Shown here: positions 1 through 64,000 of the stretch, in pieces
How the letters are laid out: each line of letters starts with the position of its first letter
Position numbering within the stretch: the stretch's first letter is position 1
From: Desulfurobacteriaceae bacterium
GTDB lineage: Bacteria > Aquificota > Aquificia > Desulfurobacteriales > Desulfurobacteriaceae
DNA: 64,000 nucleotides
Direction of reading: 5' to 3'
Assembly: GCA_027051905.1 (NCBI GenBank)
Contig: JALUGO010000011.1
Coordinates: forward strand, 1-64,000
Position numbers and translations under genes: made by a program
The notes under the pieces: generated by a model
The model's input: only the letters and a program-made list of their open reading frames with translations
What the model was told of the DNA's origin: nothing
The model's database searches: none

Positions 1-252
1 TCAGCAATCTCCTTAGCTGTCTTTGATATTCAGGAACATCTGACAGTTTTAGAACAGTTCAAGGCTGATTACTACAGATTCAAGGTCTCAGCTTCTGAGA
101 AGCTTTCAAATCATGAAGAAAGAATCTCGCTAAATGAACAAAAACTTTCTGACCACGAATTAGCGATTCTTGAGACCTCAGCAGCCTTTGGCGATCAAAT
201 ACTTCAGAACTCTTTAGAAATAGGACTCTTAAAACAATACATAGGAGGTTAA
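1..252 (+). CDS. C-terminal fragment of a phage structural protein (partial)
   Basis: Frame 1 is open from the window edge to a TAA at 250-252, giving the last 83 residues of a protein whose start lies outside. The fragment is rich in Glu, Lys, Leu and Ser with heptad-like spacing (for example KLSDHELAILETSAAFGDQ), suggesting an alpha-helical or coiled-coil tail. The following gene starts 2 bases after its stop and its Shine-Dalgarno lies in the last codons of this frame, so the two are co-translated. No family can be assigned from the fragment. A phage tail or baseplate-associated role is inferred only from the downstream beta-helix and hydrolase genes. Confidence 0.6.
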   Translation, partial: SAISLAVFDIQEHLTVLEQFKADYYRFKVSASEKLSNHEERISLNEQKLSDHELAILETSAAFGDQILQNSLEIGLLKQYIGG

Positions 253-253
253 C

Positions 254-1072
254 ATGGGGCTCAATTTGGCTGAGATTCAGCAGAAGTTAGACCGACTAAT
301 TCAGAATATGTCGGAACAGAACAGGCGTGCATATCAAATCTTCTACGATCCAACTCCTCAGGATGTAACCTTACCGCAGTTAGACGAAAACGGCAACCTT
401 GTAAACGTAACTATCCCAAACAGGGCAAAGATAAAAGCGCAGGTAGACAACTTCATAGCCGGGGCGGAGACGAATATAAAAGGTTGGTGGGTTCAAAACT
501 ACAATGTGTCTTCCATTGACGAATTGGTAAATGCAATCAATGATACTCCATTTGGAGGATTAGTAAACATCTATCTTCAAAATGACATTACAATTGATAG
601 AGATATAGATATTTCAGGAAAGCAAGTATTTATTCATGGAGATGGGCATAAGTTATCAGTTAACACTTTTAAAGTAAAAGATACCAATAATACAGTTGTT
701 GGAACGGGAATTTTTAATATACATGCTGTTCATCCTGCTTTAATCCACTTTCACAGTATTACTATTGATTTACCTGCAATATCTTCCACTGGAAATGGAA
801 ATCAGTGGTTCTGGAATGCCCGAAGAGTCTTTATACAACTTGGAAATCCTAACGCAGGAATTGGATTCTACGGTTGTGCTTTTGCTTTTAGCACGATCAA
901 TGTTGGTGATAATGTATACGTTGTAGGCAGGGGAAATGCAGGAACAAACAATTATCCTGCAAACGGATTCGTCATAGCTGGAACTTACGGCACTACCGTC
1001 AATTTAGACCCAGACGGAGATGGTTCTAATACAGGCAATGGATTCTCTATTAACGTTCAAGAAATAATTTAA
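254..1072 (+). CDS. Phage tail fibre/structural protein with likely beta-helix fold
   Basis: 272 residues; ATG preceded by AGGAGG at 5-base spacing. Residues 1-75 are polar and helical (NLAEIQQKLDRLIQNM), then from about residue 77 comes short alternating hydrophobic strands with Asn/Gly turns (VNIYLQNDITIDRDIDISG, KQVFIHGDGHKLSV), the pattern of a right-handed parallel beta-helix as in tail spikes and pectate-lyase-like folds. There are no recognisable catalytic residues. It sits in a same-strand cluster with a helical protein and a peptidoglycan-hydrolase-like gene, which supports a prophage tail or receptor-binding module. The fold call is from pattern only; a specific receptor or host range cannot be read from it. 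Confidence 0.55.
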   Translation: MGLNLAEIQQKLDRLIQNMSEQNRRAYQIFYDPTPQDVTLPQLDENGNLVNVTIPNRAKIKAQVDNFIAGAETNIKGWWVQNYNVSSIDELVNAINDTPFGGLVNIYLQNDITIDRDIDISGKQVFIHGDGHKLSVNTFKVKDTNNTVVGTGIFNIHAVHPALIHFHSITIDLPAISSTGNGNQWFWNARRVFIQLGNPNAGIGFYGCAFAFSTINVGDNVYVVGRGNAGTNNYPANGFVIAGTYGTTVNLDPDGDGSNTGNGFSINVQEII

Positions 1073-1084
1073 GGAGGTGTTGCT

Positions 1085-1624
1085 ATGTTTATTACTTTTG
1101 AAAAAGATGGGAAACTGTATAAAAATTTTGATATTTCAAATGAAAGAACAAGACAGCAACTGATAGAGCAAGGGATAAATGTAGAGGATATCGCAAAAAA
1201 TGCGTTAAAGAGGGATATATCCCAAGCTACCGATTCCTTCATTCAACAAAAGCTCCAGGAGATAGATGAGGATCTTCCTGATCTAATCAGTGAGAAGTCC
1301 TATCTTGAAGGAGTTTTCGCTTCCCAGGGAATATCTCCTGAGCAGGTCAGAAATGAAACAGTATTAGTGATATTAGGCAAAAAAACTGTGGAACAGGCTA
1401 TTACAGCCCTTTCTATCCCTGACGACCTGAAAAAGGATTTTGAAAGAGCTGTTGAAATTGCTCGCATAATCGCTTGGAAGGAGTCCATCTGGAGAGCTGA
1501 AGAAAAACTTGAATCCCAGATAGATAATATGACTCTTGAACAGCTCCTTCAGCTTGACGTGAAAGCTTTGTGTGAAGAAGCGTATAAGCAAATACCCTTA
1601 GAGGTCTCAGGTGAAACCTCTTAA
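1085..1624 (+). CDS. Hypothetical helical phage protein
   Basis: 179 residues; ATG after a good AAGGAGG. The N-terminus (MFITFEKDGKLYKNFDI) resembles a short beta-hairpin, the remainder is predicted helical, acidic and soluble with no Cys pattern or membrane segment. Its 3' end overlaps the next gene by 14 bases, so the pair is probably translationally coupled. I do not recognise a family. Position between a beta-helix protein and a cell-wall-hydrolase-like gene suggests a tail-assembly, chaperone or lysis-accessory role, but this is inference from location. Confidence 0.55.
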   Translation: MFITFEKDGKLYKNFDISNERTRQQLIEQGINVEDIAKNALKRDISQATDSFIQQKLQEIDEDLPDLISEKSYLEGVFASQGISPEQVRNETVLVILGKKTVEQAITALSIPDDLKKDFERAVEIARIIAWKESIWRAEEKLESQIDNMTLEQLLQLDVKALCEEAYKQIPLEVSGETS

Positions 1625-2096
1625 GTTTGTGAACTTTGACGGAATGAGTTTTTTTTCTAAAGGCATCAAGTTTTGGACACGTTCAAAAGACTCTCATTCG
1701 GCTGTTTTAGATGAAGAAAAAGGCTGCCTCATAGAAGCGTGGGGCAACCTTCCCCATGTTCATTGGAGATACTCTGATTTTTCAGCTCATACGCCGGGGA
1801 CGCCATATGAAGTGTGGGAACTGCAAGTAGAAGATGAACAATATGAAAAAGCAATACACTTCTACCGCTGGCTTGCAGACAGAAAATTCCCTTACAACTA
1901 CCTCGGAGTTATTGGCTTTGTCCTTCCGTTTTTTACCAGCAACGGTGGGTTCTTCTGCTCTGAAGGTTGCTGGGAAGGACTTGTGTTTGCTGGGATAGCA
2001 CCCAAGGATATTCCTGGTTGGAAAGTTTCACCTGACAGATTCAAAGAACAGATTGAGCTTTTAGGAGCTCGTCTCGTTAAAAAGAGTAGAACTTAA
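1611..2096 (+). CDS. Permuted NlpC/P60 (YiiX/LRAT-like) cysteine hydrolase
   Basis: 161 residues with a GTG start inside the preceding gene. A histidine near the N-terminus (SKDSHSAVL, H29) precedes a cysteine in FFCSEGCWEG (C116). This His-before-Cys order is the arrangement of circularly permuted NlpC/P60-type papain-like hydrolases such as YiiX/YebB, not canonical NlpC/P60 where Cys comes first. Such enzymes cleave amide or ester bonds in peptidoglycan or lipids. As the last gene of the phage-like cluster it could serve in cell-wall penetration or lysis. There is no signal peptide or holin neighbour. The fold class is moderately secure, the substrate unknown. Confidence 0.6.
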   Translation: MKPLKFVNFDGMSFFSKGIKFWTRSKDSHSAVLDEEKGCLIEAWGNLPHVHWRYSDFSAHTPGTPYEVWELQVEDEQYEKAIHFYRWLADRKFPYNYLGVIGFVLPFFTSNGGFFCSEGCWEGLVFAGIAPKDIPGWKVSPDRFKEQIELLGARLVKKSRT

Positions 2097-2114
2097 CCTT
2101 CAAAATCTAACAAA

Positions 2115-2167
2115 TATCACTCAACTTAATTTTAACGTATCACTCACTGTGTATCACGATTTATCAC
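2115..2167 (+). repeat. TATCAC direct repeats next to the element end
   Basis: TATCAC occurs four times, at 2115, 2138, 2152 and 2162. The first two copies extend to TATCACTCA, a 9-base direct repeat 23 bases apart. They lie in the 227-base non-coding stretch between the last phage-like gene and tRNA-Thr. Clusters of short direct repeats beside an attachment site are typical of arm-type integrase or accessory-factor sites; that role is inference. The rest of this gap holds one large hairpin (separate entry) and no gene I can support. Confidence 0.45.
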
Positions 2168-2237
2168 ACCATACAGGAAAAATGGAACACCCCAGATTTC
2201 TAATGTTCTAATATTGATTGGGAGGCTTGAGATTGCA

Positions 2238-2284
2238 GAAATGGAACATTCAATGATATATCATTGAATGTTGTTCCATTTTTT
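2238..2284. terminator. Large imperfect hairpin followed by T-run
   Basis: The arms AAATGGAAC-ATTCAATGATA and the matching right arm TATCATTGAATGTTGTTCCATTT pair almost completely, with a 3-base bulge, and the right arm runs into TTTTTCT. This fits a rho-independent terminator for the rightward phage transcript. A further direct copy of AATGGAACA lies at 2181-2189, so the element could instead be a protein-binding palindrome. No gene lies within it. Confidence 0.5.
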
Positions 2285-2323
2285 CTCGTTTTTACATTTT
2301 ACAACATTTTTACAGCTTTCAAG

Positions 2324-2399
2324 TGGTGCTGGCGGGGGGACTTGAACCCCCGACCTGGGCATTACGAGTGCCCCGCTCTGCCAGCTGAGCTACGCCAGC
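2324..2399 (-). tRNA. tRNA-Thr (anticodon CGT)
   Basis: On the minus strand the sequence folds into a cloverleaf with acceptor stem GCTGGCG/CGCCAGC, D-arm TAGCTCAGCTGGCAGAG, anticodon stem GGGCA/TGCCC with loop CTCGTAA (anticodon CGT, reading ACG) and T-arm GGGGG TTCAAGT CCCCC. Discriminator A is followed by an encoded CCA. Its 3' end points towards the phage-like genes, the side on which integrating elements normally insert. Confidence 0.95.
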
Positions 2400-2458
2400 A
2401 TGAAAAAGCTCAGCAAATAAATTGAAACAAAGGTTCAACTCTGTCAAGATTTGTCAGT

Positions 2459-2713
2459 TTACTTTTGCTCTTCTTTACAGTATTTCTCAAGGAGAGAGGG
2501 AACTCCGAGTTTATGTATCAGAATTGAAGAGGGACATAGACCTGTAATGGCATAGAACATAAGCATGAAACCAACGAAAAGTGTAAAGTAGAAAAAGTAT
2601 TTATTTCCGGTTATAAGTCCCAACAGGACGCTTGCGAAGACGAAAAATCCTGCAAGGAAGGATGTTATCCTTTCAACATACCAGCTGTCAGTCTTTGCCC
2701 TGTAAATTGCCAC
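2459..2713 (-). CDS. Small two-TM inner membrane protein, DUF2892/YgaP-TM-like
   Basis: 84 residues, GTG start preceded by GGAGGGAG. It has two hydrophobic segments (about residues 16-33 and 38-57) and the end TGLCPSSILIHKLG, which matches the (T)G-x-CP motif of DUF2892/YgaP-type transmembrane domains. In other bacteria this domain is often fused to or beside rhodanese sulfurtransferases; here it stands alone. Its start overlaps the upstream gene by 26 bases, indicating co-translation. Function is unknown beyond membrane location; a role in sulfur handling would be speculation, although it suits a sulfur-reducing lineage. Confidence 0.75.
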   Translation of the reverse strand: MAIYRAKTDSWYVERITSFLAGFFVFASVLLGLITGNKYFFYFTLFVGFMLMFYAITGLCPSSILIHKLGVPSLLEKYCKEEQK

Positions 2714-3419
2714 TTTCTCCCTCCATTTCGTAAATTATTTTACAGTTAGAAGGAACCAAGTTATAGAGCTCCTCTGCACTATAAAAATTACCACCAAAGC
2801 AGGCTCCTGAAAAGTCCCCCGCAAGGTTAAAAACGAAGCCATTGTCGGAACATCCCTTTTCTTTGTCAAAGAGTTTTACAGTTGTATCGTTTCCTATCCA
2901 GCTAACGATAGCTCCAAACTTTTCAACTTTTCCTCTTCCAACTTCAACCGGAAAAATGCCTTTGACTTTGTATTCAAGGATTAATAAGCCATTGCCGCAC
3001 TGGTAAACTTTTTCGGGAGTTGTTAGTTTTCTTTCCATTAGTTGGGTATTTATAAACGGCCATTCCATAGGGTAGAACGTAAGCAGAAACACTTTCAATC
3101 CTTGGTGTGCGGATGTTACTTTGAATATAAGGGCTGGAAATGTTGCTGAGCCATTTTTGATTTTAACTATGTAAGAGGTTACAACTGGTGAAATGTTTTC
3201 TACTTGAGAGAAGACATCTGCCGGAATATTTTCATCACTGCTGTTAGTAGATAGTTTTTCTCCTATTTGTTTTTGTGAATTTTCGAGTTTATGTTCCAGT
3301 TTTTTTCCTGAAAAGTGCGCTGATGGTTTGAATGATAGCTTGTAGTAGATTAAGAACCCTAAAGAAAAAGCCGTGATAGCAGCAGATATCGCTATTACGA
3401 TGTTAAGGAACGTTCTCAT
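2688..3419 (-). CDS. Membrane-anchored protein of unknown function (possible degenerate trypsin-like fold)
   Basis: 243 residues. One N-terminal membrane anchor (about residues 5-27) is followed by a Ser/Lys-rich linker and a soluble, mainly beta-strand domain from about residue 75. Near the C-terminus the segment NLAGDFSGACFGG followed by an amphipathic helix resembles the GDSGG region of chymotrypsin-like proteases but without an evident catalytic set, so it may be a non-enzymatic relative; this is low-confidence pattern matching. It lies between a TPR lipoprotein and a DUF2892 protein with overlaps on both sides (17 and 26 bases), so the three are probably one envelope-associated operon. 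Confidence 0.5.
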   Translation of the reverse strand: MRTFLNIVIAISAAITAFSLGFLIYYKLSFKPSAHFSGKKLEHKLENSQKQIGEKLSTNSSDENIPADVFSQVENISPVVTSYIVKIKNGSATFPALIFKVTSAHQGLKVFLLTFYPMEWPFINTQLMERKLTTPEKVYQCGNGLLILEYKVKGIFPVEVGRGKVEKFGAIVSWIGNDTTVKLFDKEKGCSDNGFVFNLAGDFSGACFGGNFYSAEELYNLVPSNCKIIYEMEGESGNLQGKD

Positions 3420-4224
3420 TTAACTCTTCAAGCTCCCTTCTGGCTTCTGCTGAAAGAGGACTTGCTGGTTTAAGTTTAATACATTTTTTTAAAAGCCTTA
3501 TGCCCTGTTCTTTTTTTCCTTCATGTAAGTATATTTTACCAAGGTTGCAGTATGGCTCCTGAATGTTCGGGTGGAGTTCTATAAGTTGGTAGTATATCTC
3601 TTTCGCCTTTTCGATATTTCCTTCCTTCTGTAGCAGTTCTGCAAGTTTGAGATAGGCCGGGACAAAGTCAACGTTGTTCCTTATGGCAAAAATGAGCTCC
3701 TTCTTGGCCTTCTCTGTATTTCCTTCTTTTTCGTCAAGAAGGGCAAGTCTGTAATAGGCCACTTCAGGAGTGAGGTAAAGCGGATTGGAAAGTGCCTTTA
3801 AATAGAACTCCCTTGCTTTACTAAGATTGCCTTTTTCTTCATACAGAATTCCCAAGTTAAGCCAGGCTTCTGAAAAGTCTGGTTTCATGGAAATTGCTTT
3901 TCTAAGGAAGCGTTCTGCTTTGTCTAAGTCTCCTCTCTTTATGAATGCAAGGCCTATTGCGTTGTAAATTTTTGGGTCGTCAGGGGTGAGTTTTTTAGCC
4001 TTAAACAGGTAGTTAAGGGCGAGGGGAATTTCTCCCAATTCTAGGTAGGCTATTCCTATTTGATAGTAGCCTTCAGCTTTCTCTTTTTTTGTGGGTTTTT
4101 TCTCTACTACAGGCTGTGGAGGTGGTGGGGGGGGCTGCTCCGTTTTTTCCTTTGAATTGCCCCACAAAGACATACATGAAGTTAACAAGATAGCAGTAAC
4201 TACCAGGGAGACTATTCTTTTCAT
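3403..4224 (-). CDS. TPR-repeat lipoprotein (PilF/NlpI-like architecture)
   Basis: 273 residues. The signal sequence ends in the lipobox LTSC (Cys17), predicting a lipoprotein. A proline-rich linker ([19 protein letters not shown]) is followed by about six tetratricopeptide repeats (for example [19 protein letters not shown]). Such lipoproteins scaffold envelope complexes, including type IV pilus secretin assembly (PilF/PilW) or peptidoglycan hydrolase adaptors (NlpI); the sequence alone does not tell which. The start overlaps the folE stop by 4 bases (ATGA), so it is translated with folE, although no functional link is obvious. Confidence 0.75.
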
Positions 4225-4784
4225 GATCTTCCCTTTATGAGAAAGAGAGCTTCCATTCTTGTAGGTTCGCTTCTCATGACTCCCTTAACGGAACTTGTTA
4301 CCGTATAAGATCCCGGTTTCTTTACTCCTCTCATTATCATACACAGATGTTGAGCTTCTACTATAACCATAACTCCCTTTGCTCCAAGTTTTTCCATGAT
4401 GGCGTTTGCTATCTGCTCTGTCATCCTTTCCTGAAGCTGAAGCCTCTTTGCGTAAACGTCTACAATTCGAGCCAGTTTAGAAAGGCCAGTAACTTTGTTA
4501 TCTCCTGGGATGTAAGCAACGTGGGCTTTACCGAAGAATGGAAGCATGTGATGTTCACACATAGAGTAAATAGGGATGTCCTTAACGATTATCATCTCGT
4601 CGTATTTTTCTGTAAAAAGAACGAGGTGGTTTTCCGGGGAATCTTTGTAACCTCCCAGAATTTCTTCAAACATTTTGGCAACGCGTTTTGGAGTTCCTCT
4701 GAGTCCTTCTCTATCTGGGTTTTCTCCTATTGCGATGAGTATTTCTCTGACTGCTTTTTCTATTCTTTCTCTGTCAAAAGTCAA
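4221..4784 (-). CDS. folE: GTP cyclohydrolase I
   Basis: 187 residues, the usual length. FolE converts GTP to 7,8-dihydroneopterin triphosphate, the first step of folate (and queuosine) synthesis. Zinc and catalytic motifs are visible: [20 protein letters not shown] and [13 protein letters not shown] start is chosen because GGAGG lies 8 bases upstream. It begins 3 bases after the ftsH stop. Folate genes folB and queuosine gene queH are elsewhere in this window (31.9 and 33.3 kb), so the pathway is dispersed. Confidence 0.95.
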
Positions 4785-4787
4785 CTT

Positions 4788-6689
4788 TTAAGCCTCCAGT
4801 TGTGGATTGAAATTGAAACCCTCTACACTTGGGTTATTCTTATTTTCTACCTTCGAAGAGTTTCCTCCTGATCTTCCAGAGCTTCCATTTTTAGGAGTTT
4901 CTTTAAGAAGTTCTCCATTTATTGCTTTGTCTATTTCTTCACCTGTAAGGGTTTCCTTCTCAAGGAGAGCTCTGGCCAGATTTTCGAGTTTATCCATGTT
5001 CTGTGAGAGGAGTTCTTTAGTTCTATTGTAGGTTTCAGTAATTATCCTCTTGACCTCTTTGTCTATCAGCTTTCTCATCTCTTCGCTAACAAGCTCAACT
5101 GGTTCTCCAAACTGTTCCCTAATTTTAACTGCAATTGGGCCGATTTTTTCACTCATTCCCCATTCTGCTACCATTCTCCGTGCAATTTCGGTAGCTCTTT
5201 CGATGTCGTTGCCGGCTCCTGTTGAAATAGTTCCAAGGGCGAGCTCTTCAGCAACTCTTCCACCAAACAAAACGGCAAGTCTGTCCAGCAGGTATTCTTT
5301 TGTGTATGTGTATCTGTCTTCTTCAGGAAGCTGTTGTGTTATACCTAATGCTCTTCCTCTTGGAATTATTGTGACCTTATGGACTTTGTCAGCATTGGGA
5401 AGGAGTTTTGCAACGAGGGCGTGACCGGCTTCATGGTAGGCAGTCGTTAGCTTCTCCTGGTCGGATAGAACCATGCTTTTCCTTTCAATTCCCATTGTTA
5501 CTTTATCTTTGGCTTCTTCAAAGTCTTCCATCGTTATCTTGCCGTGGTTTTTCCTTGCAGCTATGAGAGCAGCTTCATTGACTATGTTGGCAAGATCCGC
5601 TCCTGAAAAGCCAGGTGTTGAACGGGCAATTACTTCAAGGTCAACATCTTCTGCAAGGGGTTTGTTTCTGGTATGTATTTTAAGTATTTCAAGTCTTCCT
5701 TTGACGTCGGGAAGAGGAACGTGTATCTGTCTGTCGAACCTTCCAGGCCTTAGAAGGGCAGGGTCTAAGATGTCTGGTCTGTTGGTTGCGGCAATAACGA
5801 TAATTCCGTCGGAGCTCTCAAACCCGTCCATTTCAACAAGAAGCTGGTTGAGAGTTTGTTCCCTTTCGTCGTGACCGCCACTGATTCCTGCTCCTCTTCT
5901 TCTTCCTACAGCGTCTATCTCATCGATGAATACGATACAGGGAGCGTGTTTCTTTGCCTGCTCGAAGAGGTCTCTAACTCTTGAGGCTCCAACTCCTACA
6001 AACATCTCAACAAATTCAGAACCACTAACAGAGAGGAATGGAACGTTTGCCTCTCCAGCTATAGCCTTAGCAAGTAGGGTTTTCCCGGTTCCCGGGGGTC
6101 CTGCTAGGAGAACTCCTTTTGGAATTCTTCCTCCAAGCTGCTGGTATTTTTTCGGGTTTTTAAGGAAGTCAACTATTTCAGAAACTTCTTCTTTAACTTC
6201 GTCTATTCCTGCAACGTCTTTAAAGGTTACTTTGGGCTTGTTGTCTATGAAAACTTTTGCTCTGCTCTTTGCAAAGGAGAGGGCTTTGTTGCTTCCGGCG
6301 CTCATCTGTCTCATCATGCTGAGCCAGAGGAGGATGAGGAAGATCATTGGAAGCCATGAAACGAGAACTGTTATATACCATGGACTTCCTTCTTCTGGCT
6401 TAACCTGAATTTCAACGCCCTTTTCGGTCATTTTCTTTATGATGTCGTTGTAGCCGGGGGGAAGATAAGTTTCAAAGGGTTTTCCATCGGTTGTAATGCC
6501 AACTACTTTCTGTCCCTGAATAACAACTTTCTTGATCTCTCCTTTTTCAACCTGAGTAATGAACGTTGAGAAAGGTTCCTGGCTGGTTCTCAGCTGGCCT
6601 GAGTTGAAGAAGTTAAATGCAAGAATGATCATAAGAGCTATTGCAAGCCAGAGAACTACGTTCTTTCCAATTTCCTTCATTTTATCCAT
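4788..6689 (-). CDS. ftsH: ATP-dependent zinc metalloprotease FtsH
   Basis: 633 residues. It is membrane-anchored by two segments (about residues 10-28 and 105-125) flanking a small periplasmic domain, followed by an AAA+ module (Walker A GPPGTGKT, Walker [10 protein letters not shown], arginine-finger region RPGRFDRQI) and the M41 protease with zinc motif HEAGH. It degrades misfolded membrane proteins and regulators such as LpxC in other bacteria. The ATG at 6689 is chosen over an in-frame TTG at 6704 because GAGGGAG sits 6 bases before it. The start overlaps hpt by 8 bases. The tail is Ser/Gly/Asn-rich and probably disordered. Confidence 0.97.
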
Positions 6690-7209
6690 CCTGTTCTCCC
6701 TCAAAGTATCCTACGTAGGGTAAACCTCTGAGTGTCTCGTTTAAATCTAATCCATAACCAAAGACAAAGTAATCGGGAATTTTAAAGCCGACGAAGTCGG
6801 GGCGGAGCTCCGTCCTCTTAGGAACCTCTTTATCCAGAAGCACGCACGTTTTAACGGAGGATGCCCCTTTAGAAACCACCTCTCTGTAAGCAAATTCCAG
6901 GCTTTCTCCCGTGTCGATGATGTCGTCTACAATTAGAACTTCCCTGTCTTTCAGAGCAATTTCAGGACGATAAGTTACTTCGAGCCTCGTTTTACTTCTA
7001 CCTGAGTAGCTCTTTAGTCTGATAAAGTCCAGCTCAGCATCTATTTTAAGAGCTCTGAGAAGATCTGCTGTAAAGATCAGAGCTCCTTTAAGGATGGAAA
7101 TCACTACGATTTTATCCGTATTGAAACTTCCGGAGATCTCTTCTCCAAGCTCTTTAACCCTTTTTTTTAGGGTTTTCTCGTCTATAAGGGTCTTTATCTT
7201 TCGGCTCAA
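6682..7209 (-). CDS. hpt: Hypoxanthine phosphoribosyltransferase
   Basis: 175 residues. It salvages hypoxanthine/guanine with PRPP to IMP/GMP. The PRPP motif VLIVDDIIDTGESL is complete and ISILKGALIF matches the PPi-binding loop. Two TTG codons are possible starts; 7209 is chosen because TAGGAG lies 6 bases upstream, whereas 7215 directly abuts it. The 5' end lies about 56 bases inside tilS, and the 3' end overlaps ftsH. The order tilS-hpt-ftsH is conserved in many bacteria, which supports all three calls. Confidence 0.93.
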   Translation of the reverse strand: MSRKIKTLIDEKTLKKRVKELGEEISGSFNTDKIVVISILKGALIFTADLLRALKIDAELDFIRLKSYSGRSKTRLEVTYRPEIALKDREVLIVDDIIDTGESLEFAYREVVSKGASSVKTCVLLDKEVPKRTELRPDFVGFKIPDYFVFGYGLDLNETLRGLPYVGYFEGEQDG

Positions 7210-8509
7210 ACTCAACTCCTACAAAATCTCCTTTGATTTCCAATTCTCTCTTATACAGTTCTGGAATAAAAGTAACCTTCCCGTTGAACTCTACAACGGG
7301 AAGTGAGTTCCTGATGTGGGCAGGAACCTTCTTTTCAATGAAAAACTTCTTCAGGGGTTTTGAAAAACCTTTAAAATTCAGTCTATCCCCGGGTTTCCTG
7401 CTTCGGACAATTATACCTTTCTCCCTGAAGGAGAAAAGAGGAGCAATGGGAGTGCCTGAATTCAGTTGGAAGTTGAGGGTGTAGAGTGGGGTTTTTACGG
7501 TGGCGGGGAGCTCCCTTACTTCATAACAGAAATCCTCTCCGCGTTCTTCTTCCGGCTCAATGCACAGGTTTTTCTGTGTTTTATAGATGATGATCCCTGA
7601 ATGAAACGAAAACCTTTTAAACCCTTCCTTATCAAGGGCTTCCTTTAGTTCCTTAACGCTTTTATAGGAAAGTTCTTTGCCGGAAACCCTTTTGTAGGCT
7701 TCCCTTAAAACTTCAGACAGGAGAAAGGGGTGGAGCTCCCTTAAGACTTCAAGTGGAGCGCAGAAGGCCCCTCCTTTAAAGTAGGCAGATACCAGAGGGT
7801 TAACTTCACTCCTTATAAAGTCCTCAAGCTCTCTCAAAAGTTCTGTTTCCCTCAGAACCGTATTCTCTAAAGCCGGGTTTATTCTCTTTAGAACGGGAAT
7901 GACTTCTATCCTTATCAGGTTTCTATCGTAGTCGGTTTTCAAGTTTGAGCTGTCAACAACAAAGGGCAACTGGTTTTCCTCAGCGTATAATTCAACTTCT
8001 TCTCTCGTAACGAGGAAAAGAGGACGAACAAAAATATCCCTTTTAGGAAGAAACCCTCTTAAACCTTTAATTCCTGAGCCTTTTGTGAGGTTAAGGAGAA
8101 CCGTTTCTGTAAGATCTGAAGCTGTATGGCCAAGGGCTACACAATCTCCCTTCCACTCATTCAGAGCTTCTCTTAAAAGTTTGTATCTCTCCTCTCTGGC
8201 AACAGCCTCTACGTTCCTTCCTCCTGAAATTTCAGGTATGTTGACCCTTTTGACGATAAGTGGAACGTTCCACTCCCTACAGAGCTCCCTTACAAAGGCC
8301 TCGTCTCTTTCAGACTCCTTTCCACGAAGCATGTGGTTAACATGAACAGCTCCAACGGTAAGGTTTAGTTCATTTTTGAGGGAAAGGAGAACGTGAAGGA
8401 GAGTAACTGAGTCGGGACCTCCGGAAAGGGCTACTAGGAGACGGGAGTTTTCAGGAAATAGAGAGAACCTGGCAATTGCCCTTCTGACTTTTGACTTAAC
8501 GTTTTCCAT
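7154..8509 (-). CDS. tilS: tRNA(Ile)-lysidine synthase
   Basis: 451 residues. TilS adds lysine to C34 of tRNA-Ile(CAU) so that it reads AUA. The N-terminal PP-loop ATPase motif VALSGGPDSVTLLH lies at about residues 25-38, followed by HVNHMLRG, GHTASDLTET and a C-terminal TilS substrate-binding region (SRKPGDRL, KFFIEKKVPAHIR). The frame stays open upstream to 8608, but that extension is antisense-free overlap with tRNA-Met and is unlikely to be translated, so the ATG at 8509 is used; its Shine-Dalgarno is weak (GGCCT only). The gene begins 20 bases after the tRNA end, so a joint transcript is possible. Confidence 0.93.
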   Translation of the reverse strand: MENVKSKVRRAIARFSLFPENSRLLVALSGGPDSVTLLHVLLSLKNELNLTVGAVHVNHMLRGKESERDEAFVRELCREWNVPLIVKRVNIPEISGGRNVEAVAREERYKLLREALNEWKGDCVALGHTASDLTETVLLNLTKGSGIKGLRGFLPKRDIFVRPLFLVTREEVELYAEENQLPFVVDSSNLKTDYDRNLIRIEVIPVLKRINPALENTVLRETELLRELEDFIRSEVNPLVSAYFKGGAFCAPLEVLRELHPFLLSEVLREAYKRVSGKELSYKSVKELKEALDKEGFKRFSFHSGIIIYKTQKNLCIEPEEERGEDFCYEVRELPATVKTPLYTLNFQLNSGTPIAPLFSFREKGIIVRSRKPGDRLNFKGFSKPLKKFFIEKKVPAHIRNSLPVVEFNGKVTFIPELYKRELEIKGDFVGVEFEPKDKDPYRRENPKKKG

Positions 8510-8529
8510 AGGCCGGGTAAAAAGAAAAT

Positions 8530-8606
8530 TGGTGGCGACGGGTGGAGTCGAACCACCGACCTGGCGGGTATGAGCCGCCCGCTCTAACCACCTGAGCCAC
8601 GTCGCC
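8530..8606 (-). tRNA. tRNA-Met (anticodon CAT, probably elongator)
   Basis: The minus strand folds with acceptor GGCGACG/CGTCGCC, anticodon stem GGCGG/CCGCC with loop CTCATAC, T-arm TCGGTGG TTCGACT CCACC, discriminator A and an encoded CCA. The paired first base rules out initiator tRNA. A CAT anticodon can also be tRNA-Ile2, the substrate of TilS encoded just downstream, but the acceptor stem closely resembles bacterial elongator tRNA-Met (G1-G2-C3...A5-C6-G7), so Met is preferred. Confidence 0.9.
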
Positions 8607-8684
8607 ACTTGCAGGGAAAAATATAGCCCAATTGAGTCTAAGTGTCAAATTGTGAGAGTTGGTGTTACCTCCGTGTTTTGCCTT

Positions 8685-10142
8685 TCAATTCCCGATCTGC
8701 TTTAATGTATTGTCAACTCTTTTTAGAATTCTCTCCTTTCCCAGGAGTTCGGCTAAGATGGGGAGCTCCGGCCCACTCATCTTCCCGGTTAACCCAATTC
8801 TTATCGGCATAAAGAGGTTCTTACCTTTAACTCCAACTTCCTTTCCAACCTCTTTGACGAGCTTCTTAAAGGCTTCCTGGGAGAGCTCCCCGTCAAAGCC
8901 TGAAAGTTTCTCTTTAAAGGCTTTAATAACTTCAATTCTTTTAGGATTTTCCAGTATAAACTCTTTAGCCTCCTGTTGAACCTGAAAATCTTCCTTCAGG
9001 AACGTTTCCATATAAACAGGAGCGTCTGAGAGAACCGTAAAGTATTCCCTCGTAACCTCTACAACCTTCTCAAGCCAGTCTCTGCAGAAGCCGGAAAGGT
9101 CAAACCCGGCCTTTTTAAGGTATGGAATAACAAGGTCTGTAAGTTTATCTATCGGATAGCTCCTTATGTAAACCTGATTGAGCCAGTTAAGTTTTGTTGT
9201 ATCAAAAACTGCCGGAGCACTGTTAACATCCTTTATGTCAAACCTCTCAATAAGCTCCTCCATTGAAAGAACCTCTTTCCCGTCTTTCGGATACCAGCCT
9301 AAAAGAGCTAAAAAGTTTGTAAAGGCCTCAGGAAGATAGCCCTTATCCTTAAACTCCTTAACAGAGGTTGAACCGTGGCGTTTAGAGAGCTTTGACCTGT
9401 CCTGACCTAAAATCATAGGAAGGTGTGCAAACTGTGGAACGTCAAATCCCAGAGCTCTGTAAAGGAGTATCTGCTTTGGAGTGTTTGAGATGTGGTCTTC
9501 ACCTCTAATAACGTGGGTAATTTTCATCAGGGCATCGTCTATAACAACTACGAAGTTGTAAACCGGCATTCCGTTTGAACGGACGATTACAAAGTCTCCA
9601 CCTAACTGCCTCGTATTTATCTCAATCCTTCCCTTAACAAGGTCTTCAAAGACGATAACCTCATCTTCAGGAACCTTAAACCTTAAAACCGGTTTTCTCC
9701 CTTCTGCCCTTAACTTTTCTTTCTCCTCCTCAGTTAAGTGTCTGCATCTTCCTGTATACCTCGGCGGCTCCCCCCTCTCAAGCTGTTCTTTCCTCATTGC
9801 GTCAAGCTCTTCAGGGGTGCAGTAGCACTCGTAAACAAGTCCCTTCTCCTTCAGCTTCTCTATAAACTCTTTATAGATGGGAAGCCTTTCAGATTGCCTA
9901 TAAGGGCCGTAAGGACCTCCTACGTCTGGCCCTTCGTCCCACTCAATTCCCATCCACTTCAGAGCTTCGTATATGACGTTAACAGCCTCTTCACTGTGTC
10001 TTTCTATATCTGTATCCTCAATTCTCAGAACAAAGGTTCCGTTGTTGTGACGGGCAAAGAGGTAGTTGAAGAGGGCTGTTCTTGCGTTTCCTACATGCAT
10101 AAATCCAGTTGGACTTGGGGCAAATCTTACTCTTACGCTCAT
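8685..10142 (-). CDS. gltX: Glutamyl-tRNA synthetase
   Basis: 485 residues, a normal length. It charges tRNA with glutamate, feeding both translation and, through hemA at 12.4-13.7 kb, tetrapyrrole synthesis. Class I signatures are APSPTGFMHVGNARTALF (HIGH region) and DRSKLSKRHGS (KMSKS equivalent). A four-cysteine zinc-type insertion is partly seen (CYCTPEEL...CRHL). The ATG at 10142 is chosen over a TTG one codon upstream because GGAGG is 6 bases before it. Whether it is discriminating or also mischarges tRNA-Gln cannot be decided by eye. Confidence 0.95.
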   Translation of the reverse strand: MSVRVRFAPSPTGFMHVGNARTALFNYLFARHNNGTFVLRIEDTDIERHSEEAVNVIYEALKWMGIEWDEGPDVGGPYGPYRQSERLPIYKEFIEKLKEKGLVYECYCTPEELDAMRKEQLERGEPPRYTGRCRHLTEEEKEKLRAEGRKPVLRFKVPEDEVIVFEDLVKGRIEINTRQLGGDFVIVRSNGMPVYNFVVVIDDALMKITHVIRGEDHISNTPKQILLYRALGFDVPQFAHLPMILGQDRSKLSKRHGSTSVKEFKDKGYLPEAFTNFLALLGWYPKDGKEVLSMEELIERFDIKDVNSAPAVFDTTKLNWLNQVYIRSYPIDKLTDLVIPYLKKAGFDLSGFCRDWLEKVVEVTREYFTVLSDAPVYMETFLKEDFQVQQEAKEFILENPKRIEVIKAFKEKLSGFDGELSQEAFKKLVKEVGKEVGVKGKNLFMPIRIGLTGKMSGPELPILAELLGKERILKRVDNTLKQIGN

Positions 10143-10174
10143 CAATTACCTCCATTGTTGAGATCTGGAAATTT

Positions 10175-10180
10175 TATAAT
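10175..10180 (+). promoter_or_regulatory. TATAAT -10 element for a likely leaderless mRNA
   Basis: A perfect TATAAT lies 7 bases (CAAACCC) before the ATG of the FlhB-like gene, and there is no Shine-Dalgarno. Transcription starting about 7 bases after the -10 would begin at or within a base or two of the ATG. No convincing -35 is visible (closest is CCATTG at 17-base spacing). Confidence 0.5.
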
Positions 10181-10187
10181 CAAACCC

Positions 10188-10457
10188 ATGGAAGAGAAAA
10201 TTAAAAAGGCAGTGGCTTTAAAGTATGAAAGGGGAAAAGATAAAGCTCCCCGTGTTGTCGCTAAAGGGTTAGGATCCATTGCAGAGAAAATAGTAGAACT
10301 TGCAAGGGAAAGTGGAATTGAAGTTTTGAATGATGAAGAACTAGTTGAGTTCCTGGTTGCTCTGGATGTAGGAGAAGAAATACCTCCAGAGCTTTATAGA
10401 GCAGTCGCAGAAGTGCTGGCTTATGTCTACAGGGTTACTCGCCGAGAATTTCGTTAA
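10188..10457 (+). CDS. FlhB C-terminal-domain homologue (FlhX/YlqH-like)
   Basis: 89 residues. It matches the family of stand-alone homologues of the cytoplasmic domain of flagellar export switch protein FlhB: AVALKYERGKDKAPRVVAKGLGSIAEKIVELARE, then the end EEIPPELYRAVAEVLAYVYR. Full-length FlhB proteins carry an autocleaving NPTH loop before this region; here VVAKG occupies that area and no NPTH is present. In other bacteria such proteins can partly replace the cleaved FlhB domain in export-substrate switching. The ATG at 10188 is preferred to longer in-frame starts because everything upstream is antisense to gltX. It converges on and overlaps flgM by 23 bases. Confidence 0.8.
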   Translation: MEEKIKKAVALKYERGKDKAPRVVAKGLGSIAEKIVELARESGIEVLNDEELVEFLVALDVGEEIPPELYRAVAEVLAYVYRVTRREFR

Positions 10458-10704
10458 TAATTGCTTCAGAAATCCTGTGGGGGTCAATTTTGTAATGCCC
10501 TTCCTTTATGGCTCTTTTGATTTCTTCGACCTTCTCTCTGGAAATTTTTTCCGGTTCCAGGAATGAAAGTTCCGTTGTTATTTCGACGGAAATGCCCTCG
10601 GTTTTGTGTGCCTTCTTCGCTGCAGTTGATTTTTTCTCGGATGCCTCTTTAATCTCTCCTGAAAGAAGTTTCAGGAGTTCCGATGAAACTCCGTTAATCT
10701 TCAA
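10435..10704 (-). CDS. flgM: Anti-sigma-28 factor FlgM
   Basis: 89 residues. The C-terminal third, with VEEIKRAIKEGHYKID followed by SEAIINEILGE, is the sigma-28-binding helix pattern of FlgM; the N-terminal half is short, charged and probably disordered, as usual. FlgM holds FliA until it is exported through the completed hook-basal body. A TTG start is used because AAGGAGG lies 7 bases upstream. A well-formed sigma-28 promoter precedes it (separate entry), giving the expected autoregulatory loop. The rest of the flagellar regulon is not in this window. Confidence 0.82.
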   Translation of the reverse strand: MKINGVSSELLKLLSGEIKEASEKKSTAAKKAHKTEGISVEITTELSFLEPEKISREKVEEIKRAIKEGHYKIDPHRISEAIINEILGE

Positions 10705-10734
10705 TTCTGATCCTCCTTAAGCGTTCCGGTTTAA

Positions 10735-10761
10735 TTATCGACACTTTCACAGGAAAATTTA
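10735..10761 (-). promoter_or_regulatory. Sigma-28 (FliA) promoter for flgM
   Basis: On the minus strand TAAA is followed after exactly 15 bases by GTCGATAA, matching the sigma-28 consensus TAAA-N15-GCCGATAA with one mismatch. Predicted transcription start is about 30 bases before the flgM TTG. The TAAA overlaps the hemD stop, so flgM may also receive read-through from the hem operon. Confidence 0.7.
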
Positions 10762-11472
10762 TACCTTCCGAATCTCCTTTAGGATAGTTTCAACGATTCC
10801 CCTTAGAGTGAACTCTTCAGGAACAGTATAGCAGGAAAACCCCAGCTTCTCAATTGTTTTTTTTGTCGTTGTCCCTATAGGAATAAGTTTTGTGTTCTTA
10901 AGGAGTTCTGCTGGAATTTGAGATAAGAGAGATTTAAAGTTTGATGGACTTGTAAATGCAGCAAAATCAACTTTCTTGTTGAAAAATTTTAGCAAAGTCT
11001 CTTTGTTGGATGTGTCGTTGACTGTTTCATACACAATAACTTCTTCTACAATTGCTCCTTTTTCTTTTAAAAATTTTGAAAACTCTTCTCTTGCGATTTT
11101 AGGTCTGACCAGAAGAAATCTTACTCCTCTTAAATCTTTGTCTATGAAAAGCTTGATTAATCCGTTTCCGCTGAATTCAGAGGGAATGTAAGGAGAGAAA
11201 CCTAAATTCTTTAGCTTTTCTGCAGTTGAGGAGCCTACTGCAACTATGTTTTTCTTTATCCAGTTAGCAGGAACTGTTTCAAAGAACCATTTAACGCCGT
11301 TTTTACTGGAAAAAACTATAAAGTCTGGAGAAAATGCTTTAACAATGAGGGGATTGAAGTCTAAAGGGACAGTTTTTATTAGGGGAAATGATAGGAGTTC
11401 TACGTTTTCTCCTATAAGCTTCTTTTCCAAGTCAGGAGGGAGATTCGATGATATAAAGACTCTTATTTGCAC
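10759..11472 (-). CDS. hemD: Uroporphyrinogen-III synthase
   Basis: 237 residues, GTG start overlapping hemC by 10 bases. HemD closes hydroxymethylbilane to uroporphyrinogen III with inversion of ring D. The family is poorly conserved, but the two-domain alternation is visible with FSSKNGVKWFF, AVGSSTAEKL, LVRPKIAREEF, TSPSNFKSLL and IGTTTKKTIEKLG. Position directly after hemC confirms the call. It belongs to the run ccsA-hemA-hemC-hemD and would serve heme for cytochrome bd and c-type proteins, and corrinoid for MetH. Confidence 0.9.
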   Translation of the reverse strand: MQIRVFISSNLPPDLEKKLIGENVELLSFPLIKTVPLDFNPLIVKAFSPDFIVFSSKNGVKWFFETVPANWIKKNIVAVGSSTAEKLKNLGFSPYIPSEFSGNGLIKLFIDKDLRGVRFLLVRPKIAREEFSKFLKEKGAIVEEVIVYETVNDTSNKETLLKFFNKKVDFAAFTSPSNFKSLLSQIPAELLKNTKLIPIGTTTKKTIEKLGFSCYTVPEEFTLRGIVETILKEIRKV

Positions 11473-12398
11473 TTAAAAAGCTCCTCCAGTATCTCTTTTC
11501 CTCCAGCGGAAAGAAGCCTCTGAGCAATAGAAATTCCTATGTTGTCTGCATCCTTAAGGGAGGAAAACCTGAAAACTCCTTCTTCCTTATGGAAGAATTT
11601 CCCGTCAAGATCGGAGATAAAAGCTCTTACGTGAACTCGATCCTCATTGACAACGGCATAACATCCAAGAGGGACCTGACATCCACCTTCAACTGTTCTT
11701 AAAAATGCCCTTTCAACAGTGGCTGCAACTTCAGACTCCCATGAGTTTATGGCTTCTCTTACGATTTTTTCTATCTCTTTATCTCCTTCTCTCCCTTCTA
11801 TTCCTAAAATACCCTGGGAAACTGAAGGAATCATCCTGTCAGGAGAAAGGATTTCATCTATTTCATCTTCCCAACCGAGTCTTTTCACTCCTGCTGCTGC
11901 AAGGATTATTGCGTCATACTGCCCTTCCTTTAGCTTTTTTATTCTTGTATCAACGTTTCCTCTTAAATCTTTTATCTGAATGTCCGGTCTTAAAATTTTT
12001 AGCTGAGCTTTTCTTCTTAAAGAGCTAGTTCCGACAACTGCTCCTTCTGGCAGGGTATCAAGCTTATATTTTCCATTTGACAGAAATGCATCCCTTGGAT
12101 CTTCTCTATCGGAGAATGCTATGAGTTTTAGACCTTCAGGAAGCTTACTGGGAACGTCTTTGAGGCTGTGAACAGCTATGTCGACGTTTCCCCGGAGCAT
12201 GGCCTCTTCAATCTCTTTAGTAAATAGTCCTTTATCTCCAATTTTTGCCAGAGGAACGTCTAAAATTTTGTCTCCTTTTGTTGTTATCTTTACGAGTTCA
12301 ACCTTTACTTCCGGGAACTTCTTTTCTATTTGGGTTTTTACCCACTCAGACTGCCATAGAGCCAGTTTGCTTTTCCTTGTTCCTATTCTTATCTCCAT
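11463..12398 (-). CDS. hemC: Porphobilinogen deaminase (hydroxymethylbilane synthase)
   Basis: 311 residues. It polymerises four porphobilinogens on a dipyrromethane cofactor. Signature segments are IGTRKSKLALWQSEWV, HSLKDVPS, GTSSLRRKAQL and the cofactor-attachment cysteine in EGGCQVPLGCYA. It starts 4 bases after the hemA stop on the same strand, and overlaps hemD at its end. All key residues seem present. Confidence 0.96.
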   Translation of the reverse strand: MEIRIGTRKSKLALWQSEWVKTQIEKKFPEVKVELVKITTKGDKILDVPLAKIGDKGLFTKEIEEAMLRGNVDIAVHSLKDVPSKLPEGLKLIAFSDREDPRDAFLSNGKYKLDTLPEGAVVGTSSLRRKAQLKILRPDIQIKDLRGNVDTRIKKLKEGQYDAIILAAAGVKRLGWEDEIDEILSPDRMIPSVSQGILGIEGREGDKEIEKIVREAINSWESEVAATVERAFLRTVEGGCQVPLGCYAVVNEDRVHVRAFISDLDGKFFHKEEGVFRFSSLKDADNIGISIAQRLLSAGGKEILEELFKCK

Positions 12399-12402
12399 CT
12401 AA

Positions 12403-13677
12403 CTACTCCTTACCTAAGCCAAATATTTCTCTGAATATCTGGACAACCTGATTTCTCGTTTCCTCTTCTGTCGCTTTTTTCTTAACGTTAGTTATTGGTT
12501 GGTGCAGTAATTTGTTGATTATTATTCTGGTTATGTTGTCTACCTCCTGCTCCTGTTCTGGAGTAAGGTTGAGTTTGGGAAGTCTTTTTGAAAGGACTTC
12601 TTTTCTAATAGCTTCGGCTTTTTCCTTCAGCTCTGCAATAAGAGGGGCAACTTCTAACTCTCTCAGCCACTTCATGAAACGTTCAACGTAACCTTCTATT
12701 ATCTCTTTTGCTGTTTCAGCTTCTCTGAGTCTTTCTTTTATGTTGGCATCAACAACTTGCTGGAGATCATCTATGTCGTAAACGTATAGGCCTTCGTGGT
12801 TGTTAAGTGCTGGATCTATATCTCTGGGAACTGCTATGTCTATAAGGAACATAGGGCGGTGTTTCCTTTCTTTAAGTGCAGGGAGAACGTTTTCTTGAGT
12901 TAGAACGTAGCCGGGAGCTCCCGTTGAGCTGATAACAATATCGGACATTTTCAGAACGCTCTGTAAGTCTGATAGAGGAAATGCTTTACCCCCAAACTCC
13001 TCTGCGAGCTTTTTAGCTCTCTCTAATGTTCTATTGACGACAAAAACTTCAGAAGCTCCGTTTGTTATCAGATGTTTTACGGCAAGTTCTGCCATTTCAC
13101 CGGCGCCAATTATGGCAACGTTTTTCCCGCGAAGTTCCCCAAAAATTTTTTTCGCCAGTTCAACTGCTGCAAAGCTTATTGAAACAGCATTTTTTGAGAT
13201 TCCTGTTTCAGTTCTAACCCGTTTAGAAACTTTTAGTGCCATCTCGCAGAATCTACATAAAACTGTTCCAACGGTTCCAAGCTCTTTTGCAATAGAAAAG
13301 GCATCTTTAAACTGCCCAACTATTTGAGGTTCTCCCACTACCATAGAATCAAGACTTGATGCAACGTAAAATCCGTGTCGGACAGCCTCTCTATCAACCT
13401 TTCTGTAGAAGTACTTGTTTATCAGTTCTAAGTTTGTTCCCTTTTCCTCGATAAGAAAGTTGATTATTTCTTTAAAAGGAGTTTCAGACCTTGTGGTAAA
13501 GTAAACTTCTACTCTATTGCAGGTGGAGAGAATCATTCCTTCTTCTACAGAGGGTAAGGCATTCAGTTTTAAGAGAGCATCCTCGAGGTCTTCCCCTTTA
13601 AAGGAAAACTGCTCTCTGATGGAAACAGGAGCTGTTTTATGACTTACCCCCAGACAACACAGTTTGAGCTCTCCCAT
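12403..13677 (-). CDS. hemA: Glutamyl-tRNA reductase
   Basis: 424 residues. It reduces Glu-tRNA(Glu) to glutamate-1-semialdehyde, the committed step of the C5 tetrapyrrole pathway. The catalytic cysteine lies in LSTCNRVEVY (Cys53), with the NADPH domain GAGEMAELAVKHL and the C-terminal dimerisation helix. GltX for substrate supply is in the same window; hemL is not seen. It is 2 bases downstream of the ccsA-like gene and begins the hem segment of this operon. Confidence 0.97.
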   Translation of the reverse strand: MGELKLCCLGVSHKTAPVSIREQFSFKGEDLEDALLKLNALPSVEEGMILSTCNRVEVYFTTRSETPFKEIINFLIEEKGTNLELINKYFYRKVDREAVRHGFYVASSLDSMVVGEPQIVGQFKDAFSIAKELGTVGTVLCRFCEMALKVSKRVRTETGISKNAVSISFAAVELAKKIFGELRGKNVAIIGAGEMAELAVKHLITNGASEVFVVNRTLERAKKLAEEFGGKAFPLSDLQSVLKMSDIVISSTGAPGYVLTQENVLPALKERKHRPMFLIDIAVPRDIDPALNNHEGLYVYDIDDLQQVVDANIKERLREAETAKEIIEGYVERFMKWLRELEVAPLIAELKEKAEAIRKEVLSKRLPKLNLTPEQEQEVDNITRIIINKLLHQPITNVKKKATEEETRNQVVQIFREIFGLGKE

Positions 13678-13679
13678 CT

Positions 13680-14498
13680 CTACCCCTTGAAAGAGTGAAT
13701 ATCCTTACCTGATAGTAAATTTACTCCAAGAAAGTTTATCACTATTACGAGTAAACCCAAAAGGTTAAGGTAGCAGAACTTTTTTCCATTCCACTCTCCG
13801 TAAAGGTATAAGTGAAGTATTCCTGCGTATACGAACCAGGAGATAAGAGTTGCAACCTGTTTAGGATGCCAGCTCCAGTAAGTTCCAAATATTTTCTCTG
13901 ACCAAAGAGCTCCAGCAAACATTGAAACAGTTGTGAAGAAAAAACCTACTGTAACAGCATGGTATATAACTGACTCCAACAGAGATAGAGAAGGAAGCTT
14001 TTGGAAGAAGACTGAAAATTTCTTTTTCTTCAAGTGACTTTCGAATATTAAGTAGATGATGGAGAGCAGAGCTCCGAATATGAAAGCACTGTAGCCAAAA
14101 AATGCAGAGACAATGTGTATTAGTCCTACAATTCCTACTGAAAAAGTATTTTTGGGAACTCCTGAAGTCAGGGAGGCTATGAAAACAAAAAGAGTTGCCC
14201 AGGGCATTAAAAATGCTCCTGAAAGAGATAACTTATGTTTTGTTGAAAAGTAGAGGTAAACGGTAACAACGCTTATAGCGAACAGAAGAAACGCTCCTTT
14301 TGGGGAGAATAGGCTAATTGAGCCATTTTGGATTATTAGAAAAACGATGGCAATAAAGTTTGTTAGAAAGCCGAACCTGGCAGAATAAAGACCGACGGTT
14401 GCAAGTTTTTCCTTTCTGAAAATCAGGTATAAAAGATAGTGGAGGGTGGAGATTCCGTATAAAACAGCTGTTGAGTAAATAAGAACTTCAGGACTCAT
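13680..14498 (-). CDS. CcsA/HemX-family cytochrome c assembly membrane protein
   Basis: 272 residues with about eight hydrophobic segments. The conserved core includes GYSAFIFGALLSIIYLI, and WSWHPKQVATLISWFVYA near the C-terminus with histidines typical of the CcsA/HemX family. CcsA partners with CcsB/ResB for heme delivery to apocytochrome c, while HemX next to hemA modulates glutamyl-tRNA reductase in Bacillus; the position before hemA supports HemX-like membership and function stays open between these. There is no Shine-Dalgarno; instead TATAAT lies 7 bases before the ATG. Confidence 0.82.
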   Translation of the reverse strand: MSPEVLIYSTAVLYGISTLHYLLYLIFRKEKLATVGLYSARFGFLTNFIAIVFLIIQNGSISLFSPKGAFLLFAISVVTVYLYFSTKHKLSLSGAFLMPWATLFVFIASLTSGVPKNTFSVGIVGLIHIVSAFFGYSAFIFGALLSIIYLIFESHLKKKKFSVFFQKLPSLSLLESVIYHAVTVGFFFTTVSMFAGALWSEKIFGTYWSWHPKQVATLISWFVYAGILHLYLYGEWNGKKFCYLNLLGLLVIVINFLGVNLLSGKDIHSFKG

Positions 14499-14505
14499 GG
14501 CTGAG

Positions 14506-14511
14506 ATTATA
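14506..14511 (-). promoter_or_regulatory. TATAAT -10 element for a likely leaderless ccsA-like mRNA
   Basis: On the minus strand TATAAT-CTCAGCC-ATG precedes the ccsA-like gene, the same 7-base geometry as upstream of the FlhB-like gene, and no Shine-Dalgarno is seen. It overlaps the aroD stop codon, so chance formation from the codons ATA TAA T cannot be excluded. Confidence 0.4.
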
Positions 14512-15265
14512 TCAGGTTTAGGAAACTGTTTGGAAGAAATTTTTCTCTTTTCTTTCTGTAGGAAGGGTAAACGCTTGAAAGAAGTTTTATTAACCTTTCA
14601 GCCTCTATCTGGCCTGGTGCTACCGGTTTCCCGAAGAAAGTGTAGGTAAGGAGTGAACCAAAGGAAAATCCCACCACTCTTGTGAATGATCCACTTTCTC
14701 CCATTACCATGAAAATCTTGGGATGGTTAAAGCGGGAAAGAACACAGCAAACTCTTGAGGCGTCTTCCTCTTTTTTCCCCATAAATGCAACTTTTACTAT
14801 ATCTGCTCCTGCCTCTTTGCATCTTTTAGCTATTTCCTCAATTTCACTGTTGGGTGGTGTTTTTTCAAAATCGTGGTATGAAACTATTAATTTTTTCCCT
14901 TCGGCTCTGACTAAAGGAATTATTTCCGGAAGGATTGAGCTTTTTAACTCAATGTCCACGGCTCCTGTTGCGGGATGTTTAATTACTTCTTTGAGAAGCT
15001 CCAGCCTTTCTTCTTCACTTTTTATGAATTTTCCTCCTTCCCAGGTGGGTCTGAGTGTTGAAACAGCATAAAAACCGAAATTGGCAATTGCGTCTAAGAA
15101 ACTTTTGATTTTTTCAGGGGTTATTTCTTCTAAAAGATCAAGTCTTGCTTCGACAAGATCTATTCTAAGTCTTCTGGCTTTTTCAAGGTTTTCTCTTAAA
15201 CGGTTTCCGTCAAGGGCAACTATAACTGCAGGTTCGTTTTGAAGTTTGACAGTTCCTATTTGCAT
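14507..15265 (-). CDS. aroD: 3-dehydroquinate dehydratase, type I
   Basis: 252 residues. It dehydrates 3-dehydroquinate to 3-dehydroshikimate through a Schiff-base lysine. Family motifs are VEARLDLL, YHDFEKTPP (catalytic His), ADIVKVAFMG (Schiff-base Lys) and MGESGSFTRVVGFSFGS. The ATG at 15265 with an AGAGGAG upstream is preferred to a TTG at 15301 that would add 12 non-conserved residues. Chorismate from this pathway feeds tyrA and mqnA in this window. Confidence 0.94.
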   Translation of the reverse strand: MQIGTVKLQNEPAVIVALDGNRLRENLEKARRLRIDLVEARLDLLEEITPEKIKSFLDAIANFGFYAVSTLRPTWEGGKFIKSEEERLELLKEVIKHPATGAVDIELKSSILPEIIPLVRAEGKKLIVSYHDFEKTPPNSEIEEIAKRCKEAGADIVKVAFMGKKEEDASRVCCVLSRFNHPKIFMVMGESGSFTRVVGFSFGSLLTYTFFGKPVAPGQIEAERLIKLLSSVYPSYRKKREKFLPNSFLNLI

Positions 15266-15394
15266 TGCTCCTCTCTTTGTATTCAGGATGTGTTTTAGCA
15301 ATTTTAACCAATGGTGCCCTTATGGAGTATATTTATTCTTCGGTCATTGATTTTTAGGTTCTGTGCTGTTGAGAATTTTCTGAATTGGAGAGTT

Positions 15395-16318
15395 ATGAAG
15401 GAAGCTGCGTTAAAACCAGTGGTTGTTATAACAGGTCCTACCGCAGTAGGTAAAACCGATTTTTCTCTGAAGCTTGCCAGAGAAATTGACGGTGAGATAA
15501 TTTCTGCTGACTCAATGCAGGTTTACAAAGGGCTGGACATTGGGACGGATAAGGTTTCAGAGGAAATAAGAAAAGAGATTCCTCACTATCTTATAGACGT
15601 TGTTAAACCTTCAGAAAAGTTTTCGGTTGCAGACTTTGTTAGACTCTCAGATGAGGCTATAAAAGAGATCTGGAGAAGAGGAAAATATCCGATAGTTGTT
15701 GGAGGAACAGCCTTTTACATAAAGGCTCTTCTATATGGAATTCCGGAAACACCCCCTTCGAGTGAAAGGATAAGAGAAGAACTTTCACATTTTCCTACTG
15801 AAAAGTTATACGAAAAGCTTCTTTCTGTGGATCCTGAGTATGCGAAAAAAGTAGGTAAAAGGGACAGAAAGAGAATAATTAGGGCTTTAGAAGTTCATAG
15901 GTTGACTGGAAGGCCGCTTTCGTCCTTCAGGATCTGGTCAGAGAAACCCCGTTATCCGTTTCTGGGTTACTTTCTTTATCGACATAGGCCTGAGCTGTAT
16001 AAAAGGATAGAAGATCGAGTTGACTCTCAGATTGAAAGAGGACTTTTAGAGGAGACCAGAAGTCTTTTGAAACTTGGAAAGTTTGCAACGGCTTTTCAGG
16101 CGCTGGGTTATAAAGAGATGGCGGATTATCTTGAAGGCAGGAAAAGTCTTGAGGAAGCTGTTAGAACTTTAAAGAGAAGGACGAAAGAGTTTGCGAAGAG
16201 GCAGTTTACTTGGTTTAGAAAAGAATCGGGTTTTAGATGGATAAACCTGTCGGAGTTATCTGAGGAAGAGGTTTTAGAACTGATAAAAAGAGATCTGGAA
16301 AGCTATAAAAAGGTGTAG
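15395..16318 (+). CDS. miaA: tRNA dimethylallyltransferase
   Basis: 307 residues. It prenylates A37 of tRNAs reading UNN codons. The P-loop [15 protein letters not shown] and the [15 protein letters not shown] motif are intact, with [15 protein letters not shown] in the middle. The frame is open upstream to 15311, but the ATG at 15395 has GGAG close before it and gives the usual N-terminus. hfq follows 46 bases downstream, the classic miaA-hfq order. The 129-base divergent gap to aroD has no further gene. Confidence 0.96.
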
Positions 16319-16364
16319 TAAAGTCCTAAATTATAAACGGAAATTAGTGGAGAGGGGAGGAATC

Positions 16365-16610
16365 ATGAATCTTCAAGATGCTTATCTGAACAGACTCAGG
16401 AAAGAGAAGATACCTGTAAGTGTATTCCTTACGAGAGGAACTAGACTGCAGGGAGTCATAACCTTTTTCGACCAGTTTACAGTTCTTCTTGAGAACGGAG
16501 GGACTCAGCAGCTTATATACAAACACTCTATCGCGACAATCGTTCCATCAAGGCCGGTGAAAAACATTTTTGTAGAGCAGAAGGAAGGAAGTGGAGAAGG
16601 TGATGAGTAA
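16365..16610 (+). CDS. hfq: RNA chaperone Hfq
   Basis: 81 residues. Sm1 motif region ([34 protein letters not shown]) and Sm2 motif [14 protein letters not shown] are both present; Hfq forms a hexameric ring that pairs small RNAs with mRNAs. The ATG at 16365 after GGGGAGG is chosen over an in-frame start six codons upstream. The C-terminal tail is short (about 15 acidic residues). Its last codons overlap the next gene by 8 bases. Confidence 0.97.
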
Positions 16611-18015
16611 AACACTTCTCTTTGGTGGACTTACACCTATTCATGAGCTTTTTATAAAGGGAGCTGTTGAAGGACTGGGTTATAAGGCAGAATTTCTGCC
16701 GAATCCCGATAACGTTTCGCTTTCTGTTGGTAGAGAGTTTTGTAACAGAGGAATGTGCAATCCAACTTACTATACTGTTGGAAACCTTCTAAAGTTTCTT
16801 ATTGAGGAATCAAAAAAGGGAGTTAATGTAGAGGATGAGTATTTCTTTGTTACGGTTGGTGCATGTGGCCCTTGCCGTTTTGGAATGTATGAAACTGAGT
16901 ATAAGCATGCTCTGAGGGAAGCGGGTTTTAAAAATTTCAAGGTTGCTATTCTCAACCAGACTGAGCTTTCTTCTGATGGGGATTTTGATCTAACGCCTTC
17001 CCTCATTTGGGCTCTGGTTAAAGCTGTTTGGATTGCAGATATCATAAGAGATCTGGGATACCAGCTTAGACCCTACGAGGTTGAAAAGGGATCGGTTGAT
17101 AGCTGGATAAAAGTTGCATCTGAGAATGTTTATGAGGTTTTGAAGAAGGGAGCTCCCGTTATAAAAACAGTTGCTCTTCTTGAAGAACTCCGTAAAGACC
17201 TAGAGAAACTTCGCTTTGACTATACTAGAGTAAAGCCGGTTGTGAGTGTGATAGGAGAGTTTTGGGCACATACAACCGAGAGTGCTGGAAACTATCATAT
17301 CCATAGGTGGCTTGAGGAAGAAGGGGCTGAAGTTAGGCCAGAACCTGTGGCAGGTTGGATAGATTATCAACTTTTCATCGAAGAGGAGAAGTTAAAGAGG
17401 GATTTAAGAGTAAAAGGTTTTTCTCTCGATAAAGTAAAGAAGCTCGTTGCTGTTAAAGCAATGGCGGCTGTTTTTAGGGGACTCTACAACTTATACCGTT
17501 CGGTTTTCTACTTTAGACCCAAACCTCTGCCATCTCAGAGGAAACTTGCCGAGCTTGCTAAACCTTACTTTGACCACTTTGTAGTTGGTGGAGAAGGGCA
17601 CCTTGAAGTAGGAAAGCATATTTATAATCTTATCTACAGAAAGGCTCATATGGTTTTATCTGTGAAGCCTTTTGGGTGTATGCCTTCTACTCAGAGTGAT
17701 GGAGCTCAGGCAAAAGTTCTTTCTGACTATCCTGAGAGTATCTTTATCTCTATAGAAACTTCAGGAGACAGTGAAATTAACGTTAAAAGCAGAATTCAGA
17801 TGAAACTTTTTGAAGCTAAAAGAGCTGCAGAAAGAGAGTTTGATGAATTGATATCAGAACTTAAACTTCCCCTTTTTGCATTTAGAAAAGTTTTTCACAG
17901 CTCAAAACCGTTCATTAAACTTAAAGGAAACTATGCTGGAACAGCTGCAAGAGTTCTTTACGGAAATAAAACAGAACTTCAGCCTTATCTTAGTCCTCTA
18001 TCTGAGGCAATTTGA
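16603..18015 (+). CDS. 2-hydroxyacyl-CoA dehydratase-like Fe-S protein (COG3581-type)
   Basis: 470 residues. It resembles the family related to 2-hydroxyglutaryl-CoA dehydratase/benzoyl-CoA reductase subunits and activase-associated proteins. Likely iron-sulfur cysteines are Cys47 and Cys52 ([15 protein letters not shown]), Cys88 and Cys91 ([12 protein letters not shown]), and one in [11 protein letters not shown]. No ATPase activase (ASKHA) domain is in this protein and none is encoded nearby, so it is an orphan here. The ATG overlaps the hfq stop (ATGAGTAA) and its own stop overlaps rqcH (TGATG), so all three are translationally coupled. Substrate unknown; radical-type dehydration or a redox role are both possible. 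Confidence 0.7.
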
Positions 18016-19634
18016 TGGACTTCTTATATATAGAAAAAGTTGTTGAAGAGCTCAGATCAAGTCTTATAAAGGAACGATTTGCAGAGGTTTTTAAAGAAGA
18101 AAAACTGGTTTCCTTTAAAGTTGGTCGTTTTTACCTGAATTTTTACTGGGGAAATCCCAATGCGTTTTTCCTGGATAATAAACCTCTGACGAAGCAAGAA
18201 TTTCCTCCTCTTATGAAGTTGAAGGGGGCTTTTGTAAAGTCGATTTCACTTCCTGTAGTTGACAGAGTTATCGAATTCATGCTTGTGAAACCTGTAACTG
18301 GTAATAAACTTATTCATTTTTTTCTAATTTTTGAGTTAACCGGAAAAAATGCCAACCTTTTTCTTCTGAATAAACATAGGAAAGTAGAGTTCCTTTTGAG
18401 AAGTGTAGATAGCTCTGTAAGGCCAATCTCTCCGGGAGATTCCTATATTTTGCCACCTTCTGATAAAAAGAAATTTGAGGAACTTCAGTTTGGAGAGGTG
18501 ACCCTCGAAGGAGTTAAGAGCAAACTTTACAAGTTTGTTGCTGGTATTTCTCCGCTCAATGCGAAAGAGATTGCTTATTTAATGGAAAAGTATGGTAGTT
18601 TAACTAAAGCTTACGAAGAGTTTATGAAACTTCATAGAAAATCAGAAAAAGCTTTTGTCTATTATCGGAATGGGAAACCCAAATTTCTAACAACGTTTCC
18701 TTACCAGTCTCTTTCTGATCTTGAGAGTAAGGAATTCAGCGGTTTCCTACCTTACTCTTCGGCCTGGAAGGAGTTTTACGTTAAAACTGTTGAAGAAGAA
18801 AGGTTTAAAACTCTGAAAGAAAAGTTGATTTTAAGGGTTGAAAAGAAATTGAACTCTCTTCAAAAGGAGTTACAAGAGCTTGAGAATCTTGAAAAACTCA
18901 GAAATGAAGCTGAGAGATGGAAAAGGATGGGTGAACTTCTCAAGTATAGTCTTCACCTTGTAAAACCCGGCCAAAGCGAAGTAAAAGTTATGGATTTTTC
19001 AACAGGGAAGGAAGAACGCGTTCTGCTGGATCCTTTAATCTCTCCGAAGGAGAATCTCAGTCGTATTTTTAAAAAATATCGCAAACTCTTGAAGAGAATA
19101 TCATTTGCTGAAAACAGGCTTGGAGAAATTAAGGCTGAACTTGAAAGGCTAAAACTTCTAAAAGAGTTTGTGGCTTCAAGAGAGAAGATAGAAGAACTGA
19201 AGGCTTTATTACCTAAAAGCACAAAAGAATTTTTAATTCCCAACTTTTTAACATTCAATCTTCCATCTGGGAAGAAAATTCTCGTAGGTAGAAATGCTAT
19301 TGAAAACGAGTTTCTTTCCCTGAGGTTAGCAAATCCTTGGGATTTATGGTTTCATGCTAAAGATACTCCTGGATCTCATGTTATTCTCAGACTTCAAAAG
19401 GGAGAAGAACCTTCAGATGAGGATATCCTTCTTTCAGCTTCTGCAGCTGCCTATTTCAGCAGAGGAAGAGAGTCTGGAAAGGTCCTGGTTGACTATACAA
19501 GAGTAAAGAACCTGAGGAAACCTCCCAAAACTCCTAAAGGTTTTGTTGTTTACTCTGGTGAAAAGACAGTTTCTGTAAGTCCAGACATTTTCAGGGAAAT
19601 ATTTGAGGAAAAAAGCCCCCAAAAAGGGGGCTGA
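18015..19634 (+). CDS. rqcH: NFACT-family ribosome quality control protein RqcH
   Basis: 539 residues. Order of domains: NFACT-N (ELTGKNANLFLLN about residue 105), helix-hairpin-helix region, a long coiled coil (about residues 265-400 with a break) and C-terminal NFACT-R (NPWDLWFHAKDTPGSHVILR, VLVDYTRVKNLRKPPKTPKG). RqcH binds obstructed 50S subunits and adds alanine tails to stalled peptides; older annotations call it fibronectin-binding protein. Its last codons contain a hairpin that reads as a terminator for the opposing cyd operon. It is fused by TGATG to the preceding gene. Confidence 0.9.
   Translation: MDFLYIEKVVEELRSSLIKERFAEVFKEEKLVSFKVGRFYLNFYWGNPNAFFLDNKPLTKQEFPPLMKLKGAFVKSISLPVVDRVIEFMLVKPVTGNKLIHFFLIFELTGKNANLFLLNKHRKVEFLLRSVDSSVRPISPGDSYILPPSDKKKFEELQFGEVTLEGVKSKLYKFVAGISPLNAKEIAYLMEKYGSLTKAYEEFMKLHRKSEKAFVYYRNGKPKFLTTFPYQSLSDLESKEFSGFLPYSSAWKEFYVKTVEEERFKTLKEKLILRVEKKLNSLQKELQELENLEKLRNEAERWKRMGELLKYSLHLVKPGQSEVKVMDFSTGKEERVLLDPLISPKENLSRIFKKYRKLLKRISFAENRLGEIKAELERLKLLKEFVASREKIEELKALLPKSTKEFLIPNFLTFNLPSGKKILVGRNAIENEFLSLRLANPWDLWFHAKDTPGSHVILRLQKGEEPSDEDILLSASAAAYFSRGRESGKVLVDYTRVKNLRKPPKTPKGFVVYSGEKTVSVSPDIFREIFEEKSPQKGG
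19609..19632 (-). terminator. Rho-independent terminator of the cyd operon, inside the rqcH 3' end
   Basis: Read on the minus strand, AGCCCCC-TTTTT-GGGGGCT is followed by TTTTTTCC, a strong intrinsic terminator just after the 36-aa gene at the end of the cyd operon. On the plus strand the same bases encode the last residues of RqcH, with no U-run in that direction. Confidence 0.8.
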
Positions 19635-19638
19635 ATGT

Positions 19639-19749
19639 TTACTGGCTTGTAACAATGACGAAAGATGTAATGAGAACAATGAGAATGTATATACCGAACA
19701 CTCCGTAGAAAAGAAGCGTTTTAATTGGGCTGTTCTCTACAGTTCCCAT
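19639..19749 (-). CDS. 36-residue single-TM micro-protein at the end of the cyd operon
   Basis: The reading frame MGTVENSPIK followed by one hydrophobic stretch (about residues 13-33) ends in TSQ-stop. A strong GGAGG lies 6 bases before the ATG, and it overlaps the 140-aa gene by 29 bases. It lies between that gene and the operon terminator, so it is the last cistron of the cydA-cydB transcript. Small single-TM subunits (CydX, CydY/CydS, CydH) are known in cytochrome bd complexes; this may be another, but no homology is recognised. Confidence 0.6.
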   Translation of the reverse strand: MGTVENSPIKTLLFYGVFGIYILIVLITSFVIVTSQ

Positions 19750-20143
19750 CTTTTCCTCCTTCAATAAGTGCTTTGAGAGCTTTTAGCTCTTCTTCAAACC
19801 TATCCCGGTTCAGGAAAACGATAACGTAGTGCCCAACAATTCCCTTTAGGGAGAACATGGCAGCAAGTATAAATACCAATCTCGCTAAAAAGTGAAAAGT
19901 TGTTCCGGGTTCAAAGACTACCTTCCAGAGGTAAAGGAAAGGAAGTAAAAGAGCCCCTCCAACGAGTAAAAAGTATGTAAATAAGTTAGGCTTAAAAAAG
20001 CTAAGATCTGACTCAAACTCTCTTCTTATAAACTCTTCAATTTCGTTCCAGGGCTTTCCTTCCTTTTTAAGCTGAAGAGCTCTATCTATCAGCTCTTTTC
20101 TCTCACTTATGAACCTCTCTTTAAGGCCTACAATCGCTGCCAT
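19721..20143 (-). CDS. Two-TM membrane protein of the cyd operon, unknown function
   Basis: 140 residues, ATG preceded by AGGGAG. A charged helical N-terminus (about 50 residues) is followed by two hydrophobic segments (about residues 56-77 and 84-110) and a charged C-terminus. No motif with clear cofactor ligands is seen; single histidines occur near the membrane (FHFLARLVF, KGIVGHYVIV). It lies downstream of cydA, cydB and the CydX-like gene on the same strand and overlaps the 36-aa gene. A role in assembly or stability of the oxidase is a guess from position. Confidence 0.6.
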   Translation of the reverse strand: MAAIVGLKERFISERKELIDRALQLKKEGKPWNEIEEFIRREFESDLSFFKPNLFTYFLLVGGALLLPFLYLWKVVFEPGTTFHFLARLVFILAAMFSLKGIVGHYVIVFLNRDRFEEELKALKALIEGGKDGNCREQPN

Positions 20144-20174
20144 GGATACTCCCTGTAAAAAGGGATTGGGGGGG

Positions 20175-20267
20175 TTAAGCCCCCTCTCCCTCTAACTTAG
20201 CCTTAGCTAAGGTGTAAGTCAACCAAGCTACTGCGACCCACCAGATAAAAGCTATTATTAACCACAT
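20175..20267 (-). CDS. CydX-like small subunit of cytochrome bd oxidase
   Basis: 30 residues, too short for standard gene calling. It starts MWLIIAFIWW, has one transmembrane segment (about residues 2-20) and a short charged tail (KAKLEGEGA). It begins 14 bases after the cydB stop with AAAGGAGGG 7 bases before its ATG. Known CydX proteins (about 30-40 residues, MW-Y-aromatic N-terminus, acidic tail) follow cydB in the same way and stabilise hemes b595/d. The similarity is in size, start MW, position and tail charge rather than strict identity. Confidence 0.7.
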   Translation of the reverse strand: MWLIIAFIWWVAVAWLTYTLAKAKLEGEGA

Positions 20268-20281
20268 AACCTTTCCCTCCT

Positions 20282-21475
20282 TTAGTGTTCTGCAGCCTCT
20301 TCAATTTCTTTTTTGAGGCTTTCAGGAGAAATCTTGAAGAGGAACATTTTGTAGACCCATGCCTGGTAGGCAATAACAATTGGAGTAAAGATGATAGCTG
20401 CTACGAGCATTACTGTAAGGGTTAGCTGGCTTGAACATCCGTTGTAGATGGAAATAGAGTGTTCAAGTCCCAGGCTAGAAGGAACGGCTAATGGATAAGC
20501 TCCGAACATTACGGCGAAGCCAGCAAAAAGGAATGTAAGGGTGGAAAAGAGGAATGCCTGTCCACCTTTCATGTTCTTGACGGCCATGAGCCATCCAACG
20601 GCGGAAAGTGCTGCAAGAACAATGAGGATAAGTTCAATAACAGGGAATCTGAAGAGAGCGTGGGGGAGAGCGTTACCCTGAACCATGGAAGCAACCTGCT
20701 GCATTATGTCCTGAGGCAGGTTAAGGTATTTAAGGTGTTCTGGGTTTCCAATCTTGAAGGAGATTGTGTATGCAACTCCTGTGCAAATTACATACATGAT
20801 TACAAATGGAAGCCACACTTTCATGCCGATGTTTCTTGCTCTTTCAGCAATAACTCCTTCTGTTTTCCAGAGGAGCCAGGAGACACCGTGCATGATGATA
20901 AAGAGAACAGTTGTAACTCCTACCAGTAATCCGAAAAGACCGTGGAATGTGAATGGGTTGACAAGGTTAATAAAGCTGATGGGGAATTTTTCAGCATAAA
21001 CGAATCCGTGAAGTATATCCCCTTCAATGGCGGAATTCTTGATAGGAATACCTGCAAGAATGTTTCCAATTGCAACTCCGATGAGAAGCGCAACGAGGAG
21101 AGAAGACCAGAAGATGCTTTGATCCCAGAACTTTCTCCAGCCCTCGCTCTTCTCTTTGCTCCTGAACTCAAAGGAGACAGCCCTGTATATGAGGGCGAGG
21201 AGGACTACGAAGAGAGCAATGTAAAGGGAGCTAAACAGAGCTGCGTAGAGCTCTGGGAAAGCAGCAAAAGCTGCACCACCTGCTGTGATGAACCACACCT
21301 CGTTACCGTCCCATACAGGACCAATGGCGTTTATCGTAACTCTTTTCTCGATATCTGTTTTGGCAACAAGACCATGAAGTATTCCAACTCCAAGGTCAAA
21401 ACCATCTGTAACTATGTAACCGGCGATCAGGACAGTAACCAGAATCGCCCAGATAGTCGGTAAATCAAAGTGCAT
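20282..21475 (-). CDS. cydB: Cytochrome bd oxidase subunit II
   Basis: 397 residues, many TM segments. It starts with TDGFDLGVGILHGLV and includes GPVWDGNEVWFITAGGAAFAAFPELYAALFSS, the hallmark of CydB. CydB supports the heme-bearing CydA; the complex reduces oxygen to water with quinol and builds a proton gradient. GGAGGTGGGCT precedes the ATG. It lies 15 bases after cydA. In an anaerobic lineage it probably removes oxygen rather than supporting major respiration; this is inference. Confidence 0.95.
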   Translation of the reverse strand: MHFDLPTIWAILVTVLIAGYIVTDGFDLGVGILHGLVAKTDIEKRVTINAIGPVWDGNEVWFITAGGAAFAAFPELYAALFSSLYIALFVVLLALIYRAVSFEFRSKEKSEGWRKFWDQSIFWSSLLVALLIGVAIGNILAGIPIKNSAIEGDILHGFVYAEKFPISFINLVNPFTFHGLFGLLVGVTTVLFIIMHGVSWLLWKTEGVIAERARNIGMKVWLPFVIMYVICTGVAYTISFKIGNPEHLKYLNLPQDIMQQVASMVQGNALPHALFRFPVIELILIVLAALSAVGWLMAVKNMKGGQAFLFSTLTFLFAGFAVMFGAYPLAVPSSLGLEHSISIYNGCSSQLTLTVMLVAAIIFTPIVIAYQAWVYKMFLFKISPESLKKEIEEAAEH

Positions 21476-21490
21476 AGCCCACCTCCTCCA

Positions 21491-22891
21491 TTAGTAAAGT
21501 TCTGCTTCTTTTTCTGGGCCTTTTGATGCAAACTTAGCAAGAAGGTAGAAGTCTGCGATAGCAAGACCTGTAAATGTTGCAAGGAAGATTATGTAGGTAA
21601 TAATAACCTCAATATTTGTGAGCGGAGAAACAGCTTCAGCTGTTTTAAGGCCTATCTCAGGAAGAAGGATTTTTCCGTAGTCGTCTGTTAATGGGTAAAC
21701 GATCCAGGGTTGCCTTCCAACTTCAGCTGTAGCCCATCCTAACCAGCAGGCGATGTATGGAAGTGGAAGGGAGTAGAGTGCAACCTTGAGGAATCCTGTT
21801 GCATTTTCAAGGTTTTTATATTTGGTGAGTCCCCAGATAAAGAGGATTACAAAGAAGAAACCAAGGTATACCATGATGTGAAATGCCCAGAATGTGAAGT
21901 TAACAGGAGGAATATACTTTCCAGGGCCGAATTTTTCCTCAAACATTTTCTGAAGTTCTTTAGCTCCAAGGAGTTTCCCGTTCCAGTCGTGTGTTGCAAG
22001 GAAGCTAAGGAGACCTGGAATAGGAAGTGGAATTTCAACTACGTTTTTCTGAGCTTTCTCATCTGCCCACACTGCTAAGAGGACGTTTGCGCCCTGTTTG
22101 TTCTCCCAGAGAGCTTCCATAGCAGCAAGCTTGGTTGGCTGTGTTTTCGCAACTTCATGAGCGTGAATGTCTCCAATGATGATTTCACCTACAGAAGCGA
22201 TAAGACCAAATATGAGCGCAATGTAAGCGGATTTCTTGAAAAATTCTACATGCTGTTTTTTAAGAAGGTGGTAAGCACTTACTGAGAGGACGAATACTGC
22301 GGAAAGTATCATTCCGGCAGTTGCTGTATGCCAGAATTTAACATCTGCAACAGGGTTGAATACAACCGCCCACCAGTCGGCAAGTTCTGCCCTTTTTCCT
22401 GCTACGAAGTGGGATACTTCAGCTCCTACCGGGTGTTGCATCCATCCGTTTGCAATTAAGATCCAGAGAGCGGAGAGGTTAGAACCAATTGATGAAAGCC
22501 ATGCAGCTAAGAGGTGAACTGCTTTTGGAACCTTGTCCCATCCGAAGAGGAAGACTCCCATGAACGTTGACTCCATGAAGAACGCCAGGAGACCTTCAAT
22601 AGCGAGGGGAGCTCCAAAAATGTCTCCAACAAACCTTGAGTAGACAGACCAGTTCATACCAAACTCGAACTCGTGAACCAGTCCTGTAGCTACTCCGAGA
22701 GCAAAGTTGATGGCAAAGAGCTTTGCCCAGAACTTAGCCATGTCCCGGTAAATCTCTTTACCGGTAGCGTAGTGAAGAGTGAGCATGAGTGCAGATAGCG
22801 TTGACAGCCCTAAGGTTAACGGGACAAATATGAAGTGGAAGAAGGCTGTCATCGCGAACTGCAGTCGCGATACCAGTAATACGAAGTCCAT
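21491..22891 (-). CDS. cydA: Cytochrome bd oxidase subunit I
   Basis: 466 residues. It carries hemes b558, b595 and d. Conserved parts are SRLQFAMTAFFHFIFVPLTLGL (heme His), GLVHEFEFGMNWSVYSRFVGDIFG, and GWATAEVGRQPWIVY. The quinol loop is of the short type. At the position of the Escherichia coli pair R391-I392-M393 the sequence reads FHIMV, so the Met is kept but Arg is replaced by His. The ATG at 22891 is chosen over a TTG at 22906 because GGGAGG sits before it. It leads the cydA-cydB-cydX-like operon. Confidence 0.95.
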   Translation of the reverse strand: MDFVLLVSRLQFAMTAFFHFIFVPLTLGLSTLSALMLTLHYATGKEIYRDMAKFWAKLFAINFALGVATGLVHEFEFGMNWSVYSRFVGDIFGAPLAIEGLLAFFMESTFMGVFLFGWDKVPKAVHLLAAWLSSIGSNLSALWILIANGWMQHPVGAEVSHFVAGKRAELADWWAVVFNPVADVKFWHTATAGMILSAVFVLSVSAYHLLKKQHVEFFKKSAYIALIFGLIASVGEIIIGDIHAHEVAKTQPTKLAAMEALWENKQGANVLLAVWADEKAQKNVVEIPLPIPGLLSFLATHDWNGKLLGAKELQKMFEEKFGPGKYIPPVNFTFWAFHIMVYLGFFFVILFIWGLTKYKNLENATGFLKVALYSLPLPYIACWLGWATAEVGRQPWIVYPLTDDYGKILLPEIGLKTAEAVSPLTNIEVIITYIIFLATFTGLAIADFYLLAKFASKGPEKEAELY

Positions 22892-22948
22892 CGCGGCACC
22901 TCCCAAAAAGATTTATGGGTCTTATTCTATTTTTAACTCCAAGAGCTG

Positions 22949-22954
22949 ATTATA
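22949..22954 (-). promoter_or_regulatory. Probable -10 element for the cyd operon
   Basis: On the minus strand TTTTGATATAATC contains TATAAT with an extended TG-like context, about 58 bases before the cydA ATG. The -35 region is weak (around GTTTAG). No operator palindrome is obvious. Confidence 0.4.
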
Positions 22955-23013
22955 TCAAAATGTGGTTAATTCTAAACTTCCCATCATATCCTAATATTTT
23001 AAAACAGTTTTCC

Positions 23014-23931
<918 letters not shown>

Positions 23932-23959
23932 TCAACTTATACCGTTGGAGGTATTTTCC

Positions 23960-24532
23960 TTGGAAAGGCTCGTTGTCGGAATAACAGGTGCCAGTGGTTC
24001 TATTTATGGAAAGCGTTGTGTAGAGATTTTGGTATCCAAAGGTTATAAAGTTGAACTTGTTGTTTCTGAAGTTGGGAAGAAAGTTTTTGAGTATGAGCTG
24101 GGGATTCCTTTTGAGAAGTTCGTTTCCTCGCTACCGGAGGATCTTGTCAATACCTACAGTCCGGATGATCTCTTTGCTCCCATTTCCAGCGGTAGTTATC
24201 CGGTAGGTGGAATGGTGATAATCCCATGTTCCGCAGGAACCCTTGGTCATATTGTCTCGGGAGCGACTGCCAATCTTATTCACAGGGCTGCAGATGTTAA
24301 CTTAAAGGAGAAGCGACCGGTTGTTCTTGTTCTGAGAGAAACACCTCTCAACAGAATTCACGCTGAAAATATTCTTAAGGCTATAGATGCTGGAGCAACA
24401 GTTCTTCCTGCGTCTCCGGCCTTTTATGGCAGGCCAGTAACTGTTGAAGAACTTGTGGATTTTATTGTTGATAGGGCACTTGTTCACGTTTTTGGAAGGC
24501 CATTAGGGCTTTTTAAGGGATGGACTCTTTAA
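23960..24532 (+). CDS. ubiX: Flavin prenyltransferase UbiX
   Basis: 190 residues. It makes prenylated FMN used by UbiD-type decarboxylases. The motifs GITGASGSIYGKR, PCSAGTLGHIVSGATANLIHRAADV and RETPLNRIHAENI match the family. Of two TTG codons, 23960 has GGAGG 8 bases before it while 23945 overlaps that Shine-Dalgarno, so 23960 is preferred. With mqnA in this window, UbiX may act in late menaquinone (futalosine route) decarboxylation. Its 3' end overlaps epmA by 20 bases tail-to-tail. Confidence 0.93.
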   Translation: MERLVVGITGASGSIYGKRCVEILVSKGYKVELVVSEVGKKVFEYELGIPFEKFVSSLPEDLVNTYSPDDLFAPISSGSYPVGGMVIIPCSAGTLGHIVSGATANLIHRAADVNLKEKRPVVLVLRETPLNRIHAENILKAIDAGATVLPASPAFYGRPVTVEELVDFIVDRALVHVFGRPLGLFKGWTL

Positions 24533-25451
24533 GGAGCTCCCTAACGACGAACGGCATAACTTCTGAAATTTTCCTTTTCTTTAAGAGAACCATTATTAAT
24601 CTATCGAGCCCCAGGGCTACTCCTTCACACTGTGGAAGGGGTTTTTCTTTGAGGAGTTTTAGAAAACCCGTATCAGGTTTTCTGTTGCTCTTTTTCATTT
24701 CTTCAACGTATTCTTCATATTCTGTCATTTCGGTATAGCCGTTTGCTATTTCCACTCCTCCCAGATAGACCTCAAATCTTTCTGCAACTTTTCCTTTCCT
24801 TTTTGAGAATGCTCCGAATTCTGCTGGGTAGTTGTATAGAATAACGGGATAAGGAATTCTGGATATACCCGGTTCAACTTTTTCTACCAATAGTTTAAAG
24901 AACGCAGTTTCATAGTTTTTTTCTCCTGTAAGGGCTTTCATCTTTTCTTTGTCGAAGGGAGAAACCTTTGCAAACTCTTGGAATGCTTCTTCAACTGTCA
25001 GAAACTCAGGATTTTGCAGCTTGACTTTTCTTTTTTCAATATTTAACTCTCTTACGTTGAGGATTTCAGCACATGTCCCGATTAGGTTAATGGTTTCCTC
25101 CATTCCAGTTTTGTAGTTGGCTCCTGTCCTATACCATTCAAGCATTGTGAATTCTATGTTGTGGAGGTCAGTTATCTCGCCATCTCTAAAAACTTTTGTG
25201 ATCTGAAATATTCTCTCAGCTCCGTGCCAGATAAGTCTTTTCATAAAAAACTCAGGAGATGTGTGAAGGAACCAGTTGTGTTCCTTTCCCTGAAAATCGT
25301 GGAACAGGACTTTAACATTCTCGACGTTTGGATCAGGATTTTTGAACGGAACCATAATGGGAGTTTCAACTTCCAGGTAGTCCATTTTCCTGAATGTTTG
25401 TCTGATTTTATTAATTATTAGGCTCCGTAGTTTTAAAATCTCTAACAACAT
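24513..25451 (-). CDS. epmA: EF-P lysyl-lysine ligase (EpmA/PoxA/GenX-like)
   Basis: 312 residues; equals the catalytic core of class II lysyl-tRNA synthetase without the anticodon-binding domain. Class II motifs are VETPIMVPF, FLHTSPEFFMKRL, FQITKVFRDGE and CEGVALGLDRLIMVLL. In gammaproteobacteria EpmA attaches (R)-beta-lysine to Lys34 of EF-P to relieve polyproline stalls. Neither EF-P nor the aminomutase EpmB is in the window. The start is the ATG at 25451 after GAGAGGG. It diverges from the phosphoesterase gene with only 22 bases between, so one promoter must lie in coding DNA. Confidence 0.88.
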   Translation of the reverse strand: MLLEILKLRSLIINKIRQTFRKMDYLEVETPIMVPFKNPDPNVENVKVLFHDFQGKEHNWFLHTSPEFFMKRLIWHGAERIFQITKVFRDGEITDLHNIEFTMLEWYRTGANYKTGMEETINLIGTCAEILNVRELNIEKRKVKLQNPEFLTVEEAFQEFAKVSPFDKEKMKALTGEKNYETAFFKLLVEKVEPGISRIPYPVILYNYPAEFGAFSKRKGKVAERFEVYLGGVEIANGYTEMTEYEEYVEEMKKSNRKPDTGFLKLLKEKPLPQCEGVALGLDRLIMVLLKKRKISEVMPFVVRELLKESIP

Positions 25452-25473
25452 CAAACCCTCTCTGGAGTGTTCT

Positions 25474-26196
25474 ATGAGGATTGCTATTATCTCTGATGTT
25501 CACGGAAATATACATGCCCTTAAGGCCGTTGAAAAACGGCTTTCCGAAATTGGTGTGGATGATGTGTGGTGTTTGGGGGATACTGTAGGTTACGGTGCTT
25601 TTCCCAACCAGTGTATTGATTGGATAAGGCGTAACTGTTCGGTTGTTCTTCTTGGAAACCATGAACTTGCTCTTTTGGGTTTTGTAGACGTTTCGCTTCT
25701 CAATGACTACGCCCGAAAAGCTATTGAGTGGACTAAGGGTGTTATAACTGAAGAGAATCTGGGATTCCTTAAAGGACTGGGAGTTCAACATTTTACAGAC
25801 TGCTGCCAGTTGGTTCACGATACCCCCGGGTCTCCAGGTAGCATGGAGTATATCCTTACCAAAGAAGATGCTTACAGGGCTCTCCTTTATCAGCAGAGAA
25901 ATCTCTGTTTTTTTGGCCATACGCATATACCGGCAGCTTATAGGCTGTTAAGTTCTACTGTTGATAGACTGAACGTTTATAGCCTTTCTGTTGATGCTGG
26001 CAGGTATATGATTAATCCGGGGAGTGTTGGCCAGCCAAGGGACAGAGATCCGAGAGCAGCCTTTGGTGTTTTTGATACAGAGTTTATGAGGTTTGTTCTT
26101 TATCGGGTAGAATACGATACGAAGACAGCAGCAAGAGAAATACTGAGAGCTGGTCTTCCAGACTACCTTGCAGCAAGGCTTATTCTGGGGGTTTGA
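25474..26196 (+). CDS. Calcineurin-like metallophosphoesterase (YfcE/MJ0936-like)
   Basis: 240 residues. The metal-binding series is DVHGN (residues 8-12), LGDTVGYG, GNHELA, and FGHTHIP, followed by INPGSVGQPRDRDPRAAFGVFD, typical of the YfcE-type phosphodiesterases with dinuclear metal. Substrate unknown; family members hydrolyse model phosphodiesters or protein phosphates. Shine-Dalgarno GGAG is 6 bases before the ATG. It overlaps no gene and is 1 base upstream of the aldehyde dehydrogenase gene, so probably co-transcribed. Confidence 0.85.
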   Translation: MRIAIISDVHGNIHALKAVEKRLSEIGVDDVWCLGDTVGYGAFPNQCIDWIRRNCSVVLLGNHELALLGFVDVSLLNDYARKAIEWTKGVITEENLGFLKGLGVQHFTDCCQLVHDTPGSPGSMEYILTKEDAYRALLYQQRNLCFFGHTHIPAAYRLLSSTVDRLNVYSLSVDAGRYMINPGSVGQPRDRDPRAAFGVFDTEFMRFVLYRVEYDTKTAAREILRAGLPDYLAARLILGV

Positions 26197-26197
26197 T

Positions 26198-27631
26198 ATG
26201 AAAGGTTACATGCTTATAGCGGGAAAGAGGATTTTTAAAAAGGAAGAAATTGAAATTTATTTTCCCTACGATGGCTCTTTAGTAGGAACAATTCCTAGAG
26301 GTGATGAAAAAGATGTTGAGCTTGCCGTTGAGTCGGCTAAAGTGGGCTTTGAGAAGATGAAAAAGCTTACAGCTTACGAGAGGTTCAGAATTTTAGAAAG
26401 GGCTGCGAGGCTTCTTTCTAAAAGGAGCAGGGAGTTTGCCGAGCTCCTTGTTATGGAGGTTGGAAAAACCATTAACGAGGCGATGGGAGAGGTTGGAAGA
26501 GCTATTAACACAATTACTCTCTCTGCCGAAGAGGCTAAAAGGGTTTTAGGAGAAGAGGTTCGGTTTGACGCCGCTCCGGGTATAAAAGGAAAAGTGGGGT
26601 TTTACAAACGAGTTCCGCTTGGGGTCATAGGGTGTATTACTCCTTTTAACTTTCCACTAAACCTTACGTGTCATAAGGTTGCTCCAGCTTTGGCTGCTGG
26701 AAATGCCGTTGTTATAAAGCCTTCTGAGAATACGTCGTTGACGGTGATAAGACTGGGGGAGCTCCTTGTTGAAGCCGGATTTCCTCCAGAGGCGGTTAAC
26801 GTAGTTACAGGCTACGGAGAGGAGGCCGGAGACGCCTTAGTCAGACACCCGGATGTAAGGATGATCACTTTTACAGGAAGCGTTCAAACCGGAAAAGTAA
26901 TCGTGAGTCGTGGAGGGCTGAAAAAATACGCAATGGAGCTTGGGTCAAATGCAGGTGTTTACATTGATAAAGATCAGAGTGAGAAGCTTTCCCAGATTGC
27001 AGAGAAGGTTGCAAGGGGCGGTTTTGCCCTTGCCGGTCAGGTCTGTATCTCCGTTCAGCGAGTCTTTGTCCACTCTTCTCTCTTTGAAGACTTTATTAGA
27101 GAAGTTGTTGGGTTTACTAAAAATCTCAGAGTTGGAGATCCTAGGCTTGAGGAGACGGACGTAGGACCTGTTATAGATAAAGGAGCGGCAGACAGAATTA
27201 TGAAGTGGATAGAAGAGGCCGTTTCCTTGGGGGCAGAAGTTGTATACGGCGGAAAAAAGCTTTCTGACACGTTGATTGAGCCTACCATTGTCATTAACGT
27301 TCCAAGGGAGGCCAAACTTTTCAAGTCAGAAGTTTTTGGCCCCGTAATAGCTATTAACAGGGTTAACTCCTTAGAGGAAGGAATAAGTGCTGTTAACGAT
27401 TCTCCTTACGGTCTTCAGGCCGGAATCTTTACAGACAACATTAAGGTAGCCTTCAAATTTGCAGAAGAAGTTGAGTGTGGTGGCATAATGATTAATGAAA
27501 TTCCAACATTCAGAGTTGATCAAATGCCTTACGGGGGAGTTAAGGAGAGCGGTATAGGAAGAGAGGGACCAAAGTTTGCCATTGAAGAGATGACAGAAGT
27601 TAAAACCATCTGTTTTGATACCGCTTTTTAA
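26198..27631 (+). CDS. NAD(P)-dependent aldehyde dehydrogenase
   Basis: 477 residues. It has the ALDH fold: PFNFPLNLTCHKVAPALAAGNAVVIKPSE, catalytic Glu in MELGSNAGVYI and catalytic Cys in GQVCISVQRV, ending PYGGVKESGIGREGP. The EL-G-S-N variation in place of EL-G-G-K is found in lactaldehyde/GAPN-like members. Likely substrates are glyceraldehyde-3-phosphate, lactaldehyde or succinate semialdehyde, not resolvable here. The ATG at 26198 after GGGGG is preferred to a longer start inside the phosphoesterase gene. Confidence 0.9.
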   Translation: MKGYMLIAGKRIFKKEEIEIYFPYDGSLVGTIPRGDEKDVELAVESAKVGFEKMKKLTAYERFRILERAARLLSKRSREFAELLVMEVGKTINEAMGEVGRAINTITLSAEEAKRVLGEEVRFDAAPGIKGKVGFYKRVPLGVIGCITPFNFPLNLTCHKVAPALAAGNAVVIKPSENTSLTVIRLGELLVEAGFPPEAVNVVTGYGEEAGDALVRHPDVRMITFTGSVQTGKVIVSRGGLKKYAMELGSNAGVYIDKDQSEKLSQIAEKVARGGFALAGQVCISVQRVFVHSSLFEDFIREVVGFTKNLRVGDPRLEETDVGPVIDKGAADRIMKWIEEAVSLGAEVVYGGKKLSDTLIEPTIVINVPREAKLFKSEVFGPVIAINRVNSLEEGISAVNDSPYGLQAGIFTDNIKVAFKFAEEVECGGIMINEIPTFRVDQMPYGGVKESGIGREGPKFAIEEMTEVKTICFDTAF

Positions 27632-27672
27632 ACATTAGGGAATGCAGTTTTAATAGTTGATGAAGCCATAAG

Positions 27673-28173
27673 CTATTTGGTTCTTTTACGAAACTTCTCT
27701 TTGAGTTTTTTCTCAACAAACGGAGTAACGAATTGGGAAACATCTCCTCCGTAAAAAGCTATCTCTCTCACTGCTGATGAAGAGAGATAGGCATAATCGT
27801 CTGATGGCATTAGGAAAACAGTTTCAATTTCTGGATAGAGTTTCCTGTTGAGAGATGCCATAGTAAACTCGTGATCCATATCCGAGACGATTCTTATTCC
27901 TCTGAGTATTGCCACAGCGTTTTCTTTCTTTGCAAACTCTACTAAGAGGGAGTTAAATGTTTTTACCTTTACCTTCTCTTTAAACCCCAGCTCTCTAAGA
28001 CTTTCTATAAACATTTCCTTTCTCTCTTCTATGGAAAAGAGGGGGGTCTTCTTTGGGTTTTCTGCTATTCCTACAATGAGTTCTTGGAAAAGTTCTAAGC
28101 CTCTTTTAACTATGTCTAAGTGTCCTAAAGTTACCGGATCAAAAGTTCCCGGATATATGGCTCTTTTTATCAA
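27673..28173 (-). CDS. coaD: Pantetheine-phosphate adenylyltransferase
   Basis: 166 residues. It transfers AMP to 4'-phosphopantetheine in CoA synthesis. Nucleotidyl-transferase motifs are YPGTFDPVTLGHLDIV (HxGH variant T-x-GH) and LSSSAVREIA (ISSTxxR type). A TTG start is used, with AAAGGAGG upstream. It converges on the aldehyde dehydrogenase gene with a 41-base gap, and diverges from mdh. Confidence 0.96.
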   Translation of the reverse strand: MIKRAIYPGTFDPVTLGHLDIVKRGLELFQELIVGIAENPKKTPLFSIEERKEMFIESLRELGFKEKVKVKTFNSLLVEFAKKENAVAILRGIRIVSDMDHEFTMASLNRKLYPEIETVFLMPSDDYAYLSSSAVREIAFYGGDVSQFVTPFVEKKLKEKFRKRTK

Positions 28174-28223
28174 CTCTTATCCTCCTTTAAGTTATTTGAG
28201 TATCAGTATATGATTATACCTGG

Positions 28224-28252
28224 TTAAAACTGAGAGGAATTCATGTTAAAAT
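28224..28252 (+). promoter_or_regulatory. Possible sigma-70 promoter for mdh
   Basis: TTAAAA and TAAAAT are separated by exactly 17 bases, 32 bases before the mdh start. The -35 matches only 4 of 6. No operator-like element is seen. Confidence 0.35.
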
Positions 28253-28283
28253 AGCTCAACCAACAGGATTAAGGGAGGAAACA

Positions 28284-29225
28284 TTGGATCGCAAAAAAAT
28301 AACAATCGTTGGAGCTGGAAACATAGGAGCAACCTTGGCTCTTCTTCTTGCAAGAAGGGAAACCGCTGATATTACCCTTATAGATATTAATGAAGGAGTA
28401 GCTAAAGGAAAAGCCCTTGACATTATGGAGGCTTCTCCAATTCTTGGTTTTAATGCTCATGTAACTGGAACGGGTAATTATGAGGATACTGCTGGTTCTG
28501 ACGTTGTTGTAATAACCGCTGGTTTTCCAAGAAAGCCAGGAATGAGTAGAGATGATCTTCTGTTTAAGAACTTTGAAGTTGTGAAGTCAGTTTCTGAGCA
28601 AATAAGGAAATATTCTCCGGAAGCATTTATTATTGTTGTTACCAATCCTCTTGATGCCATGACCTATACGGCTTTAAAAGTTACAGGTTTTCCTAAAGAG
28701 AGGGTTCTTGGAATGGCCGGTGTATTGGATTCTGCCCGTTTTGCTTACTTTATTTCTGAAAAGACCGGAATTTCTGTTGAGAATATAAAGGCTTTTGTTA
28801 TCGGAGGTCATGGGGACGATATGGTTCCCCTTCCTCAATATACAACTGTTTCTGGTATGCCTGTGAAGAACTTTCTTTCTGAAGAGGAGTTACAGGAAGT
28901 TATTGAAAGAACAAGGTTTGGAGGAGGAGAAATAGTTCAGCTCTTAAAGACAGGAAGTGCTTTTTACGCACCAGCTGCTTCTATTCTTGAGATGGTTTTA
29001 GCAATTCTCTGGAATAAAAGGAAGATTCTTTCTGCGAGTGTTTATTTAGATGGTGAAATAGGGGATTACTATGGAGCTTCAGGACTTTGTGTTGGTGTTC
29101 CAATAGTTCTTGGTAAAGAAGGTGTAGAAGACATTATCAAGTTAGACCTTACGGAAGAGGAGTGGCAGGCCTGGAGAAGGTCTGTAGAGTCTGTTAGAAG
29201 GCTTGTAGAGAAATTGCCCCTTTGA
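28284..29225 (+). CDS. mdh: Malate dehydrogenase (LDH-like)
   Basis: 313 residues. NAD-binding GAGNIGATLALLLARRE, catalytic GGHGDDMVPLPQYTTVSG and RTRFGGGEIVQLL are typical of the LDH-like MDH clade. A TTG start is used, preceded by GGGAGG. It interconverts malate and oxaloacetate; in a reductive TCA organism it works in the reductive direction and the downstream fumarase alpha subunit follows by 7 bases, so they form a pathway pair. No fumarase beta is next to it. Confidence 0.96.
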   Translation: MDRKKITIVGAGNIGATLALLLARRETADITLIDINEGVAKGKALDIMEASPILGFNAHVTGTGNYEDTAGSDVVVITAGFPRKPGMSRDDLLFKNFEVVKSVSEQIRKYSPEAFIIVVTNPLDAMTYTALKVTGFPKERVLGMAGVLDSARFAYFISEKTGISVENIKAFVIGGHGDDMVPLPQYTTVSGMPVKNFLSEEELQEVIERTRFGGGEIVQLLKTGSAFYAPAASILEMVLAILWNKRKILSASVYLDGEIGDYYGASGLCVGVPIVLGKEGVEDIIKLDLTEEEWQAWRRSVESVRRLVEKLPL

Positions 29226-29232
29226 GGAGAGG

Positions 29233-30081
29233 ATGATGAGGGAAATTCATGTAGGTAGAGTTAAAGAGACAGTAAAAAAGCTCTGCATGGAAGCAAACTA
29301 CTTTTTACCTGAGGATGTTTTAGGTGCATTTAAGGAAGGTAAGGAAAAGGAAGTTTCTCCTGTTGGTAAAAATGTGTTTGACATACTTCAGGAAAACGCG
29401 AAGATAGCGGCAACTGAAAGGATTCCTTACTGTCAGGATACTGGGTTTGCTGTCGTTTTTGTTGAAATAGGTCAGGATGTGAGATTTGTAGGAGGGAGCC
29501 TTGAAGAGGCTATCAATCAAGGGGTTGCTGAGGGTTATACTGAAGGATATTTAAGGAAGTCTATAGTTTCGGATCCCCTCTTTGAAAGGAAAAATACAGG
29601 GAATAACACACCTGCTGTCATTCACTACTCAATCGTTCCTGGAGACAGGGTAAAGATTACCGTTGCTGCAAAAGGTGGTGGAAGTGAGAATATGAGCAGA
29701 CTTGCAATGCTTAAGCCTGCCGACGGTGTAGAGGGAGTTAAAAGGTTCGTTTTAAAAACTGTTAGCGATGCAGGACCTAACCCATGTCCTCCAATTACGG
29801 TTGGAGTAGGCATAGGAGGGACATTTGAGAAGGTCGCTTATCTTGCGAAGAAGGCACTTTTAAGGCCTATTGGTCACAGGAATCCTGATCCCCGTTACGC
29901 ACAGCTTGAGGAAGAACTTTTAGAGGAAATAAACAAGCTGGGTATAGGCCCTTCAGGTTTTGGTGGGAAGGTGACGGCTTTAGACGTAAAAATTGAGTGG
30001 TATCCCTGCCATATTGCCTCTCTTCCAGTTGCTGTGAATATTCAATGTCATGCTTCAAGGCATAAAGAGGCTGAAATTTAA
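29233..30081 (+). CDS. Class I fumarate hydratase, alpha subunit
   Basis: 282 residues; matches the Fe-S alpha subunit (FumA N-terminal/TtdA-like) of two-subunit class I fumarases. Probable cluster cysteines are in PYCQDTGF, GPNPCPPITVGVGIGG and WYPCHIASLPVAVNIQCH. It hydrates fumarate to malate, or the reverse in the reductive TCA cycle. The beta subunit would normally be adjacent but here the next gene is a convergent bioC, so it must lie elsewhere. The stop overlaps bioC at the palindrome TTAA. ATG 29236 is an alternative start one codon later. Confidence 0.92.
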   Translation: MMREIHVGRVKETVKKLCMEANYFLPEDVLGAFKEGKEKEVSPVGKNVFDILQENAKIAATERIPYCQDTGFAVVFVEIGQDVRFVGGSLEEAINQGVAEGYTEGYLRKSIVSDPLFERKNTGNNTPAVIHYSIVPGDRVKITVAAKGGGSENMSRLAMLKPADGVEGVKRFVLKTVSDAGPNPCPPITVGVGIGGTFEKVAYLAKKALLRPIGHRNPDPRYAQLEEELLEEINKLGIGPSGFGGKVTALDVKIEWYPCHIASLPVAVNIQCHASRHKEAEI

Positions 30082-30782
30082 AGTTTTCTGGCTACTATAA
30101 GGAGAACTCTATACTCAATGGTAGGGTTCTCCTCAAATATCTTTTTAAACATTTTTGCTTCCTTAAAAGAGGCTCTTCCAAAAGGATTTTTTGCTCCTAT
30201 TCCTGTTACTCTTTTTAAGGCTTCTCTTGCTGAAGAAAATTTTTCTTTTAAAACGAACCGTTCAAATGTAACGATGGAGAACTTTGTTTTAACAGCTTTG
30301 AAAACTTTTTCTTCCTGTGGAAACTGGAATAGCGGAATTTTGCCTGATGCCTTTTTCCAGCTCTCGAAGAGGATTTTAAGGCTTCCTTCAACGGGGACTG
30401 TCACAAAAAGTAGCCCATCTTTTTTAAGTGTTCTGTTTATTTCTCCTAAAGTCTTTTCGATGTTTGTCCATTGGAAGGTAAAGTTTGAAAAAACGGCTTT
30501 GAAGCTTCCCTTTTTAAAGGGAAGTTCCTCTCCATTTCCACATACAGATAAGTTTCCTCTTTCTTTACAGCGTTTCGCCATTCCAAACGCTATGTCAAGG
30601 CTTACTACTTTAGGTCCAGTAAGGTTTTTTCCGGTTCCGGCTCCTAGGTCCAAGACCGGTTTTGGAGAGTTAAAGAGGTTGTATAGCTTAAGAAGCCTCC
30701 TTCCTGATGTTTCCTGGATGGAAGCAAAGCGTTCATAGTTTTTGGCTGCTTTTGAAAAGTTTTTCTTAATCATCTCCTTCAT
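30078..30782 (-). CDS. bioC: Malonyl-ACP O-methyltransferase BioC-like
   Basis: 234 residues. The N-terminal pattern NFSKAAKNYERFASIQ resembles BioC (FSRAA..YDRHA..Q), followed by SAM motif LDLGAGTGKNL, GNGEELPF and FSNFTFQW. BioC methylates malonyl-ACP to start biotin synthesis. No other bio genes are nearby, so a related SAM methyltransferase is possible. There is no Shine-Dalgarno; TATAAT lies 10 bases before the ATG, which suggests a very short or absent leader. Confidence 0.78.
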   Translation of the reverse strand: MKEMIKKNFSKAAKNYERFASIQETSGRRLLKLYNLFNSPKPVLDLGAGTGKNLTGPKVVSLDIAFGMAKRCKERGNLSVCGNGEELPFKKGSFKAVFSNFTFQWTNIEKTLGEINRTLKKDGLLFVTVPVEGSLKILFESWKKASGKIPLFQFPQEEKVFKAVKTKFSIVTFERFVLKEKFSSAREALKRVTGIGAKNPFGRASFKEAKMFKKIFEENPTIEYRVLLIVARKL

Positions 30783-30823
30783 AGAGGTTAAAATTATAGG
30801 CTAAATTCAGAAGGGAGAAACTC

Positions 30824-31900
30824 TTGGGCTGGATCAGAAGGAGAAGAACGAAAACGATATGGGTTGGGAATGTTCCTATAGGGAGCTCCCACCCCATAGC
30901 TGTTCAATCTATGACGAACACCTTTACAGAAGACGTTGACACAACAGTTGCTCAGATAAAAGAGCTCGAAAGAGTTGGCTGTGAAATTGTAAGGGTTGCT
31001 GTTCCCTCGGTGAAGGCAGCTGAGGCTCTACTGAAAATTAAAAAAAGAATATCAATACCTCTTATAGCCGACGTTCACTTTGATTACAGGTTGGCTATTC
31101 TGTCCATCGAAAACGGAGCAGATGGTGTCAGGATAAACCCGGGGAATATAGGTGAATGGTGGAAAGTTGTGGAGATTGCAAAACTTGCTGCTGAAAAGGG
31201 TATACCCATAAGGGTTGGAGTTAACTCAGGTTCGATTCCCAAAGGTATTTTGAATAAATACGGAGCTCCCACTCCTGAAGCCCTCGCCGAAACAGCTCTT
31301 GATTACGCAAAGCGTTTTGAAGATCTGGGTTTTACGAACCTGAAATTTTCCCTTAAAGGATCCAGAGTCAAAACTACAGTAATTGCCAACCAACTTTTTG
31401 CTGAAAAAACGGATTATCCCATTCACATTGGTATAACAGAAGCTGGAACTTTAATTTCAGGGGCTGTTAAATCTGCCGTTGGGGTAGGGATACTTCTCTA
31501 CAGAGGAATTGGCGATACTGTAAGGATTTCACTTTCAACCAGTCCAAAAGAAGAGGTAAAGGTTGCTTATAAGATCCTTTCAGCTCTAGAACTGCGAAAG
31601 CGCGGAGTAGAAGTGATTTCCTGCCCAACCTGTGGCAGGTGTCTTGTTGACGTTGAAACTCTGGCTGAAGAGGTTGAGAAAAGACTGGAACATATAAAAG
31701 TTCCTTTAAAAATTGCTGTGATGGGGTGTGCAGTAAACGGTCCCGGAGAAGCGATGTTTGCCGATATTGGAATAGCAGGTGCTGGTGATTACTTCATACT
31801 TTTTGTCAGAGGAAAAGTGATAGATAAACTCTCTCAGGAGGATGCCTTAGAAAGGCTGGTAGAGGAGGCTGAGAAAATTGCAGCTGAAAGGGAGAATTAG
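30824..31900 (+). CDS. ispG: 4-hydroxy-3-methylbut-2-enyl-diphosphate synthase
   Basis: 358 residues. It is the penultimate MEP-pathway enzyme, reducing MEcPP to HMBPP with a [4Fe-4S] cluster held by cysteines in SCPTCGRC and MGCAVNGPGEA. The N-terminal TIM barrel begins TKTIWVGNVPIGSSHPIAVQSMTN. A TTG start is used after AAGGGAG. ispF is 9 kb downstream in the same strand run. The end overlaps folB by 23 bases. Confidence 0.97.
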   Translation: MGWIRRRRTKTIWVGNVPIGSSHPIAVQSMTNTFTEDVDTTVAQIKELERVGCEIVRVAVPSVKAAEALLKIKKRISIPLIADVHFDYRLAILSIENGADGVRINPGNIGEWWKVVEIAKLAAEKGIPIRVGVNSGSIPKGILNKYGAPTPEALAETALDYAKRFEDLGFTNLKFSLKGSRVKTTVIANQLFAEKTDYPIHIGITEAGTLISGAVKSAVGVGILLYRGIGDTVRISLSTSPKEEVKVAYKILSALELRKRGVEVISCPTCGRCLVDVETLAEEVEKRLEHIKVPLKIAVMGCAVNGPGEAMFADIGIAGAGDYFILFVRGKVIDKLSQEDALERLVEEAEKIAAEREN

Positions 31901-32225
31901 GCGAAAAGTTTTCATTGAAGATCTGAAACTACATTTAAGATGTGGAGTTTACCCCGAAGAGCGAAAACTAGGTGTTGAAATTAAGCTAAGTGTTGAAGTA
32001 TGTTCTAGGGAGTTCGTTGACTATCAGGAGTTGTATAGGGTAATTTCTGAAGTTTCCAATAAAACCTATACCTATCTTGAGGATTTCCAGGATGAGTTAT
32101 TGAGAGTAATTGTTGAAAAGTGGGATCCCGATTTTGTTAGAATAGAAACCATTAAACTCAGTGTGCCTTTTCAAAATAGTTTTAAAGGAGTGGGAGTAGA
32201 ACTGTTATGGGAGAGAAGGACATAG
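31878..32225 (+). CDS. folB: Dihydroneopterin aldolase
   Basis: 115 residues. It resembles FolB (VFIEDLKLHLRCGVYPEERKLG, then VDYQELYRVIS, TYLEDFQDELLRVI), which cleaves dihydroneopterin in folate synthesis. The ladder of conserved residues is looser than in standard FolB but the order is right. A TTG start inside ispG is the only usual start; the Shine-Dalgarno is not clear. It overlaps the following GGDEF gene by 19 bases. Confidence 0.78.
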   Translation: MQLKGRIRRKVFIEDLKLHLRCGVYPEERKLGVEIKLSVEVCSREFVDYQELYRVISEVSNKTYTYLEDFQDELLRVIVEKWDPDFVRIETIKLSVPFQNSFKGVGVELLWERRT

Positions 32226-33286
32226 AGTGTAGACTCTTAAGACAAATTAGAGAAAAGAAGAAACTTACCCCTTCAGAGCTTCAGAAGATAACAGATATTG
32301 CCAAAGAAGAGTTAAGATTCCTGGCCAGGAATAACATTCCCTTAATACCGGAAAACTACGTTCTCTGGTTTGAGATTTTCTGTTACATAGTCGAAAACAA
32401 TTTAAAGCTTACAGACCTTGAAATAATGGGACTTTTTAAGGAAAAGTATCCAACAACGTCAGAAGTGGAAAGTGTTCTTATAGAAGTTGAACCAGAAGAG
32501 AAAGAACTTATTAAAAAAGTTGCTTCAGAGATTGTTTCCGAAATAGATACGGTGGTAAGAAGACTTGAGCATCACAACCAGAGACTTTCAGAGAAGGAAG
32601 AGTCATTCAGGGAAATTGAAGAAACAGTTGAAGATCGTTCTGTTAAAGATATGGTAGGCCAGATTCTCACCGAGCTTAGGGAAATAAGAAAACAGAACGA
32701 AGAGCTTAAGAAGCGTTTAGAGGAGGCTAATAGTCAGATAAAAAAGTTAACTGATGAACTTGAAGAGAAGGAAAAAGAAGCTACTATTGACTTTCTAACT
32801 CAGGTTGCAAATAGAGCAAGTTTTGATAGAGCTCTTTCCGATATGGTTAACGATTTTTACCGCAGGAATTATCCATTTGCACTGATAATGATAGATATAG
32901 ATAACTTTAAAAAAATTAATGATACTTATGGGCATCAGGCTGGAGATTATGTTCTTCAGGAGCTTGCGAGAGTTTTGAAGAGTCAGTTAAGGGCAAGAGA
33001 TATTATAGCCCGTTATGGTGGTGAAGAGTTTGCTATTATCCTTCCAGGTGTTACATTCAGTCAGGCCTTAAGGGTTGCCGAAAGACTGAGGCGTTCTATA
33101 GAAAAACACCTCTTCAAATATAAAGGTGTCCAAATTCCGGTAACCATCAGCCTTGGCCTTGCCATGATGAGGGACGGATTGGATGAAACAGCGATCGTTG
33201 AGAGGGCTGATAAGGCTCTTTACCTTGCGAAGCGTTCTGGTAAAAATCAGGTTAAAACAGATTTAGATGTGGAGCTTGAGGAGTGA
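32207..33286 (+). CDS. GGDEF diguanylate cyclase
   Basis: 359 residues. A helical N-terminal part (LIPENYVLWFE about residue 46-56) and coiled coil (residues 95-190) lead into a GGDEF domain with active site GGEEF at 271-275 and inhibitory RxxD site at Arg262-Asp265. It should make cyclic di-GMP with product feedback. No transmembrane segment or recognised sensor is present. The input is probably the N-terminal helical segment. It overlaps folB by 19 bases and queH by 4, so it is expressed in this housekeeping run. Confidence 0.9.
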   Translation: MGEKDIECRLLRQIREKKKLTPSELQKITDIAKEELRFLARNNIPLIPENYVLWFEIFCYIVENNLKLTDLEIMGLFKEKYPTTSEVESVLIEVEPEEKELIKKVASEIVSEIDTVVRRLEHHNQRLSEKEESFREIEETVEDRSVKDMVGQILTELREIRKQNEELKKRLEEANSQIKKLTDELEEKEKEATIDFLTQVANRASFDRALSDMVNDFYRRNYPFALIMIDIDNFKKINDTYGHQAGDYVLQELARVLKSQLRARDIIARYGGEEFAIILPGVTFSQALRVAERLRRSIEKHLFKYKGVQIPVTISLGLAMMRDGLDETAIVERADKALYLAKRSGKNQVKTDLDVELEE

Positions 33287-33894
33287 GAGTTCTCCTCCAC
33301 ATCTGCTGTGCTCCCTGTGCCTGTTACCCTATAAGGTGGCTGAAGAAAAATAAATACGAAATAGTTGGTCTCTGGTATAACCCCAACATTCATCCCTGCA
33401 CAGAGTTTGTTAAACGTATGGAGACGGTTAAAGAGCTGGAAAAGATAGAGGGGATAAAAGTTATCTATTTTGATAGTTATGAGCCTGAAAAGTGGTTCAG
33501 GGCAGTTGTATTTAGGGAGGAAAAGCCAGTCAGATGTCAGATATGTTACTCCATGCGTCTTGAAATGGCAGCGGCAGTTGCCAAAAAGGGAAAGTTTGAC
33601 GCTTTTACCTCAACTCTTTTTTATTCAAAATATCAAAAGAGGGAATTAATGCTTCCTCTTGCAGAAAGTGCTGCTCAGAAGTTTGGGGTGAAGTTTTTAG
33701 ATGTTGATTTCAGGGAGGGCTGGAAGGAGGGGATAGAGATATCTAAAACGGAAGGACTCTATCGTCAGCAATACTGCGGTTGTCTCTATTCTGAAAAGGA
33801 GCGTTATTGTCCTAAAGGGAAGCCAAAGTCTGATTGGGTTGTTAAGCAGCTTCTTGAGGAAGCTGAGAGGGTAATTCATCACTTTAAGAAGTAG
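33283..33894 (+). CDS. queH: Epoxyqueuosine reductase QueH
   Basis: 203 residues. QueH reduces epoxyqueuosine to queuosine in tRNA, the B12-independent alternative to QueG. Cysteine pairs are HICCAPCACYP near the start, QICYSMRLE, and QQYCGCLYSE, the known arrangement for iron-sulfur and metal binding. GTG start overlaps the cyclase stop (GAGTGAG). FolE in the window supplies the shared precursor pathway. Confidence 0.92.
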   Translation: MRVLLHICCAPCACYPIRWLKKNKYEIVGLWYNPNIHPCTEFVKRMETVKELEKIEGIKVIYFDSYEPEKWFRAVVFREEKPVRCQICYSMRLEMAAAVAKKGKFDAFTSTLFYSKYQKRELMLPLAESAAQKFGVKFLDVDFREGWKEGIEISKTEGLYRQQYCGCLYSEKERYCPKGKPKSDWVVKQLLEEAERVIHHFKK

Positions 33895-33951
33895 TTTTTT
33901 CCTGCTGTTATAATTCCATTCGGTTTAAAACTTTTCAGGAGGTTAGTTAGC

Positions 33952-36480
33952 TTGTTCAAAAACCCCTTCTTGGAGTCTGAGCGTATATGGGTTTTAGATG
34001 GCGGGATGGGGACAATGCTTATGAAGAAGGGGGTTGATGTTAATTTTGCACCGGAACTACTCAACGTAGAAAAGCCCGAAATTTTAAAAGAGATTCATTC
34101 TGAATATATAGAGGCAGGGGCAGACATAATAGAGACAAACACCTTTGGTAGTAACAGAATAAAACTTTCCCACTATGGATTGGAAAACAGAGTTAAGGAA
34201 CTTACAGCAGCTGGAGTTAGACTGGCAAGAGAAGTTGCTGGAAGCAGGGTTATGGTAGCTCTTTCAGTTGGTCCTACAGGAGTTTTTGTTGAACCGGTAG
34301 GTGATTATACTTTTGACGAAATAGTGGACGTTTTTAAAGAGCAAATAGAAGCTGGGGCAGAAGCGGGGGCGGATTTAATTCTCGTGGAAACAATGTCTGA
34401 TACAAAGGAAGCTAAGGCTGCTGTTGTTGCAGCTCAGGAAGTGTGTGATCTTCCCGTTATGGTCAGTATGACCTATCAGGAAGACGGAAGGACCCTCCTT
34501 GGAACTCCTCCTGAAGTCTCTGCTGCAATCTTTGAGGGTTTTGGAGTTGCTGCAGTTGGAGCCAACTGCTCGCTGGGTCCTGAAAGTTTTGTGGATATTG
34601 TAAAGAAGATGGCATCTGTAACGGAAACTCCTATAGTCGTTTACGCAAACGCCGGTCTTCCAATTCTGAAAGAAGGGAAAACCATCTATCCTGAACCTCC
34701 TGAAACCTTTGGAAGATACGCTGTTGAGTTTGTAAAGGCAGGGGCGAACATAATTGGAGGTTGCTGCGGAACAACTCCAGACCACATAAGAGCGATAAAA
34801 GAGGCGGTTAAAGGCCTTAAACCGATAGAAAGAGATCCCATCAGGGGAGTAAAAGTTGCAAGCAGAACGAAGCTGGTCTTTTTGGGAACCGGCCACCCTA
34901 CCAGAATGATAGGTGAGAGGATAAATCCTACAGGTAAGAAAAGGCTCCAAGAGGCTCTGAAAAAGGGGGATTTTTCTGTAATAAAGGAGGAGGCAAAAAA
35001 GCAGAAGGAGGAAGGAGCGGACCTTCTGGATGTCAACGTTGGCGTTCCCGGAATAGATGAATCTTCTGCTATGAAAGAGGCTGTGAAAGTTGTTATGGAA
35101 ACGACAGATCTTCCTATTGTTATTGATAGTAAGGATCCGAAAGCAGTTGAAGAAGCCCTGAAGATGTGCGATGGGAGGCCGATCGTTAACTCCTGTTCAG
35201 GAGAGGAGAAGGATATAGAGAACATTCTTCCTTTAGTGAAGAAATACGGAGCCAACGTTCTACTTCTTGCCATAGACGACGAGGGACTGAAAGAGAAGGC
35301 AGAGGAGAGGGTTGAGATAGTAGAGAGGCTTTTAAATGAGTGTGAGAGGTTAGGAATATCAAAGGATTCAACAGTTGCAGACGTTTTAAATCTTGCAGTC
35401 AGTGCAATGCCAGATTCCACCGTTGAGACTTTAAAGGCTATAAGGCTCGTTAAAGAAAAGTTCGGAATAGCCACAACCTTGGGGGTAAGTAACGTCTCCT
35501 TTGGTCTTCCTGCTCGTCCCCTTATAAACTCGGCTTTTATGGCGATGGCCATCTACAACGGGCTTGACTCAGGAATAGTTAATACGGGCGATTCCAGGAT
35601 GGTTGAGACGATATACGCTTCAGATGTTCTCGTGGGTAAAGACAGAGGTGCTCAAAGGTTTGTCGAAAAGTTTCAGAACTATAGACCTAAGGGGGAAGAT
35701 AAGGAGTGCAGAGAGCTCCTCAGGAAAATATGCCAGCTTACCTGTTCCTTTGTAAGTGGAGATAAGGTTTCTTTAGAGTTTGAGCCAAGGAAGGAGAAGA
35801 AAGAAGAGAATGGGGAGTCTAAAGAGGAGGAGGGAGTTCCCCCCGGCATTTTAGGTGAAATATTTAGGAAGGTTCTGGAAGGAGACAGAGAGGGAATTGT
35901 TGAACCGACGGAAAAAGCTCTATCGGAGTTTGATCCAGTTGAAATAAGTGACAGGGCCCTCATTCCAGCTTTGGACGTTGTCGGAAAGCGTTTTGAAAGG
36001 GGAGAGATATTCCTACCCCAGATGCTAAGGTCGGCTCAGGCCGTTCAATCTGCTTTTGAGATCTTGAAGAGGGAGATGAAGAAGAAGGGAGGAAACGTTA
36101 AACTCGGCGGGAAAATAGTTATGGCAACCGTTCATGGAGATGTTCATGAAATAGGGAAAAATATTGTGATAACTATGCTTGAAAATAGTGGTTTTGAGGT
36201 TATAGATCTTGGGACGAACGTTCCTCCTGAAAAAGTTGTTGAAGCAGTAAAGAGAGAGAAGGCAGACATTGTTGGACTTAGTGCTCTTATGACTACCACA
36301 CTTCCCTCAATGGAGGAAACGGTAAAAGCTATAAGAGAGGCTGGACTGGATATACCGGTAATTGTTGGAGGAGCGGTTGTAACTCCCGAGTATGCGGAGT
36401 CGATTGGCGGCATTTACGGTGAAGATGCTCAACAAGCTGTTAAAATTGTCAAAAAACTGCTCAAAGTGGAGGAGAAATGA
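33952..36480 (+). CDS. metH: B12-dependent methionine synthase lacking reactivation domain
   Basis: 842 residues. Order: homocysteine-binding (zinc Cys in GANCSLGP and GGCCGTTPDH, about residues 1-300), folate-binding (RINPTGKKR onward, to about 590), a charged linker, cobalamin cap, and B12-binding domain with DxHxxG in HGDVHEIGKNI. The protein ends directly after the B12 domain, so the AdoMet reactivation module of Escherichia coli MetH is missing, as in Thermotoga. Reactivation must depend on another protein or be unnecessary under low oxygen. TTG start; AGGAGG is 9 bases upstream. apt overlaps its end by 4 bases. Confidence 0.95.
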   Translation: MFKNPFLESERIWVLDGGMGTMLMKKGVDVNFAPELLNVEKPEILKEIHSEYIEAGADIIETNTFGSNRIKLSHYGLENRVKELTAAGVRLAREVAGSRVMVALSVGPTGVFVEPVGDYTFDEIVDVFKEQIEAGAEAGADLILVETMSDTKEAKAAVVAAQEVCDLPVMVSMTYQEDGRTLLGTPPEVSAAIFEGFGVAAVGANCSLGPESFVDIVKKMASVTETPIVVYANAGLPILKEGKTIYPEPPETFGRYAVEFVKAGANIIGGCCGTTPDHIRAIKEAVKGLKPIERDPIRGVKVASRTKLVFLGTGHPTRMIGERINPTGKKRLQEALKKGDFSVIKEEAKKQKEEGADLLDVNVGVPGIDESSAMKEAVKVVMETTDLPIVIDSKDPKAVEEALKMCDGRPIVNSCSGEEKDIENILPLVKKYGANVLLLAIDDEGLKEKAEERVEIVERLLNECERLGISKDSTVADVLNLAVSAMPDSTVETLKAIRLVKEKFGIATTLGVSNVSFGLPARPLINSAFMAMAIYNGLDSGIVNTGDSRMVETIYASDVLVGKDRGAQRFVEKFQNYRPKGEDKECRELLRKICQLTCSFVSGDKVSLEFEPRKEKKEENGESKEEEGVPPGILGEIFRKVLEGDREGIVEPTEKALSEFDPVEISDRALIPALDVVGKRFERGEIFLPQMLRSAQAVQSAFEILKREMKKKGGNVKLGGKIVMATVHGDVHEIGKNIVITMLENSGFEVIDLGTNVPPEKVVEAVKREKADIVGLSALMTTTLPSMEETVKAIREAGLDIPVIVGGAVVTPEYAESIGGIYGEDAQQAVKIVKKLLKVEEK

Positions 36481-37037
36481 GTTTTAATGAGACGGACTTA
36501 AACATTCATAAAGAGATAGAGGAGTTAAAATCCTTAATAAGGGATGTTCCGGATTTTCCAAAGCCGGGTATTGTTTTTAAGGACATCACCCCGCTTCTCC
36601 ATAAGCCCTGGGCTTTTCAGAAAGTCATTGACTACATAGGGGATAGATACATTGGGGCAGGTGTTGAGATAGTTGCAGGAATAGAATCAAGAGGGTTTAT
36701 ACTTGCAGCTGCGCTTGCCTATAAGATAGGTGCTGGTCTGGCCATAATTAGGAAGCCGGGAAAACTTCCCTATAAAACAATAAGTGCAACTTACACTCTG
36801 GAATATGGAGAGGATAAGATAGAGGTTCATGAAGATGCCATTCAGAAGGGAATGAAAGTTGTTCTCATCGATGACGTTCTGGCAACCGGTGGAACTATGG
36901 GGGCTGCCATTGATCTTGTTGAAAGGTTGGGAGGGAACATCATAAGTGTTGATTTTCTTTTAGAGCTTACATTCCTTGGGGGAAGAAAGAAAATTGAAGA
37001 GAGAGGATACCCTGTGTTCTCGCTTATAAAGTTCTAA
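36477..37037 (+). CDS. apt: Adenine phosphoribosyltransferase
   Basis: 186 residues. It converts adenine plus PRPP to AMP. Key motifs are GIESRGFILAAALAYKIG and PRPP loop VVLIDDVLATGGTMGAA; KPGKLPYKT is the flexible loop. The N-terminal ten residues are an extra extension. ATG overlaps the metH stop. Adenine may come from S-adenosylhomocysteine or methylthioadenosine breakdown, which could explain the metH pairing; inference. Confidence 0.96.
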   Translation: MSFNETDLNIHKEIEELKSLIRDVPDFPKPGIVFKDITPLLHKPWAFQKVIDYIGDRYIGAGVEIVAGIESRGFILAAALAYKIGAGLAIIRKPGKLPYKTISATYTLEYGEDKIEVHEDAIQKGMKVVLIDDVLATGGTMGAAIDLVERLGGNIISVDFLLELTFLGGRKKIEERGYPVFSLIKF

Positions 37038-37051
37038 AAAGGGAGTAAGAA

Positions 37052-38293
37052 ATGGGAAGAAGAGTTGTTGTTACAGGGCTGGGAGTGATTTCTCCGGTAG
37101 GGAGCTCCCTTGACAAATTCTGGGAGAATATAACCGCAGGAAAATCCGGAATTGGCAGAATTACAAAGTTTGATCCTGAAGGGTTTCCGGTTCAGATAGC
37201 CGGAGAAGTAAAAGACTTTGACCCTTTAGAGTATTTTGACAGAAAAGAGGTAAGAAGAACAGATCCTTTTATCCAGTTTGCTGTTGGAGCTGCCGTTCAG
37301 GCCGTTAAAAATGCTGGTCTTGAAGAGTCTGATATAGATAAGACCAGAGTAGGTGTTCTCATCGGTTCTGGAATTGGTGGACTCACTACCATAGAAGAGC
37401 AGCACAAGATACTTTTAGAGAAGGGGCCAAGGCGTATATCTCCCTTCTGTGTTCCCATGGAGATAATAAACATGGCATCAGGGATTGTTTCTATAAGGTT
37501 TGGATATAAAGGCCCTAATATCTCGGTAGTTACTGCTTGTGCAACAGGAACCCATGCAATAGGGGAAGCCTACAGAACGATTCAATATGGTGATGCGGAT
37601 GTTATGGTTGCTGGAGGATCCGAAAGCTGTATAACTCCTCTCTCTATTGCCGGTTTTGCTGCAGCTAAGGCTCTCTCCACCAGGAATGATGAACCTGAGA
37701 AGGCCAGCAGACCTTTCGAGAAAAATAGAGATGGTTTTGTAATGGGAGAAGGAGCAGGGATCGTTGTCCTTGAAGAGCTTGAACACGCAAAGAAAAGAGG
37801 AGCGAAGATTCTTGCTGAAATTGTAGGTTACGGAACGAGTGGAGATGCTTATCACATGACAGCTCCGGCACCTGAAGGAGAAGGAGCAGCACGGGCTATG
37901 ATAAACGCTTTAAAAGATGCTGGGATAAATCCCGAAGAGATAGATTACATAAACGCCCACGGAACCTCTACAAAGTTTAACGACCTGTTTGAAACGATGG
38001 CTATAAAGAAAGTCTTCGGGGATTATGCCTATAAAGTTAAAATAAGTAGCATTAAGTCTATGATAGGCCATCTTCTTGGAGCAGCTGGAGGAGTTGAGGT
38101 CGTCTCCTCTGTTATGACTATTCAAACGGGGATAATTCCTCCAACCATTAACTACGAAGAACCAGACCCTGAATGTGACCTTGACTACACACCTAATGAG
38201 GCGGTAAAGGCTGATGTTAGATACGTTCTAAAAAACTCGTTCGGTTTTGGCGGAACGAACGCCTGCCTCGTTTTAAAGAGGTATGAAGATTGA
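37052..38293 (+). CDS. fabF: Beta-ketoacyl-ACP synthase II
   Basis: 413 residues. The catalytic triad is Cys in [13 protein letters not shown], His in NAHGTST and His in [12 protein letters not shown]. It elongates fatty acids by condensing acyl-KASII with malonyl-ACP. It begins 14 bases after apt and its stop overlaps rnc. The order fabF-rnc is common in bacteria, with acpP often before fabF but not here. Confidence 0.97.
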
Positions 38294-39006
38294 TAAGGAG
38301 TGAAAAAATAATAGAGCTCGAAAGGAAACTGGGTTATTCATTTAAAGACAAGGGGCTTTTGAAGCGAGCTTTAATTCATCGCTCTTTTGCTTTTGAAAAG
38401 GAAACCGGGGAGAACTACGAAGTTCTGGAGTTCTTGGGAGATGCCGTTATTGGTCTTATAGTAAGTGAAGAGTTAATTAAAAGGTTTCCTGATAAAAGTG
38501 AAGGAGAGCTTTCTCAGATTCGAGCATTTCTTGTTAGTGAACCCTCTCTTTCCGAGCTGGCAAAGACTATAGACCTTGGAAAGTTCATTTACCTTGGTAA
38601 AGGTGAAAAGAGGAGCGGAGGAAGAGAGAAGTCTTCACTACTGTGTGACGTCTTTGAGGCAGTTTTTGGTGCTATCTATCTGGATGCAGGTTTTGAAAAG
38701 GCTAAAGAGATATTCAGAGAAAAATTTCTGGAGAAACTTTGGGAAATACTTAAGAATGCTGTTACATACAAAGATTTCAAAAGTTATCTCCAGGAAGTTA
38801 CTCAGAGAGAGTTCAAAGAACTTCCCTCTTACAATCTCATTAGTGCAGAAGGTCCTGAGCATGCCAGAACTTTTCAGGTTGAATGCAGGGTTAAAGATTT
38901 GAAAACTGTTGGGGTTGGTCGTTCTAAAAAAGCTGCAGAACAGGAGGCAGCAAAAGAGATGTTGAAAGTTCTGGGGGTAATAGGTGAAAACACCACTTCA
39001 AGTTAA
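38290..39006 (+). CDS. rnc: Ribonuclease III
   Basis: 238 residues. It cleaves double-stranded RNA. The catalytic signature is [19 protein letters not shown] with [16 protein letters not shown], followed by a C-terminal dsRNA-binding domain ([15 protein letters not shown]). The usual TTG start at 38290 overlaps the fabF stop by 4 bases. However, AAGGAG at 38295-38300 sits 7 bases before AUA at 38308, which would start the protein at its first conserved residues ([10 protein letters not shown]). Either start is possible. Confidence 0.95.
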
Positions 39007-39553
39007 AATTGCCCTTGTTTCTTCCTCTCCAAGGAGGAGAGAGATACTTCAGATGGCAGGTTTTAACTTTAGGGTTTTAAAAATTGATGTTGAAGAAAAA
39101 AAATGTTCTTCTCCGTATGAAACTGCTGTGAAAAATGCAGAGTTGAAAGTTCTTGCCGCTAAGGAATTGGTAACTGATGGTGAGGTTGCTTTAGCAGCGG
39201 ATACAATTGTTGTCTTAGGAGACAGGGTTTTGGGAAAGCCGTCTTCTGCAGAAGAGGCTATTGAATTCCTTAAAGAGCTTTCAGGAGCATGGCACACAGT
39301 AATTACAGGGTTTGCACTCCTGTTGGATAGCAGGCTTGTGTCCTCTTTTGAAGAAAGTCGCGTTAAGTTTAAGAGGCTTTCCAAGGATGAAATTGAGTGG
39401 TATGTTTCTACAGGGGAACCTCTGGATAAAGCTGGAGCTTATGGGATTCAGGGGAAGGGGAGCCTTTTTATAGAAAGGATTGAAGGGGACTTTTTTAACG
39501 TTATGGGGCTACCTGTAAGTCGAATTTACGATATACTTACGTTAGAACTATAA
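38984..39553 (+). CDS. maf: Maf-family nucleotide pyrophosphatase
   Basis: 189 residues. Motifs SSSPRRREIL, AADTIVVLG and FNVMGLPVSRI match Maf. Family members hydrolyse modified or canonical NTPs (dTTP/UTP or m7GTP). GTG start inside rnc, overlapping it by 23 bases. It has the usual acidic residues. Confidence 0.93.
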   Translation: MKTPLQVKIALVSSSPRRREILQMAGFNFRVLKIDVEEKKCSSPYETAVKNAELKVLAAKELVTDGEVALAADTIVVLGDRVLGKPSSAEEAIEFLKELSGAWHTVITGFALLLDSRLVSSFEESRVKFKRLSKDEIEWYVSTGEPLDKAGAYGIQGKGSLFIERIEGDFFNVMGLPVSRIYDILTLEL

Positions 39554-39572
39554 AGAAACGAGGAAGCAGGAG

Positions 39573-40292
39573 ATGGATTTAGGGGCTATAACTTTAGTTG
39601 TTGCAATAGCTTTTGCCGGGGCTGGTATTGTTGTAGGTATTCTGATCGCGAAGTTGCTGGAAGGGAGAGAAAATCGCCGTCCTGATGCTGAGGAGTTGAA
39701 GGAGAAAGTTGAAGGATTATCGGACAGAATACTTATGCTGGTAGAGGAGATTAATAAAAAGCTTAAGAAGTTGGAAGCTGACCAGGTAGAAGAGCTCAAA
39801 AGAGAAGTTGGTAATTTGATGACGGAAGTAGAGAGACTTAAGGAGGCTCTGCACCACCTTGATATTACAGAAAGTAGTGTTCAGGCTATTGAGAGGGCAA
39901 GTAGTGCGCTTCAGGAGCTGGAGTTTAATATACCTAGAATAGACAGTTCTCTTCTTACCCAGGTTAAAGATAACCTGTTGATTCTCAGAAACGATGTAGA
40001 AAATCTACTGAACAAAAATAAGAGGTCTAAAGCTTCTGGCGTAGATCAGGCTTTGATTGAAGCTGTTCTCAATTCAATAAATACGGCAATTGAGCTTTCC
40101 AAAAAGTTAAATACTTCTTCGGTTAAAAGTGAGCTTACTGTTTTTGCCAACTCGTTGAGAAGCGAAGATTTGGCTTCCCTTGTAAAAGAGCTGGATGTTC
40201 AATCTCTTGACTCAAAAGAGCTTGTTGTTTTACTTGAGGATGTGAGAAAAAAGTTAGAGGGAGCAAGGAATGAAGCTTCTATACGTGGATGA
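39573..40292 (+). CDS. Single-TM coiled-coil protein, unknown function
   Basis: 239 residues. An N-terminal membrane segment (residues 5-27, AITLVVAIAFAGAGIVVGI) is followed by long charged helices (KEKVEGLSDRILMLVEEINKKL, EELKREVGNLMTEVERLK) suggesting a cytoplasmic coiled coil, and a final helical region. There are no cysteine motifs. Its 3' end overlaps by 23 bases the response-regulator gene, so the two probably work together, for example as a membrane scaffold and its signalling partner. No family is recognised. Confidence 0.6.
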   Translation: MDLGAITLVVAIAFAGAGIVVGILIAKLLEGRENRRPDAEELKEKVEGLSDRILMLVEEINKKLKKLEADQVEELKREVGNLMTEVERLKEALHHLDITESSVQAIERASSALQELEFNIPRIDSSLLTQVKDNLLILRNDVENLLNKNKRSKASGVDQALIEAVLNSINTAIELSKKLNTSSVKSELTVFANSLRSEDLASLVKELDVQSLDSKELVVLLEDVRKKLEGARNEASIRG

Positions 40293-41028
40293 TAAAAAGA
40301 CATGGCACAAGCTCTTTGAGATCGTTCTCTCATTGAGAGGAATTGAGGTTCTCCATGCCTATACTCCAAAGGAAGCTTTGAATGTTGCTTCTTCTGAGAG
40401 ACCGGATGTTGCCGTTGTTGATGTTTCTCTCGTTAACGGAACTGCTTATGATCTGGTTCCAGATTTACTGAATTTGGGAATACCAGTTGTTGTTATAGGC
40501 TACCCTTCTGAAGGTTTTGACCGGGGGAAGTTAGCTTCCATTGGGGTTTACGACTCTCTTGAGAAACCGTTTACGGTAGAGGAGTTTATAGAGTTGCTTA
40601 GAAGAGTTAAAAGAGAGGCTCCTAAACCTGAAGAGAGATTGGAGCTTGTTCTTCCCGAAACAAGAGAGTCAGAAGTTTTGAGTATTGAATCTGTAGAACC
40701 TGTTGAGGTTCATTCTGAAGTTGAGGAGACATCTTCTGAGATACCTGTAATTCCTGTAGAAGAATATGAAGAAAAGGTTCCTGTTGTTCCTGTGGAGCCA
40801 GAAGAAGAGGAATCTCAGATGACAGAAGTGGAAAAAATTAAAGAAGAAGCTGTTGGTAAGGTAAAAGAAGAGGTGGAAGGTAAAGTTAAAGAGGTTTCAG
40901 GTATAGAACTTCCTGAGGACAAACTAGAGAACATAATAAGAGAAGTGGCTTGGGAGGTTGTTCCAGAAATAGCTGAAAGAATAATCAGGGAAGAGATTGA
41001 AAAGCTGATAAGGAGCCGTCTCGCCTGA
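40270..41028 (+). CDS. Response-regulator receiver protein with C-terminal helical tail
   Basis: 252 residues. A CheY-like receiver (residues 1-110) holds acidic pair Asp7-Asp8, phosphoacceptor Asp51 (VAVVDVS) and Lys99 (EKP); the usual Thr/Ser at the end of strand 4 is Gly77. A Glu/Val/Pro-rich linker (residues 115-205) is followed by a helix VAWEVVPEIAERIIREEIEK near the end. A similar EVVPE-AE-II-EEI tail is known to me from deltaproteobacterial signalling proteins and loosely recalls PopZ-type helices. No DNA-binding domain. Function, possibly polar localisation or pilus/flagellar control, is inferred. Confidence 0.72.
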   Translation: MKLLYVDDKKTWHKLFEIVLSLRGIEVLHAYTPKEALNVASSERPDVAVVDVSLVNGTAYDLVPDLLNLGIPVVVIGYPSEGFDRGKLASIGVYDSLEKPFTVEEFIELLRRVKREAPKPEERLELVLPETRESEVLSIESVEPVEVHSEVEETSSEIPVIPVEEYEEKVPVVPVEPEEEESQMTEVEKIKEEAVGKVKEEVEGKVKEVSGIELPEDKLENIIREVAWEVVPEIAERIIREEIEKLIRSRLA

Positions 41029-41514
41029 ATGTTCAGAGTAGGAATAGGTTACGATGTTCATGCTTTAGAACCTGGTTACGATCTCATTATTGGTGGGGTA
41101 AAAATTCCTCACGAAATGGGGCTTAAAGGCCATTCTGACGCTGACGTTTTAGTCCACGCTATCTGTGATGCTCTTTTAGGGGCTCTCTCTTTAGGAGACA
41201 TAGGTCAACATTTTCCTGATACAGATCCTCAGTTTAAAGGAATTTCAAGCCTGAAACTCCTCTCCCGTGTTTCTAAGCTCATCAGAGAGAAAGGTTATAC
41301 CGTTGTTAACGTGGATTCAGTTATTGTTGCCCAGAGGCCTAAACTTGTTCCCTTCATAAATAAAATGAGGGAGAATATCTCATCTGTTCTTGCTATACTT
41401 CCCTCTCAGGTTTCCATAAAGGCTACAACAACCGAAGAGCTTGGTTTTGAGGGCAGAGAGGAGGGAATCTCTGCTCAAGCGGTGGTTCTTCTAGAACAGA
41501 TTCAGGGAGGTTAG
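41029..41514 (+). CDS. ispF: 2-C-methyl-D-erythritol 2,4-cyclodiphosphate synthase
   Basis: 161 residues. MEP-pathway enzyme making MEcPP, the substrate of IspG also encoded here. Zinc ligands DVHAL (Asp-x-His) and His in [18 protein letters not shown] are seen, with [14 protein letters not shown] near the end. The ATG immediately follows the stop of the response regulator (TGA-ATG). Confidence 0.97.
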
Positions 41515-41515
41515 T

Positions 41516-41953
41516 TTGGCAATGGACATAAACGAGATAATGGAAATCATTCCTCACAGGTATCCTTTTTTGCTTGTGGATAAAATCGTTGAGTTTGAAC
41601 CGAAAAAAAGGATAGTCGGCATTAAAAACGTTACCATGAACGAGCCCTTCTTTCAGGGGCACTTTCCGGGGCATCCTATTTTTCCGGGAGCTCTCCTCAT
41701 AGAAGCTATGGCGCAGGTTGGATGCATTCTTATGTTCAAGTCTTTCAACATCTCTCCAAAAGAGTATGTTGTTTACTTTATGGGCATTGACAGAGCCCGT
41801 TTCAGAAAACCGGTAAGACCTGGAGACACAGTAAAGTTTATCCTTGAACCTAAAGTAATAAAGAGCAGAATGTCAAAGATGAGAGGAGAGGCATACGTTG
41901 GGGAAGACCTTGTCTGTGATGCGGAAATTATGGCAATGGTAACGAGGAAGTGA
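41516..41953 (+). CDS. fabZ: 3-hydroxyacyl-ACP dehydratase FabZ
   Basis: 145 residues. Hot-dog fold with [16 protein letters not shown] and the catalytic [21 protein letters not shown]. It dehydrates 3-hydroxyacyl-ACP in fatty acid synthesis and competes with LpxA/LpxC for substrate. TTG start after CAGGGAGG; an ATG lies two codons later. It is followed by lpxA, the conserved fabZ-lpxA order. Confidence 0.96.
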
Positions 41954-42729
41954 TGGTAAATGTTCACCCACTGGCCGTTGTTGAAAAGGGGGCAGAGCTT
42001 GATGAAGGGGTTGTTGTGGAGCCCTTTGCCTACGTGGGAAGTGGGGTAAAAGTAGGAAAGGGAACGGTTATCAGGAAGGGGGCGGTTATTGAGGGAAGGA
42101 CAACAATAGGGGAGAACTGCGAGATTTTCGCCTCTCACATAGGAGTTGTTCCGCAAGACCTGAAGTTTAAAGGGGAGGACACGGAAGTCGTTATAGGTAA
42201 CGGCGTTAGAGTTCGTGAGTATGTAACCATACATAAAGGAACGGAAGGAGGAGGAGGTTTAACTTACATTGGAGATAACGTTCTTCTTATGGCCTACGTT
42301 CACGTTGCCCACGACGTTAAGATAGAGAAAAACGTTGTAGTTGCCAATGCTGTTCAAGTTGCCGGTCATGTTGAGATTGGGGAGTATGCCGTTATTGGTG
42401 GTTTAACCGGTATTCATCAGTTTGTTCGAATAGGTAAACACGCAATGATAGGAGGTGCCTCTGCCGTTCACAGAGACGTTCCTCCTTTTTCCGTTGCCCA
42501 GGGTAACAGAGCAAGGCTTGAAGGTATTAACATTATCGGCCTTAAAAGGCGCAGTTTCAGCAGAGAAACGATAAGGGCTCTAACCACTGCTTTTGAAATG
42601 ATATTTAAAACGGATGAGCCGCTCCTTGTTTCACTGGGTAGAGTTGAAGAGGAGTTCAACGACGTTCCTGAAGTTCTTGAGATGGTTGAGTTTATAAGGA
42701 AGAGTAAAAGGGGAATCTGTCCGGCTTGA
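41953..42729 (+). CDS. lpxA: UDP-N-acetylglucosamine O-acyltransferase
   Basis: 258 residues. First lipid A enzyme. It is a left-handed beta-helix made of hexapeptide repeats; the catalytic His is in YVHVAHDVKI, with GIHQFVRIGKHAMIGG and DVPPF seen further on. The ATG forms TGATG with the fabZ stop. This confirms an outer membrane with lipid A, consistent with hldE in the window. Confidence 0.96.
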   Translation: MVNVHPLAVVEKGAELDEGVVVEPFAYVGSGVKVGKGTVIRKGAVIEGRTTIGENCEIFASHIGVVPQDLKFKGEDTEVVIGNGVRVREYVTIHKGTEGGGGLTYIGDNVLLMAYVHVAHDVKIEKNVVVANAVQVAGHVEIGEYAVIGGLTGIHQFVRIGKHAMIGGASAVHRDVPPFSVAQGNRARLEGINIIGLKRRSFSRETIRALTTAFEMIFKTDEPLLVSLGRVEEEFNDVPEVLEMVEFIRKSKRGICPA

Positions 42730-43532
42730 AGTTAGATAAAGAGTCTCTTAAAGGAAAACTGGTTTTTTTAGGAACTGCCGGTGCCCGTTATGTGGCTTTT
42801 GGTTTTGAGAGACAGGCTGGCGGTCTCTATTTTGGTTTTCCCTCCGTAAACATCCACGTTGATCCGGGACCCGGAGCCTTTGTCCATTCCCACAAAAAAG
42901 GCATTGAGCCATACTGGACAGATGTTGTGATTCTTTCCCATCGCCACTTAGACCACTGTGCGGACGTTAATCACATTTTAGAGGCTATGACTCTGGGGGG
43001 TAAGAAAAAGAAAGGACTTCTTTTATGTCCTTCAGACTGTATTGACAGCGATCCCGTTGTTCTTGAGTATACAAGGAAGAACATCGACAGGGTTGAGGTA
43101 GTAGAGGAAGGAAGGGAAGAACCCCTTTCGGAAGAGCTTACAGTTTCTTTTCCTTTGAGACACGTTCATGGCGTTGAGACATATGGAGTTGCTTTTAAAT
43201 GGAGAGAAAAAGTTTATAGCTATGTTTCTGATACGAAGTTTTTCGACGGAATCCTCTCTGCATACAAAGATTCCAGCCTGCTGATTCTCAATACAACTCT
43301 TCTAAAACCCAATTCCAGAATTGACCACCTTTCGGCTGAAGATGCGAAAGTTATAGTTGGTGAGTTGAAGCCGGAACTTGCCGTTCTTACCCACTTTGGC
43401 AGAACAATGCTCTCTGCAAAGCCCTGGGAAGTTGCCCTTTCTATCTCCAGAGAAACAGGGGTTAAAGTAATTGCAGCTTACGATAACATGATACTTGACC
43501 TTGAAACCCTCTCAGTTGTGAGGCAGAGGTGA
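42726..43532 (+). CDS. Metallo-beta-lactamase-fold hydrolase (RNase Z/PhnP-like)
   Basis: 268 residues. It has LSHRHLDHCADVNH (HxHxDH variant H-R-H-L-D-H), HVHGVETYG, VSDTKFFDG and LTHFGRTM, which are the dinuclear-metal ligands of the MBL fold. It resembles RNase Z- or PhnP-like phosphodiesterases but lacks a clear exosite arm. Substrate unknown. TTG start overlaps lpxA by 4 bases and the stop overlaps the next gene by 4 bases. Confidence 0.82.
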   Translation: MKLDKESLKGKLVFLGTAGARYVAFGFERQAGGLYFGFPSVNIHVDPGPGAFVHSHKKGIEPYWTDVVILSHRHLDHCADVNHILEAMTLGGKKKKGLLLCPSDCIDSDPVVLEYTRKNIDRVEVVEEGREEPLSEELTVSFPLRHVHGVETYGVAFKWREKVYSYVSDTKFFDGILSAYKDSSLLILNTTLLKPNSRIDHLSAEDAKVIVGELKPELAVLTHFGRTMLSAKPWEVALSISRETGVKVIAAYDNMILDLETLSVVRQR

Positions 43533-44056
43533 AGGTTGCCCTTACCGGGAAACCGGGAGTTGGGAAGACTACGGCGGTTAAAAAGATTTTTTCCAGACTT
43601 GATGGAAGAGCTGAAGGTTTCTGGACTGAGGAGATAAGGAGAAATGGGAAGAGGTGGGGATTCAAGGTTGTAAGGAGCGATGGGAAAGAGGAGCTCCTTG
43701 CTTCCGTAGATGCCGATTCTCCATACAGAGTTGGCAGGTACAGGGTTTTAGTGGATAAATTCGAAAGGTTTGTCGTTCCTTTTATTCTTAAAGCTTTTAA
43801 GAGGAGGAAAATTGTTATTGTTGATGAAGTGGGGAAGATGGAGCTCCTTTCAACCCTTTTTCAGCAGGCAGTTGAAAGGCTGATTTCTTCCGATGTTCCT
43901 TCTGTTGTTACCATTCCCATCAGAGATGTTCATCCTTTAGTGAGAAAAATCAGAAATACATTCAGGGTTATACATTTAACTTTTGAAAACAGAGATGAAG
44001 TTCCAGACCTGGTTTTAAGATTGCTGGAGGGAAGAGATGGAGAAGCAGGAATTTAG
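43529..44056 (+). CDS. THEP1-type nucleoside-triphosphatase (MJ1559 family)
   Basis: 175 residues. P-loop ALTGKPGVGKTTAVKKI, Walker B KIVIVDEVGKMELLS. This small NTPase family, first studied in thermophiles, hydrolyses ATP/GTP broadly and its biological role is unclear. GTG start overlapping the MBL gene stop. It overlaps hslO by 20 bases. Confidence 0.9.
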   Translation: MKVALTGKPGVGKTTAVKKIFSRLDGRAEGFWTEEIRRNGKRWGFKVVRSDGKEELLASVDADSPYRVGRYRVLVDKFERFVVPFILKAFKRRKIVIVDEVGKMELLSTLFQQAVERLISSDVPSVVTIPIRDVHPLVRKIRNTFRVIHLTFENRDEVPDLVLRLLEGRDGEAGI

Positions 44057-45032
44057 ACAGCTACCTCAGAGGGAGCAGCTCGTTAAGGAGCTTACTCCAC
44101 AGGTTAAGGAAGACCTAAAGAACTACTTTCTTGACAGGGATTACGGTGTTATAGCGGTTACCCGTGAGGATGCCCTCAGGGCTTTTGTTGTTAAAACAAC
44201 AAGCCTGTGTGAGATAGCAAGGCTCAGGCATAAGCTCTCTCCTATGGCTACGGCGGTTTTGGGAAGGGCTTTAACGGGGGCTATTCTCTTAACTTCTCTG
44301 CTGAAGCACGGAACAGACCAGAGGGTGCTTCTTAGAATAGAAGGAGACGGCCCTGTGGGACTTATAGTTGCCGAAGCCAACGCCAGGGGAGAAGTTCGGG
44401 GTTTTGTCCAGAATCCAGACGTTCCCCTCTTTGTTAAGGAAGAAAACGGCAGGAAGAAGTTTGATATAGCCAAAGCCGTTGGTAGCGGGACGATTACAGT
44501 TATTAAAGATTTGGGGTTTGGAACTCCTTACGAGAGCTCCGTTCCGATAGTTTCCGGGGAGATTGCTCAGGACATTGCCTACTATCTTTTAAAGTCTGAG
44601 CAGATACCCTCAGCAGTTGCCATTGGTGTTTTGGTAGGGGAATATGGAAAAGTGGAGGCTGCTGGGGGTTTCCTGGCGCAGCCGCTACCGGGGGCTACGG
44701 AAGACGCCATTAACCGTCTTGAGGAGAACGTGAGGGAGCTCCCTCCCGTCAGCACCCTTATAAAGGAAGGTAAAAGGCCTGAAGAGATTGCAGAGCTTAT
44801 TTTTAAAGGGTTTACAACGGAACTTCTTGCCCTCAAAGAGCTTTCCTTCAAGTGTCGCTGCTCAAAAGAGGTTGCAAAAGGTGGTCTTGTGGCAATGCCG
44901 ATTGAGGAGCTCCGCCAGCTAAAGGAAGAGGGCGGTGTTTCTATCAGGTGCAACTTCTGCGGAGAGGAGTATTTCTTCACTCCCGATGAGATAGAAGAGG
45001 TTATAAGAGAGAAAGAAAAGGGTGATAACTGA
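44037..45032 (+). CDS. hslO: Redox-regulated chaperone Hsp33
   Basis: 331 residues. C-terminal zinc redox switch FKCRCSKEV ... IRCNFCGEEY (CxC...CxxC) and core GRALTGAILLTSLLKHG, IEGDGPVGLIVAEA. On oxidation it releases zinc, unfolds and becomes a holdase. The N-terminus has about 35 residues before the usual start of the core, which is longer than in Escherichia coli. It overlaps the archaemetzincin start by 1 base. Confidence 0.94.
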   Translation: MEKQEFRQLPQREQLVKELTPQVKEDLKNYFLDRDYGVIAVTREDALRAFVVKTTSLCEIARLRHKLSPMATAVLGRALTGAILLTSLLKHGTDQRVLLRIEGDGPVGLIVAEANARGEVRGFVQNPDVPLFVKEENGRKKFDIAKAVGSGTITVIKDLGFGTPYESSVPIVSGEIAQDIAYYLLKSEQIPSAVAIGVLVGEYGKVEAAGGFLAQPLPGATEDAINRLEENVRELPPVSTLIKEGKRPEEIAELIFKGFTTELLALKELSFKCRCSKEVAKGGLVAMPIEELRQLKEEGGVSIRCNFCGEEYFFTPDEIEEVIREKEKGDN

Positions 45033-45553
45033 TGGCGGTCTGTTCCCTCTATTCTGTGGGCGTTTCTCTTCTTGAGGTTGAGGAAGAGATTGAGAATGTT
45101 TTGAAGAACAAGTTTCGACTTCTTCCCCGCTTTGAGGGAGTCGTTTCTCCCTATTCCAGGACTTCCAGGACTTCCCAGCTCCTTGCGGAGCTCCAGCTTC
45201 AGAACCTCCTTTCAGTTAAACCCCACGACTCCCTTTTCGTTGCAGCTGTTACTCCTTACGACCTCTACTCAAACGGTCTAAACTTTGTTTTCGGCGTTGC
45301 TTATCCTTTTAAAGGATGCATAGTCTCTTACGCCCGGCTCTTTTCAGACGATGCAGACCTTTTCTTTTCAAGGGTCAGAAAGGAAATAACACACGAAATG
45401 GGGCATGTTTTTGGACTTCAACACTGCCCTGATCCAAAGTGCGTAATGTGCTTTTCTAACTCCCTTGCCGATACAGATTACAAGAGCGAAAATTTCTGTC
45501 CTTCTTGTGAAGAAAAGCTACTCTTATCTATGAAAAAATTTGGTTTATTTTGA
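45032..45553 (+). CDS. Archaemetzincin-type zinc protease
   Basis: 173 residues. Motif HEMGHVFGLQHCPDPKC, then VMC and ENFCPSC: the HExxHxxGxxHC-x4-CxM ... CxxC arrangement of archaemetzincins (family M54), with Met and a second zinc site. Short, no signal peptide, so cytoplasmic. It is chiefly archaeal but also scattered in bacteria. The substrate is unknown. It converges with and overlaps the mini-MCP gene by 9 bases. Confidence 0.88.
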   Translation: MAVCSLYSVGVSLLEVEEEIENVLKNKFRLLPRFEGVVSPYSRTSRTSQLLAELQLQNLLSVKPHDSLFVAAVTPYDLYSNGLNFVFGVAYPFKGCIVSYARLFSDDADLFFSRVRKEITHEMGHVFGLQHCPDPKCVMCFSNSLADTDYKSENFCPSCEEKLLLSMKKFGLF

Positions 45554-46276
45554 AAGGCTTGAAGAAAGACTTTCTGCCACTTTTTTCTTTGCCGAAGAGA
45601 GCAGCTGAAAAATTTTATTTATACTCTCTGAAATACCTGAAAGTCCTTTAACGTTCTGTGAAACCTTTTCCTGTTCGCTGTATACAGCATTCAGAGTTTT
45701 TGATATCTCGATGAGTTTTCTCATTCCTTCAAGTAGTTCCTCTGAAGCCTTCTGAAGCTCTTCAACAGTTTCAACAGTTTTCCTGAGAACAGATATCTTC
45801 TTGTCTATTTCTCTGCTGGTTGCCTGTATTTCTCTCAAAGTTTTGAATGTGTGTTTGGACATTTGCTTTATTTCGTTTGCGACTACAGCAAAACTCCTTC
45901 CCTGTTCTCCTGCTCTGGCTGCTTCGATAGAGGCGTTTATTGCTATTAGTTCTGTGTTTGCAGCGATCTTCTCTATTTCAAGTAGACTACTATTAATTTT
46001 TTCTATTTCCCTGGAAAGATTGAGAATGTCGTTAGCATTGTTTGAGAGTTCTTCAACTATGGGAGTGAAAGCGTTCATAAATTCTTCAAGTTGTTTTGCA
46101 ATTTCAGTAAGAGCACTAACGTTTTCTTTTATTATCAGGTTGTTTTTAATAAAGACTTCTCTAATATTTTCTGCTAGATTGTTTAACGTTTCTGCCGTTT
46201 CCTTCTGGGAAAGGTAACACCTTTCTATTGTTGAAAGTGCCTGAGATAACTTTTCTAAATCAAGTCTATTCCGCAT
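45545..46276 (-). CDS. Soluble mini-chemoreceptor (MCP signalling domain only)
   Basis: 243 residues with no membrane segment. The highly conserved kinase-contact tip is IAANTELIAINASIEAARAG at about residues 104-123, with EQGRSFAVVANEIKQM after it; about 100 residues of helix lie before and 120 after, a shortened hairpin. There is no ligand-binding domain. The upstream gene (overlapping 22 bases) encodes a di-iron MBL protein resembling ODP, a known oxygen sensor that works with a soluble MCP in Treponema. So it likely receives its input from that neighbour. Confidence 0.85.
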   Translation of the reverse strand: MRNRLDLEKLSQALSTIERCYLSQKETAETLNNLAENIREVFIKNNLIIKENVSALTEIAKQLEEFMNAFTPIVEELSNNANDILNLSREIEKINSSLLEIEKIAANTELIAINASIEAARAGEQGRSFAVVANEIKQMSKHTFKTLREIQATSREIDKKISVLRKTVETVEELQKASEELLEGMRKLIEISKTLNAVYSEQEKVSQNVKGLSGISESINKIFQLLSSAKKKVAESLSSSLSK

Positions 46277-47025
46277 TTCAAATTCTCCATAAACCTGATG
46301 AAATTTTTTACATCCTTTTTTGGAATAATTGCTCCGTGCTGTGGGAGGATTGCTTTTATCTCTAACTTTTTAACCCTTTCAGCCCAGGCTTTGGTTACTT
46401 TGTTGCTTACCATCAGTATTTTGTGAGGTGTGTAGATGTAGTCTATGTGGTCTATCCAGTCTTTTACTACTAAATAATTAAAGTTCCCAAGGGCAATTCC
46501 TATATCTCCTGTGAATAGGAACTTGGATATGGGATCGTAAAGTGAGAAATGGTTGGGTGAGTGCATGTAGTGGGCTGGAATCACCTCTATAGGTGTTTTT
46601 CCTACGTTTAGAGTTCCTCCGTCGGTAGGTAACGGGTAAGCAACTTCCTCTACGTTTTCAACTCCAAAGTGTGGTAAAAACCTGACCCACAGTTCCCCTA
46701 TGGCTATCTTTGCCTGAGGGCAGACCTCCCGCCACATAGGCAAAGAACCGCAGACGTCTGGATCCTGGTGGCAGAAGTAGATGTATTTGATGTTGTTTAA
46801 GGGAATGTATTTGGATACGTTGTAGACCAGCTTTGGGAAAAGATGATAGCCTCCGGGGTCGATAAGAAGCCCTTCATTGTTGCTAACAATTAGGTAAGAT
46901 AAAACCCCAACGCTTTCTGACTGGGAGTTTTCTCTGCTTCCCAGGTATACTACTTTGTGATTTTTTCCCTCAAAAAGAACGGCATCTTCAGATGGGTTAA
47001 GTTTCGGATTAAGATTGTATTCCAC
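46255..47025 (-). CDS. Di-iron MBL-fold oxygen-binding protein (ODP-like)
   Basis: 256 residues. The di-iron ligands of FprA/flavodiiron proteins are seen: His86, Asp88 and Asp90 (FCHQDPDVCG), His155 (HYMHSPNHF), Asp174 (FTGDIG) and His230 (LPQHGA). The HxDxD form in place of HxExDH and the absence of a flavodoxin domain match the ODP type, a di-iron oxygen/NO sensor for chemotaxis, and it overlaps by 22 bases a soluble MCP. GTG start after GGGAGGAG. It might instead be a degenerate oxygen reductase, but the missing flavin partner argues against catalysis. Confidence 0.82.
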   Translation of the reverse strand: MEYNLNPKLNPSEDAVLFEGKNHKVVYLGSRENSQSESVGVLSYLIVSNNEGLLIDPGGYHLFPKLVYNVSKYIPLNNIKYIYFCHQDPDVCGSLPMWREVCPQAKIAIGELWVRFLPHFGVENVEEVAYPLPTDGGTLNVGKTPIEVIPAHYMHSPNHFSLYDPISKFLFTGDIGIALGNFNYLVVKDWIDHIDYIYTPHKILMVSNKVTKAWAERVKKLEIKAILPQHGAIIPKKDVKNFIRFMENLKCGIDLI

Positions 47026-47045
47026 CTCACTCCTCCCGGTAGGGT

Positions 47046-47828
47046 TTATTTTAAAAGTTTTAACCCTTTGTCTATAACTCTTTTAAGTTTTTCCCCTCTT
47101 TCAGCTGATAGTTTTAAGACTTCTTCGTGGTTTGCTTCTGGCTGTAATGTGTCGTTTGTAAATATGGTTAAAGCTACAACTTCCATACCGAAGAAGTTTG
47201 CTGCAATTACTTCGGGAACTGTTGACATGCTAACGCAGTCCACGCCCAGAATTTCCAGCATTCTTATTTCTGCAAAAGTTTCATAGTTTGGCCCCAGTGT
47301 TGCTGCAAGAACGACTGGTGTCGCCTTGACCCCTTCCTCAAAGGCGGCGTTTAGAAATACTTCAACCAGTTCTCTGTTGTAGAAACGTTTTCCGTTAACA
47401 AAAACTCTGCTGCCATAGTCCTTTATCAGACCCGTGAGGGGGTTTCTCCCTAATAGGTTGATGTGGTCGTAAACCACACCAATTTCAGATTCAGCAGCTC
47501 TTCTTGAAACGGCTCCTGAAGCACATGTGGGTATGAAGATTTCAACTCCTAATTTCGACGAGAGTTCAGGTATAAACCTTATTTCTCGATCACTTCTCCC
47601 CTCGTAGTAGTGAAATCTTCCTTCAAAGAAGAGAACTTTCCTTCCTGCCGTTTCAAATACTTTGAGAATACCATTATGTCCGGGAACTGCCGGTTGCGGC
47701 ATACCGGGAATTTCGGAGTAGGGAATTTCTACCAGAGCCTTTCCTATGTCTATTCCTGAACCACCAACTATGGTTACATCAAACTTTTTACTGCCTGTTA
47801 TTTCAGAGATTACTTCTGCAGCATTCAT
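47046..47828 (-). CDS. Purine nucleoside phosphorylase / MTAP family
   Basis: 260 residues. Trimeric PNP-type: GGSGIDIGKAL, FFEGRFHYYEGRSD, TLGPNYETFAEIRML, VSMSTVPEVIAAN and TIFTNDT. The Asn of FTN is what PNP uses for 6-oxopurine recognition, where MTAP has Asp, so a guanosine/inosine phosphorylase is favoured. With apt and hpt it completes purine salvage. It lies on the same strand as the ODP/MCP pair with a 20-base gap, and 8 bases downstream of the propeller lipoprotein. Confidence 0.88.
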   Translation of the reverse strand: MNAAEVISEITGSKKFDVTIVGGSGIDIGKALVEIPYSEIPGMPQPAVPGHNGILKVFETAGRKVLFFEGRFHYYEGRSDREIRFIPELSSKLGVEIFIPTCASGAVSRRAAESEIGVVYDHINLLGRNPLTGLIKDYGSRVFVNGKRFYNRELVEVFLNAAFEEGVKATPVVLAATLGPNYETFAEIRMLEILGVDCVSMSTVPEVIAANFFGMEVVALTIFTNDTLQPEANHEEVLKLSAERGEKLKRVIDKGLKLLK

Positions 47829-47836
47829 TGAATCCT

Positions 47837-49516
47837 CTAAATTTTAGGCTTTATGAATACCAGTTTTGACTTAGGATTTGTAAGAATGTTAACTTTTGTA
47901 AATATTGCTGTGAAAAGATCCTGTTCTGGAAGGTAGTCAAACTCCTCAATTCCCCCAAGGTTGTAGATTGGAACTGTAGCTTCTTCCCAGTCAAAGGAGG
48001 TTCCTGTCCTGTAGAGGAGTAAAACTCTTCCACCGTCAAAGGTGTAAATGTTTCTCAGAATACCGGGAACTGCGTTTTTGTTCTGAGAGAAGAGAACTTC
48101 TTGATTTCCATCGCCATCAACATCTGCAGCTTTTGGTTTTGGAGTTATGTAATAGCTGACGAGCATGTCTTCGTTATACCAGTAGATAGCGTTTGGTGAT
48201 GCTCCAATCTGTATTGGTGAACGCCATAGGACTTTTTTACCGTCTGAAACGTTGAAGTAGTAATCAAGATCGTAGTAAGCAAAGAGCTCTTTTCCTCTGT
48301 TCTTGAAGAGTTGAGCGCTTGTAACCTGAAAGCCTTGTGGAACTTTTATCTCTTTTTCTGTTTTGAGCTTTCTATTTTGAATTTTGAGTTTATAAACTCT
48401 TCTTCCAAAGAATTTGTCACTTTCTCCACTTACTGTTTGGCCAAAAATTGAATCGTTGACACTGTCTCCATCCGTATCAAAGCACGAGAGTATAAGGTTT
48501 GAGGAAGCAATCTTTTTGAGTTTTCCATCTTTTAACGCAAACACTCCGGAAGACACACTTTTTGTATCCTGGTAGAAACCGTTGATGACAACTTCTACTT
48601 TTCCATCCCTATCTATATCGACGGGGCAGGCATGGAATAGGTAAGATCCTTTAAATGGGTTTTTGAACTGTTTGACAAGTTTCACTCCGTAATTTGTGGG
48701 TTTAAACAGATCTATCCTGTTTTCCTCTGTTACGAAGATCTCTTCTCCTGGTTCTTTGAGGAGATCTAAAACAAAAAGGCTTGTTGCATGGCCTTTAAAG
48801 TCATAGACCTCCCTGTAGCTGGAGCCCATGGCTACAGTTATGGAGCTCTGAGGAGCTCCCTCCCACGGGAAGAATTTAATTAAGTGCTTGGTTGTATCGT
48901 AAAGGGCAGCTCCGCTTTTTGACACTACTATGTATGCGTCGTAACCTGTCAGCTTATCCAGTGGAACTTTTCTCTTGAAGTCGCTGGCATACCTTAATTT
49001 ATAAGTTTTTTTAAGTTTTTCCCCTTCACTGTAGGAGGCAAGTTGGAGGTTTTTAACTTCCTTTTTGAGTTTTTCGTAGAGTTCTTTTCCCTTTTCCCCT
49101 GCAAAGTTTATGTAGGCTACTCTGTTGAACGAAAGTTTCTGAACTCTTTCTCCAACCATGGGGTTTCCAAGGGTAGGGAGAGCAATTGAGTAGTTTTTTC
49201 TTACCTCTCTAACTTTTAAGACCGCACTGCTTTCAGATATGAAGCGATCCCCTACCGAAACTCCTTTATCTCTTCCAACATCTATAATAAATCCGTCGTA
49301 ACTGTTCAGAACAATTTCTCCCTCAACGGGGGAGAAGTATTTCTTCATAAAATAGACGACGTTATTAACTCCCTTAAGTTCTGGATGGGCTTCTTCTTGA
49401 ACGCTTGCCGGAGTGTATGGGATGTATTTGGGCTTCTCTTCCTTGCTGAACGGATTCAAACTTCCCAGTCCACATGAAGCAAGGAAAATGGGGAGCAGGT
49501 AGAGAAGTTTTCTCAT
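47837..49516 (-). CDS. Lipoprotein with FG-GAP/VCBS beta-propeller repeats
   Basis: 559 residues. Signal LLPIFLASC predicts a lipoprotein (Cys15). Region 60-130 has a GEIVLNSYDGFIIDVGRDKGV segment resembling a flagellar FlgT-like/KOW-like domain, then about residues 290-500 contain calcium-type repeats DIDRDGKVEVV, DTDGDSVNDS and DVDGDGNQEVL, typical of FG-GAP/VCBS propellers. Function unknown. Likely on the outer membrane. It heads a same-strand run of four genes, with PNP 8 bases downstream. It could be an adhesion or envelope-assembly protein. Confidence 0.7.
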   Translation of the reverse strand: MRKLLYLLPIFLASCGLGSLNPFSKEEKPKYIPYTPASVQEEAHPELKGVNNVVYFMKKYFSPVEGEIVLNSYDGFIIDVGRDKGVSVGDRFISESSAVLKVREVRKNYSIALPTLGNPMVGERVQKLSFNRVAYINFAGEKGKELYEKLKKEVKNLQLASYSEGEKLKKTYKLRYASDFKRKVPLDKLTGYDAYIVVSKSGAALYDTTKHLIKFFPWEGAPQSSITVAMGSSYREVYDFKGHATSLFVLDLLKEPGEEIFVTEENRIDLFKPTNYGVKLVKQFKNPFKGSYLFHACPVDIDRDGKVEVVINGFYQDTKSVSSGVFALKDGKLKKIASSNLILSCFDTDGDSVNDSIFGQTVSGESDKFFGRRVYKLKIQNRKLKTEKEIKVPQGFQVTSAQLFKNRGKELFAYYDLDYYFNVSDGKKVLWRSPIQIGASPNAIYWYNEDMLVSYYITPKPKAADVDGDGNQEVLFSQNKNAVPGILRNIYTFDGGRVLLLYRTGTSFDWEEATVPIYNLGGIEEFDYLPEQDLFTAIFTKVNILTNPKSKLVFIKPKI

Positions 49517-49562
49517 TTGGTCACCTCTTTACAGGTTTGAGCAAATAATACCAAAAACACTT

Positions 49563-49578
49563 TGGCATTAAATTTGCT
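49563..49578 (+). promoter_or_regulatory. Sigma-54 promoter for amt
   Basis: TGGCATTAAATTTGCT has GG and GC at the exact 10-base spacing and matches TGGCAC-N5-TTGCW except for a Y-compatible T and one other base. It lies 40 bases before the amt ATG, giving a start near 49590. Confidence 0.8.
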
Positions 49579-49618
49579 ACTGGAAAACTGATGGAAAAAA
49601 GCAGAATGGGAGGTTTTA

Positions 49619-50836
49619 ATGGAAGCGGGAATTGAACGCTTGCTTCAGTCCCTCAACGTTTTCTATCTGCTTGCCGGTGCTGTGATGATTCTCTCCATGC
49701 ACGCAGGTTTTGCATTCCTTGAAGCGGGAACGGTAAGGAAGAAAAACCAGGTAAATGCCCTTGTAAAAATCATCGTAGACGTTTCAGTTGCTACTCTTGC
49801 CTACTACTTTATTGGTTATCCCCTTGCCCACAAGATCTGTTTTGTTAAGCCTGCTTCGGAGCTTGTTGTAGATCAGGGGCTTGAGCTAACGAGGTTCTTC
49901 TTCCTTTTAATGTTTGCTGCCTGTATTTCTGCCATAGTTTCCGGCGGAGTTGCAGAGAGGATGAAGTTTAAACCTTACGTAACCGCAGGATTTTTCCTTG
50001 CAGGTGTTATCTATCCCATCTTTGAAGCCCTTATCTGGGGAGAGAGGTGGTCTCCTCAGTTTCAGAGCTGGGTGAAGCACACTTTTGGTGCACCGATTCA
50101 CGACTTTGCAGGCTCTATGGTTGTTCATGGGTTAGGAGGGTGGATAGCCCTTCCTGCTATTCTCCTGCTGGGCCCCCGTATGGGACGCTACGTCAGGGGT
50201 AGATCAAGACCTATTCCAATCAGCAACATTCCTTACCTTGCCCTTGGAAGCTGGATTCTCATAATTGGATGGTTCGGTTTTAACGTTATGAGTTCTCAGA
50301 AAATAGAGGACATTTCCGGTCTTGTTGCTGTCAACTCTCTTCTTGCAACAGCTGGAGGGCTTATAGGAGGGCTTGTCTTCGGGAAAAACGACCCCGGATT
50401 TATCCACAACGGAGCTCTGGCCGGTCTTGTTGCCATCTGTGCAGGCTCGGATATTGTGAATCCTCTGGGGGCTTTTGTTATTGGCCTTGTAGCTGCATTT
50501 CTTTTCGTTAAGGCGTTTATCTACGAACAGGAAGTTTTGAAGATAGATGACGTTCTTGGAGTTGTTCCTCTCCATGGCCTTAACGGTCTCTGGGGAGGCA
50601 TTGCTGCCGGTATATTCGGTAAAAAGCTCCTGTGGGGGCTTGGCGGTGTTTCTCTCATGGCTCAGCTTTTTGGGGCATTTCTAACCCTCGTTTACGCCGT
50701 TGTTGCCGGTTTGATTCTTTACGGAGTTTTAAAGGTTACTGTAGGACTCAGACTTTCTGAAGAGGAGGAGTTTGACGGAGCAGATCTTTCAATTCATCAC
50801 ATTACCGCCTACCCAGAGGACAGGGTAAAGATTTAA
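49619..50836 (+). CDS. amt: Ammonium transporter
   Basis: 405 residues with 11 TM segments. Pore histidines are in DFAGSMVVHGLGGW and VVPLHGLNGLWGG, and the C-terminal tail (HHITAYPEDRVKI) is short. It imports ammonium. A sigma-54 promoter precedes it, the same type as for glnB, so it is nitrogen-regulated. Shine-Dalgarno GGGAGG. It ends before a strong terminator, so it is monocistronic. Confidence 0.95.
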   Translation: MEAGIERLLQSLNVFYLLAGAVMILSMHAGFAFLEAGTVRKKNQVNALVKIIVDVSVATLAYYFIGYPLAHKICFVKPASELVVDQGLELTRFFFLLMFAACISAIVSGGVAERMKFKPYVTAGFFLAGVIYPIFEALIWGERWSPQFQSWVKHTFGAPIHDFAGSMVVHGLGGWIALPAILLLGPRMGRYVRGRSRPIPISNIPYLALGSWILIIGWFGFNVMSSQKIEDISGLVAVNSLLATAGGLIGGLVFGKNDPGFIHNGALAGLVAICAGSDIVNPLGAFVIGLVAAFLFVKAFIYEQEVLKIDDVLGVVPLHGLNGLWGGIAAGIFGKKLLWGLGGVSLMAQLFGAFLTLVYAVVAGLILYGVLKVTVGLRLSEEEEFDGADLSIHHITAYPEDRVKI

Positions 50837-50867
50837 GGCTTCCCCTTCACTTCTGCCCCCTTTGTTT

Positions 50868-50898
50868 GCCCCCTGTTTTCAGGGGGCTTCTCTTTTTT
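50868..50898 (+). terminator. Rho-independent terminator after amt
   Basis: GCCCCCTG-TTTT-CAGGGGGC is followed by TTCTCTTTTTT. The stem is perfect, and it lies 32 bases after the amt stop. Confidence 0.9.
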
Positions 50899-50949
50899 AA
50901 GAAGAACAGTTATTATTTATTAAGTCAAAACCTAAGAGGAGGAAAAATT

Positions 50950-51369
50950 TTGGAGAAACTGGAAACAGGAAAAAGGAAAAAGAGAAATACGAGACAGAAA
51001 GCAGTAGTCTATCAGGTGGTTCTCGATTCCCACGATCATCCTACTGCTGAGAAGATATATGAAAGGGCAAAAAAAGAACTCCCTAACATAAGCCTTGGAA
51101 CGGTTTATAGAGTCCTTAAAGACCTTGCCCAGGAAGGTAGAATAAAGGAAATAATAGTTAACAAACAGTCTCACTTTGAAGGTAGAACTGATTTTCATCA
51201 TCACTTTATCTGTAAGTCCTGTGGAAGAATAGAAGATGTTGAAACTCCTCTGTGTCGTTACACCTGTAGAAAAGTTGAGCAGAAGGGTTATGTGGTCGAA
51301 GATATTGAGTATAAGTTCTACGGTCTCTGTTCAAAGTGTGCACACAAAAAAGGCATTTTAAAAGAGTAA
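50950..51369 (+). CDS. Fur-family metalloregulator, PerR-like
   Basis: 139 residues. Winged helix (HPTAEKIYERAKKELPNISLGTVYRVLKDLAQEG), regulatory metal cluster FHHHFICKSCGRIEDVE and structural zinc CxxC pairs (ICKSC, LCSKC). The RTDFHHHF region and the short length suit PerR or Fur; PerR senses peroxide through His oxidation. TTG at 50950 has AGGAGG 7 bases upstream and is preferred to longer starts. Autoregulation cannot be seen. It lies between amt and glnB, whose sigma-54 promoter is in the downstream gap. Confidence 0.88.
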   Translation: MEKLETGKRKKRNTRQKAVVYQVVLDSHDHPTAEKIYERAKKELPNISLGTVYRVLKDLAQEGRIKEIIVNKQSHFEGRTDFHHHFICKSCGRIEDVETPLCRYTCRKVEQKGYVVEDIEYKFYGLCSKCAHKKGILKE

Positions 51370-51429
51370 TTGAACAAAATTTGTGCAGATGTTTTCTCCT
51401 AGTTATGCTGTCTAAATAGATTCTGCATT

Positions 51430-51445
51430 TGGCATGGTCTTTGTT
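51430..51445 (+). promoter_or_regulatory. Sigma-54 promoter for glnB-glnA
   Basis: TGGCATGGTCTTTGTT conforms to TGGCAY-N5-TTGYW with correct -24/-12 spacing (one deviation, C to T at the -12 GC). It lies 45 bases before the glnB ATG. No NtrC site could be confirmed by eye. Confidence 0.75.
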
Positions 51446-51472
51446 AGGAATGATAAAATAGCTTACCAGTAA

Positions 51473-51829
<357 letters not shown>

Positions 51830-51851
51830 ACATAAACGGAAGGAGGGTTTC

Positions 51852-53270
51852 ATGAGGCCGCAAAACGCAAAAGAAGTTGTAGAGATGATTCAAAGGGAAG
51901 GTGTAAAGTTCGTTGATCTCAGGTTTACAGACATGTTTGGAACCTGGCATCACATTACCTTCCCTGCTCACGAAATTTCAGAGGAGAGCTTCGAGCAGGG
52001 ACTTTTCTTCGACGGTTCCTCAATCAGGCAGTGGCAGCCAATCAACGCCAGTGATATGATGTTTAAGCTTGATCCAACAACTGCAACAATAGATCCCCTT
52101 TCAGAAGTTCCCACCCTTGTTGTTATTGCAGATATCGTTGATCCGGTTACAAAAGAGCCATACCACAAGGATCCCAGAAATATTGCTAAAAAAGCTGTTG
52201 AATACCTCAGGTCAACCGGAATTGCAGATACATTCTACTGCGGACCTGAGCCTGAGTTCTTCATCTTCGATGATGTGAAGTTTGATGCAGGAATGAACTA
52301 CGCCTTTTATGAAGTTGATTCTGCTGAGGGATGGTGGAGAACTGGAGCTGATGAGAATCCTAACCTTGGACACAAGGTTAGACCAAAGGGTGGCTACTTC
52401 CCGGTTCCTCCAAACGACCAGCTTGATCACATTAGAAAAGTTATGGCTATGAAGATGGAAGAAGCTGGTCTTGTGGTTGAAGCTCTTCACCATGAGGTGG
52501 CTACAGGTGGGCAGTGTGAGATTGACTTCAGGTTTGGAACGATAGTTGAAGCTGCCGACAATATACAGTGGGCAAAGTATATCATTAAGAATGTTGCCAG
52601 AATGTTTGGAAAGACTGCTACATTTATGCCCAAGCCCCTCTTTGGAGACAACGGTTCCGGTATGCACACCCACGTTTCACTCTGGAAGAATGGAGAAAAC
52701 CTCTTTGCAGGAGACAGCTACGGAGGACTTTCTGAGCTTGCCCTCTATTTCATTGGAGGAATCATTAAGCACGCTAAGGCTATCTGTGCATTTACAAACG
52801 CTACTGTTAACTCATACAAGAGGCTCGTTCCTGGATATGAGGCTCCTGTTAACCTCTGCTACTCTGCAAGGAACAGGTCTGCTGCAATAAGGGTTCCTGT
52901 TGTTACATCTGCTAAGGCCAAGAGGATTGAGGTCAGGTTCCCCGACTCTTCGGGAGCTCCCTACCTCACATTTGCCGCTCTCCTCATGGCTGGCCTTGAC
53001 GGAATTGAGAACAAGATCCATCCGGGAGAGCCTGTTGATAAGAACCTCTACGATCTTCCACCTGAGGAGCTCAAAGACATTCCAACAGTTCCCGGTTCCC
53101 TCGAAGAGGCCATCAACGCCCTTGAGAAGGACTACGAGTTCCTCACAAAGGGCGGCGTAATGACAGAGGAGTTCCTGGCTGATTACATTGAGTATAAGAG
53201 AAAAGAGGAGATCGACCCTGTAAGGCTCAGACCTACTCCTATGGAGTTCCTCCTCTACTTTGACGTTTAA
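51852..53270 (+). CDS. glnA: Glutamine synthetase, type I
   Basis: 472 residues. Active-site segments are [42 protein letters not shown] and the metal-binding region; Tyr in NLYDLPPEE matches the adenylylation site of the beta subtype. It assimilates ammonium into glutamine. It is 22 bases after glnB, and thus in the sigma-54 operon. It ends at a strong terminator. Confidence 0.97.
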
Positions 53271-53295
53271 TGAACTGAAACCGATCTTTTCCTTT

Positions 53296-53324
53296 AAACC
53301 CCCGCTCTCTGCGGGGGTTTTCCA
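53296..53324 (+). terminator. Rho-independent terminator after glnA
   Basis: AAACCCCCGC-TCTCT-GCGGGGGTTT is followed by TCCATTTT. A 10-pair stem, 26 bases after the glnA stop. Confidence 0.9.
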
Positions 53325-53341
53325 TTTTCAGGGAGGTTGTT

Positions 53342-53944
53342 ATGAGCCTGTTTGACGAGGCTGCAAAGACCTGGGACACGAAACCCCACAGAGTTGAAAC
53401 TGCTAAAAAGGTTGGAGAGGTGATTCTCTCATCGGTTCCTCTTTCTAAAGAGTGGAAGGTTCTGGATTTTGGGGCAGGAACGGGACTTCTTACCTTCTTT
53501 CTATCTCCCCACGTTTCCCGTATTTACGCCCTCGACAACTCTAAGGGGATGATTGAGGTTTTGAAGGAAAAGATTGAGAAATTGAATGCTGAGAACGTTG
53601 AACCGGTTCTCTCTTCTTACGGAGAGGTGCAGTTTAAAGAGCCTTTAGACCTTGTTGTTTCAAGTATGTCTGTCCATCACGTTGAAGATGTTGAGGAGCT
53701 TTTTGGCTGGTTTTCATCTATTCTTAGGTCTGGAGGCTACGTTGCCGTTGCGGACCTTTTGAAAGAGGATGGGACATTTCATAAGGATAACACCAGGGTT
53801 TTCCACTTCGGTTTTGAAAGGGAGGAGTTTGAAAAGTATATGGTCTCTGCCGGAATAGAGCCGGTATCTTTTAAAGTAGTTCACTCGATAGAGAGAAACG
53901 GCAGGGAGTATCCTATCTTTCTGTCGGTGGGAAGGAAGATTTAA
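53342..53944 (+). CDS. Class I SAM-dependent methyltransferase
   Basis: 200 residues. Motif I LDFGAGTGLLTFFLSP and DN in ALDNSKGMIEV match SAM binding; VVSSMSVHHVEDVEELF is post-motif. The final part (EFEKYMVSAGIEPVSFKVV) is common in ubiquinone/menaquinone or small-molecule methyltransferases. Substrate is unknown. It begins after the glnA terminator with GGGAGG upstream. Its stop overlaps lysA at the palindrome TTAA. Confidence 0.82.
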   Translation: MSLFDEAAKTWDTKPHRVETAKKVGEVILSSVPLSKEWKVLDFGAGTGLLTFFLSPHVSRIYALDNSKGMIEVLKEKIEKLNAENVEPVLSSYGEVQFKEPLDLVVSSMSVHHVEDVEELFGWFSSILRSGGYVAVADLLKEDGTFHKDNTRVFHFGFEREEFEKYMVSAGIEPVSFKVVHSIERNGREYPIFLSVGRKI

Positions 53945-55194
53945 AACTCCCTTGCTATAAGGTCTGAAAGGGTTTCTCTCTGCCTTATTACTCTGAAGTT
54001 TTCCCCTTCAACCAGCACTTCGGCGGGCCTTGGCCTTGAGTTATAGTTTGAGGCCATTGTAAAGCCATAGGCTCCAGCGCTGAGAACTGCTATGTAGTCT
54101 CCCTCTCTGAGGATGGGGAGCTCCCTCTCCTTTGCAATAACGTCTCCCGTTTCACAGATGGGGCCAACAACGTCTGCAACAACTGTTTCCGATTCTCTTT
54201 CAGTAAGGGAGACAATGTGGTGATAGGCTCCGTAGAGTGCCGGCCTTGCTATGTCGTTCATTCCGGCGTCTACCACGTAGAAAACCTTGTTTTCCCGCTT
54301 CTTAACGTAGAGGACTTTCGTTATCAGAACTCCTGCGTTTCCGCTTATCCTCCTTCCGGGCTCTAAAATGAGATGACAGCCAAGCTTTTTAACAACAGGG
54401 GTAATCTCCTCCGACAGCTTTTCAGCGGGAACTACTTCCTCTTCCGGCTTGTAGTTGATTCCAAGGCCTCCGCCGACGTCAAAGAACTCTATTTCAGCTC
54501 CGATTGAGCGAAGCTCTTTAACAAAATCGGCAACCTTCTTTGCGGCTTCTCCAAAGACGGCTGTATCTGTTATCTGTGAACCTATGTGAAAGTGAATTCC
54601 AACAGGTTCCAGCCATCTGCTCTCCTTTGCGTATCTGTAGAGCTCAAAGGCCTTCTCAAAGGTTATTCCAAACTTTGCCTCTTTGAGCCCCGTTGAGATG
54701 TAGGGGTGAGTTTTGGGGTTGACGTCGGGGTTTACCCTTATGGCAAAGGGAGCTCTCCTTCTCAGTTTTTCTGCAACCCTTTCAAGGGTGCGGAGCTCCC
54801 CCTCAGACTCAACGTTAACCATCAAAATGCCCTTTTCAAGGGCAAAGAGGAGCTCATCTTCCCTCTTTCCCACTCCTGCAAAGACGATCTTTTTCGGGTC
54901 TATCCCTGCCGTCAGCGCTCTGAAGATTTCTCCCACAGATACGGTGTCGGCTCCTGCTCCGAGCTCTTTTAAGACCTTCAGAACGTGAACGTTTGAGTTT
55001 GACTTTACGGCAAAACAGGTTGTGTGGGGAATATCTGAGAAAGCTGAGTCAAACTCGTTAAACCAGTATTCTAAAGCCCCCCTGCTGTAAACGTAAACGG
55101 GGGTTCCGGTGTTTTCTGCGATTTTCCTCAAAGGGACGTTTTCAAAGTAGAGCTCCCCATTTCTGTATCCAAGCTCAGGGTATATCTTTCTCAT
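53941..55194 (-). CDS. lysA: Diaminopimelate decarboxylase
   Basis: 417 residues. It makes lysine from meso-diaminopimelate with PLP. The PLP-lysine motif CFAVKSNSN, GFHIGSQ-type VGIHFHIGSQ, GGGLGINY and the C-terminal GPICETGDVIAKE with GAYGFTMASNYN are all visible. ATGA overlap with tyrA indicates co-translation. Confidence 0.96.
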   Translation of the reverse strand: MRKIYPELGYRNGELYFENVPLRKIAENTGTPVYVYSRGALEYWFNEFDSAFSDIPHTTCFAVKSNSNVHVLKVLKELGAGADTVSVGEIFRALTAGIDPKKIVFAGVGKREDELLFALEKGILMVNVESEGELRTLERVAEKLRRRAPFAIRVNPDVNPKTHPYISTGLKEAKFGITFEKAFELYRYAKESRWLEPVGIHFHIGSQITDTAVFGEAAKKVADFVKELRSIGAEIEFFDVGGGLGINYKPEEEVVPAEKLSEEITPVVKKLGCHLILEPGRRISGNAGVLITKVLYVKKRENKVFYVVDAGMNDIARPALYGAYHHIVSLTERESETVVADVVGPICETGDVIAKERELPILREGDYIAVLSAGAYGFTMASNYNSRPRPAEVLVEGENFRVIRQRETLSDLIAREF

Positions 55195-56054
55195 TTGACG
55201 ACGCTCCTTTTTTCTTTTGCTCTCTGGAAGAACTCCTTTAGCCCTTCTCTGTCTTCCTTCTCTATCAGCCTTTCAACCTTTTCAAGGGCGGCCTTAAAAG
55301 TCTTTAGAGACTTCAGCAGGTTCTCCCTGTTGGCTATGCAGATATCTCTCCACATTATCGGGTCGCTCATTGCTATTCTGGTGAAGTCTTTAAAGCCTCC
55401 TCCTGTGTAGTCAAACAGGTTTGTCTTAACCTCTTCAGACAGCTGGTCTATTGCCGCAACTATTGAGTAGGCAACAACATGGGGAAGGTGGCTTACGGCG
55501 GCGAAGACCCTGTCGTGGTAGTAAGGATCCATCTCAACTATTTCAGAACCGAGGTTTTTCCAGAGTCTTTTAACCTTTTCAAGTGCTTCCCTGTCTGTTC
55601 TTTCCGTTGGGGTAACGATGAACTTTGCGTTTACGAAGAGGTTTTCTACGGCGTTTTCAACACCGGACTTCTCCGTTCCTGCTATAGGATGTCCTCCAAC
55701 AAAGGGCGCCGTTTTTTCCAGTAACTCTTCACACTTTTTAACCAGCTCTCCCTTAACGCTTCCAAGGTCTGTTACTACAACCCCCTTTTTCAGGAAAGGT
55801 TTTATCTGCTCTATAACCGTTTCGTAAACCCCTACCGGAGTTGCTATTACCACGAGGTCTGCCGAGGAGACTATTGAATGTTTTATGCTTCCCCTGTCTA
55901 TAACTTCAAGCTCAAGTCCCTTTTCGATGGCTTCCGGGTTTATGTCAACAGCTGTAATTCTTCCTGGAAAACCCTTTAACTTCAGGTTAAGGGCAAATGA
56001 GCCTCCTATAAGTCCAAGTCCGATTACACAGATCTCCTGAAAGTCCCACTCCAA
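55191..56054 (-). CDS. tyrA: Prephenate/arogenate dehydrogenase
   Basis: 287 residues. It oxidises prephenate or arogenate for tyrosine. NAD-binding GLGLIGGSFALNLK, catalytic His in GGHPIAGTEKSG and HLPHVVAYS. A TTG start is used, with AGGAGAG upstream. It is followed by lysA and preceded (11 bases) by the class II aldolase, so the three form a metabolic operon. Confidence 0.94.
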   Translation of the reverse strand: MEWDFQEICVIGLGLIGGSFALNLKLKGFPGRITAVDINPEAIEKGLELEVIDRGSIKHSIVSSADLVVIATPVGVYETVIEQIKPFLKKGVVVTDLGSVKGELVKKCEELLEKTAPFVGGHPIAGTEKSGVENAVENLFVNAKFIVTPTERTDREALEKVKRLWKNLGSEIVEMDPYYHDRVFAAVSHLPHVVAYSIVAAIDQLSEEVKTNLFDYTGGGFKDFTRIAMSDPIMWRDICIANRENLLKSLKTFKAALEKVERLIEKEDREGLKEFFQRAKEKRSVVK

Positions 56055-56065
56055 GGGAGCTCTCC

Positions 56066-56632
56066 TTAAAGGTTTTTAACTGCTGCCAGAATTTTACAGG
56101 AGTTTTCAAGGGCAGAGATGAACATCAGGGCTTCTTCCGGGGTTCTTCCGGCTGCAAAGGGGCCGTGGCTATAAACTACAGCTACAGGGTGTTCTTTTAG
56201 AATTTTTGAGAGCTTTTCGGCAACCTCCGGTGATGAGACCACTTTTTCGGCCTTCACAACAGGAACCTCTCCTAAAAGGAGCCTTCCCTCAGAGTCCAGG
56301 GGGATTATTTTCTCCATCTTCAGTGAGCAGGCAACGGTAAAGGGGGAGTGTGTGTGAAGAATGGCTTTTGTATTTTCATTTGCCCTGTAAATAGCTCTAT
56401 GAACAACCAACTCCATAGAGGCAAACCTGTCAAGCTCCGGGTTTTCGCTCAAGGTTGTTAAAACGAAGTCTTCTTCTTTTAAGTAGCCAAGCATCTTTCC
56501 GGAACGCTTTATGAGGATGTATTCCCCAATTCTCATGCTGATGTTTCCGCCGTGGGTATCTGTAAGCCCTGCTTCAAAGGCGATCTTCCCTATTTTAATC
56601 AGGATTTCTCTCTCTTTCTGGAAAGGAACCAT
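56066..56632 (-). CDS. Class II aldolase/adducin-family protein
   Basis: 188 residues. Zinc site HTHSPFTVA and YSHGPFAAGR, with GGNISMR near the N-terminus. Resembles fuculose-1-phosphate aldolase and related 5-deoxyribulose-1-phosphate or methylthioribulose-1-phosphate enzymes. It may act in disposal of 5-deoxyribose or methylthioribose, but that is only inference. GGAGGAGG precedes the ATG. Confidence 0.85.
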   Translation of the reverse strand: MVPFQKEREILIKIGKIAFEAGLTDTHGGNISMRIGEYILIKRSGKMLGYLKEEDFVLTTLSENPELDRFASMELVVHRAIYRANENTKAILHTHSPFTVACSLKMEKIIPLDSEGRLLLGEVPVVKAEKVVSSPEVAEKLSKILKEHPVAVVYSHGPFAAGRTPEEALMFISALENSCKILAAVKNL

Positions 56633-56640
56633 ACCTCCTC

Positions 56641-56671
56641 CATAACAAAAAGGCCGCCGTTAACGGCGGCC
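56641..56671 (-). terminator. Rho-independent terminator of the DUF4388/DUF3365 operon
   Basis: GGCCGCCG-TTAA-CGGCGGCC is a perfect palindrome, followed on the minus strand by TTTTTGTTATG, which is what a terminator needs. It lies 31 bases beyond the stop of the DUF3365 gene. Confidence 0.9.
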
Positions 56672-56701
56672 TATGGAGTTTGTATCAATCGAGTTAAGAA
56701 G

Positions 56702-57694
56702 TTACTTCTTCCTTTTTCTGAGTCTTTCCATAGCTATCTGGATACTCGCTCTTAACCTATCTATGGCAATTGAAAGCTTTGTGATCTCGTCTTTAACTTC
56801 TTCCTCCTTAAGTCCCCTGACTCCAAGGTCTATGTCGAGTTTTCCTACGCTTATATCATGAGCTGCCTTGGTGAGTTTTTCAATAGGTCTGATAATCTCA
56901 TTTTTGGCGAAATACCAGAATATTACGAATGCAAGAAGCAGAGCAAGAACGTTCCAGACGTCAATCATTTTTACAGCAGTTCCCAGAAGGCTCGGAGGAA
57001 TTATGGTAACACTGATGATTCCACGGAGTTCCCCAACCTTATAGCCGGAAGCCCTCTTAAATGCCTCTTCTCCATACTTTGCTATGATGGCCTTTTTGAA
57101 TACCGGATCAACCTGATCAGGAGTTCCATGGCATTTAAGACAGGATTTCTCTACCTTTAGAGCCTTTGCAAACCGGAATTTATCACCGTCCCATCCCCAG
57201 TATTCACCTGTTGGGTTTCCTTTTTTAAATTCCTCTTTTATTCTCTTTATTGCTTTTGCTTCCCATTTGTCTGGCTTATCGGCAGGGGTTAAATACCTGT
57301 CAGAAGCTGCTCTGAAGCTCCAGCCGTATTCAATGTTGGTAAGTCCTGAGAGCTCTCTGGTTGCCAGAGCTGGGTTGTGGGCGTAGAAAATGACTTTACC
57401 TACCTGTTGAAGTTCTTCTTCTGTTCGATAACTTTTGAGAACTCCGTTGTCTGCTTCAAGAGCTACGAGGTATCCGGTATCCGGGTTGTATTTATCCTTT
57501 GTCCATACGGTTCCGAAACCGGCTATCCACTTCCTGAACATAATTACTTGTTGAGCGATGTTTCTACCCTGGTTTACCAGCTGTTGCTGGTAGGTCTTAT
57601 CAAGCAGGTGGAGGAATGAAAAGGTTGCCAGTATAACCACTATACCGAATACAATGAGAACCTTTTGAGAAATACTCAGGTTCTTAAGATTCAT
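56702..57694 (-). CDS. Membrane heme-sensor protein, DUF3365-HAMP
   Basis: 330 residues. TM1 (about 11-31), a periplasmic DUF3365/Tll0287-type sensor domain with CLKCHG heme c site (Cys185, Cys188, His189), TM2 (about 245-263) and a HAMP domain (264-320). There is no kinase, cyclase or MCP output domain; the protein stops after the HAMP coil. It is in one operon with a PATAN protein, with 11-base overlap, ending in a strong terminator. It probably senses redox or gas through c-type heme and relays to a partner. The partner is unknown. Confidence 0.85.
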   Translation of the reverse strand: MNLKNLSISQKVLIVFGIVVILATFSFLHLLDKTYQQQLVNQGRNIAQQVIMFRKWIAGFGTVWTKDKYNPDTGYLVALEADNGVLKSYRTEEELQQVGKVIFYAHNPALATRELSGLTNIEYGWSFRAASDRYLTPADKPDKWEAKAIKRIKEEFKKGNPTGEYWGWDGDKFRFAKALKVEKSCLKCHGTPDQVDPVFKKAIIAKYGEEAFKRASGYKVGELRGIISVTIIPPSLLGTAVKMIDVWNVLALLLAFVIFWYFAKNEIIRPIEKLTKAAHDISVGKLDIDLGVRGLKEEEVKDEITKLSIAIDRLRASIQIAMERLRKRKK

Positions 57695-58577
57695 TTGCCC
57701 CTCCTTTTAAGATGAGTGCGATTTGCTCTTTAAGTCTGTCTTTACAGCTTTCTCCCTCTATGAGACATGAATCAGGAATCTTTTCTACCAGGTTTTCAAC
57801 AAAAGTGTCTATCATGTTTACAGGTAGATTTGATATTTCCATATCTTCAAACGTTTCTTCAATCAAAAACTCTCCCATTGGTCCCATAGCTTCAACAAGG
57901 ACTTCTCTGACCTTCTCAAGGAGGTCAGGATTTACAAACGCCATTTTGGTTTTCTCTGTGACTGGTGCTTTTTCTTCTTCGATTTCTGCAGGTTTTACCT
58001 CTTTTAAGAGACCTTTTTCCGTTAAATCTTTTATTTTCTCAAGTCCTGTCTTAAACGAGTTAGCACCAGTGAAAATTGATTTTATGAGGTTTTCTCCCTT
58101 TGAAAGTAAAGAAATAAGTTTCCAGTCTTCTCTATCGAGGGTAACGGGTTCACTTATGCTGTCAGATAGTGAAAAGAATGGGTTTCGTTTGTAGAGTTCC
58201 TTAAGCTCTTCGGTCAATTCATCCTGTTCTTTTGTAAAGTCCATCATAACGGTTACTGTGTCCACGGAGTCGAGGGGCTTATCTTTTATCTCTTTTTCAA
58301 GGAATGAGAACCTTCCTTTTTCCCACATAGCTACGTAGTGGAGAATAAATTTGAGGGCTTCTGACAGGGAGACCTCTCCATTTTTTACTCTCTCTTTGAG
58401 CTTGTTAAGGAATGGAACGTTTGTTTTGAAGTTTACAACTCTACCTTCTTTTAATTGAATAGTTATACTTTCGCCGTCCCTGTTAAGTAAAACCTCCCCT
58501 GTTTTTTTTCCTATACTGACAATTTGAAGAAGGTCGAGAATTTCAGAGTAAGATGTAAAATCTCCCCGCAGTTCCAT
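57684..58577 (-). CDS. PATAN (DUF4388) protein with C-terminal helical domain
   Basis: 297 residues. A DUF4388/PATAN domain (1-115: FTSYSEILDLLQIVSIGKKTG, YVAMWEKGRFSF) links to a middle winged-helix-like part and a C-terminal helical domain at 217-290 (LEKVREVLVEAMGPMGEFL). That domain recurs twice in the divergent gene. PATAN proteins control pili or other signalling targets in cyanobacteria and deltaproteobacteria. Overlaps the DUF3365-HAMP gene by 11 bases. No kinase in sight. Confidence 0.78.
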   Translation of the reverse strand: MELRGDFTSYSEILDLLQIVSIGKKTGEVLLNRDGESITIQLKEGRVVNFKTNVPFLNKLKERVKNGEVSLSEALKFILHYVAMWEKGRFSFLEKEIKDKPLDSVDTVTVMMDFTKEQDELTEELKELYKRNPFFSLSDSISEPVTLDREDWKLISLLSKGENLIKSIFTGANSFKTGLEKIKDLTEKGLLKEVKPAEIEEEKAPVTEKTKMAFVNPDLLEKVREVLVEAMGPMGEFLIEETFEDMEISNLPVNMIDTFVENLVEKIPDSCLIEGESCKDRLKEQIALILKGGANES

Positions 58578-58645
58578 GGTATCTCCCGATAGTGCTTCAG
58601 TGTTAGAATAATCCTATCACATAGTTTCTTTAGGGAGAAGAGGCG

Positions 58646-59341
58646 ATGGCGGTGTCCTATAACGAGGATGTGAGAATTGGGAGTTCTACCTTTCACGTGC
58701 AAACAGAGTATTACAAAAAAAGCGGCAAGATTGTTTCAAATATTTTTAAGGATGGAACGTCTATTAAGCGCCTTGAAAGGGAAGTAGAAGAGGGTTTAGA
58801 TATCGATTCTGCAGTTGGTGAATTTCACAGGTATGTTGTTGATAAGCTACGGAAGGGGGTTAAGAGTAGAGCACCTGAAACCTCAGGAGGGTTTGTAATA
58901 CCTGAGGATTTGGAAAGGGAAGTGATTGAAATCATAAATCCTTATTTTGGTGTTGCTTCTTATCTTGTTGTTGATGAAGCCCGTTCTGCCTCCAAGAATA
59001 AGGAGGAGTTTGTAGAGAATCTTCTGGAAGGTTTGCCGGAGGATGTGAAACCAGCCCTTTTTGAGAGATTGACTGCACTTTTCTCAGACGGGGCATCTAC
59101 TTCTTCAGGCATTCCACAGGAAGGTGATAGTTCAACTCCAGAGAAATTTGATCAGAGTAAAAAGGAAAAGCTGTTAAAGGTTCTCTCTGACTATTTCGGG
59201 ATAATGGCTCTTCCTATTCTGGAAGAGGCTCTTGAGGAGTGGGATGGTAAGGATTACCACAATCTTGTTAGTTTGATTGTGGATCATGTTGATGATGAGA
59301 GTGAAAGGGAGGAACTTTATAACAGACTTATGTTTCTATAA
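58646..59341 (+). CDS. Protein with FHVQTE-type domain and two copies of a helical domain
   Basis: 231 residues. N-terminal module (1-72: RIGSSTFHVQTEYY, KIVSNIFKDGTSI) resembles an unnamed domain I recall from deltaproteobacterial signalling proteins. Residues 86-146 and 171-231 are two related helical units (EIINPYFGVASYLVVDEA and VLSDYFGIMALPILEEAL) separated by a Ser/Gly/Pro linker, and both resemble the C-terminus of the divergently encoded PATAN protein. Upstream GGGAG. It converges on mqnA with a 14-base overlap. Function is unknown. Confidence 0.65.
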   Translation: MAVSYNEDVRIGSSTFHVQTEYYKKSGKIVSNIFKDGTSIKRLEREVEEGLDIDSAVGEFHRYVVDKLRKGVKSRAPETSGGFVIPEDLEREVIEIINPYFGVASYLVVDEARSASKNKEEFVENLLEGLPEDVKPALFERLTALFSDGASTSSGIPQEGDSSTPEKFDQSKKEKLLKVLSDYFGIMALPILEEALEEWDGKDYHNLVSLIVDHVDDESEREELYNRLMFL

Positions 59342-60134
59342 ACTCAGGCTGAAAAACCCTGTTTATTTTCCGGGAAAAAACCTTAAGTGACTCTATTTCT
59401 TTTTTTCCAAGGTGGAAGTTCAAGCAGCTCAGATAGCTGGTGCAGAGTTTTTCGGGAAGACCCAGTTTTGGTGCGTATTTGTTGCATATTTCCTCATAAT
59501 GTTTCTCCCCATAGTTCCGCGATTCAATGAGTTTTGAGTAGAAAGAGATAACTTCTTCCTTTTTCCTTTCGTAGCTGTCCCTCCTTGCAGCCCAGAGGGC
59601 AAAGACAAAGGGCAGCCCTGTAAGGTTAAACCACTCCTCTGCCAGGTCGTAGACGAAGGGGAACTTTTTCATCTTCATCAGTTTCAGGGCGTCGTCCCCT
59701 ATTGCCAAGACGGCTCTTGGGTTTCTGGGCAGGGTGTTCTCCTTCATTGAGTAGTAGTAAAAGTTGGGCTCAACGCCGTAAACTTCACGGAGGAGGTATT
59801 TGAGGAGCTCTTTTGAGGTCATGGAGCTCCGGGTTATCCATACATCCTTTCTGTGGAGCTGGTGGATGGGAACTGTTGAAAGGAAGAGAACGCTTACAAC
59901 CCTTTTCTCTGCCGATATTGAAAGGTCTGGCAGCAGCAGGTATTTCTCGCTGTTCTGGATGTATTCGTATGAAGAGATTACCGATACGTCTAAAAACCCT
60001 TCGTTGAGGAGCCTGTTGAGTTCAGAAGGAACGTCTTCCACGAACTCAACGCCGCTGCTGTCAACAACTCCCTCTATAAAACCGTAGTAAACGGGGACGG
60101 TGTTAAGGTATTCAATCTTCCCTACCTTCAGCAT
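59328..60134 (-). CDS. mqnA: Chorismate dehydratase (menaquinone, futalosine pathway)
   Basis: 268 residues. KIEYLNTVPVYYGF, SVISSYEYIQN, LSTVPIHQLHRKDV and LPFVFALWAARRD match MqnA, a periplasmic-binding-like fold enzyme. It makes 3-enolpyruvylbenzoate from chorismate. So the organism makes menaquinone by the futalosine route, common in Aquificota. It overlaps ttuA by 23 bases. Confidence 0.93.
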   Translation of the reverse strand: MLKVGKIEYLNTVPVYYGFIEGVVDSSGVEFVEDVPSELNRLLNEGFLDVSVISSYEYIQNSEKYLLLPDLSISAEKRVVSVLFLSTVPIHQLHRKDVWITRSSMTSKELLKYLLREVYGVEPNFYYYSMKENTLPRNPRAVLAIGDDALKLMKMKKFPFVYDLAEEWFNLTGLPFVFALWAARRDSYERKKEEVISFYSKLIESRNYGEKHYEEICNKYAPKLGLPEKLCTSYLSCLNFHLGKKEIESLKVFSRKINRVFQPEFIET

Positions 60135-61053
60135 TCTTTAACCTCTCCAGTGTCCTGCAAACCGAGCAGATTGGAGCTGTTGTCGGCATTCCACACACTT
60201 CACACTCGTTTAGCTCAAGCTGCTCTTTCAGTTCCCTCTCAAATATCGGCCGCGCCTTCTTTAGAAACTCCTTGTAGAACCGGTGTTTTGTTCCGGGCAT
60301 CTCGTGTTCTAAAAGGGCTAAAGCCTGTTTGTAGATCTTTGAAGTGGCTTCTTTTGCGTTGGGGCATCCCGTTTCCATAAACTCTATCCTGTTCACTATT
60401 GCATAGCTTACCGTTTCCTTCTCCGTTAGAAAGCAAAAAGGTTTCACCTTCCTTGCAAAACCTCCCCCTTCGGGAAGAACCGGAAACTGCCTTCCAAGGT
60501 ATCCGATCTCCCAGCGGACGGTATTTGAGAGAAGAAGGGCTGACTCGTCGTCTAAGTTGTGCCCCGTTGCAACTACTCTAAAGCCGTGCTCCTTTGCTAT
60601 CCTGTTCATCAGATATCGTTTAAAGGTTCCGCAGACTGAACAGACGTCTCTTCTACCGCTTCCTATAGCTATCTCTTCTATGGTGTAGCCAAATTCCTCC
60701 TTCAGGTTGAAGACGATGAGAGGTCTTCCGATCCTCTCTGAGAACTTTCTGCATATTTCAAGGGATTTTTCAGAGTATTTCCATCCCTCTATTCCGAGGC
60801 TTATGTGGATGCCGTAGGTTTCGTATCCAAGTTTATGAAGGGCAAACCAGAGGGAGAGGCTATCTTTGCCCCCTGAAACGGCGACGGCCACTTTCTCTTT
60901 CTTTGAGAACATTTTGAACTGCTTTACCGTTTTCTGAACCTGCTTTTCAAACCACTCAATGAAGTGCTCTTTACAGAGGGCAAGGCGGTGGTGCCTCAGA
61001 TAGATGACAGCTTTCGTTCGCCTTCCTTTAGATTTACATATCTTGCAGAGCAT
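60112..61053 (-). CDS. ttuA: tRNA-5-methyluridine(54) 2-sulfurtransferase TtuA-like
   Basis: 313 residues. N-terminal zinc finger (CKICKSKG...CKEHF), PP-loop VAVSGGKDSLSLWFAL, catalytic Cys in CSVCGTFKR and ETGCPNAKE, and C-terminal zinc finger CEVCGMPTTAPICSVC. These make 2-thioribothymidine at U54 in thermophilic tRNAs, a marker of high growth temperature. The relatives TtcA/NcsA act on other positions, but zinc fingers at both ends favour TtuA. It overlaps hldE by 20 bases. Confidence 0.9.
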   Translation of the reverse strand: MLCKICKSKGRRTKAVIYLRHHRLALCKEHFIEWFEKQVQKTVKQFKMFSKKEKVAVAVSGGKDSLSLWFALHKLGYETYGIHISLGIEGWKYSEKSLEICRKFSERIGRPLIVFNLKEEFGYTIEEIAIGSGRRDVCSVCGTFKRYLMNRIAKEHGFRVVATGHNLDDESALLLSNTVRWEIGYLGRQFPVLPEGGGFARKVKPFCFLTEKETVSYAIVNRIEFMETGCPNAKEATSKIYKQALALLEHEMPGTKHRFYKEFLKKARPIFERELKEQLELNECEVCGMPTTAPICSVCRTLERLKNAEGRED

Positions 61054-62005
61054 CTGCTGCCTCTAATATTTCCTCTACTGTTACCGTTGCTGTTCCTAAC
61101 TTTCCTACCACAATTCCTGCTGCAAGGTTTGCTATCTCTCCTGCTTCAAAAGGGGTTGCTCCGGCGGCAATGGAGAGGGCGAATGCGCTTATCACTGTGT
61201 CTCCCGCTCCTGTGACGTCAAATACCTGTTTTGCCCTTGTTGGAATGTGTTTTGTTTCATCTTTTGTGATTATAGAGAGTCCTTTTTCGCTTCTCGTTAT
61301 AACTGAGTAGTCTAACTTATATCTCTCTATCAGGAGCTTTCCAGCCTTTTCTGTCTCCTCCTCTGTTGCTGGAACCACTCCAACAGCCTGGGAAGTTTCC
61401 TTGATGTTTGGAGTCATTGCCGTAACGTCTGTGTAGATGGGGAAGTTTTTCTCTTTGGGATCAAGGAAAATGGGGACTTCTTCCTTTATTTTTCCCGTGA
61501 GCGTAAAGAGAGCCCTGGTTATAACTCCTTTGCCGTAGTCTGAGATGATAACGGCGTCAAACTCCCGGTAGTGGCTACTGAGGAAAGAGAGGACTTTTCT
61601 CTCTATCTCCTCCGGCAGGTAGTCTCTGCTCTCCCAGTCAACTCTCAAGAGCTGCTGGGAGCCTGCAATTATCCGGGTTTTCCTCGTTGTTGGCCGTGAG
61701 GTGTCGGTTATGAGGGTATCTGTTTCAACGCCTGTGTTTTGGAGGAGCTCCCTCAGCCTTTCCCCTGCCTCGTCATCTCCTACAATTCCCAGAGGGATAG
61801 CATGGCCGCCCAGAGCTACAACGTTCGCGACTACGTTTGCAGCTCCTCCAGGTTTCAGGGTAACTCCCCTTGCCTCAACAACAGGAACAGGCGCTTCGGG
61901 AGATATCCTCTCAACGGTTCCCTTTATGTATTCGTCTACCATGAAGTCACCGATTACGAGAATTCTTTTTCCCTTAAACCGCTGGAGTATCTCTCTTCTA
62001 AACAA
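61034..62005 (-). CDS. hldE: D-glycero-beta-D-manno-heptose-7-phosphate kinase (HldE N-terminal type)
   Basis: 323 residues. PfkB kinase: GGAANVVANVVALGG, DYGKGVIT, FDVTGAGDTVISAFALSIAAG. It phosphorylates heptose-7-P for LPS inner core. The C-terminal nucleotidyltransferase half of E. coli HldE is absent, so it is the single-domain HldA-like form and a separate HldC is expected. TTG start, GGGGG upstream. Confidence 0.9.
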   Translation of the reverse strand: MFRREILQRFKGKRILVIGDFMVDEYIKGTVERISPEAPVPVVEARGVTLKPGGAANVVANVVALGGHAIPLGIVGDDEAGERLRELLQNTGVETDTLITDTSRPTTRKTRIIAGSQQLLRVDWESRDYLPEEIERKVLSFLSSHYREFDAVIISDYGKGVITRALFTLTGKIKEEVPIFLDPKEKNFPIYTDVTAMTPNIKETSQAVGVVPATEEETEKAGKLLIERYKLDYSVITRSEKGLSIITKDETKHIPTRAKQVFDVTGAGDTVISAFALSIAAGATPFEAGEIANLAAGIVVGKLGTATVTVEEILEAADALQDM

Positions 62006-62666
62006 GGTTTTCCCCCTTCATGCTTACAAAACTTTCTCTTCCAAGGATTATATGGTCTAAAACTTCTATTCCAATTAGCTTTCCCGCTTTTGAGAGCTCC
62101 TCTGTAATTCTGATGTCTTCTCTGCTGGGGGTTGGATCTCCAGATGGATGGTTGTGGAAGAGTATAACGGCTTCTGCCAGATCCCGAACGGCAGGGTTGA
62201 AAACCTCTTTTGGGCTTACCGCTGCCCTTCCCGTTCCCCCAATGGAAACAACGTGAACGTTTATCAGAAGGCCCTTCCTGTTGAGTGTTATGACCCCAAA
62301 GTGTTCGGTCTCCTTGTAGCTGTAAGGCTTTAAAACATCATAGGCTTCTTCAGGAGACGTAATCTTTCTGCTCCTGCTGACCTTCACCCTCTTTGAGAGC
62401 TCAAAGGCCGCCTTGAGGGTTATAGCCTTTGCCTTTCCAAGTCCTTTGAAAGAGCTCAGCTCCTCAATAGAGGCCTTTGAGAGGTTGTCCAATCCTCCAA
62501 AGTGGTTAAGGAGCTCCCTTGCCAGGTCAACGGCGTTCTTTCCGCTTGTTCCCGTTCTAAGAAGAATTGCAAGGAGCTCGGAGTCTGTCAGGTTTTCAGC
62601 TCCGAGCTCCAGCAGTTTCTCCCTTGGCCTGTCGGACGGGGGGAGCTCTTTCATCCTGTATCTCAA
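61998..62666 (-). CDS. radC: RadC-family JAMM/MPN protein
   Basis: 222 residues. UPF0758: helix-hairpin-helix (FKGLGKAKAITLKAAFEL) and JAMM motif with HNHPSGDPTPSREDI. The metal site is complete. Role in DNA repair is doubtful despite the name. Start TTG at 62666 overlaps the ileS stop and has GGGAG 8 bases upstream; ATG 62654 is an alternative. It overlaps hldE by 8 bases. Confidence 0.93.
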   Translation of the reverse strand: MRYRMKELPPSDRPREKLLELGAENLTDSELLAILLRTGTSGKNAVDLARELLNHFGGLDNLSKASIEELSSFKGLGKAKAITLKAAFELSKRVKVSRSRKITSPEEAYDVLKPYSYKETEHFGVITLNRKGLLINVHVVSIGGTGRAAVSPKEVFNPAVRDLAEAVILFHNHPSGDPTPSREDIRITEELSKAGKLIGIEVLDHIILGRESFVSMKGENLV

Positions 62667-64000
62667 GATTCCAGCTCCCTTAAAACCCTTGCACACCTTT
62701 CGCAGACGTCGGGGTATTCCTTATCCTTTCCTACCGTTTCGCTGTAGATCCAGCACCTCTGACACTTTTCCCCTTTAGCCCTTTCAGCAAGGGCTTTTAC
62801 TCCTTTAACCTCCTCAACCTCAATTGCCGTTTCCGGTGCCTCTTCAAGAGGGAGAACTTCGGCCTGAGATGTGATGAAAATGTAGGGGAGCTCTTTTTCG
62901 TACTGTTTCAGGAGCTCGTAATCCTCTCCTTCTGCGTAGACCTTAACGGCAGCTTCCAGTGAGTGGCTGATGAACCCTTCTTTTCTTGCAGTTTCAAGGG
63001 CTTTGTTGACAACTCCCTTTATCTCGATGAGTCTATCCCACCTCCTGAGAATTTCCCTGTCAAGCTCCTCACACAGAGGCGGAAACTCTTCCATAAAGAC
63101 CGAGTTTTTCTCCGCTCCCGGTATGTGGCTGTATGCCTCTTCAGCTGTAAAGGAGAGAATTGGAGCAATAAGGGTTGTAAGGCCGTAAAGAATTCTGTAT
63201 ATGGCCGTCTGGGCACTTCTCCTCTTTTTGGATTCCGGATGTTCACAGTAGAGGGTATCTTTGCTGATGTCTAAGTAGATTGAACTGAGCTCAACGGAGC
63301 AGTATTCGTAAACCCTCCTGAATACCCTGTTGAACCTGAAGCTGTTGTAGTCGTTAATAACCCCGTTTGCAAACTGCTGAAACCTGTTTACTGCCCACCT
63401 GTCGATCTCTGAAAGCTCCTCGTAGGGCAGCGCTTTTTCGGGGGTGAAGTCTGAAAGGTTCCCAAGCATAAACCTGATTGTGTTCCTTATCTTCTTGTAG
63501 GTTTCGCTGATCTTTTTCAAGATGTTGTCTGAAATCCTTACGTCCTCTGTAAAGTTTTCACTTGCAACCCACAGCCTTAAAATGTCTGCGCCGTATCTCT
63601 TGACAACGTCTAACGGGGAGATAACGTTCCCCAGCGATTTACTCATCTTGTAGCCTTTTTCATCAAGGGTGAAGCCGTGGGTGAGGACTGAGCGGTAAGG
63701 AGCTCTTCCCCTCGTTCCGCACGACTCTAAAAGGCTTGCCTGGAACCAGCCTCTATGCTGGTCGGAACCTTCCAGGTAGAGGTCGGCAGGCCAAGAGAGC
63801 TCCGGCCTCTTCTCAAGAACGGCGGCGTGGGAAGAACCAGAGTCAAACCAGACGTCCAGAATATCCATCTCCTTCTCAAACTCTTTCCCGCCGCACTTAG
63901 GGCAGGTAAAGCCCTCAGGCAGCAGCTCTTCTGCACTTTTCTCATACCAGGCGTCTGCAGACTCCTTCTCAAAAATGCTGGCAACTCTCTCTGCAATTTC
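62663..64000 (-). CDS. ileS: Isoleucyl-tRNA synthetase, C-terminal half (partial)
   Basis: 445 residues visible; the frame continues past the window edge, so the Rossmann HIGH half lies outside. KMSKS loop in KGYKMSKSLGN, WFDSGSSHAAVLEKR, and the C-terminal zinc finger CQRCWIYSETVGKDKEYPDVCERCARVL are complete. A second zinc-like pair CPKCGG is in the first 44 visible residues. The stop overlaps radC. It charges tRNA-Ile; TilS modifies the minor Ile isoacceptor. Confidence 0.97.
   Translation of the reverse strand, partial: EIAERVASIFEKESADAWYEKSAEELLPEGFTCPKCGGKEFEKEMDILDVWFDSGSSHAAVLEKRPELSWPADLYLEGSDQHRGWFQASLLESCGTRGRAPYRSVLTHGFTLDEKGYKMSKSLGNVISPLDVVKRYGADILRLWVASENFTEDVRISDNILKKISETYKKIRNTIRFMLGNLSDFTPEKALPYEELSEIDRWAVNRFQQFANGVINDYNSFRFNRVFRRVYEYCSVELSSIYLDISKDTLYCEHPESKKRRSAQTAIYRILYGLTTLIAPILSFTAEEAYSHIPGAEKNSVFMEEFPPLCEELDREILRRWDRLIEIKGVVNKALETARKEGFISHSLEAAVKVYAEGEDYELLKQYEKELPYIFITSQAEVLPLEEAPETAIEVEEVKGVKALAERAKGEKCQRCWIYSETVGKDKEYPDVCERCARVLRELES

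Follow-up and report, generated by a model that had tools for sequence, protein, structure and literature searches.

The 30-aa open reading frame (ORF) that follows cydB in the Desulfurobacteriaceae genome studied here is a real protein-coding gene under purifying selection and tied to cydAB, because it is conserved in 20 of 20 Desulfurobacteriales genomes that can be read at the end of cydB, shows a pN/pS of 0.16, and is matched by its profile behind cydB in a second Aquificota family. From position, size, and helix, we infer that its product, a single helix of 27-30 aa, is probably an accessory subunit of the cytochrome bd quinol oxidase with short Q-loop that occurs in Desulfurobacteriales and one further Aquificota family, and is packed on CydA like CydX. 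In its role the protein very probably works like CydX, and as regards descent we speak of a functional likeness only; family identity with the CydX of proteobacteria finds no support.

The small gene behind cydB and its range

Genes on the minus strand of the window, i.e., the whole stretch of 64,000 nucleotides of contig JALUGO010000011.1 that was analysed, are arranged in the order cydA, cydB, 30-aa ORF, ORF for a 140-aa protein with two transmembrane segments (two-TM protein), and 36-aa ORF (Table 1). The identities of CydA and CydB are certain; the cydA ORF runs from a TTG at 22906, and the ATG at 22891 (MDFVLL) is the likelier start. An earlier note on this DNA had claimed a 30-aa frame with a Shine-Dalgarno sequence 14 bases after cydB, encoding one transmembrane helix and a charged tail, and these claims are borne out. 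From the cydB stop to the ATG of the small ORF there are 14 nt, which contain AGGAGG, with 8 nt between the end of GGAGG and the ATG. The translation, MWLIIAFIWWVAVAWLTYTLAKAKLEGEGA, has a single hydrophobic segment with a Kyte-Doolittle 19-residue maximum of 1.99, AlphaFold2 predicts one helix comprising residues 2-26 (mean pLDDT 84), and the tail carries the charged residues K22, K24, E26, and E28.

Table 1. Features of the cyd locus in the window, listed from the promoter side to the end of the operon.
Feature	Position	Strand	Basis or remark
sigma-70-like extended -10 promoter candidate, upstream of cydA	22949..22976	-	10/12 matches + TG; such sites no commoner than in shuffles
cydA, cytochrome bd subunit I, short Q-loop	21491..22906	-	Pfam PF01654 3.9e-162
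cydB, cytochrome bd subunit II, 397 aa	20282..21475	-	Pfam PF02322 6.6e-94, TIGR00203 4.7e-83
Shine-Dalgarno AGGAGG	20274..20281	-	between cydB stop and small-ORF ATG; kept in relatives
30-aa single-helix ORF (CydX-like small subunit, probable)	20175..20267	-	ATG start, stop codon included in span
RNA hairpin, small-gene stop codon in loop, terminator-like	20156..20196	-	arm covariation; terminator scan 20184-20168
140-aa two-TM protein, LKGxVGHxV motif	19721..20143	-	conserved in order; shorter in second family
36-aa second single-helix protein, last operon gene	19639..19749	-	pN/pS 0.156
intrinsic terminator at operon end	19614..19632	-	terminator scan; strong

When the region 3' of cydB is compared among related genomes, as had been proposed with the claim, frame and start prove to be kept: in each of the 20 Desulfurobacteriales genomes in which the 3' end of cydB is readable, cydB is followed by an ORF of 27-30 aa that starts with MW; the other genomes of the order have either no cydB match or a masked cydB end. 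In these 20 genomes, the homologous ORF begins 10-28 nt after the cydB stop and is preceded by a Shine-Dalgarno sequence. Among 15 close genomes, the values are 0.106 for pN and 0.675 for pS (pN/pS 0.158), and the two other forward frames at the same site give pN/pS values of 1.09 and 2.29. Of the third codon positions, 23 of 27 are variable, as against 18 of 54 when the first and second are taken together (Fisher p = 1.3e-5). Residues M1, W2, W9, T17, K24, and E26 are invariant across the Desulfurobacteriales, and M1, W2, and T17 are invariant across both Aquificota families.

A profile built from the 20 Desulfurobacteriales small proteins was searched over 136 genomes of the phylum. It finds one match in each of the 20 Desulfurobacteriales genomes, located behind cydB, with no second strong match elsewhere in those genomes, and it also matches six genomes of another family of the same class with E values of 5e-5 to 1.5e-3. 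All six of the latter matches, for example MWLLIAFIYFFGVAFLTVGLIKALDQD, lie 12-18 nt behind a cydB whose product is only 42-45% identical. This recovery by profile, in which cydB was not used, is the strongest support for a gene bound to cydAB. Three weaker matches in the 136 genomes, with E values of about 0.07, look like chance. Two other Aquificota families possess a different CydAB (CydA about 41-45%) and have no such ORF behind cydB.

The co-encoded CydA and comparison with known small subunits

The Q-loop of CydA in the window consists of 86 residues vs 141 in E. coli, counted between the same boundaries. According to the alignment, its length is 85-86 in Desulfurobacteriales, 111 in the second family, 141 in the enzymes with CydX, and 143-151 in the enzymes with CydY. 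In a CydA tree of 56 sequences, the Desulfurobacteriales and the second family form one clade (support 100/100), which lies outside a cluster of CydX and CydY enzymes (100/99) and groups weakly (89/71) with short-Q-loop CydAs of Desulfobacterota, Nitrospirota, and Chloroflexota. No helix-type small ORF was found behind cydB in these nearest short-Q-loop relatives, and a search with profile A5 in genomes from the classes of two of them (L036 and L037) gives three weak matches, none of them near cydAB. For the 30-aa family itself, neither the models of Pfam and NCBIfam nor the chains of the PDB give a match. Since a family match is lacking, the Q-loop is short, and CydA is placed outside the CydX and CydY clade, the small subunit may either have originated separately or have diverged past recognition.

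As to ancestry, with the role unchanged, the small protein could be a far-diverged homolog of CydY/CioY, or go back to an ancestor that CydX and CydY had in common, and have come with cydAB by descent or by transfer instead of being a separate invention, a reading that we consider doubtful but worth keeping in mind. CydY/CioY, known from Campylobacterota (Allen 2014; CioY of C. jejuni, 2025), is marked by conserved W, P, and Y residues in one helix after cydB (PMC11955535), and the 30-aa family shares with it the position behind cydB, the single helix, an early helix Trp, and a late Tyr with basic residues. W9 and Y18 are mostly present in the 30-aa family, in both families a Trp precedes [ST]-Y-[KT]-[LFI], and a helix Pro occurs in one member only (L004). 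In a profile-profile comparison (hhalign), the 30-aa family scores 16.6 against CydY, a value that 6 of 100 column-shuffled decoys reach, and by the same decoy test CydX and CydY resemble each other (1/100). However, the comparison with CydY is borderline and misses the usual significance, the W-P pair and the long Q-loop of the CydY enzymes are missing, and CydA falls in a different clade, CydX and CydY enzymes being united at 100/99 and the Desulfurobacteriales placed elsewhere. The similarity to CydY/CioY is weak and unproven.

Some observations on these better-known families were made in passing. When profiles of CydX and CydY, from sets taken from loci L057-L149, are aligned, W-x18-E falls in register (hhalign 4.6e-5; 1/100 decoys as good), a hint that the two families, described as separate, may share ancestry. 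In the Bacteroidota loci L079, L081, and L106, and probably L073, a CydY-like ORF follows directly after cydB, e.g., MYLKEILWLLTWPLLIIVSYYLIRFALKRFEE, and resembles CioY/CydY of Campylobacterota; examples from Bacteroidota (one) and Campylobacterota (three, with WP) give no match to an NCBIfam model, and a broad search of Bacteroidota recovers mostly remote cydB genes without small ORFs. On a contig of a Nitrospirota metagenome-assembled genome (L060), a long-Q-loop cydAB of the proteobacterial type is accompanied by a canonical CydX, which is in line with horizontal transfer or with a mis-binned contig.

With regard to its role, the 30-aa helix would pack on CydA and stabilise the haem-bearing helix bundle as CydX and CydS do. 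CydX, AppX, and CydS sit along TMs 1 and 4-7 of CydA near haem b558 (PMC8951039), and CydX is required for stable haem d/b595 (PMC8951039, PMC8413341). CioY from C. jejuni, which is unlike CydX in sequence and occupies the same gene position, binds CioA in co-immunoprecipitation (PMC11955535). In the E. coli CydX dimer, Met1 contacts Trp2 (PMC13189123), and the invariant Met1-Trp2 of the 30-aa family may work in a similar fashion, the helix perhaps being a dimer mediator as well. Lys22 and Lys24 would be expected inside, which suggests an N-out/C-in topology; for CydX, a periplasmic C-terminus is given by Allen 2014 and Degli Esposti 2015 (PMC5322542), and in the drawing of a structural review the N-terminus is at the top, so that the literature on topology is mixed. 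It counts against a subunit role that many bd oxidases, including those with the nearest short-Q-loop CydA relatives, have no small ORF behind cydB, and mycobacterial CydAB functions without a small ORF-encoded subunit (PMC8413341). Position and conservation would fit equally well with a helper of assembly or haem insertion that acts on CydAB and is absent from the mature enzyme, and the operon codes for two further small membrane proteins; as the structurally studied single-helix proteins encoded at this position (CydX, AppX, and CydS) are all subunits of the purified enzyme, we consider such a helper unlikely.

The accessory subunit favoured here had been called CydX-like in the earlier note, and one part of that designation stands. 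In its positional and functional sense it is well supported: the small ORF encodes a helix of about 30 aa appended to cydB, with an aromatic N-terminal side (Trp) and a charged C-terminal side, and is conserved always together with cydAB. The other part, identity with the family, fails on motif, models, profile, and Q-loop. The likeness to CydX and AppX (PF08173, TIGR02106; E. coli bd-I and bd-II) is considerable, as in both cases the third gene after cydB, separated by exactly the 14-nt gap of E. coli, encodes a protein of about 30 aa with a single helix, a start with Met1-Trp2, an acidic residue past the helix ([LF]E at 25-26), and the same expected site on CydA. However, the motif YxxWxxGx15[E/D], present in 97% of CydX homologs (PMC4325964), is absent from the 30-aa family, in which residues 3, 6, and 9 are L-F, A-S, and W-Y, respectively, and no G is found at position 9. 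None of the CydX models of Pfam and NCBIfam matches the small ORF at E<=10; E. coli CydX itself matches TIGR02106 at 9e-20. PF08173 finds nothing at the small-ORF locus in 24 genomes and gives only chance matches elsewhere. Profile-profile comparison with 24 CydX proteins from fetched loci is equalled by 47 of 100 column-shuffled decoys, and an HMM test likewise does not rise above shuffles. Finally, CydX is partnered by a long-Q-loop CydA in 99% of cases (PMC4325964, PMC13189123), and the CydA encoded here has a short Q-loop. Membership of the CydX family proper was rejected on these results and seems very improbable.

Single-helix proteins of other short-Q-loop bd enzymes are known as CydS (bd of Geobacillus) and CydZ (DUF2474, PF10617; CIO oxidases). 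In contrast to CydS, the 30-aa family profile matches no PDB chain at E<=10, and in contrast to CydZ, the small ORF has no N-terminal extension as described for DUF2474 and PF10617 gives no match at the locus, so that identity with CydZ was rejected. The survey of "cydX-like" proteins by Degli Esposti 2015 (PMC5322542) covers Proteobacteria and some Firmicutes, and the small ORF fits its loose description of a cydB-appended helix with aromatic N-terminal and charged C-terminal sides; the terms Aquif- and Desulfurobacter- are absent from the main text of that survey and of Allen 2014.

The hairpin at the stop codon and the rest of the operon

At the end of the small gene lies an RNA hairpin whose loop includes the stop codon. 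This hairpin is found at the same place in L001-L019 and L023; for 19 of 20 Desulfurobacteriales genomes its energy lies at about -20 to -28 kcal/mol, and the second Aquificota family lacks it. The hairpin arms covary: own 3' arms give -19.1 vs -14.2 kcal/mol for swapped ones, and 0 of 20000 permutations are as good, a result that is strong but not exact because the permutation ignores relatedness; thinning the set to eleven less closely related genomes again leaves no permutation as good. Behind several copies there is a T-run, and we take the hairpin for an intrinsic terminator or attenuator at which a part of the mRNA would end, past the small gene. As the 5' arm is formed by the codons for the C-terminal (K)LEGEGA, the RNA structure may add to the conservation of the protein tail. 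That the stop codon lies in the loop, and that the hairpin is conserved, covarying, and terminator-like, would also suit a leader peptide, idle in itself, with which ribosomes halting in the loop set the read-through into the two downstream genes. Codons 1-21, which lie outside the hairpin, show a pN/pS of 0.178, though, and the second family possesses the peptide but no hairpin; we consider this explanation very improbable. A chance ORF, for which the abundance of short ORFs in the ORF listing of the window might speak, is refuted by conservation, codon-level selection, and recovery by profile.

Behind the hairpin, the two-TM protein has a motif of the LKGxVGHxV type (LKG[IFV]VGH) that is retained into the second family, and no Pfam or NCBIfam family is matched above cut-off. 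Its operon position is the same as that of E. coli YbgE, but no convincing alignment was obtained and kinship with YbgE was rejected. The second single-helix protein, of 32-36 aa with invariant Y..TS, closes the cyd operon throughout the order, and its profile finds one strong match per Desulfurobacteriales genome, in the cyd operon. The constraint acting on it equals that on the 30-aa protein (pN/pS 0.156 vs 0.158), it fits no known family, and it is possibly a further oxidase subunit. With CydH of E. coli (ynhF) it shares a single helix of about 30 aa and a possible place as fourth subunit, but CydH is encoded by an orphan gene in E. coli and the 36-aa protein in the operon; kinship was rejected, as similarity is not above shuffles (fraction 0.72). 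Past the operon terminator follows a convergent NFACT/RqcH-like gene.

Significance for the Aquificota

Taken as a whole, the operon might encode a separately evolved multi-subunit bd oxidase built on a short-Q-loop CydA, with its own CydX analogue, the two-TM protein, and a second helix in a CydH-like or other lipid-facing site, the last two being dosed by the terminator hairpin at the stop codon; we put this forward tentatively, as a possibility below even chance. The 30-aa proteins would constitute a new family of bd-oxidase small subunits in Aquificota, outside all Pfam and NCBIfam models, and an exception to the reported rule that CydX/CydY-type proteins occur with long-Q-loop CydA. They suggest that single-helix subunits have arisen on CydA repeatedly, as CydX/CydY, CydZ, CydS, and the 30-aa family, and with such a repeated origin the function of the helix becomes testable in an enzyme from thermophiles. 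The Desulfurobacteriales are heat-loving vent bacteria, and for T. ammonificans, a strictly anaerobic member of the Desulfurobacteriaceae, the bd complex Theam_0494-0496 has been detected in the proteome (PMC5441870). The small genes described here provide a concrete list of likely overlooked genes in the genomes of vent anaerobes that are thought to use bd oxidase against oxygen.
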